Origin: an uncultured Maribacter sp.
GTDB lineage: Bacteria > Bacteroidota > Bacteroidia > Flavobacteriales > Flavobacteriaceae
Direction: 5' to 3'
Assembly (NCBI GenBank): GCA_937125035.1
Contig: CAKZLG010000048.1
Coordinates: 1 to 34,384 of the forward strand
Length of the DNA stretch: 34,384 bases
Every line of letters begins with the position of its first letter. The first letter of the stretch is position 1. Below the pieces are notes generated by a model. That model was given only the letters and a program-made list of their open reading frames with translations. It searched no databases and had not been told where the DNA came from. Position numbers and translations under genes: made by a program. Of this stretch, positions 1-34,384 are shown piece after piece.

Positions 1-159
1 GAGACCAAGGAACGGGTCAAAGGAAAATATACCGTGCTGCTCTTTGGTGGCAAGGGCTTTCAACAATATGTCATTCTTACTTGGTTGGATGATGACCCTT
101 ATGCCCAAGAAATAGTAGATCGCATATTAACCACCATAGAGGTAAAAACAGAGGTGTAG
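1..159 (+). CDS. C-terminal fragment of an unidentified protein upstream of batA (truncated by window start)
   Basis: Open frame from base 1 (ETKERVKGKYTVLLFGGKGFQQYVILTW...EVKTEV) ending TAG at 157-159, abutting the batA ATG at 160. Confidence 0.7.
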   Translation, partial: ETKERVKGKYTVLLFGGKGFQQYVILTWLDDDPYAQEIVDRILTTIEVKTEV

Positions 160-1158
160 ATGTTGGAGAACGTTTCATACGCAAACCCCAATTTTTTCTG
201 GCTGTTCTTGGCACTGCCTCTGGCCATACTATGGTATATCCTAAAGCAGAAGGAACAGAACGCCACGTTGCGCATTCCCAGTATTCAAGGCTTTACCCAT
301 AAGAGCCTCCTTCCCAACTTAAAACATGTGCTTTTCGGCCTTCGCCTCCTGGCCCTCAGCGCCATTATCATGGCGCTGGCCAGACCGCAGACGGAAGATA
401 TCTCCACACGGACCAAGACCACCAAGGGCATAGATATTGTCATTGCCATAGATGTATCCTCCAGTATGTTGGCCAGGGATCTTAAGCCCAATAGGCTGTC
501 TGCCCTTAAGGAAGTGGCGGCAGACTTTATTAAAAAACGACCCAACGACCGTATTGGCCTTGTGGTCTATGCCGGTGAGGGCTATACCAAGACCCCCATC
601 ACCACAGACAAGACCATAGTATTGAATGCGCTCAGGGAAATTACTTACGGCCAGTTGGAAGATGGCACCGCGATCGGTATGGGCCTGGCAACCTCCGTAA
701 ACCGCTTAAAGGAAAGTGAGGCCAAGAGCAAGATCATCATCCTCTTAACGGATGGGGTGAACAATTCCGGTTTCATAGAGCCCCAAACGGCAGCGGACCT
801 GGCCATAGAGTTTGGCATAAAGACCTATACCATAGGGCTGGGCACCAATGGCAACGCCCTAACGCCCATTTCCTATAACGCCGATGGTTCCTTTCGTTAT
901 GGTATGCGGCAGGTGGAAATAGACGAGGCCCTGCTCCAAGATATTGCCAAGCTTACGGGGGGCACGTATTTTAGGGCCACGGACAATGAAAGCTTGGAAG
1001 CTATTTACGACGAGATCAACAAATTGGAAAAAACAGAGATCGAGGAGTTCAAATATTACAGGTACGAGGAAAAATTCAGACCTTGGATTATCCTGGCGGG
1101 TGCCCTCTTGATTTTGGAATGGATTTTGAGAAACACCTTGTTCCGCAGTTTTGTTTAA
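160..1158 (+). CDS. batA: BatA-like von Willebrand factor A domain membrane protein
   Basis: 332 aa; N-terminal TM helices, VWA MIDAS motif (DVSSSM), C-terminal TM; first of a batABCDE-type cluster. Confidence 0.9.
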   Translation: MLENVSYANPNFFWLFLALPLAILWYILKQKEQNATLRIPSIQGFTHKSLLPNLKHVLFGLRLLALSAIIMALARPQTEDISTRTKTTKGIDIVIAIDVSSSMLARDLKPNRLSALKEVAADFIKKRPNDRIGLVVYAGEGYTKTPITTDKTIVLNALREITYGQLEDGTAIGMGLATSVNRLKESEAKSKIIILLTDGVNNSGFIEPQTAADLAIEFGIKTYTIGLGTNGNALTPISYNADGSFRYGMRQVEIDEALLQDIAKLTGGTYFRATDNESLEAIYDEINKLEKTEIEEFKYYRYEEKFRPWIILAGALLILEWILRNTLFRSFV

Positions 1159-1161
1159 AGT

Positions 1162-2208
1162 ATGGTACAGTTAGACGATAAAACATATTTCTATCTCTTG
1201 TTCATCATCCCCGTGCTGGTGCTGCTCTATGTGGCCGTACTGTTCTGGAAACGGCGCACGCAACAAAAATTCGCGGATACCCAGCTCATGCAACGGTTGG
1301 CCCCGGACCGATCCAAATACAAGGGCACGTTAAAGCTCCTTTTTTTCATTTTGGGCATCACTATGTTGATATTGGGATTGGTCAACCCCAAAATTGGCAG
1401 CGAACTGGAAACCGTTAAGAGGGAAGGTGTGGATATTGTCTTTGCCGTGGACGTTTCCAAAAGCATGTTGGCCGAGGACATTGCCCCCAACAGGTTGGAA
1501 AAGGCGAAACGGCTGGTCTCTGAAATCATCAACCAATTGGCCAGTGACCGCATTGGCATCATTGCCTATGCTGGGCAAGCCTACCCCCAGTTGCCCATAA
1601 CCACAGATTACGGGGCGGCAAAAATGTTCCTGCAGAGCATGAATACAGATATGCTCACTTCACAAGGCACCGCCATCAATGAAGCCATAGATTTGGCCAG
1701 CACCTATTATGACGATGAGGAACAGACCAACCGGGTGCTCTTCATCATCTCAGATGGGGAAGACCACGCTGAGGGGACCACACTTTCCGCTGTAGAGGAA
1801 GCCGTGGAAAAAGGCATCCTTATCTATACCATAGGTGTGGGCCAAGCCAAAGGGGCACCCATTCCCATTAAGAGAAACGGCATTGTGGAAAGCCTAAAAA
1901 GAGATGCACAAGGGGAAGTGGTCATCACCAAGCTAAATGAGGAAGTACTGCTGGAAATTGCAGATGAAGGCAATGGTTCCTATATTGATGGTGCCAATAC
2001 GGAGACCGCTGTAGAAATCATAAAAGAAGAACTCTTGCAAATGGATAAGAAGGAGTTTGAGGCCAAACAGTTTGCAGAGTACAAAGACCAGTTCCAATGG
2101 TTTCTGGCCGGTGGCTTTTTACTGCTGTTCATGGAACTGTTTGTTTTGGACAGGAAAACGAAATGGCTGAAAAAATTAAATTTGTTCAACGAAAAACAAG
2201 TGGAATAA
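1162..2208 (+). CDS. batB: BatB-like VWA domain membrane protein
   Basis: 348 aa; MIDAS motif DVSKSM, flanking TM helices, directly follows batA. Confidence 0.9.
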   Translation: MVQLDDKTYFYLLFIIPVLVLLYVAVLFWKRRTQQKFADTQLMQRLAPDRSKYKGTLKLLFFILGITMLILGLVNPKIGSELETVKREGVDIVFAVDVSKSMLAEDIAPNRLEKAKRLVSEIINQLASDRIGIIAYAGQAYPQLPITTDYGAAKMFLQSMNTDMLTSQGTAINEAIDLASTYYDDEEQTNRVLFIISDGEDHAEGTTLSAVEEAVEKGILIYTIGVGQAKGAPIPIKRNGIVESLKRDAQGEVVITKLNEEVLLEIADEGNGSYIDGANTETAVEIIKEELLQMDKKEFEAKQFAEYKDQFQWFLAGGFLLLFMELFVLDRKTKWLKKLNLFNEKQVE

Positions 2209-2209
2209 A

Positions 2210-3073
2210 ATGTTACAAAGATGGTTTATCATACTCTTTTTAGGTGGTGCGCTCCTTGGTAATGCACAACAGGAAGAACTTGAGCAAATGAAAGAAGATC
2301 TAACGACCTCTAAGAATTTGACATGGGAGGGCAACCAGAATCTTTCTGAAAATAATTTCGTGGCCGCCGAGGTAGACTATAGAAAGGCCATTGCCAAAAG
2401 CCCTGAAAATGCAGCGGCGCCCTATAATCTTGGCAATGCCTACTACAACAAAGAAACTTTCAGTGAAGCCTTTGGCCGGTTCAAGGAAGCTGGTGAACGC
2501 GCCAGCTCAAAGCCAGAAAAACACAAGGCCTACCACAACATGGGCAATGTTTTTATGAAAAGGAAGGATTACGCAAAAGCCGTGGAAGCCTATAAGGAAG
2601 CCTTGCGCAACGACCCCAATGATGAGGAGACCCGCTACAATCTTGCTTTGGCCAAAGAGCTTCTAAAAAAGGATGAAGAGAACAAAGATCAGAACCAGGA
2701 TCAACAGGACGACCAAGACAAGAAAGACGACCAAGATCAAAAGGACCAGAACAACGACCAAAACAAGGACGGGGAAAACGAGGATAAGGGCGACCAAGAT
2801 CAAGATCAAAAGGAAGATGGGGACCAAGGTGATGACAAGGAGCAGGAAAAGGAGGAGAACAAGGAAGGTGACGGAGATGAAAAAAAAGAGCAGAACAAAA
2901 AGCCCCAAGAAGGTGAAGGAGAGGAACAACAACCCCCTAGGCCCAATCAATTGTCCAAACAGCAAATAGAGAACCTATTACGGGCCATGCAAAATGCTGA
3001 AAAACAGGTACAGGAAAAAATTGACGCCAAAAAGGTAAAGGGCGCCAAGGTAAAAAATGAAAAAGATTGGTAA
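2210..3073 (+). CDS. batC: BatC-like TPR protein with a highly charged D/Q/K/E-rich C-terminal region
   Basis: Signal peptide, TPR-like repeats (AAAPYNLGNAYYNKE, HKAYHNMGNVFMKRKDYAKAVEAYKEALRNDP), then a long acidic low-complexity tail; operon position. Confidence 0.85.
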   Translation: MLQRWFIILFLGGALLGNAQQEELEQMKEDLTTSKNLTWEGNQNLSENNFVAAEVDYRKAIAKSPENAAAPYNLGNAYYNKETFSEAFGRFKEAGERASSKPEKHKAYHNMGNVFMKRKDYAKAVEAYKEALRNDPNDEETRYNLALAKELLKKDEENKDQNQDQQDDQDKKDDQDQKDQNNDQNKDGENEDKGDQDQDQKEDGDQGDDKEQEKEENKEGDGDEKKEQNKKPQEGEGEEQQPPRPNQLSKQQIENLLRAMQNAEKQVQEKIDAKKVKGAKVKNEKDW

Positions 3074-4857
3074 TGTGCAGCCTGCCCAAAAGATACGCCA
3101 TATTGCTTTTCTCGCTATTCTTAGCGGTATCCGGTATTGCCCAAGATGAGGATGCCGTTACCTTTGAGGTGCAATTGAGCAAATCCAAATTGGGCCTTAA
3201 CGAGCGGCTAAGGGTAGATTTCAGTATGAACAAGGACGGGGATAATTTCAATCCGCCGGACTTTAATGGCTTTAAGGTGCTCATGGGCCCTTCCCAGAGC
3301 ATCAGTTCCTCTTGGATCAATGGGGTTCGGAGTTATTCCAAGACCTATTCCTACACCCTGTCTCCTACAGCACAGGGCAAATTTCAAATAGGGCAGGCCT
3401 CCATTGTCATAGCGGGCAACACCTATAAATCCTTGGTCAAGGATGTTGAGGTCACCGCCGCTGTTGACAAACCCAGTGACCAAATGACCGCAGACGATGT
3501 GGCCGACGAAAACCTTCACCTAGTGGCCGAGGTATCCAAGACCAACCCTTACCTTAACGAGGCGGTGAGCGTGGTATACAAATTGTACGTAAGCCCGCAG
3601 ATCAGGGTGTCCAACTTTGTGCCCGTGGACAACCCCAAGTACAACAATTTCTGGAGCCAGGATATTAAGGTAAGTGCCCTGAGTGCGCAGAACGGCACCT
3701 ACAAGGGCAAGCCTTATCTGTATGTGGTATTGAAACGCGTAGTGCTCTATCCCCAAAAATCGGGCGCCTTGGAAATAGAGCCCTATACCATAGATGTTTC
3801 CGTGGATGTGCCCACCAACAAAAGGGATTTCTTCGGAGGCCGTGTGTATGCCCAAACCAATAAGAGGGTGTCAGCCGGTAAACGCATCATCAACGTCAAA
3901 TCCCTTCCCTTGGCCAACCAACCGGCCAATTTCAGTGGTGCCGTAGGGGAGTTTGATTTTTCCCTTACCACTTCCAAGACCAGCTTAAATGCTTCAGAAA
4001 GCCTACAGGCGGTGGTAGCGGTAAGTGGTAAGGGCAACCTAAAACTGTTTAAACTACCCGAGCCCGAAATTCCCAGTGCCCTTGAGGTATATGACCCTGA
4101 GTTCACGGAGAACGTACGCACCAACTTGGCGGGTATGCAGGGTAAGGTGAGCAACGATTACACCATAGTACCTTCCTTCAAGGGCAAATACCCCATCCCC
4201 TCCATAGATTTCAGTTATTTCAATCCAAAAACCGAACGTTATATCACCGTAAATTCAGATGAGATCGTCATTAATGTCCTGGAGGGTCCCAGCTCCGGTG
4301 CAGTGGCAGGGACCACGGCCCCAAACAGCAATAAGCAGGAGGTAATGACCACGGGCAGCCAATTCAGCTTTATTAAATTGGATCCCGGGCTAGCCCCCAA
4401 GACCATAGACCACTTTTTTGGATCCACCCGCTTTTATTTTTGGCTATTGGGCCCTCTTCTGTGCATTCCCTTGGCCATCTTATTTAGGAAAAAGAGGGCG
4501 GAAATTGCAAGTGATGTGGTAGGCAATAAAGTGAAACGGGCCAATAGACTGGCAAAAAAGTATTTATCCAAAGCAAGAAAGGAGCTAGGCAATAAGGATT
4601 TATTCTACGTAGCCCTGGAAAAGGCCCTGCACAATTACCTCAAAGCTAAACTGAAAATTGAGACCTCTGAGTTCAGCAAGGATAAAATCGCAGCTCTTTT
4701 AAGGGATAGGTCCGTTAGAGATGAGACCATAGAAGGATTTTTGAAGCTCTTGCAAAACTGTGAAGCGGCGCGGTACAGTCCGTTTTCAGAGGTTCAGATG
4801 CAACAAGATTATGATACGGCCAGCGAAACAATATCACAAATGGATAAACAGTTGTAA
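3073..4857 (+). CDS. batD: BatD-like protein (oxygen tolerance family)
   Basis: Signal peptide, beta-rich domains, C-terminal TM and cytoplasmic domain. The ORF track begins at a TTG (3067); the better start is the ATG at 3073 overlapping the batC stop (TAATG). Confidence 0.85.
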   Translation: MCSLPKRYAILLFSLFLAVSGIAQDEDAVTFEVQLSKSKLGLNERLRVDFSMNKDGDNFNPPDFNGFKVLMGPSQSISSSWINGVRSYSKTYSYTLSPTAQGKFQIGQASIVIAGNTYKSLVKDVEVTAAVDKPSDQMTADDVADENLHLVAEVSKTNPYLNEAVSVVYKLYVSPQIRVSNFVPVDNPKYNNFWSQDIKVSALSAQNGTYKGKPYLYVVLKRVVLYPQKSGALEIEPYTIDVSVDVPTNKRDFFGGRVYAQTNKRVSAGKRIINVKSLPLANQPANFSGAVGEFDFSLTTSKTSLNASESLQAVVAVSGKGNLKLFKLPEPEIPSALEVYDPEFTENVRTNLAGMQGKVSNDYTIVPSFKGKYPIPSIDFSYFNPKTERYITVNSDEIVINVLEGPSSGAVAGTTAPNSNKQEVMTTGSQFSFIKLDPGLAPKTIDHFFGSTRFYFWLLGPLLCIPLAILFRKKRAEIASDVVGNKVKRANRLAKKYLSKARKELGNKDLFYVALEKALHNYLKAKLKIETSEFSKDKIAALLRDRSVRDETIEGFLKLLQNCEAARYSPFSEVQMQQDYDTASETISQMDKQL

Positions 4858-4858
4858 T

Positions 4859-5620
4859 ATGGGCAAATTGGTTTACATTGGATGTTTTTTATTGTTCTCC
4901 CTCACGGGTCATGGCCAAAATGAGGCCCTTTTCCATAAAGCCACAGAGGCCTACAATAAAGGGGCCTATGACGAAGCCATAGCCAATTATCTAGACATAC
5001 TTGATAATGGGCAGCACTCGGCGTCCGTTTATTTTAATCTGGGAAATGCCCATTATAAGCGCAATGAAATTGCATCAAGCATCTACTATTATGAAAAAGC
5101 ACTGCTTTTGGATCCAAATGATGCGGAAATACGGAATAATTTGGGCTATGCCCAGAACATGACCTTAGATGCCATAGATCCTTTGCCGGAGACCGGTCTG
5201 GCCAAACTCTATGGTAACATCACCAATATCATGACCTTTGATCAGTGGGCCGTTTTGGCCGTGGTTTGCATCCTTGTGTTCGTGTTGTTATATATATTAT
5301 TCGCCTATGCTACCTATTCCTCGCGCAAAAGATGGGCCTTCATCACTAGCTTGATGGTGCTTTTTATGGGTGTTCTTTCCGTGATTTTCGCCTACGTGCA
5401 GTACCGCGATTTTAAAGCGGACCAACCCGCCATCATCTTTGCGGATGAGATCACCATACGATCAGAACCCAATACCAATAGTGAAGAGGTGTTTTCCTTA
5501 CATGCAGGCACCAAAGTGAACCTATTGGATGAACTCAATGACTGGCATAAGATACGTATTGCCAACGGACAGATCGGATGGGTGCCCGCGGCAGAGGTAA
5601 AAGCCATAAAAGACTTTTAA
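4859..5620 (+). CDS. batE: BatE-like TPR and SH3-domain membrane protein
   Basis: MGKLVYIGCFLLFS signal, TPR repeats, two TM helices, C-terminal SH3-like region (IRSEPNTNSEEVFSLHAGTKVNLLDELNDWHKIRIANGQIGWVP). The ATG at 4859 is in frame within ORF 4760..5620 and follows the batD stop. Confidence 0.85.
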   Translation: MGKLVYIGCFLLFSLTGHGQNEALFHKATEAYNKGAYDEAIANYLDILDNGQHSASVYFNLGNAHYKRNEIASSIYYYEKALLLDPNDAEIRNNLGYAQNMTLDAIDPLPETGLAKLYGNITNIMTFDQWAVLAVVCILVFVLLYILFAYATYSSRKRWAFITSLMVLFMGVLSVIFAYVQYRDFKADQPAIIFADEITIRSEPNTNSEEVFSLHAGTKVNLLDELNDWHKIRIANGQIGWVPAAEVKAIKDF

Positions 5621-5967
5621 ATTCTCGTTCTGACATTTAAAAGTAGCGTCATCCTATGGCAAGGTCGGGCTAGGGCATGTATTTTTTCCCCTGGGAATGC
5701 ACAAAACCCGGAAAAAAGGGATTTCATTGCTCAAAAAATGCATTGCTGACCCTGTAGAATATCCGCTGAACAGGGGTGGTCAACATCTAGGAGATTCCCC
5801 TGTTGCACCTTGGCGTGGTGCATTTGATGCACTGTTATCAGGTAAAGAGAATGGGAGACACTAAAAGGTCCGATTTTAAGAGCCTTGTAGGACCATGACA
5901 ATTTGAACATCCCCTATCGTTGTAATGTTAATAGTGGTATCTTTCCCTTAATTGATAGCTTTACCTT

Positions 5968-7833
5968 ATGAAACCATTTTTCTCCCATTTTAGAGGGGAT
6001 TTTTTTGGAGGCCTCACAGCCGGTATCGTGGCCCTTCCGTTGGCGCTCGCCTTTGGGGTAAGTTCTGGCCTTGGACCCAGTGCAGGGCTGTGTGGGGCCA
6101 TATTCGTCGGTTTTTTTGCCGCCTTGTTCGGGGGCACCAATACCCAAATATCCGGCCCTACGGCACCTATGACCGCTGTGAGCATGGTGCTCATTGCCGG
6201 GATGGTCTCTATGAACGATGGCGATGTGGAAAAAGCACTACCGGGCATACTCAGTGTTTTTATATTGGCAGGTCTCTTCCAAGTAGGTTTGGGACTATTG
6301 GGGCTTGGAAAGTACATTAGGTACATTCCCTATCCTGTGGTTTCCGGTTTTATGACCGCTATAGGCCTTATCATCATCATAACCCAAATGCTGCCCGCTC
6401 TGGGCTACTACCCAGAACAAAATATGTCCTATGTGGATACCTACAGACCAAAGGCCAAGGAATTGCTGTCGCAGCACCTTTTGGAGAAAAAGGCAGACGA
6501 GGGCTTATTGATCTCAGAGCATCTTGAGGAGACCTTAAGGGAACTTCATACCCTATCCGAAAACGATGTTTTGCAACAAGCGCAACAACTGGCAAGTGCT
6601 TCCACCTCTGGGGTCATAGGGGCTTTAAAGGCGCTTCCCGAGGCTTTTAAGAACATCAATGTAATGGAGTTGGCCCTATCCTTGGCCACCATTCTCATTA
6701 TCTTCGGCTTCAGGAAGATCACCAAGACCGTCCCCAGTACCCTAGTGGGCCTGTTGCTCGTATCCGCCACTGCCCATGGCTTTGGCCTTGAATATAGGAC
6801 CATAGCCCAAATACCAGAGGGCCTTCCGTTGCCTAAATTGGAGATATTCACCCAGTTCAACATGGCTGCCATGACCCCTTACATTTTCACCGCACTGACC
6901 TTAGCCTTACTGGGCGCCATAGACTCCCTCTTGACCTCAGTAGTGGCAGATAATATGACCAAGACCAAGCACAACCCAAATAAAGAGCTCTTGGGCCAAG
7001 GGATAGGAAATGTAATGTCTGCCCTATTTGCGGGCCTTCCTGGGGCAGGGGCCACTATACGCACAGTGGTGAACATCAACTCTGGCGGAAGGACTAGATT
7101 AAGCGGTATGATTGCCGGTGTGCTTTTGCTGTTGATATTGCTCACCTTAGGACCGGTAGCCTCAAAAATCCCAGCGGCGGTACTGGCCGGTATCCTGATT
7201 ACTGTAGGTATTGGAGTAATGGATTACAAAGGTCTCCGGGCCATTCCCAGTCTGCCCAAGGATATCCGATGGGGTCCCTTACGGGCCAGCTCAGAAGTCA
7301 TTATCATGCTCACCGTGGTGATTCTTTCCACCTTTTGGGACTTGATCTATGCCGTAGGAATCGGCCTGGTCATAGCCTCCCTGATGTTCATGAAAAAAAT
7401 GGGCGATCTTACCGCTGAAGGTTTCAAACTATCCCCTTTGAACCAAGAAAATCATGGACCACATGAGAACCATTTACCAAAGACCCTGCAAGCAGAGGTA
7501 TTCGTTAAGCATTTAAAGGGGCCATTATTCTTTGGCTCCACCAGTGAGTTTCAAAAAATGGCGGCCCAAATCCCCCCTACGGCCCATACGATCATTATTG
7601 AATGTGGTCTTATGGATTATATGGACCAGTCTGGGCTATATGCTTTAGAGGATGTGCTGATCGAACTGAGAAGGGCCCAGACCAACGTACTGTTTGTGGA
7701 TCTGTTGAAACAGCCCCGTTACATGATGGAAAGAGTGGATATGATCCCAGACCTTATTCCTGAAGCACATGTTTTTGCAACCTTTGGAACCTGTATGAAA
7801 TGGGTGGAGGCAAATACAAAGGACACTGTCTAA
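5968..7833 (+). CDS. SulP family anion transporter with STAS domain
   Basis: 621 aa; SulP core (GLTAGIVALPLALAFGVSSGLGPSAGLCGAI, SGPTAPMT) and C-terminal STAS domain (CGLMDYMDQSGLYALED). Confidence 0.93.
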   Translation: MKPFFSHFRGDFFGGLTAGIVALPLALAFGVSSGLGPSAGLCGAIFVGFFAALFGGTNTQISGPTAPMTAVSMVLIAGMVSMNDGDVEKALPGILSVFILAGLFQVGLGLLGLGKYIRYIPYPVVSGFMTAIGLIIIITQMLPALGYYPEQNMSYVDTYRPKAKELLSQHLLEKKADEGLLISEHLEETLRELHTLSENDVLQQAQQLASASTSGVIGALKALPEAFKNINVMELALSLATILIIFGFRKITKTVPSTLVGLLLVSATAHGFGLEYRTIAQIPEGLPLPKLEIFTQFNMAAMTPYIFTALTLALLGAIDSLLTSVVADNMTKTKHNPNKELLGQGIGNVMSALFAGLPGAGATIRTVVNINSGGRTRLSGMIAGVLLLLILLTLGPVASKIPAAVLAGILITVGIGVMDYKGLRAIPSLPKDIRWGPLRASSEVIIMLTVVILSTFWDLIYAVGIGLVIASLMFMKKMGDLTAEGFKLSPLNQENHGPHENHLPKTLQAEVFVKHLKGPLFFGSTSEFQKMAAQIPPTAHTIIIECGLMDYMDQSGLYALEDVLIELRRAQTNVLFVDLLKQPRYMMERVDMIPDLIPEAHVFATFGTCMKWVEANTKDTV

Positions 7834-7920
7834 AAGCAAGGAATCTGCCCAAATTACCATAAACATGGAGGGCCTCATCTTGAAATATCTTAAATTTGCC
7901 GCTCATTAGCACCTTCACCA

Positions 7921-8940
7921 ATGATTGAAACAATAAAGGACCATATAAGGGAAGTACAAGGATTTACAGCAGATTCCGCAGATGCCGTGGAACACTTCAG
8001 AATTAAATACTTGGGTAAAAAAGGGGTGTTGAACGACTTCTTTTCGGCCTTTAAGGATGTGCCCAATGAAGAAAAAAAGGAGTATGGCAAGGTCTTGAAC
8101 CAATTGAAGCAATCCGCATCGGAAAAGGTGAAGGAACTCAGCGCCAAATTGGATGAACCCAAGGACCAAAATGGGCATTACGGTGATATCACCAGACCCG
8201 GGGAACCCATCTTGTTAGGGGCCCGTCATCCGATATCCATTGTAAAGAACAAGATCATTGACATTTTCTCAAGAATTGGCTTTAATGTGTCCGAAGGCCC
8301 AGAGATCGAAGATGATTGGCACAACTTTACCGCATTGAACCTACCGGAATACCATCCGGCCAGAGACATGCAGGACACCTTCTTTGTGCAGACCGATCCA
8401 GATGTGCTCTTGCGGACCCATACCTCATCGGTACAAGTTCGTTACATGGAGAACAATAAGCCGCCCATAAGAACCATATCGCCGGGCCGGGTGTACCGCA
8501 ACGAGGCCATTTCTGCCCGCTCGCACTGTTTTTTCCACCAAGTGGAGGGGCTTTACGTGGATAAGAACGTTTCCTTTTCCGATCTAAAGCAGACCTTGCA
8601 GTACTTTACGTCTGAAATGTTCGGAAAATCCAAGATACGGTTACGCCCCTCCTATTTCCCCTTTACGGAACCCAGTGCGGAGGTTGACGTATATTGGGGC
8701 TTGGAGACCGAAACCGATTATAAGATGACCAAAGGAACGGGCTGGCTGGAAATCATGGGCTGTGGTATGGTGGACCCTAATGTGTTGAAAAACTGCGGTA
8801 TAGACCCTGAGACGTACTCGGGCTTTGCATTTGGTATGGGCATTGACCGTATCACCCTCCTCCTACATCAAATTTCAGATATCCGCCTGCTCAGCGAAAA
8901 CGATGTGCGTTTCTTGGAACAGTTCAAAAGCGCTCTATAA
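7921..8940 (+). CDS. pheS: Phenylalanine--tRNA ligase alpha subunit
   Basis: 339 aa; class II aaRS motifs ([60 protein letters not shown]). Confidence 0.96.
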
Positions 8941-9070
8941 GAATATAATAGCATTACTTTCATATTCGATAGTTAAACTTTAAGATAAATATAACATACT
9001 TTTAATTTAGCCATTTTGATTATCAATTTGTAGTGTTTAAATTAGGACCTTCTTAACAAACACTATCATT

Positions 9071-9757
9071 ATGAAAAAGATTGACAAAGTCATCGTTCAA
9101 GGTGACAACGATGACACCATTACCCTTAAACCGCTCATTGAACATATTCTAACGGCGGAAGAACAAGCCCAATTAACCCCAGAAGAGGTTATAAACAGTC
9201 TCAAAGAAGGCAACCAACGGTATGCCACGAACGATCTAACGGCCCGTGATCATACTGAACAGATCAGAAAAGCCGCCAACGGCCAGTTCCCCAAGGCCGT
9301 AGTTCTATCCTGTGTGGATAGTAGGGTGCCCGTAGAGGATGTATTTGATAAGGGGATCGGTGATGTCTTTGTGGCAAGGGTGGCCGGCAACTTTGTTAAT
9401 GAGGACATCTTGGGCAGTATGGAGTTTGGTTGTAAAGTCTCCGGGGCCAAGGTCATTCTGGTATTGGGACATGAGCATTGCGGTGCGGTCAAGGCAGCCA
9501 TTGGCGATGTGAAGCTTGGAAACATCACGGCCATGTTGGAAAAAATCACCCCCGTGGTGGCCCAAACCGACTACAAGGGCAATAGAACGGCAGACAATCC
9601 TGAATTTGTTCACATGGTCTGCATCAACAACGTACTGGCCACCATGAACCAAATACGGGAGAAAAGCCCCATTTTGGAAGAAATGGAGAAAAAAGGTGAA
9701 ATAAACATCATAGGTGGTGTCTATGACATGGATACCGGTTTGGTCGATTTTTTATGA
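9071..9757 (+). CDS. Beta-class carbonic anhydrase
   Basis: 228 aa; zinc-site motifs CVDSRVPVEDVFD and HEHCGAVKAA. Confidence 0.93.
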   Translation: MKKIDKVIVQGDNDDTITLKPLIEHILTAEEQAQLTPEEVINSLKEGNQRYATNDLTARDHTEQIRKAANGQFPKAVVLSCVDSRVPVEDVFDKGIGDVFVARVAGNFVNEDILGSMEFGCKVSGAKVILVLGHEHCGAVKAAIGDVKLGNITAMLEKITPVVAQTDYKGNRTADNPEFVHMVCINNVLATMNQIREKSPILEEMEKKGEINIIGGVYDMDTGLVDFL

Positions 9758-9792
9758 CAATCCTCTATCCCTTAACCAATTAAACCACACCC

Positions 9793-11451
9793 ATGTCAAA
9801 ACCTTTCTACGATTTCAACAATTTTAAAGGAGATATTACCGGCGGCCTTGTTGCGGGGGTCGTGGCCCTCCCCTTGGCCCTTGCCTTTGGAGTACAATCC
9901 GGTCTCGGGGCCATCGCTGGCCTTTATGGGGCCATTGCCGTTGGTATTTTAGCCGCTCTTTTTGGAGGAACCACTACCCAGGCCAGTGGCCCTACCGGGC
10001 CTATGACCGTGGTTTCCGCCGCCCTGGTGGCAAGTGCCATAGACGTTGCCGGAAGCCTGGAACAGGCCATGGGGATCATCCTGTTGAGCTTTCTGGTGGG
10101 CGGGGCGCTCCAGATTGTATTTGGACTCATCAATATTGCAGGATACATTAAATATTTTCCCTACCCGGTCATATCCGGTTTCATGAGCGGTGTGGGCCTG
10201 ATCATCATCATCCTACAGATTTTCCCCTTTGTAGGGCTGGATTCTGCGAAGTCCACCCTCAAGGTCATGGCCGATCTTCCGCGCCTATTTAGCGACCTCA
10301 ATTGGCAGGCCTTGGTCCTAGGGCTCATGACCGTGGCCATATATTACCTTTTTCCAAAAATCACGAAGGCCATTCCCAGTGCTCTGGTGGCGTTGATATT
10401 GGTTTCCATTTTTGCTTATTTTATACAATGGAACGTACCCATAATCGGGGAAATCCCCTCAGGTCTGCCATCACTGCAACTGAATGGTCTCTTTTCTGTG
10501 GACAGCAGTGCCTATTTCATGGTATTGGAATACGGTATGGTCTTGGCCGTTTTGGGCTCCATTGATTCCCTGCTCACATCGGTCATTGCGGACAATATGA
10601 CCAAGACCAAGCACAATAGCAATCGGGAACTGATCGGGCAGGGAATAGGGAACATGGTGGCGGCGCTGATTGGGGGCATCCCTGGTGCCGGGGCCACAAA
10701 AGGTACCGTGGTGAACATCAATGCCGGGGGCAGGACCCGGTTGTCCGGCGCCTTGCACGGAGCCTTTCTATTGGCGGTTCTCCTTGGCCTTAGTTCTCTG
10801 GCGGCCTATATTCCCTTGGCCGTATTGGCCGGTATCCTTATCCCCATAGGCTTTAAAATCGTGGACATCAAAGGACTACGGCATTTAAAGGTGATTCCCA
10901 AAGCCGACGCTCTGGTCTTGATTCTCGTCTTGCTATGGACCACCTTCGGCAGCCTGATCCAAGCGGTGGGCATCGGCGTGACGTTGGCCGCGCTCTTGTT
11001 CATGAAAAAAGCAAGTGATATTGGTGAAGCGGGTATGCAGGTAGGTACCTTGGCCGGTTTCAACGGGGAAAAACCATGGAAGGATGAAATTGAGTTCCAC
11101 GAGAAGTTCAGGGACCAGATTTATATCAAGCATCTCTACGGACCCCTATTTTTTGGGTTTACATCCCACTTTCAAGAACAACTGAAACAAATTGGCAATG
11201 ATGTGAAAATTTTGATCATCCGTATGGACCGCGTCCCCTACGTGGACCAATCTGGTATCTATGCCCTAGAGAATGCCATTTTGGATCTGGCATTAAAAGA
11301 TGTTAAAGTGGTCTTTACCGGCCTGCAAGAGCAACCTAGGGATCTTTTAGCCTCGATAGATATTATTCCCGATCTTGTGCCTGACACACAGGTGTTCCCG
11401 AACATTGAAAAAAGTTTTGAATGGGTATCCAAGACGTTGAAAATAGGATGA
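9793..11451 (+). CDS. SulP family anion transporter with STAS domain (second copy)
   Basis: 552 aa; GLVAGVVALPLALAFGVQSGLGAIAGLYGAI, SGPTGPMTVVSA, STAS region MDRVPYVDQSGIYALEN. Confidence 0.93.
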   Translation: MSKPFYDFNNFKGDITGGLVAGVVALPLALAFGVQSGLGAIAGLYGAIAVGILAALFGGTTTQASGPTGPMTVVSAALVASAIDVAGSLEQAMGIILLSFLVGGALQIVFGLINIAGYIKYFPYPVISGFMSGVGLIIIILQIFPFVGLDSAKSTLKVMADLPRLFSDLNWQALVLGLMTVAIYYLFPKITKAIPSALVALILVSIFAYFIQWNVPIIGEIPSGLPSLQLNGLFSVDSSAYFMVLEYGMVLAVLGSIDSLLTSVIADNMTKTKHNSNRELIGQGIGNMVAALIGGIPGAGATKGTVVNINAGGRTRLSGALHGAFLLAVLLGLSSLAAYIPLAVLAGILIPIGFKIVDIKGLRHLKVIPKADALVLILVLLWTTFGSLIQAVGIGVTLAALLFMKKASDIGEAGMQVGTLAGFNGEKPWKDEIEFHEKFRDQIYIKHLYGPLFFGFTSHFQEQLKQIGNDVKILIIRMDRVPYVDQSGIYALENAILDLALKDVKVVFTGLQEQPRDLLASIDIIPDLVPDTQVFPNIEKSFEWVSKTLKIG

Positions 11452-11482
11452 CCTCCCATTGCCTTGTCCGCCTCTAGCCGCT

Positions 11483-11878
11483 ATGAAAAAGGATATTGAA
11501 ATACCCCGATCACAAAACGTTCATATGGCATTGGTGCCCGAAGGAACCTCGGAAGGAAAATCAAAAGAATGGTATGCCTTTCTGCTGAACGAAGGCAAAA
11601 CGCCCATAGAAACTGTGTTGATCGTCTCAGAAGGATATGATGAGTCCAGGAAAACTTCCAGAATGCGCCATTCCATCAGTGTGCTTCCCGCAAATTCCTA
11701 TGCCAAAATAGAATTGGTACAGGAGGACGTACTGGCTCTGAACAATGTGTTCTTCGTAACCTATTTTGCTGATAACAAGCTTTATGAAAAAAGATTCCTG
11801 TTCAGCCGTGAGTGTCTTTCCCCTCCTCAGTTGGTCTTGGTTCCACTCCTAAAAAAGGATGGGATTTTCGTAAAATAA
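11483..11878 (+). CDS. Conserved-looking hypothetical protein
   Basis: ORF track begins at a TTG (11459); the ATG at 11483 (MKKDIEIPRSQNVHMALVPEG...) is a more plausible start. No recognised domain. Confidence 0.7.
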   Translation: MKKDIEIPRSQNVHMALVPEGTSEGKSKEWYAFLLNEGKTPIETVLIVSEGYDESRKTSRMRHSISVLPANSYAKIELVQEDVLALNNVFFVTYFADNKLYEKRFLFSRECLSPPQLVLVPLLKKDGIFVK

Positions 11879-12035
11879 CCCTAATTTTTACTGTTATTTT
11901 TGAAACATCTGTAACTTATCGTGTTAAAATATACATATTACCGAATTTAAGCATGTGATTTTTGAGGTATTACAATAGGTTTTTCTTGGGTTAGCGGGTA
12001 ACTTACTATCGCTTATAATTTAAAAACCATCACTC

Positions 12036-13229
12036 ATGAAATCCGAATACCTGAACCGCAGATCTTGGCTAAAAAAAGGAATCCTAACCGCAGGTGGCGT
12101 AATGGCCGCTCCGTATCTTGGGTTCGCGGAGACCAAAGGCACACCAATGACCTTAAATGCCCAAGGCAACGCCGTATACAGTCCTTTCTTTACTGAATAC
12201 TTCCCAAGCAACTTTAGGGAATTTCCTGTGCTTTCCGCAAAATTGAATGCCAATGAAAACCCTTATGGTCCATCACCCATGGCCCTTGAAGCCCTCACCA
12301 AGAGCGCTTCTGGCGGAAATAGATATGCTTGGAAAGAACTATATGAGCTGGTGGACGACATTGCTGCCCTAGAAGGTGTTCAACCAGAAAATATCATGAT
12401 GGGGCCCGGATCTTCCGATCTTTTGGAAAAAACGGCCATGGTACTCTTTATGAACGGAGGTAATGTGGTATCTGCGGATCCCGCCTATATGTCTTTGATC
12501 AGGGTTGCCGAGGCCGCAGGTGGCACTTGGAAACCCGTGCCACTCAAAAAAGATTGGTCGCACGACTTGGCGGCCATGGAGGCCGCTGTGGACGAAGACA
12601 CCAAATTGGTCTATATCTGCAACCCCAATAATCCCACGGGTACTATTACGGATGCCACGGAACTGCTGGATTTCTGTTCCAGAGTGTCTGAAAAAGTTCC
12701 GGTGTTCATTGATGAGGCCTATTTGGGATTTTTGGAAGATGGCGTGAAGCAAAGTATGGTGCATTTGATCAATGAAGGCAAGAACGTGATCGTGGCCAGA
12801 ACTTTTTCAAAAATACATGGTATGGCCGGTCTACGTGTGGGCTATGCCGTGGCCCAAAAAGATACTTTGGATCAACTGCAGAACATAACACGGGCGGGCA
12901 TGGGCATTTCCTATCCTTCCGTTTTCGCCGCAATAGCAGCTTTAAAGGATACTGAATTTTTGGATAAATCCAGGGCATTGAACAAGAGCTGCAGGGAATA
13001 TGTGTACAGCAGCCTAGAGGATATGGGCATTGCATACGTGCCTTCCCATACCAGCTTTTTAATTTTCCCCATCGCCATGGAGGGGAAGGACTTCTTGGAT
13101 AAAATGACCGCACAAAAGGTAGGGGTCAGGGCCTTTCAATTCAGGGACAAAAACTGGTGCAGAGTGAGCATGGGCACCATGGATGAAATGAAATTATTCG
13201 TAAATGCCCTCACAGAAGTACTGGCCTAA
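12036..13229 (+). CDS. HisC-like class I/II PLP-dependent aminotransferase with an N-terminal twin-arginine signal
   Basis: N-terminus MKSEYLNRRSWLKKGILTAGGVMAAPYLGFA; aminotransferase fold with LNANENPYGPSP, CNPNNPTGT and the Schiff-base region TFSKIHGMAGLRVGY. Confidence 0.88.
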   Translation: MKSEYLNRRSWLKKGILTAGGVMAAPYLGFAETKGTPMTLNAQGNAVYSPFFTEYFPSNFREFPVLSAKLNANENPYGPSPMALEALTKSASGGNRYAWKELYELVDDIAALEGVQPENIMMGPGSSDLLEKTAMVLFMNGGNVVSADPAYMSLIRVAEAAGGTWKPVPLKKDWSHDLAAMEAAVDEDTKLVYICNPNNPTGTITDATELLDFCSRVSEKVPVFIDEAYLGFLEDGVKQSMVHLINEGKNVIVARTFSKIHGMAGLRVGYAVAQKDTLDQLQNITRAGMGISYPSVFAAIAALKDTEFLDKSRALNKSCREYVYSSLEDMGIAYVPSHTSFLIFPIAMEGKDFLDKMTAQKVGVRAFQFRDKNWCRVSMGTMDEMKLFVNALTEVLA

Positions 13230-14368
13230 TGGAAATCCCCTTTCAAAAAACAATTACCTTTCTGCTGTTCATAGCTATAGGGCTCCTTTTGAAGGTAAAG
13301 TTCACCAAAAAGGAGGAACTGGTTGGGATTAAGAAAATCATTTTAAATCTGGCTTTGCCAGCCACCATCTTTTTGGCGCTCATTGGTGTGAAAATAGATG
13401 TGGGCCTGCTGACCTTACCTTTCTTGGCCCTGTTCTTGAACGTGGCCCTTTTTATGACATTTCCCTATCTCTTGCCAATAATGGGCATTGCAAAAGGGAG
13501 TGCCAAATATAGAACGGCCCGGCTTTTGGTGCCTTCCCTGGCCCCAGGCCTTTCATGTTTTCCTTTTGTACTGGAATTTTTGGGGGAACCCTATTTAGCA
13601 AAGGCGGCCATGGCGGACTTGGGCAATAAGGTGTTCGTGCTGATCATCCTATATATGGTAGCCATGAACTGGCACAGCCTTTTGGAACCGAAAGCGGTAT
13701 CCACAAAAACCTCCAAACTAAAATCATTGGTATTGGCAATGATTTCCGAACCCGTTAATATTTTTATAGTCATTGCCTTGATTTTGGTATTCTTGGGTAT
13801 AAACTTGGGATCGTTGCCATTTTTCATACAAGATGGTCTTGGGCGCTTGAGCACATTAATGACACCACTTGTGCTTTTGTTCATAGGCCTTGCCGTGAAG
13901 ATCAAGAGAAAACAATTAATGACTTTATTGTCCCTATTATTCTTAAGGGCCGGGGTAGTGACCCTGCTGAGCGCCGTTTTCGTGGTCATTAGCGGTATCA
14001 CCGCCAATGATGTTCTTCTCTTATTGTGCTTTGGCCTCAGCGCCTGTAGTTTTTGGCCTTTTTCACATATTGCCGTAGTGGAGGCAAAAGAAGTGGATAG
14101 GAAGAAAAAACGGAAGACCTTCAACAGCACTTTTGCCATTAACATTTTGGCCCTGTCCTTTCCGCTATCCACTATCCTTATCTTGGCCGTATTATCTAGC
14201 GGAGGCACATTCACCACCGTTGTGCCCGTCCTTGCTTTGGGCTTTGCCATGGTACTTCTGGGTTTGATTCCCCTGCTGATCAAGAAAATTAGACGTATAC
14301 GTCAAAAATCAGGAAAACAAAAAGAGGCTTGGGTCGTTTACCGCACCAGCGGTACCGAATCCGTGTAG
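13229..14368 (+). CDS. AEC (auxin efflux carrier)-like membrane transporter
   Basis: 379 aa, about 10 hydrophobic segments; start overlaps the stop of the upstream gene (TAATG). Confidence 0.6.
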   Translation: MEIPFQKTITFLLFIAIGLLLKVKFTKKEELVGIKKIILNLALPATIFLALIGVKIDVGLLTLPFLALFLNVALFMTFPYLLPIMGIAKGSAKYRTARLLVPSLAPGLSCFPFVLEFLGEPYLAKAAMADLGNKVFVLIILYMVAMNWHSLLEPKAVSTKTSKLKSLVLAMISEPVNIFIVIALILVFLGINLGSLPFFIQDGLGRLSTLMTPLVLLFIGLAVKIKRKQLMTLLSLLFLRAGVVTLLSAVFVVISGITANDVLLLLCFGLSACSFWPFSHIAVVEAKEVDRKKKRKTFNSTFAINILALSFPLSTILILAVLSSGGTFTTVVPVLALGFAMVLLGLIPLLIKKIRRIRQKSGKQKEAWVVYRTSGTESV

Positions 14369-14551
14369 GCGCGCATGGTGGAACATCTTGTCCTATCCGT
14401 TCCATGCCAAGTACTAGTTAATATTCGACAAATGCTATTCCCTTGAGCACTTTCTTAGGACCCATTGGACGTTTTTTACCATTTTGCTATGGTAATGGGA
14501 TTTAGGCCAGCTTTAAATATCCTCGAAATACTATTTCAATGAAGTCGTTCC

Positions 14552-15025
14552 TCACCAAGCCGTAAAAGGCACCTTGCTCAACTGGGAATTATAGTATTTG
14601 GTTTTACCGGTTACTTCCTCCCCCAACCAATCGGGGCGCTGAAAGGGTTCATCCTCATGTTGCAGTTCTATTTCCGCCACCACCAAACCTGTATTTTCAC
14701 CCATGAATTCATCAATTTCATACACGTGGTTCCCCATTGGTACCTCGTACCGGTATTTGTCCAGAATAGTGGCTTCACAAAGATCGATAAGGTCTGAGGC
14801 CTCCGAGAGGGCAATTTCCGTTTCCCACTCAAAACGGGTGGTACCAGAATCATTGCCCTTCCCCTTCACTGTTAAATAACCCTGATCGCCTTTAATACGA
14901 ACGCGGACCGTACGCTCTGGGTGGGTGTTCAAAAAACCCTGTATGATTCTTATCTTATGGGTGGCTGCCGCCCTATAAGCGTCCGAAACCACTAAAAATT
15001 TACGTTCAACTTCCAGTTTTGACAT
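14552..15025 (-). CDS. CYTH domain protein (triphosphate tunnel metalloenzyme)
   Basis: N-terminal ExExK-type signature (MSKLEVERKFLV) and charged beta-strand pattern (RVRIKGDQGYLTVKGKG). Confidence 0.85.
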   Translation of the reverse strand: MSKLEVERKFLVVSDAYRAAATHKIRIIQGFLNTHPERTVRVRIKGDQGYLTVKGKGNDSGTTRFEWETEIALSEASDLIDLCEATILDKYRYEVPMGNHVYEIDEFMGENTGLVVAEIELQHEDEPFQRPDWLGEEVTGKTKYYNSQLSKVPFTAW

Positions 15026-15692
15026 ATTTCTCCGCTAATTTTCTGATGTTATCCGATGGGATCCGTGCTTCTCCATGCCTGTGGTTGGCGAGCCATACCA
15101 TGGCCTGTGCAATGTGCTCCGGAGCAATGATTCTATATTTCCTTAAAGGGCCCAACAGCAGAAAATGCAAGGCGCCCATTATTTTTTTAAACAGATGTTC
15201 CGCTGTGCGGCGTTCCTCCCTGTTGCCCCCAATGAGTGCCGGTTGCAAAATAAAGGTTCTTTCCATGTTTTGGCGCAAAACGGCAATTTCCATTTCACCT
15301 TTTATCCTTGAATAAAAAAAAGTGCTCTTGGCGTTGGCCCCAAGCGCAGAGATCACCAAGAAACAAGCTGCCCCATTTTCCTTTGCCAAACGGGCCGCCG
15401 TGGCCGGTATACCAAAGTCTATGTCCCTATAGCGCTCCTTGTTTGGGGTTTTGGCCCTTGTAGTGCCAATACAACAGAACACATCATCCACACCAAACAG
15501 GTCCGCCCTCTCTTGAAGCTTCAACAAATCTCCCTGTACCTCCTTCAACTTTGGGTGTGCCCATCCCAATGGATTCCTGGCAAGGCTCGTGATTTTGCCA
15601 TAGTGGACATCACGCAGTAACAACTGTAGTACATGCTTTCCTGTGAGCCCTGTGGCCCCCAAGACCATGGCTGTTTTTCCTTCCGTTTTCAT
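15006..15692 (-). CDS. NAD(P)-binding Rossmann-fold / NmrA-like oxidoreductase
   Basis: N-terminal glycine motif MVLGATGLTGKHVLQLLL and YSRIKGEME region; overlaps the CYTH gene by 20 nt. Confidence 0.8.
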   Translation of the reverse strand: MKTEGKTAMVLGATGLTGKHVLQLLLRDVHYGKITSLARNPLGWAHPKLKEVQGDLLKLQERADLFGVDDVFCCIGTTRAKTPNKERYRDIDFGIPATAARLAKENGAACFLVISALGANAKSTFFYSRIKGEMEIAVLRQNMERTFILQPALIGGNREERRTAEHLFKKIMGALHFLLLGPLRKYRIIAPEHIAQAMVWLANHRHGEARIPSDNIRKLAEKYVKTGS

Positions 15693-15720
15693 CTCACTAA
15701 ATATACCCTAAATTTGAAGT

Positions 15721-16824
15721 ATGTCATTGTCGCTTCCGTTAAGAAAAATAATTCATGTGGACATGGATGCCTTTTATGCTTCCGTGGAACAGCATGACGA
15801 CCCGTCCTTGAAAGGCAAACCAATTGCCGTAGGGGGCGGGGAAAAAAGAGGGGTGGTATCCGCCGCCAGTTATGAAGCCAGGAAATTTGGGGTAAAGAGT
15901 GCCATGAGCGGTTATTTGGCCAAAAAAAACTGTCCGGATCTTATTTTCGTAAAGCCCAGATTTGAAAGATACAAGGAGATATCCCAGCAGGTAAGACAGA
16001 TTTTCCATGAGTACACAGATCTTGTGGAACCCTTGTCTTTGGATGAGGCCTATTTAGATGTTACCGTGAATAAAAAAGGCAACCCATCAGCCACCTTGAT
16101 CGCCAAAGCCATAAGGGGCGAGATTTTGGAAAAAACAGGACTCACCGCATCGGCAGGTATTTCCATCAATAAATTCGTTGCAAAAGTGGCCAGTGACTAC
16201 CACAAACCCAACGGACAAAAAACAGTGAACCCTGAAGAGGTATTGGCGTTTTTGGAAAATTTGGAAATACGGAAGTTCTATGGCGTGGGCAAGGTCACCG
16301 CGGAAAAGATGTACCATTTGGGCATTTTCACGGGCAGGGAGCTCAAAAATCAATCGTTGGCATTTTTGGAGGAACACTTTGGCAAGAGCGGTTCCCATTA
16401 CTACCATGTGGTGCGCGGCATACATAACAGCCTTGTAAAACCCAACAGGATTCCAAAATCCGTGGGTGCGGAAAGGACCTTTGGTGAAAACCTGAGCAGT
16501 GAAATCTTTATGCTTCAACGCCTGGACCATATCGCCGAAGAACTGCAACGCCGCTTGAAAAAGGCCGGAATAGCGGGCAAAACCGTGACGCTGAAAATCA
16601 AGTACAGTGATTTCACCTTGACCACAAGGAGCAAAACCCTGCCCTATTATATCTCCAGCAAGGAACTGATCTTGGAAACCGCCAAAGAATTACTCTACCA
16701 AGGCGAACTCCAAAATTCAGTACGCCTGCTGGGTCTCTCCTTGGCCAACTTGAACACCGAACAGGACAAAGCCGCATTAAGTGCACCGGAACATGTATCC
16801 GTACAATTGAAATTCGATTTCTAA
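15721..16824 (+). CDS. dinB: DNA polymerase IV (Y-family)
   Basis: IIHVDMDAFYASVEQ, SLDEAYLDVT, ASAGISINKFVAKVASDYHKPNG motifs. Confidence 0.95.
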   Translation: MSLSLPLRKIIHVDMDAFYASVEQHDDPSLKGKPIAVGGGEKRGVVSAASYEARKFGVKSAMSGYLAKKNCPDLIFVKPRFERYKEISQQVRQIFHEYTDLVEPLSLDEAYLDVTVNKKGNPSATLIAKAIRGEILEKTGLTASAGISINKFVAKVASDYHKPNGQKTVNPEEVLAFLENLEIRKFYGVGKVTAEKMYHLGIFTGRELKNQSLAFLEEHFGKSGSHYYHVVRGIHNSLVKPNRIPKSVGAERTFGENLSSEIFMLQRLDHIAEELQRRLKKAGIAGKTVTLKIKYSDFTLTTRSKTLPYYISSKELILETAKELLYQGELQNSVRLLGLSLANLNTEQDKAALSAPEHVSVQLKFDF

Positions 16825-17277
16825 TCAGGTAGCCTTTATGGAGATGGCCACGGCCCATACGATCAAAGAAGAAAAGAAGATGCCCAAGGCATTGGCCCAA
16901 AAGGCCGTTCGCAGTTTCATTCCGAATAAAAAAGCCGCAATACTGCCGGCATACACCCCTGTGCCAGGCAAGGGAACCATAACGAACAGAACCAACCCAA
17001 AAAAACCATATTTCCTAATATTGGGCCCTGAGCCCTGTTTGGCCCTTTTGGCAACATATACCGCCGCCTTCTTGTATCCTCTCCAACGCACCAGATAACG
17101 GTTTATGTAGACCAGGAAAAAAGTCATTATTGGAAATACCAGCACATTTGCCAAAAAACAACATATAAAGACCAAATAAATATTGAGCCCTTTAGAGATA
17201 CCAAAAGGGATGCCCACTTTGGCCTCCCCAAAGGGGGACAAACTCCAGAATATGGCGAGCAGCAAATCCGTAAGCAT
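16825..17277 (-). CDS. Small multidrug export-like membrane protein (COG2426 type)
   Basis: 150 aa, hydrophobic, SPFGEAKVGIPFGI and PLPGTGVYAGSIAAFLFGM motifs. Confidence 0.75.
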   Translation of the reverse strand: MLTDLLLAIFWSLSPFGEAKVGIPFGISKGLNIYLVFICCFLANVLVFPIMTFFLVYINRYLVRWRGYKKAAVYVAKRAKQGSGPNIRKYGFFGLVLFVMVPLPGTGVYAGSIAAFLFGMKLRTAFWANALGIFFSSLIVWAVAISIKAT

Positions 17278-17629
17278 CTTTTTTTTTGCAAAAATAATGG
17301 CAACGAACGTAATTCTAAGCCAATTTATACCTAAACTTTATAGGAAGGTGTGAGCATGGGCTCTTTTACCGCACTTTGGCTCTTCCAATGAGCTCTGCCT
17401 TCTCCTCTTAACGGCTATTGCTGAACCATATATTTATTCCTTAAAGCCCTTAAGTAAGGCGTATGTGGACTTTTTTTGTTCATTCTTTAACATATAATAT
17501 TTCAAGAAAGTGGGCATTTATTAAACAATACTGTTAATCACTGCCCAATATTTCCCTGCAAAGGCCAGTTTTATTTAGCTTTAACAAAATTTTGTTATCA
17601 AAAAGTTAATTTATTATCCTAAGTAATGC

Positions 17630-18160
17630 ATGCCCATGGTTGAATTAAAAAATTATGATGATGCGGTATACCGTTTTAGAAAAACCTTGAACTTTACCAC
17701 CCTTCCCGTAAATGCCTGGGACTTTTATGGTCTTCATTTTGACCAAAGCTGCAAGTCCTCTGAAGATATTCTCAGCCTAACCAAACTGGCCGAAAAGAAC
17801 AACTGGAGTATAGAAAAGGAATTGTTTTCAAAAGCCTTGGAACAAAAGGAACATGTTGTGGTGGTCACGGATGCCGCCTTGAACATTGTCTATGCCACCC
17901 AGAATATTTGGCAAATGAACCGTTACCGGCCGGAAGAGATCATAGGGCACAAACCTAAAATCTTCCAAGGGGAGAAAACGGACCAAACCACACTGAGAAA
18001 GATATCGAACGCCGTTAGGCAAAATAAACCATTTGAAGAGCACATCATCAACTATCGAAAAGATGGTGAGACCTACAATTGCTGGATCAAAGGGCAACCT
18101 GTATTCAATGAACAGGGCACTTTGGTCAATTTCATCGCTTTTGAGAAAGAGGTGGCGTAA
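17630..18160 (+). CDS. PAS (LOV-like) domain protein
   Basis: PAS core TDAALNIVYATQNIWQMNRYRPEEIIGHKPKIFQGEKTD...NYRKDGETYNCWIKGQPVFNEQGTLVNFIAFEKEV; N-terminal helical region. Confidence 0.8.
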   Translation: MPMVELKNYDDAVYRFRKTLNFTTLPVNAWDFYGLHFDQSCKSSEDILSLTKLAEKNNWSIEKELFSKALEQKEHVVVVTDAALNIVYATQNIWQMNRYRPEEIIGHKPKIFQGEKTDQTTLRKISNAVRQNKPFEEHIINYRKDGETYNCWIKGQPVFNEQGTLVNFIAFEKEVA

Positions 18161-18170
18161 CCCTGAATAA

Positions 18171-18211
18171 GAAACCCCCCAATACCTTTTAAATAAGGTT
18201 TTGGGGGGTTC
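18171..18211. terminator. Bidirectional intrinsic terminator between the convergent PAS gene and pyk
   Basis: Near-palindrome ACCCCCCAAtACCTT-ttaaat-AAGGTtTTGGGGGGT followed by TCTTTATT. Confidence 0.75.
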
Positions 18212-18248
18212 TTTATTATTGCAAACAGCAGCACCGGCGGGTGGTACT

Positions 18249-19691
18249 CTAGAAGCTACACGTTTCTATCTCCGTAACCCTTAAGGTATTTACCATCCCC
18301 TTTTCTTTTATGGGCATGGCGGCCAAGCTGACCAGCATATCGCCCACATCCAAAAATCCCTTTTTACAGGCAATGGCATTTACATCTTCTATGGTCTCAT
18401 CCGTTGACACGAACTTATCGTAATAAAAAGCCCGGACGCCCCACAGCAAATTCAATTGTGTAAGGATACGTTTATTGGATGTAAAAACCAGGATATGGGC
18501 GCTTGGGCGCCACGCCGATATCTGAAAAGCCGTATAACCGCTATTGGTAAGGGTTGATATGGCCTTTGCCTTTATTTCATTGGCCATGATCGCAGCATGG
18601 TAACAGACTGATTTGGTAATGTACCTTTTAGTGCGCACGTGTGGGGGCTCATGGGGCACCCGTATCAATTCTGAATTTTCCACACTGCTCAAGATACTGG
18701 CCATTTTTTGGATGACCTGTACCGGATAATTGCCCACAGAGGTCTCCCCAGAGAGCATAACGGCATCGGCACCATCCATTACGGAGTTGGCCACATCATT
18801 TACCTCTGCCCTAGTAGGGGTAAGGCTCGTGATCATGGTTTCCATCATCTGGGTGGCGATTATTACAGGAATCCTGGCCTTTTTGGCCTTGAGCACTAGC
18901 TGCTTTTGGATCAAAGGAACTTCTTGTGCGGGCACCTCAACGCCCAAATCCCCACGCGCCACCATAAGGCCATCACAATAGGCAACGATCTTATCAATAT
19001 TTTCAACTGCCTCTGGTTTTTCTATCTTGGCTACGATGGGAATTTTATGATCTGTATGCTTTTTTATGATATTCTGAAGGTCTATGAGGTCTTGACTAAA
19101 GCGCACAAAGGAAAGTGCGATCCAGTCTACCTCTAGAGAAATGGCGAATTCCGCATCCTTAATGTCTTTTTTGGTCAGCGCTGGGAGCGAAATGTTGGTG
19201 TTGGGCAGATTGACCCCCTTTTTTGATTTTAGGGGCCCTCCTTGTATGACTTTGGCATGTACCTCATCTTTATGGTTTGTGGTGATGACCTCAAAGATCA
19301 ACTTTCCGTCATCCAAAAGAATACGTTCTCCGGCCTTAACGTCTTTAGGGAATTCCTTGTAGTTCATATACACCCGATCGGCGTTGCCCTCAAAAGGCTC
19401 TCCCGTAACGAAAGTGATTTCGTCCCCGGGGCTGACGACCACCTCACCGGCCATGACGCCCACACGTAACTTCGGCCCCTGTAAATCTGCCAAAATAGAG
19501 GTGTTGGTATCCAGTTCCTCGTTCAATTCACGAATCATTTCCACCCGTTGCCGCACGTCCTCATAATCAGCATGTGAAAAATTGATGCGGAACACATCAA
19601 CCCCCTCCATGATCATACTTCGCAACACATCTTTCTGGCTGGTAGCCGGCCCTAGGGTAGCTACAATTTTCGTCTTCTTATTTGTTGGCAT
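18249..19691 (-). CDS. pyk: Pyruvate kinase
   Basis: KIVATLGPATS, ADLQGPKLRVG, KIEKPEAVENID, MVARGDLGVEVP motifs. Confidence 0.96.
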   Translation of the reverse strand: MPTNKKTKIVATLGPATSQKDVLRSMIMEGVDVFRINFSHADYEDVRQRVEMIRELNEELDTNTSILADLQGPKLRVGVMAGEVVVSPGDEITFVTGEPFEGNADRVYMNYKEFPKDVKAGERILLDDGKLIFEVITTNHKDEVHAKVIQGGPLKSKKGVNLPNTNISLPALTKKDIKDAEFAISLEVDWIALSFVRFSQDLIDLQNIIKKHTDHKIPIVAKIEKPEAVENIDKIVAYCDGLMVARGDLGVEVPAQEVPLIQKQLVLKAKKARIPVIIATQMMETMITSLTPTRAEVNDVANSVMDGADAVMLSGETSVGNYPVQVIQKMASILSSVENSELIRVPHEPPHVRTKRYITKSVCYHAAIMANEIKAKAISTLTNSGYTAFQISAWRPSAHILVFTSNKRILTQLNLLWGVRAFYYDKFVSTDETIEDVNAIACKKGFLDVGDMLVSLAAMPIKEKGMVNTLRVTEIETCSF

Positions 19692-19693
19692 TC

Positions 19694-20200
19694 TTAAAAA
19701 ATTAAATTGTTCTTTGATTTCAGTTTGCTGGTCGTTACTTCATAGGCCGCCATAAGATTAGGTATGGTCTGTAAATTCCTGAGAAGTTCTTTTTTATCCA
19801 ATAGATCCCCGTTCTCTATCTTTAAAAAATAATCCACTTCCTTTAGTTCCGGGATGAGTTTTTGAACAGAGGATGTTGGTTCATTTTGAAACAGGTCATT
19901 GCCCTTCAACAATTCTTGTTTGGAGCTATGGTTGGCAATGAGCGCCCAATAATTGTCGTTCATATCGTCTTGCCATTCAAAGATGGGAAAAGAGCTGTAC
20001 GCTCCCAACTCAAAATTCCGTCTTAACCGTTTAAAGCCAAAGGACATACTTTGGTTTAGGCGGTACACAAGGCGATAGTCTTCCAAAGTACTGTGCAGAG
20101 CCATCAAAACAAAAGAATCATCGTAAAAATCATCAGTAATCTTATAGATGGCCGCCATAGCAACAAAATAAGCTGTAAATATAGGATTATTACGGCTCAT
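19694..20200 (-). CDS. IPExxxVDY family protein
   Basis: Contains IPELKEVDYFLKI, matching the family name motif; an internal Met (MAAIYKITDDF) may be the true start. Confidence 0.8.
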   Translation of the reverse strand: MSRNNPIFTAYFVAMAAIYKITDDFYDDSFVLMALHSTLEDYRLVYRLNQSMSFGFKRLRRNFELGAYSSFPIFEWQDDMNDNYWALIANHSSKQELLKGNDLFQNEPTSSVQKLIPELKEVDYFLKIENGDLLDKKELLRNLQTIPNLMAAYEVTTSKLKSKNNLIF

Positions 20201-20273
20201 TGCCTAGAAAGGCGGCTGCTTTAAACAGTTTCATAGGTTAGTGAAATGTTAGGCTTCTGTTATAAAACCAACA

Positions 20274-21005
20274 TTATTCCATTTTGTCCTGAAGCGCAAA
20301 GAACGCTCGTTTGGAGGCCCGCTCTTCCGCTTTCTTTTTAGAGGTGGCCCTTGCCTTTGCCACAACGCTGCCCCCTATGGATAATTTCACCGCAAAATGT
20401 TTGAGTTCATCCTTACCGGTGTCCTCGTAGACACTGTAATCAAACGCTTTTTTCTGTTTTTGGCACCATTCAATGACCAAACTTTTATAGCTGATGACCT
20501 TCCCTTCCAATTGTTCTATATCCACATAGGGCTCTATGACCCTCTTTTGGATGAATTTTTCGCAATAGGCATGTCCCCTGTCCAAATAAATGGCACCGAT
20601 CAATGCTTCGAACACATTGCCATGAATGTTTTCCCCGAAATGAGATTTTGGAATCCTACTTTCAACAAACCCGATCAGATTTAAATCCTTGCCCAGTTCG
20701 TTCAAATGCTCCCGGCTCACGATTTTAGAGCGCATTTTGGTCAGATAGCCTTCATCGCCCTCTGGCACCACGTTGTAGAGATGCCTGGAAATGATGGTGC
20801 CCAGCATGGAATCCCCCAAAAACTCCAACCGCTCATAGTTCATAGGGTTGCCCTGCGCATCCTTCTGGTTCATAGAGCGGTGCAGGAAGGCTTTTTTATA
20901 ATAGATCAGATTCTTGGGTTTGAACCCGAGTATGTTCCGTATTCCCAAAAAAAAATCCCCATCCGATTTGGAATGGGAATTGAATATGTTTTTGGGGAAC
21001 GTCAT
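20274..21005 (-). CDS. rnc: Ribonuclease III
   Basis: Signature NYERLEFLGDSMLGTIIS, FEALIGAIYLDRG, C-terminal dsRBD (AKARATSKKKAEERASKRAF). Confidence 0.95.
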   Translation of the reverse strand: MTFPKNIFNSHSKSDGDFFLGIRNILGFKPKNLIYYKKAFLHRSMNQKDAQGNPMNYERLEFLGDSMLGTIISRHLYNVVPEGDEGYLTKMRSKIVSREHLNELGKDLNLIGFVESRIPKSHFGENIHGNVFEALIGAIYLDRGHAYCEKFIQKRVIEPYVDIEQLEGKVISYKSLVIEWCQKQKKAFDYSVYEDTGKDELKHFAVKLSIGGSVVAKARATSKKKAEERASKRAFFALQDKME

Positions 21006-21018
21006 GTAAAAATGAAGA

Positions 21019-22269
21019 TTAACTTATTTTCTTGAATACCACACACGCATTGTGGCCCCCAAAACCAAAGGTGTTGCTCATGGCCACTTTTACTTCCCTT
21101 TTCTGCGCCTTGTTGAGGGTCAAGTTAAGGCCAGGGTCTATATTTTCGTCTACCGTGTTATGGTTGATCGTGGGCGGCACCATGCCGTGCTCCATGGCCA
21201 AGATGGAGGCTATGGCCTCTATGGCGCCTGCCGCGCCCAGTAAATGGCCGGTCATGGACTTGGTGGAGTTGATGTTGATGTTCTTGGCATGGTCACCGAA
21301 TACTTCGGAAATGGCCTTAAGCTCGGCCACATCTCCCAACGGAGTGGAGGTACCATGGGTGTTGATATGGTCTACCTCACCAATTTCCAAACCAGCATCC
21401 TTGAGACAGTTCTGCATAACGCGCACCACCCCTATACCGTCTGGATGTGGGGCGGTCATATGATAGGCATCACTGCTCATGCCCCCCCCTACGACCTCTG
21501 CATAAATTTTTGCGCCCCTGGCCTTGGCATGTTCATATTCTTCCAAAATCAAGGCTCCGGCTCCCTCGCCCAATACAAAACCGTCTCGGGTGGCATCAAA
21601 GGGCCTGGATGCGGTCTCTGGGCTGTCATTTCTGGTGGAAAGGGCATGCATGGCACCGAACCCTCCCATACCGGCAATGGTCACGGCGGCCTCACTGCCT
21701 CCGGTAACGATGACATCACAGTGCCCCAGACGAATATAGTTCAGTGCATCTATCATAGCATTGGCCGATGAGGCGCAGGCGGATACCGTGGTATAATTAG
21801 GCCCCATGAAGCCATGTTTTATGGAAATATTGCCAGGGGCAATATCAGCGATCATCTTAGGAATAAAGAACGGGTTGAAGCGTGGCGTGCCATCACCATT
21901 GGCAAAGTTCATCACCTCGTTTTGAAAGGTCTCCAGCCCACCAATTCCAGCGCCCCAAATGACCCCTACACGAAATTTGTCCAGCGCATCCAAATCAAGT
22001 TTGGCATCTTCAATGGCCTCATCTGAGGAGATGAGGGCATATTGGGCAAAACGATCCAACTTGCGCCCTTCTTTACGGTCAAAATGATCTTCCGTCCTAT
22101 ATTCCTTGAGTTCACATGCGAATTTCACCTTGAACTTATCCGTATCATAATAGGTAATGGGTGCCGCCCCACTTTTGCCGTTAACCAAACCATCCCAATA
22201 TTCCCCAATAGTATTGCCTATGGGCGTTAGTGCGCCCAGCCCGGTAACCACAACTCGCTTTAACTGCAT
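21019..22269 (-). CDS. fabF: Beta-ketoacyl-ACP synthase II
   Basis: RVVVTGLGALTPIGN, catalytic TVSACASSANA, NTHGTSTPLGD, KSMTGHLLGAAGAIEA. Confidence 0.96.
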   Translation of the reverse strand: MQLKRVVVTGLGALTPIGNTIGEYWDGLVNGKSGAAPITYYDTDKFKVKFACELKEYRTEDHFDRKEGRKLDRFAQYALISSDEAIEDAKLDLDALDKFRVGVIWGAGIGGLETFQNEVMNFANGDGTPRFNPFFIPKMIADIAPGNISIKHGFMGPNYTTVSACASSANAMIDALNYIRLGHCDVIVTGGSEAAVTIAGMGGFGAMHALSTRNDSPETASRPFDATRDGFVLGEGAGALILEEYEHAKARGAKIYAEVVGGGMSSDAYHMTAPHPDGIGVVRVMQNCLKDAGLEIGEVDHINTHGTSTPLGDVAELKAISEVFGDHAKNININSTKSMTGHLLGAAGAIEAIASILAMEHGMVPPTINHNTVDENIDPGLNLTLNKAQKREVKVAMSNTFGFGGHNACVVFKKIS

Positions 22270-22316
22270 TGAACTTATTTTAGTTTAAAATAAACCAAGT
22301 GTAAATTAAAAAAAAT

Positions 22317-22344
22317 ATCCATGCGGAAGAGTTACCGCATGGAT
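22317..22344 (-). terminator. Hairpin with U-tract (minus strand) between acpP and fabF
   Basis: Perfect 10-bp inverted repeat ATCCATGCGG-aagagtta-CCGCATGGAT; on the minus strand it is followed by a T-rich run (ATTTTTTTTTAATTT). Confidence 0.7.
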
Positions 22345-22374
22345 AATTTAAATGCTATTTGATAATCATAAAGA

Positions 22375-22608
22375 TTACTTGGCTTCCTCTATGTAGCTTA
22401 TGGCTTGGCCAACAGTGGCTATATTCTCAGCTTGATCATCAGGGATTTGAATATCGAATTCCTTTTCAAACTCCATAATCAATTCTACAGTATCCAATGA
22501 ATCTGCCCCTAAATCGTTGGTAAAGCTAGCTTCCGATACCACTTCGTTCTCATCAACCCCTAGTTTATCAACGATGATAGCTTTAACTCTTGATGCAATG
22601 TCTGACAT
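22375..22608 (-). CDS. acpP: Acyl carrier protein
   Basis: 77 aa with phosphopantetheine site [16 protein letters not shown]. Confidence 0.97.
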
Positions 22609-22641
22609 AATAATATTGGTTTTAAAAATTTAAAATGATGG

Positions 22642-22649
22642 CAAAAATA
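22642..22649 (-). promoter_or_regulatory. Bacteroidota-type -7 box upstream of acpP
   Basis: Minus-strand TATTTTTG (TAnnTTTG) 34-41 nt upstream of the acpP start; no clear -33 element identified. Confidence 0.5.
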
Positions 22650-22878
22650 AAAAACTTTGGATTAATAACACTAATTGTCGTTAAAATGTACTGTAATTTA
22701 AGAAATATAAATGAACGCCCCGCTTTTTTCTGTTCAATTTTCTCAGCGTTCATGGGGTTTGTGTACCATTGTACCGTGAATGCTTTCTTTTGCCCTAAAT
22801 TTTGGTGGTTCTCAATTTTCTCGTTTCTTTTGCCCTTTACACTCATTTTTTGCCTTAACTTATTTTAAAATTTACTTC

Positions 22879-23454
22879 TTGGCCACCAAACGCATCGTAC
22901 TTTTTGCTTCCGGATCGGGCTCCAACGTGGAGAACATCGTGCATTATTTCAAAGATGATGAACGTGTGGTGGTGGCCGCTGTGCTGACCAATAAAAAAGA
23001 CGCCTTGGTATTGGACAGGTGCGATCGTCTCAACGTGCCCGCCTTCTACTTCAACAAAACCGCGTTCTCATCTGGCACGGCCGTGCTTTCCCTACTAAGG
23101 GGGTTGGCCCCGGATCTGATCGTTTTGGCCGGCTTCCTTTGGAAAATACCTGAAGCGCTTGTTTTGGCTTTCCCCAAAAAGATCATCAATATACATCCGG
23201 CCCTCTTGCCCCATTATGGTGGCAAGGGCATGTACGGTATGCGAGTTCACCAAGCGGTAAAGGAAAATAACGAGCGGGAGACCGGTATTACCATACACTA
23301 CGTCAACGCTCGGTATGATGAGGGTGCCATCATCCATCAGGTCAAAACCCATATCACCAAAGAAGACAGTGCGGCCACTATAGCCGAAAAAGTGCACGCT
23401 TTGGAGTATGCCCATTTTCCTAAAGTCATAGCCCAATTGTTATCTGATACCTAA
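22879..23454 (+). CDS. purN: Phosphoribosylglycinamide formyltransferase
   Basis: KRIVLFASGSGSNVENI, NIHPALLPHYGGKGMYG, GITIHYVNARYDEGAII. The N-terminal extension of ORF 22780 is not PurN-like; a TTG at 22879 (M-ATKRIVLFASGSGSN) is a likely start. Confidence 0.9.
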   Translation: MATKRIVLFASGSGSNVENIVHYFKDDERVVVAAVLTNKKDALVLDRCDRLNVPAFYFNKTAFSSGTAVLSLLRGLAPDLIVLAGFLWKIPEALVLAFPKKIINIHPALLPHYGGKGMYGMRVHQAVKENNERETGITIHYVNARYDEGAIIHQVKTHITKEDSAATIAEKVHALEYAHFPKVIAQLLSDT

Positions 23455-24089
23455 TGGCCAAAAAAGGAAAATTCTATGTGGTTTGGCAGGGCAAGCGCCC
23501 GGGCATCTATACGAGCTGGGCAGACTGCAAGGCATCCATAACCGGGCACAAAGGAGCTCAGTACAAGGCATTCCCTTCTTTTGAAATGGCCAAAAAGGCC
23601 TATAATGGCAATTACGATGATTTTAAAGGGAGGCAACAGAAAGAAACAGTGCTTTCCCCTGCCGTTCTTCTTAAAATTGGGCAACCTAATTATCATTCCA
23701 TTGCCGTGGATGCGGCTTCCAGTGGTAATCCCGGAATCATGGAATACCAAGGAGTGGACACCAAGACCAAAAAAAAACTGTTCAGACAAGGGCCATTTGA
23801 GCAAGGAACCAATAATATTGGGGAGTTTCTGGCCATTGTACATGGGCTTGCCTTTCTTAAGGAACGAAACAGTGACCGTATCCTATATACGGATTCCCGC
23901 ACGGCCATAAGCTGGGTGAGGAAAAAGAAGTGCAACACCAAATTACCCGAAAACCCTAAGAACAAAGGGTTGTTCGTTTTGATCACAAGGGCCGAACGCT
24001 GGCTCCAAACAAATGCTTATACCACCCCCATTGTTAAGTGGGAGACCAAAGCCTGGGGGGAAATTCCAGCGGATTTTGGGAGGAAGTGA
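23454..24089 (+). CDS. rnhA: RNase H with N-terminal viroplasmin-type domain
   Basis: N-terminal KFYVVWQGKRPGIYTSWADCKASITGHKGAQYKAFPSFEMAKKAY, then an RNase H fold (AVDAASSGNPGIMEYQGV, TNNIGEFLAIVHGLAFL, ILYTDSRTAISWV). ATG overlaps the purN stop. Confidence 0.9.
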   Translation: MAKKGKFYVVWQGKRPGIYTSWADCKASITGHKGAQYKAFPSFEMAKKAYNGNYDDFKGRQQKETVLSPAVLLKIGQPNYHSIAVDAASSGNPGIMEYQGVDTKTKKKLFRQGPFEQGTNNIGEFLAIVHGLAFLKERNSDRILYTDSRTAISWVRKKKCNTKLPENPKNKGLFVLITRAERWLQTNAYTTPIVKWETKAWGEIPADFGRK

Positions 24090-24169
24090 CCGTTGTAGGC
24101 CCATAAACAATTCCGATCATTTGATTACACTTATCCATAGAGCAGAATGGCATTGGCCATTCAAATCCA

Positions 24170-24177
24170 TATATTTG
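24170..24177 (+). promoter_or_regulatory. Bacteroidota-type -7 box upstream of the PfkB gene
   Basis: TATATTTG, ending 20 nt before the ATG at 24198. Confidence 0.55.
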
Positions 24178-24197
24178 CACCAAATTTTCTACCACAG

Positions 24198-25124
24198 ATG
24201 GGCAAATTATTGATTGTAGGTACGGTTGCTTTTGATGCCATAGAGACCCCTTTTGGCCAAACGGACAAGATTTTGGGGGGCGCGGCCACCTTCATTGGCT
24301 TGGCAGCCTCGCAATTTCCAGTATCTACAGGCATTATCTCTGTAGTGGGGGATGACTTTCCCGAAGAATATCTGGACCTCTTTAAGGAAAGGGGCATAGA
24401 CATTTCGGCTCTTGAGGTAGTGCCGGGAGGCAAAACGTTTTTTTGGAAAGGGAAATACCACAATGACCTCAACTCCCGAGATACCTTGGTGACAGAACTC
24501 AACGTGCTTGCCGATTTTGACCCAAAAGTCCCAAAAGCTTATATGGATGCCGATGTGGTTATGCTGGGCAATCTGCACCCGAATATTCAAATGAGCGTCA
24601 TTGATCAGATGGCAAAGCGCCCCAAGATCATCATATTGGATACGATGAATTTTTGGATGGACAATGCCTTGGATGAGCTATTGGATGTCATCAAAAAAAT
24701 AGATGTGCTCACCATCAACGATGAAGAGGCCAGACAATTGACTGGAGAATATTCCTTAGTAAAGGCCGCACAGAAAATTTTTACGATGGGCCCAAAATAT
24801 GCGGTCATCAAAAAAGGGGAACACGGAGCCCTGCTCTTTCATGGGGATGCCGTCTTCTTTGCCCCTGCCCTTCCATTGGAGGAGGTCTTTGACCCAACGG
24901 GCGCGGGCGATACCTTTGCCGGTGGGTTCTCTGGGTATTTGGCCAGTACGGAAAATATGAGCTTTGAGAATATGAAAAATGCCGTAGTACATGGATCCAA
25001 CTTGGCCTCGTTCTCTGTAGAACGGTTTGGCACGGAACGTCTGGTCTCATTGAAGCGGACCGAGATACAGAAGAGGTTGCACCAATTCAGGGCATTGACA
25101 CAATTTGACATTGAATTACAATAA
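24198..25124 (+). CDS. PfkB family carbohydrate/nucleoside kinase
   Basis: MGKLLIVGTVAFDAIETPFG and DPTGAGDTFAGGFSGYL signature. The ATG at 24198 is preferred over the ORF-track start at 24147 because a -7 box lies between them. Confidence 0.9.
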   Translation: MGKLLIVGTVAFDAIETPFGQTDKILGGAATFIGLAASQFPVSTGIISVVGDDFPEEYLDLFKERGIDISALEVVPGGKTFFWKGKYHNDLNSRDTLVTELNVLADFDPKVPKAYMDADVVMLGNLHPNIQMSVIDQMAKRPKIIILDTMNFWMDNALDELLDVIKKIDVLTINDEEARQLTGEYSLVKAAQKIFTMGPKYAVIKKGEHGALLFHGDAVFFAPALPLEEVFDPTGAGDTFAGGFSGYLASTENMSFENMKNAVVHGSNLASFSVERFGTERLVSLKRTEIQKRLHQFRALTQFDIELQ

Positions 25125-25131
25125 AACTTGG

Positions 25132-25152
25132 CCCCATATTGGGGTTTTTTTA
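25132..25152 (+). terminator. Intrinsic terminator after the PfkB gene
   Basis: Hairpin CCCCA-tat-TGGGG followed by TTTTTTT. Confidence 0.65.
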
Positions 25153-25165
25153 ATACTGAACACCA

Positions 25166-27064
25166 ATGAGTGACGCTATTAAGCATGAGTGTGGCATCTC
25201 GGTCATCCGGTTATTGAAACCACTGGAATACTACAAGGAAAAATACGGTTCTGCATTTTATGGGGTAAACAAAATGTACCTCATGATGGAGAAACAGCAC
25301 AACCGCGGCCAGGATGGTGCCGGCTTTGCCAGTATAAAATTGGATGTTACCCCGGGCGAACGCTACATGAGCCGAGTACGATCCTGCGCCCAACAGCCCA
25401 TACAGGATATTTTTGCCCAGATCAATGAGCGCATCAACAATGAGCTCAAGGCCAATCCCAATTATGAGGACAATGTGGACCTTCAAAAAAAACACATTCC
25501 TTATATAGGGGAGCTCCTCTTAGGGCATGTGCGGTATGGTACCTTTGGAAAAAACAGTATAGAAAGTGTGCACCCGTTTCTGCGCCAGAACAATTGGATG
25601 CACCGTAACCTCATTGTGGCGGGCAATTTTAACATGACCAATGTAAACGAGCTCTTCGATAATCTGGTGCAATTGGGCCAACACCCCAAGGAAATGGCGG
25701 ACACGGTGACCGTAATGGAGAAAATTGGTCATTTCTTGGATGATGCCGTTGCCAAACTGTACAAGCAGATAAAAAAAGAGGGCTATACGAAACAAGAAGC
25801 CTCCCCACTGATTGCAGAACGATTAAAAGTGGGGAAAATATTGCGGCGGGCCACCAAGAACTTTGATGGCGGCTTTGCCATGGCAGGCCTATTGGGCCAC
25901 GGGGATGCCTTTGTGCTCAGGGATGCTGCCGGCATACGACCCGCCTATTTTTACCAAGATGACGAAATAGTGGTCGTGGCCTCTGAAAGACCCGCCATAC
26001 AGACCGTATTCAATGTACCTTATGAGGAAGTAAAGGAATTGGAGCCCGGGAATGCCATTATCATTAAAAAAAATGGCAATACGGCCGTTAAACAAATCCT
26101 AGAGCCCGCGGAGCGGAAGGCCTGCTCTTTTGAACGTATTTATTTTTCCCGTGGCAGTGATAAGGAAATCTACCAAGAACGTAAGGAATTGGGCAAGTTG
26201 GTGTTTCCGGAAATTTTGGAGGCCATAGACCATGACATTAAGAATACCGTTTTTTCCTATATCCCCAATACGGCGGAAACCTCGTTTTTTGGGATGGTCA
26301 AAGAAGCTCAGAACTACCTGAACAAAAAAAAGGAAGAACAGATTTTGGCCCTTGGGCAAGGTATGACCAGCGAACAACTGCACCAAATTCTTGATGTGCG
26401 ACCGCGCATAGAAAAAGTGGCCATCAAGGATGCCAAATTAAGGACGTTCATCACCCAAGATGACAGTAGGGACGATCTAGTGGCCCATGTTTACGACATA
26501 TCGTATGGCTCCGTAAAAAAAGGGGACAACTTGGTCATCATAGATGACAGCATTGTTCGTGGCACTACCTTAAAAAAGAGCATATTACGTATTCTTGATC
26601 GCCTGCATCCCAAAAAGATCATCGTTGTATCCTCTGCGCCCCAGATAAGGTATCCGGATTGTTATGGTATAGACATGGCCAAATTGGAGGATTTCGTGGC
26701 TTTCAAAGCCGCCTTGGCCCTTCATCAGGAAAAAGACACCATGCACGTAGTAGATGCCATTTATGACAAATGCATTAAACAGGTCTCCACACCCGATAAG
26801 AAATTCATAAACCATGTAAAGGAATTCTATGCCCCATTTTCCGCACATGAGATTTCCCGGAAAATAGGGGAATTGCTTAGTCCTACGGATATAAACGCGG
26901 AAGTACAGATTATTTATCAGTCCATTGAAAGCCTACACCAGGCATGCCCAAAGAATTTGGGGGATTGGTATTTCACAGGTAATTATCCAACCCCTGGGGG
27001 GAATAGGGTGGTCAACAAGGCCTTCATCAATTTTTATGAAGGCAAAAATGAAAGGGCCTATTAG
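25166..27064 (+). CDS. PurF-like amidophosphoribosyltransferase (class II glutamine amidotransferase plus PRTase)
   Basis: 632 aa; candidate nucleophile after a short leader (MSDAIKHECGIS), KQHNRGQDGAGFASI, PRPP loop LVIIDDSIVRGTTLKKSI. Confidence 0.88.
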   Translation: MSDAIKHECGISVIRLLKPLEYYKEKYGSAFYGVNKMYLMMEKQHNRGQDGAGFASIKLDVTPGERYMSRVRSCAQQPIQDIFAQINERINNELKANPNYEDNVDLQKKHIPYIGELLLGHVRYGTFGKNSIESVHPFLRQNNWMHRNLIVAGNFNMTNVNELFDNLVQLGQHPKEMADTVTVMEKIGHFLDDAVAKLYKQIKKEGYTKQEASPLIAERLKVGKILRRATKNFDGGFAMAGLLGHGDAFVLRDAAGIRPAYFYQDDEIVVVASERPAIQTVFNVPYEEVKELEPGNAIIIKKNGNTAVKQILEPAERKACSFERIYFSRGSDKEIYQERKELGKLVFPEILEAIDHDIKNTVFSYIPNTAETSFFGMVKEAQNYLNKKKEEQILALGQGMTSEQLHQILDVRPRIEKVAIKDAKLRTFITQDDSRDDLVAHVYDISYGSVKKGDNLVIIDDSIVRGTTLKKSILRILDRLHPKKIIVVSSAPQIRYPDCYGIDMAKLEDFVAFKAALALHQEKDTMHVVDAIYDKCIKQVSTPDKKFINHVKEFYAPFSAHEISRKIGELLSPTDINAEVQIIYQSIESLHQACPKNLGDWYFTGNYPTPGGNRVVNKAFINFYEGKNERAY

Positions 27065-27155
27065 CGAAAAATAGCACCAGGGCCTGTAAAAGTGTATTTT
27101 ATCGATAAATAGTGCCGTTCATCGATGCTATGGGCTACATCGGTACGGACTCAAT

Positions 27156-27163
27156 TAAATTTG
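27156..27163 (+). promoter_or_regulatory. -7 box of sRNA unit 1
   Basis: TAAATTTG (matches TAnnTTTG), 5 nt before the conserved core. Confidence 0.65.
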
Positions 27164-27168
27164 AGTTT

Positions 27169-27245
27169 ACCATAGCATAAGTAGGTTAAGTTCATGGTAA
27201 GATTTGGGGCAAAAAAGGTGGAGTCTTCTCCACCTTTTTTATTTT
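27169..27245 (+). ncRNA. Candidate small RNA, unit 1 of a five-copy tandem family
   Basis: 41-nt core ACCATAGCATAAGTAGGTTAAGTTCATGGTAAGATTTGGGG (27169-27209) followed by terminator hairpin AAAAAAGGTGGAG-TCTT-CTCCACCTTTTTT. Confidence 0.78.
27211..27240 (+). terminator. Intrinsic terminator of sRNA unit 1
   Basis: 13-bp inverted repeat including GGTGGAG/CTCCACC, loop TCTT, T-tract. Confidence 0.85.
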
Positions 27246-27353
27246 CCCCCTGAACATCTTTTCAATCTCCCTACCGGTCTACGCCATAAATGCCGGTTAT
27301 CCATTATTCGTGAAGTACAACGCTTTGTTAACTTAGTACCTCTTCCTTTCCCA

Positions 27354-27361
27354 TATCTTTG
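27354..27361 (+). promoter_or_regulatory. -7 box of sRNA unit 2
   Basis: TATCTTTG (TAnnTTTG), 4 nt before the core; flanking sequence unrelated to unit 1. Confidence 0.65.
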
Positions 27362-27365
27362 AGAG

Positions 27366-27440
27366 ACCATAGCATAAGTAGGTTAAGTTCATGGTAAGAT
27401 TTGGGGAAAAAGGTGAAGCGTAAGCTTCGCCTTTTTTATT
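27366..27440 (+). ncRNA. Candidate small RNA, unit 2
   Basis: Core 27366-27406 identical to unit 1; terminator GGTGAAGC-GTAA-GCTTCGCC plus T6. Confidence 0.78.
27407..27437 (+). terminator. Intrinsic terminator of sRNA unit 2
   Basis: GGTGAAGC/GCTTCGCC (one G-U pair) with a GNRA-type GTAA loop, A-tract and T-tract. Confidence 0.85.
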
Positions 27441-27559
27441 TGTCGGTAACTCCTGTGGCCTTAAACCAGCCCTCTTGTAAGATAAATTGACGCGTTATGT
27501 ATTTCATCCAAGGATTTGGATGTTCATCCAATACTTTTACCTTTTTAAACAGCTAACTA

Positions 27560-27567
27560 TATTTTTG
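27560..27567 (+). promoter_or_regulatory. -7 box of sRNA unit 3
   Basis: TATTTTTG, 4 nt before the core. Confidence 0.65.
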
Positions 27568-27571
27568 AAGG

Positions 27572-27646
27572 ACCATAGCATAAGTAGGTTAAGTTCATGG
27601 TAAGATTTGGGGAAAAAGGTGAAGCGTAAGCTTCGCCTTTTTTATT
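27572..27646 (+). ncRNA. Candidate small RNA, unit 3
   Basis: Core 27572-27612 and terminator identical to unit 2. Confidence 0.78.
27613..27643 (+). terminator. Intrinsic terminator of sRNA unit 3
   Basis: Same hairpin as unit 2. Confidence 0.85.
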
Positions 27647-27765
27647 TGTCGGTAACTCCTGTGGCCTTAAACCAGCCCTCTTGTAAGATAAATTGACGCG
27701 TTATGTATTTCATCCAAGGATTTGGATGTTCATCCAATACTTTTACCTTTTTAAACAGCTAACTA

Positions 27766-27773
27766 TATTTTTG
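27766..27773 (+). promoter_or_regulatory. -7 box of sRNA unit 4
   Basis: TATTTTTG, 4 nt before the core. Confidence 0.65.
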
Positions 27774-27777
27774 AAGG

Positions 27778-27852
27778 ACCATAGCATAAGTAGGTTAAGT
27801 TCATGGTAAGATTTGGGGAAAAAGGTGAAGCGTAAGCTTCGCCTTTTTTATT
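27778..27852 (+). ncRNA. Candidate small RNA, unit 4
   Basis: Core 27778-27818 and terminator identical to units 2 and 3; downstream spacer diverges completely after about 27853. Confidence 0.78.
27819..27849 (+). terminator. Intrinsic terminator of sRNA unit 4
   Basis: Same hairpin as units 2 and 3. Confidence 0.85.
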
Positions 27853-27969
27853 TTTGAATCTCGGCGCAGCCTGCATTTCATCGAGCACTGCCCTAGTTTA
27901 TTAGGCTTAGGGTGTGGCCTACCACTAAAAATTTCTTAAAATTTCTTTTTTTATTTGCCACAATACCAG

Positions 27970-27977
27970 TAATTTAG
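27970..27977 (+). promoter_or_regulatory. -7-like box of sRNA unit 5
   Basis: TAATTTAG, one mismatch to TAnnTTTG, at the same 4-nt spacing from the core. Confidence 0.5.
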
Positions 27978-27981
27978 TTCT

Positions 27982-28054
27982 GCCATAGCATAAGTAGGTT
28001 AAGTTTATGGTAAGATTTGGGACGAAAAGGGCGGAGACTTCTCCGCCCTTTTCT
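27982..28054 (+). ncRNA. Candidate small RNA, unit 5 (divergent copy)
   Basis: Core differs from units 1-4 at only 3 of 41 positions (first base, C to T before ATGG, last base); terminator GAAAAGGGCGGAG-ACTT-CTCCGCCCTTTTC. Confidence 0.76.
28024..28053 (+). terminator. Intrinsic terminator of sRNA unit 5
   Basis: GGGCGGAG/CTCCGCCC stem with flanking A/T pairing; stem sequence differs from other units but pairing is preserved. Confidence 0.8.
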
Positions 28055-28137
28055 ATGCATTAAAGCCAAAAAAAACCACTTAAAGACTCACTTTAAGTGG
28101 TTTACATCTTAGCAGTGTAAAAAGATTCCGATTTACA

Positions 28138-28746
28138 CTATTTGTTATCGGCGTATAACTTTGCCACTTCGTCCCAATTAATGATATTGAAAAATGCTGT
28201 GATATAATCAGGCCGCCTGTTCTGATAGTTTAGGTAATAGGCATGTTCCCATACGTCCAGACCCAAAATGGGATGACCGCCGCAGCCAACCCCGGGCATT
28301 AGGGTATTGTCTTGGTTTGGAGTGGAACAAATCTCTACTTTACCGCCCTTATGTACACAGAGCCATGCCCAACCGGATCCAAAACGGGTACCCGCAGCCG
28401 CAGTGAACTTCTCTTTAAAGCCCTCGTAGGAACCAAAAGCCGAATCAATGGCATCTGCCAACGCTCCTGTGGGAGACCCTCCTCCGTTGGGGGAAAGAAT
28501 GTTCCAAAAGAGGGAATGGTTGTAAAAACCGCCCCCATTGTTCCGCACCGCACCATTGTCCATGTCCAAATTGGCCAGGATATCCTCTATGGATTTTCCT
28601 TCTAGGGCGGTGCCCTCTATGGCGCCATTGAGCTTGCTCGTATATCCGCCGTGGTGTTTTGTATGGTGTATCTCCATTGTCCTTGCGTCTATATGAGGCT
28701 CCAAAGCATCATAAGCGTAAGGCAATTTAGGTAATTCAAAAGCCAT
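28138..28746 (-). CDS. sodA: Fe/Mn superoxide dismutase
   Basis: 202 aa; [33 protein letters not shown] and [19 protein letters not shown]. Confidence 0.95.
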
Positions 28747-28778
28747 AATGTGTATGTTTTTAGATTATTAGTTGAACA

Positions 28779-28786
28779 CAAATTTA
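28779..28786 (-). promoter_or_regulatory. Bacteroidota-type -7 box upstream of sod
   Basis: Minus-strand TAAATTTG about 33-40 nt upstream of the start codon. Confidence 0.5.
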
Positions 28787-28862
28787 CAAGTTTTAACATT
28801 TATATTCCCCTAATTATTTGTTAAGAACACCACCATATTCCTTAATTTGCAAGTAAAAATCA

Positions 28863-31800
28863 ATGCAGGGCCATTCCTTTGAAATATACAACGCTTCAGC
28901 GGGTTCCGGAAAGACCTATGCCCTTGCAAAAGCCTATCTGCTCCTGGTGCTGCGTCAACCGGGCACCTTTAAAAGGATTTTGGCCATCACCTTCACGAAC
29001 AAGGCCGTAAATGAGATGAAGGGCAGGATAATAGACAGCCTTTCCCTATTTGCCTCAAATGACCCCAATAGCATCAAGGACCCTTTGTTCTGGGAACTTA
29101 CGGCACTCTTGGAAATTGAACCAGAAGAACTGGTACGGCGCAGTCAAAAAAGGCTAAAGGAAATTTTGCACAACTATGCTTTTTTTGATGTTTCCACCAT
29201 AGATAAATTTACGCATAGGCTGATCCGCACGTTTGCCAAGGACCTTAAGTTGTCCCAAAATTTTGAAGTGGTCCTGGATACGGACCTTCTTTTGGACGAG
29301 GCCGTGAACCGCGTAATAGCCAAGGCGGGCCAAGATAGGGCCCTTACCCAGGTTTTGATCGACTATGCCCTTGAGAAAATAGATGATGACCGTAGTTGGG
29401 ACATTGCCCATGATCTGCATAAAATGGGTAAGCAAATTTTTGAGGAGGACAACGTTACCCACCTTGCCCAGCTGGCGCAAAAGCCAATCCCGCTATTTCT
29501 TGCCCTACAGGATAGCCTGGCGCAGCATCTTTCCGCCCTAACACACGAAATAGAGCGCAACGCCTCAAATTCCCTCGCCCTTCTCCAAAAGGAGCACTTG
29601 GAGGTAGGTGATTTTACGCGCGGCTATTACCCCAAGTTTTTGGAAAGTATTCTGACCAATGCGACCAACCTGGATTTTGGGGCCAAATGGAAAAGTGAAT
29701 TTGGCACCAAGCCCCTATACAATAAATCCGCCCCGGAATCCACCGCATTGAAAATAGATGCCCTTATGCCCCAATTGGTGGATTACTTCCTAAAAATAAA
29801 AGAGGCTCATGCAAAACATACGTATTATAAGAACGTTCACAGAAATGTGGTTCCGTTGGCCCTGCTCAATACCATTCAAAATGAACTCAAGGCCGTTGAA
29901 ATGGAAAAAGACCAGTTGTCCATTTCAAAATTCAACACCATAATTTCCAACGAAATCAAAAACCAATCGGCACCCTTTATTTATGAGCGCCTGGGTGAAA
30001 AATACCGTCATTACTTCATTGATGAGTTTCAGGATACCTCCAAACTACAGTGGGAGAATCTTGTGCCTCTCATTGCCCATGCCTTGGAGAGCCAAGACCA
30101 AGAGGGCAAACAGGGTTCTCTCTTTCTTGTGGGCGATGCAAAACAGGCCATATATCGATGGCGGGGCGGCAAAGCGGAACAATTTCTTCATTTGGCCACA
30201 GCACGGGCCCATCCGTTCTCGGTGCCCAGTAAGACCCGTGTCCTTCCCAAAAACTACAGGAGCCATGAGGAGGTGGTACGGTTCAACAATTCCTTTTTTC
30301 AATATGCCAGTACTTTTTTGGAAAATGAGGAATACGCCTCTTTTTTTAAGGAAGGCAACCAACAAGGGGCCAACCACAGAAAAGGGGGATTGGTGGAAAT
30401 AGCCTTTTTGGAGGAAGACGAAGCTGAAAGCTATAGTGCCAAAACCCAAGGCATTATAAAAAATGCCTTGGAGAAAGGCTATCAGTACGGTGACATCTGT
30501 GTCCTGACCCGAAAGAAAAAACATGGGGCCGCTCTGGCAGACGGACTATTGAGCCAGAACATTCCTGTAATATCCCCAGATGCCTTGCTGCTTTCGCAAA
30601 GTGCCCATGTGGGCTTTTTGGTGCAATTGGCCCAATACGTAGTGCAACCGGAAGAAGTGGAAAATGCTTTTGACCTACTGTTTTCCTTATATGAGGAGAA
30701 CCCGGAAAAACACGATCGTATTTTTGAAAACCTCCACACTTTGGATGTCCTGTTCATGGAAAAGTATGGCTTCTCAGTACAGCGATTCAAACGAGAAACC
30801 TTATATGACGCCTTTGAATATGCCATTGCGGTCTTTGACCTTGTACCATCGTCAGATGCGCACGTAACTTCCTTCATGGACCTGGTGCTTCAATTTTCCC
30901 TTAAAGAAGGTACGGACCTTCAATCCTTCTTACGGTATTGGGATAAAAAGGGAAAGTCCAAGCATGTTAGTGCGCCTGCCAATGTGAATGCCGTGAACAT
31001 TATGACCATCCATAAAAGCAAGGGACTGGAATTCCCCATAGTCATATTCCCGTATGCCAATACCCACATGAAAGAGGAGATGGACCCCACGTTGTGGATC
31101 CCCGTAGAGGAAGGTGAATTTCAAGGGTTTTCAGAAGTCATGGTAAACAAGAAAAAAGAAGTGCGGAACTACAGCACTGCGGCCGCTACCTTATATGATG
31201 AAGAAGAGCACAAATTACAGTTAGATGCCATGAACCTGTTGTACGTGGCCCTGACCCGTGCCGTACAAGCGCTGTACATCGTTACCTTAAAGGACACCAA
31301 TGCCAAGGGGGAGTTCAAGCAAGACCGCTATTCCGGGCTCTTTGCCCATTACCTGCAACATACGGGCCACTGGAATGCGGATACCTTGGTATACCAATTT
31401 GGTCGGTTGCCAGAGCAGGTGCCCACGGGTGCCGGCATGTCATCTACACCCGCCATACCATATATATATACGGATAAGAACAGGGCCGCCCTAAAGATCG
31501 TGACTAAGGCGGGCATGCTATGGGACTCGGGCAATGATGTCGCTATACACACAGGTACTATCACCCACAAGATTTTAGGGGATATCAAAACGTATGGGGA
31601 TTTGGACAATGCATTTAAAAGAGCGCTCGTTAAAGGTTATTTGCCCTTAAGGGATGAGGATGAAATGCGGGCCAAGATAAAGGAACTGGTAGAACATCCG
31701 CAGTTAAAAAAATTATATGCTCTGGGCAATACGGTATGGAACGAACGTGAGATCTTCGTCCCAAATGGCCCTAACCTCAGACCCGATCGCGTGGTGCTGC

Positions 31801-31964
31801 ACCAAGGCGAGATCTATATCATTGACTATAAAACTGGAAAGCAAGAACAAGCCCACGCACAACAGGTCTCCGCCTATGCCGATGCCTATGTGCGGATGGG
31901 CCATGCCATAGCACAAAAAATCATTGTTTATATTACCGATAAAATCATTGTAGAAATCATTTAG
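28863..31964 (+). CDS. UvrD/AddA-like helicase with C-terminal PD-(D/E)XK nuclease motif
   Basis: 1033 aa; Walker [59 protein letters not shown]-terminal [33 protein letters not shown]. Confidence 0.92.
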
Positions 31965-31969
31965 ATCAT

Positions 31970-33163
31970 ATGTACGGAAAAATTAAGGAATACCTGACAA
32001 ACGAACTGGAAGCCATTAAGGAAGAAGGGCTTTACAAAGAAGAACGCATCATTGTAACTCCGCAAGATGCCGTCATAAAAATTGATACGGGCCAAGAGGT
32101 CATTAATTTTTGTGCCAACAATTACTTGGGGCTGTCATCGCACCCAGAAGTGGTACAGGCCGCAAAGGATGCCATGGATACACATGGTTTTGGAATGTCT
32201 TCAGTGCGCTTCATCTGCGGTACCCAAGATATCCATAAAACCTTGGAAAAAAAGATAGCCACCTTCTATGGCACGGAAGATACCATTTTATACGCTGCGG
32301 CCTTTGATGCCAATGGCGGTGTGTTTGAGCCATTACTTTCCGCAGAAGATGCCATTATCTCTGATGCCCTTAACCACGCGTCCATCATAGATGGCGTACG
32401 GCTGTGCAAGGCAAAACGCTATAGGTATGCCAACAGCGACATGCAAGATCTGGAAAAACAACTGCAACAGGCTACAGAAGATGGGGCACGGTTTAAGATC
32501 GTGGTAACGGATGGCGTATTTTCAATGGACGGACTTGTGGCCCCTTTGGATCAAATATGCGACCTAGCGGAACAGTATGACGCAATGGTCATGATAGACG
32601 AGTGCCATGCCACTGGCTTCATTGGCGCAACTGGCATCGGTACTTTGGAGGCCAAAGGGGTGCTGGGGCGCATTGACATCATCACGGGCACCTTGGGCAA
32701 GGCCATGGGGGGAGCTATGGGAGGATACACCACTGGCAAGAAAGAAATCATAGAGATATTACGGCAGCGCTCCAGGCCTTATCTTTTTTCCAATTCCTTG
32801 GCCCCAGCGATTGTAGGGGCGTCCATTAAGGTATTTGATATGCTGCGTAATGACACCTCTCTTCGTAACAGATTAGAGGCCAACACCCAGTATTTCAAAA
32901 AAGGCCTCATAGAGGCGGGCTTTGATATCATTGATGGGGACGCAGCCATTGTGCCCGTAATGCTCTATGATGCAAAACTCTCCCAAAAAATGGCGGCCAT
33001 GCTTTTGGAGCGCGGCATTTATGTGATCGGGTTCTTTTATCCCGTGGTGCCCAAGGGTAAGGCCCGTATCCGTGTTCAGCTCTCCGCGGCACATACCAAA
33101 GAACACCTTGATAAGGCCATTGAAGCATTCAAAGAAGTGGGCAGGGAATTAAAAATCGTTTAA
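31970..33163 (+). CDS. kbl: Glycine C-acetyltransferase (2-amino-3-ketobutyrate CoA ligase)
   Basis: 397 aa; [62 protein letters not shown]. Confidence 0.92.
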
Positions 33164-33211
33164 ACGCTTATTTTAATCCATCAAATGCGTTAAAAAAAAT
33201 AGGAAATTGAT

Positions 33212-33242
33212 TTTGTTAATAATATTTAACAACTTACATTTG
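33212..33242 (+). promoter_or_regulatory. Promoter of the OmpA-family gene (-33 TTTG / -7 TACATTTG)
   Basis: TTTG at 33212-33215, 19-nt spacer, TACATTTG at 33235-33242, upstream of the ATG at 33277. Confidence 0.75.
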
Positions 33243-33276
33243 CAGCTAATAAACACTTAAACTTAAAAATTTGAAC

Positions 33277-34384
33277 ATGAAACATCTTAGCAAATTATTG
33301 GTTGTTGCCCTACTTTTCGTAGGATTTAACAGCATTCAAGCGCAAGACGATAATAACCCTTGGCAAATACAGTTCGGTGCTAATGCCATTGACGTGTATC
33401 CTACCGGGGATGTAAGTTCGTTTGGCAATGAGTTCTTCAATGTGAACGACCACTGGAATATTCTTCCATCCATTTCTTACATAGGCGTATCTAAATATGT
33501 AGGTGATGGCTTTTCCATTGGAGCAAGGGGTTCACTTAATAAGATTAGCAAGTTGGGTGATATGCCCGTGGATGATCTTTCACACTACGCTATAGATGGT
33601 ACTATAAAATATGACTTCATCAAAAGAGAATCCGTTATCGATCCTTTCGTGGAAATTGGTGGTGGTTATACTTGGGTTGATGAAATTGGTGCTGGTACGG
33701 TTAACGGTGGTCTTGGTCTTAACATTTGGTTTTCCGAAAACTTAGGCCTAACCCTACAATCCAATTACAAGCACGCTTTTGAAGATTATGGTGTAAAGCA
33801 TTTCCAACACTTGGCAGGTATCTCTGTGAAGTTTGGAGGAACGGATACGGATGGTGACGGTGTCTATGATAAAGACGATGCTTGTCCTGAAGTTGCTGGT
33901 CTTGAGGCTTTCAACGGTTGTCCTGATGCGGATGGCGATGGAATAGAAGATAGCAAGGATAGCTGTCCTAACGAAGCTGGCTCCAAAGAAATGAACGGTT
34001 GTCCTGATGCTGATGGCGATGGCGTTGCCGATAAGGATGATGCTTGTCCTAACGAAGCCGGTCTTGCTGCCCTGGCAGGATGTCCTGATGCTGACGGTGA
34101 CGGTGTTGCCGATAAGGATGATGAGTGTCCTAACGAGGCTGGTCCTTCCGAAAATAATGGATGCCCATGGCCAGATAGTGATGGTGACAGCGTTTTGGAT
34201 AAAGACGATGCTTGTCCAGAAGTAGCTGGTACAGTAGCCAATAATGGTTGCCCAGAAGTAACTGAAGAAGTCCAACAACAATTGAACGAATATGCCAAGA
34301 CCATCTTGTTTGATACTGGTAAGTCTAGCTTAAAAACAGAAACAGTATCTGTCTTTGTTGACATCATCAAGATTTTGAACGAGT
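33277..34384 (+). CDS. OmpA family outer membrane protein with TSP type-3 calcium-binding repeats (truncated at window end)
   Basis: Absent from the ORF track because no stop lies in the window. [45 protein letters not shown]..., beta-barrel region, DxDGDGVxDKDDxCP repeats, beginning of an OmpA domain ([15 protein letters not shown]). Confidence 0.92.
33843..34257 (+). repeat. Coding tandem repeats (TSP3-like, [19 protein letters not shown]...GCP)
   Basis: Five in-frame D-x-D-G-D-x-x-x-D-x-x-D-x-C-P repeats within the OmpA-family CDS. Confidence 0.85.

Follow-up and report, generated by a model that had tools for sequence, protein, structure and literature searches.

A Conserved Multicopy Small RNA Array of Flavobacteriaceae with Predicted Two-Block Antisense Sites at the Starts of Surface-Protein Genes

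Introduction

Five tandem small RNA units lie between a PurF-like gene and sod in an uncultured Maribacter sp., and related units occur throughout the Flavobacteriaceae. We consider it highly probable that they encode a trans-acting, multicopy antisense sRNA with two seeds, which would repress mainly mRNAs of lipoproteins, exported proteins, and membrane proteins. Flavobacteriaceae are major polysaccharide degraders, include fish pathogens, and largely lack Shine-Dalgarno sequences. Our search for functional work on their sRNAs found little beyond Rfp18 and Flavobacterium columnare candidates without Rfam matches. About four-fifths of the family's sampled genomes contain the array RNA, which Rfam does not include and for which concrete targets and binding sites are predicted; base-pairing regulation in bacteria largely free of Shine-Dalgarno sequences thus becomes directly testable.

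Results and Discussion

Five Units between the PurF-like Gene and sod

The window (the whole analyzed stretch of 34,384 nucleotides) contains the PurF-like gene (632 aa; 25166..27064, + strand), the syntenic upstream neighbor of the array, followed by five units on the + strand and the convergent sod gene (Fe/Mn superoxide dismutase; 28138..28746, − strand), which is placed in the same way in many relatives. Unit 1 extends from 27169 to 27240 (core 27169–27209, terminator 27211–27240) and scores 97.8 bits with covariance model R1; its core consists of a hairpin with loop AAGUAGGUUAAG and a tail, GAUUUGGGG. Fold and covariance model likewise delimit unit 2 (27366..27437; core 27366–27406, terminator 27407–27437), unit 3 (27572..27643; core 27572–27612, terminator 27613–27643), unit 4 (27778..27849; core 27778–27818, terminator 27819–27849), and unit 5 (27982..28053; core 27982–28022, terminator 28024–28053). 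The 39-nt core string CCATAGCATAAGTAGGTTAAGTTYATGGTAAGATTTGGG has five exact copies in the whole 3.58-Mb genome, and its reversed control has none. A perfect inverted repeat, AAACCACTTAAAG/CTTTAAGTGGTTT, lies between unit 5 and sod at 28073–28103 and is probably the sod terminator.

The preliminary description of this DNA had proposed five promoter-core-terminator units with exactly these starts, and its account of their makeup was borne out. The cores of units 1–4 are identical and that of unit 5 (U variant, GUUUAUGG) differs at 3 of 41 positions; the −7 box ends 5 nt ahead of the core in unit 1 and 4 nt ahead in units 2–5; a terminator hairpin of 13–14 bp closes all five. The spacers had also been called unrelated, which holds for the contexts of unit 1, units 2–4 as a group, and unit 5, but not within units 2–4, where 27353–27558 and 27559–27764 are 99% identical and form a 206-bp tandem duplication. 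Units 2–4 are therefore recent copies, and independent contexts are available only for unit 1, units 2–4 taken as one, and unit 5.

The Units Fold and Are Non-coding

All five units fold far better than their dinucleotide shuffles (z = −4.8 to −5.3; 0 of 200 shuffles as good). Among relatives the terminator pairs covary, the sequence being free to change while pairing is kept. For the 5′ core hairpin, 87.9% of cells were paired in an alignment of 25 diverse cores, compared with 18%–46% when partners were slid, and two-sided changes were seen at three pairs. These pairing counts give the hairpin moderate support, since the core hardly varies. In divergent members (L225, L227, and L228), the 5′ hairpin persists with a changed stem or loop, and AUUUGGGGC is retained.

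Because a terminator closes each unit, the units might be read as cis-acting leaders or attenuators, or else as genes for small peptides. No open reading frame in the same direction follows the array, however, the next gene being the convergent sod. Nor is any reading frame conserved: the core, though conserved, accepts a one-base indel (GGTAAGATT versus GGTAGATT), and the terminator is free to vary in sequence. We regard both readings as very improbable. The units thus combine a promoter of their own, a terminator of their own, and a non-coding sequence, as trans-acting base-pairing sRNAs do, so far as this can be judged from sequence.

Promoters Differ between Last and Non-last Copies

The −7 boxes follow the TAnnTTTG consensus located at −12 to −5 (PMC9723704). 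All on the + strand, they are TAAATTTG in unit 1 (27156..27163), TATCTTTG in unit 2 (27354..27361), and TATTTTTG in units 3 (27560..27567) and 4 (27766..27773); the last unit has the promoter CACAATACCAGTA-ATTTAG (27959..27977), with the −7 box TAATTTAG at 27970–27977. A TAnnTT box is present in 217 of 225 units drawn from the window and named relatives; in 181 it stands exactly 4 nt before the core. For the majority of the 225 units, the first core base is thus the predicted transcription start, as had been proposed from the −7 spacing; in unit 1 it falls one base earlier.

Upstream of these boxes we found repeats resembling the canonical LytTR operator, which consists of direct repeats of about 9 bp, 10–13 bp apart (PMC11347149). 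A 20-bp direct repeat fitting the half-site pattern, TTTTATCG...GTTCATCG, precedes unit 1 (27097..27126, +), and LytTR-like direct repeats precede unit 3 (TTTCATCC...GTTCATCC; 27502..27531, +) and unit 4 (27708..27737, +). Before unit 2 a degenerate repeat (27295..27322, +) was recognized by eye only, the strict pattern having failed. The promoter of unit 5 differs upstream and has no direct repeat; this form is conserved at the last copies in many relatives. Half-sites like GTTCATCTA, spaced 20–21 bp, occurred before 32 of 60 first, 30 of 58 middle, 25 of 47 single, and 10 of 60 last units, whereas shuffled sequences gave a mean of 0.1. About half of the first, middle, and single copies, then, carry two direct repeats of approximately 9 bp with the 10–13 bp spacing of a LytTR operator, and last copies usually carry another conserved promoter, CACAATACCAGTA. 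Hence the RNA is common to the copies and the regulation is not. Spacing and half-site suggest that the array may be under LytTR-type control.

The RNA Is Conserved across Flavobacteriaceae

The covariance model matched 244 of 301 genomes of the family (196 of 238 genera), with one to seven copies each; the remaining 57 genomes gave no match, and some lineages therefore either do without the RNA or have a diverged form of it. When the core was searched with up to three mismatches, nearly all genomes of the same genus were positive, mostly with three to six copies, as was one genome from another genus of Flavobacteriaceae. A 16-mer scan of named genomes found it, with promoter and terminator in place, in Maribacter, Zobellia, Arenibacter, Cellulophaga, and Muricauda/Allomuricauda, and also in Winogradskyella, Aquimarina, Salegentibacter, Flavobacterium, and others. 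The few 16-mer matches in other phyla (e.g., Clostridium and Aliivibrio) were matches to the 16-mer alone. Elsewhere in the class Bacteroidia the covariance search gave no convincing match; by inspection, the two best matches outside the family, both weak (G088 and G330), and weak matches in G376 proved to be terminators only. In the named relatives examined, the array usually lies directly 3′ of the same PurF-like gene, and in many of them sod then follows. Among the units of the window and of named relatives, the GUUUAUGG variant occupied the last position in 52 of 57 cases. The core is thus found throughout Flavobacteriaceae, as expected of the genuine gene that had been proposed.

Two-Block Antisense Sites Concentrate at Start Codons

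Two parts of the RNA, the loop AAGUAGGUUAAG and the unpaired tail GAUUUGGGG, vary least, and together they form the antisense of a two-block site, CCCAAAU...AACCUACU. We searched 151 genomes of the family with the pattern CCCAAATN{0,11}AACCTACT, which contains no ATG and whose gap limit leaves out the sRNA genes themselves. It gave 57 matches, compared with 25 for the reversed pattern (Poisson p = 3e-8). Of 56 family sites inspected, 25 lay 0–5 nt before the ATG of an open reading frame, compared with 2.5% of random positions; an ATG was counted if it opened a frame of at least 40 codons, and an in-frame stop was present upstream in 21 of the 25. If the matches were independent, the nominal p for this placement would be about 3e-25, a value that overstates independence because some matches are orthologs. 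The 25 sites represent about ten unrelated gene families. Six further matches have the ATG between the two blocks, and five more lie within the first codons of a 42-aa protein.

Neither seed gave a signal by itself. A perfect loop-antisense 12-mer was rarer in the genus than its reversed control, and AACCTACTTN{1,4}ATG alone showed no enrichment in total in the same genomes; the signal therefore resides only in the combined two-block site. The tail pattern GCCCCAAATCTB was discarded because most of its matches were the sRNA genes themselves and the others fell in coding sequence or a mobile-element motif. Only 41 of the 151 genomes contain the exact two-block site, which means that the targets are not the same from genus to genus or that pairing is looser.

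The placement at start codons follows the RNA. All 25 start-codon sites are in genomes that have it; the 28 of the 151 genomes that lack a match contain none (p about 0.006). Outside the family, in the rest of the class, only 1 of 26 sites was at a start codon (Fisher p = 1e-4 versus the family), and this one has no in-frame stop upstream and may be internal to a gene.

We considered whether the RNA might mainly sequester a protein, in the manner of 6S or CsrB, with the loop and the tail as protein sites and the leader sites serving something else. The near-invariant core of about 40 nt, its multiple copies, and the lack of enrichment for single antisense seeds would agree with this. Yet the leader sites are antisense copies of the RNA motifs rather than mimics of them, they stand at start codons with the blocks in the correct antiparallel order, and this placement is seen only where the RNA is present. 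We judge protein sequestration unlikely. Another reading takes the leader motif for a promoter, operator, or translation-start element of the target genes themselves, its complementarity to the RNA being coincidental. Indeed, in some targets CCC lies at the predicted transcription start and AACCTACTT adjoins the ATG, positions where unrelated constraints act. Each block, however, has its match in one of the two most conserved regions of a single RNA; the intervening stretch ranges from a few nucleotides to a hairpin-like insert; one target family has the ATG between the blocks and another has the blocks inside the coding region; and outside the family the site is not at start codons. We consider such a coincidence slightly less likely even than sequestration. 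Conserved antisense sites at the start codons of unlinked genes are a mark of base-pairing sRNAs. The trans-acting sRNA that the preliminary description had favored is thereby supported, as far as sequence goes, by two-block sites at the starts of unrelated genes.

Predicted Targets Are Mostly Surface Proteins

The predicted targets are mostly lipoproteins, exported proteins, or membrane proteins. They comprise small lipoproteins, 7TMR-DISM membrane proteins with a LuxR-type HTH, a type IX-secreted M28 peptidase, a CAP-domain lipoprotein, an LVIVD lipoprotein, a TraN-like conjugation protein, and small orphan proteins. When the AACCTACTTN{1,4}ATG matches in the genus were inspected, a 124-aa lipoprotein and a 56-aa membrane protein emerged as two additional, unrelated families whose genes are preceded by CCCAAAT.

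A loop-antisense match in the array's own genome (G000 contig 42, L245) has the form CCCAAATCTTACTTAACCTACTTGA-ATG and precedes the gene of a 148-aa CxxC protein that adjoins an Nramp transporter gene; the CCCAAATCTTACTTAACCTACTTGA leader is antisense to the tail and the loop together. Among orthologs of this gene from 17 genomes (16 genera), one or both blocks were recognizable and the stretch between them varied, with a hairpin-like insert in two. A clear loop match was missing in 5 of the 17 (L286, L290, L291, L292, and L296), and in single orthologs one block was often non-significant alone. A 19-bp-period repeat of the same half-site as in the array precedes the 148-aa gene in all 17 orthologs; a common regulator of the sRNA array and this gene is possible. 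At L245:1400-1440 the 19-bp-period direct repeat reads GTTTATCTAAA/GTTCGTCTAAA and lies between the Nramp transporter and the 148-aa target.

Predicted duplexes of the RNA with seven leaders had energies of −23 to −34 kcal/mol, which are partly circular as evidence because complementarity was what had initially led to the targets. By duplex energy, four of the seven leaders beat all 300 shuffles; the G452 leader was unremarkable (22 of 300 shuffles as good). By cofold energy, three of the seven, that from G452 among them, were unremarkable (21–24 of 300 shuffles as good). Targets of the 7TMR-DISM group have a −7-like box that ends 4 nt ahead of CCC; their mRNAs may therefore begin at the block bound by the tail. 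In several leaders, short inverted repeats noted by eye flank CCCAA (GGAT/ATCC, GTGAT/ATCAC, and GTTAGA/TCTAAC).

At L403, L413, L420, L421, and L438, exported-protein or lipoprotein genes have their start codon between two sRNA-complementary blocks. L391, L404, L409, L414, and L415 encode a conserved, probably unannotated protein of about 42 aa, MNxxAPNLPKPTFFENK...LTKKIFML, with the two-block site within its first ten codons. At L277:1480-1600 (−) and L260:1480-1600 (−), open reading frames resembling part of an integrative element are followed by a hairpin that varies but pairs (GGGATTTTTG/CAAAAATCCC versus CCGGTTTTTG/CAAAAACCGG) and then by GGTAAGTTATGGTAAGATTTGGGGC, which is almost the 3′ half of the sRNA core; this element is possibly a mobile-element copy or a mimic of the sRNA tail.

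A Model for the Array RNA

In the antisense model we favor, each unit would be an independent gene whose product is a non-coding RNA, about 72–75 nt long, and would comprise a sigma-A promoter, a 5′ hairpin presenting the loop AAGUAGGUUAAG, the unpaired tail AAGAUUUGGGG, and an intrinsic terminator. Acting in trans, the RNA would pair through its tail with CCCAAAU(C) and through its loop with AACCUACUU in short target leaders, next to or across the start codon and in the correct antiparallel order. Such pairing would block the 30S ribosome; repression is the expected outcome because of the position of the sites. With both seeds common to the copies and LytTR-like sites on most non-last copies and usually not on the last, the differing promoters could let the array integrate several inputs and set the dose.

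A wider proposal has, in our estimate, an even chance of being right. It holds that one ancient sRNA, encoded in syntenic tandem arrays under LytTR-type control, is a family-wide riboregulator of the flavobacterial cell surface, reading a two-block antisense code in many unrelated surface-protein leaders, some of which would present CCCAA in a small hairpin loop. A feed-forward loop would then include at least one target, the 148-aa gene, whose own promoter contains a direct repeat of the half-sites found in the array.

Relation to Known sRNA Families

None of the 4,227 Rfam families matched the core at the gathering cut-off. Relaxed thresholds gave weak, terminator-driven matches only; the best, STnc40 (30.5/45 bits), also matches the other strand and lies over the terminator. 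LhrC1–7 of Listeria and Qrr1–5 of Vibrio are multicopy sRNAs with near-identical seeds, differing promoters, and redundant action, and the array had been compared with them. The resemblance holds for layout (multiple copies, near-identical seeds, and differing promoters) but does not extend to sequence, for which the Rfam search found no relation: the core lacks the CU-rich motifs of LhrC, and the array lacks the sigma-54 promoter of Qrr.

The closest likeness is to FopS/GibS of Bacteroides thetaiotaomicron (RF04319), multicopy paralogous sRNAs with a conserved motif of about 41 nt that pair near the start codons of outer-membrane-related mRNAs, GibS using two seeds (PMC11697453). The two groups share their occurrence in Bacteroidota, multiple copies, sigma-A-type promoters, a motif of about 41 nt, an intrinsic terminator, and start-codon pairing, which for the array RNA is predicted. 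They differ in that the 5′ end of FopS, its seed, is predicted to be single-stranded whereas the array core folds as a 5′ hairpin, in that the text consulted describes no tandem arrangement for FopS (PMC11697453), and in that the target genes are not the same. Membership in RF04319 was rejected, as the array RNA scored 23.3 bits against a cut-off of 56 (E = 0.07–0.6), with a suggestive alignment; a search of the array's own genome with RF04319 did not list the array.

Rfp18 of Flavobacterium psychrophilum, another conserved sRNA of flavobacteria, also has a link to exported proteins, but it pairs via its third stem-loop (PMC9723704). The array RNA consists of one hairpin and a terminator and so lacks the three or more stem-loops of Rfp18. 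The literature searched yielded neither the exact core string nor a published description of the array RNA. Our comparisons thus point to a new sRNA family, closest in logic to FopS/GibS and by the tests run not a member; new here means relative to Rfam, FopS, and the description of Rfp18.

Elsewhere in the window, two SulP/BicA-like anion transporters are encoded at 5968–7833 and 9793–11451.
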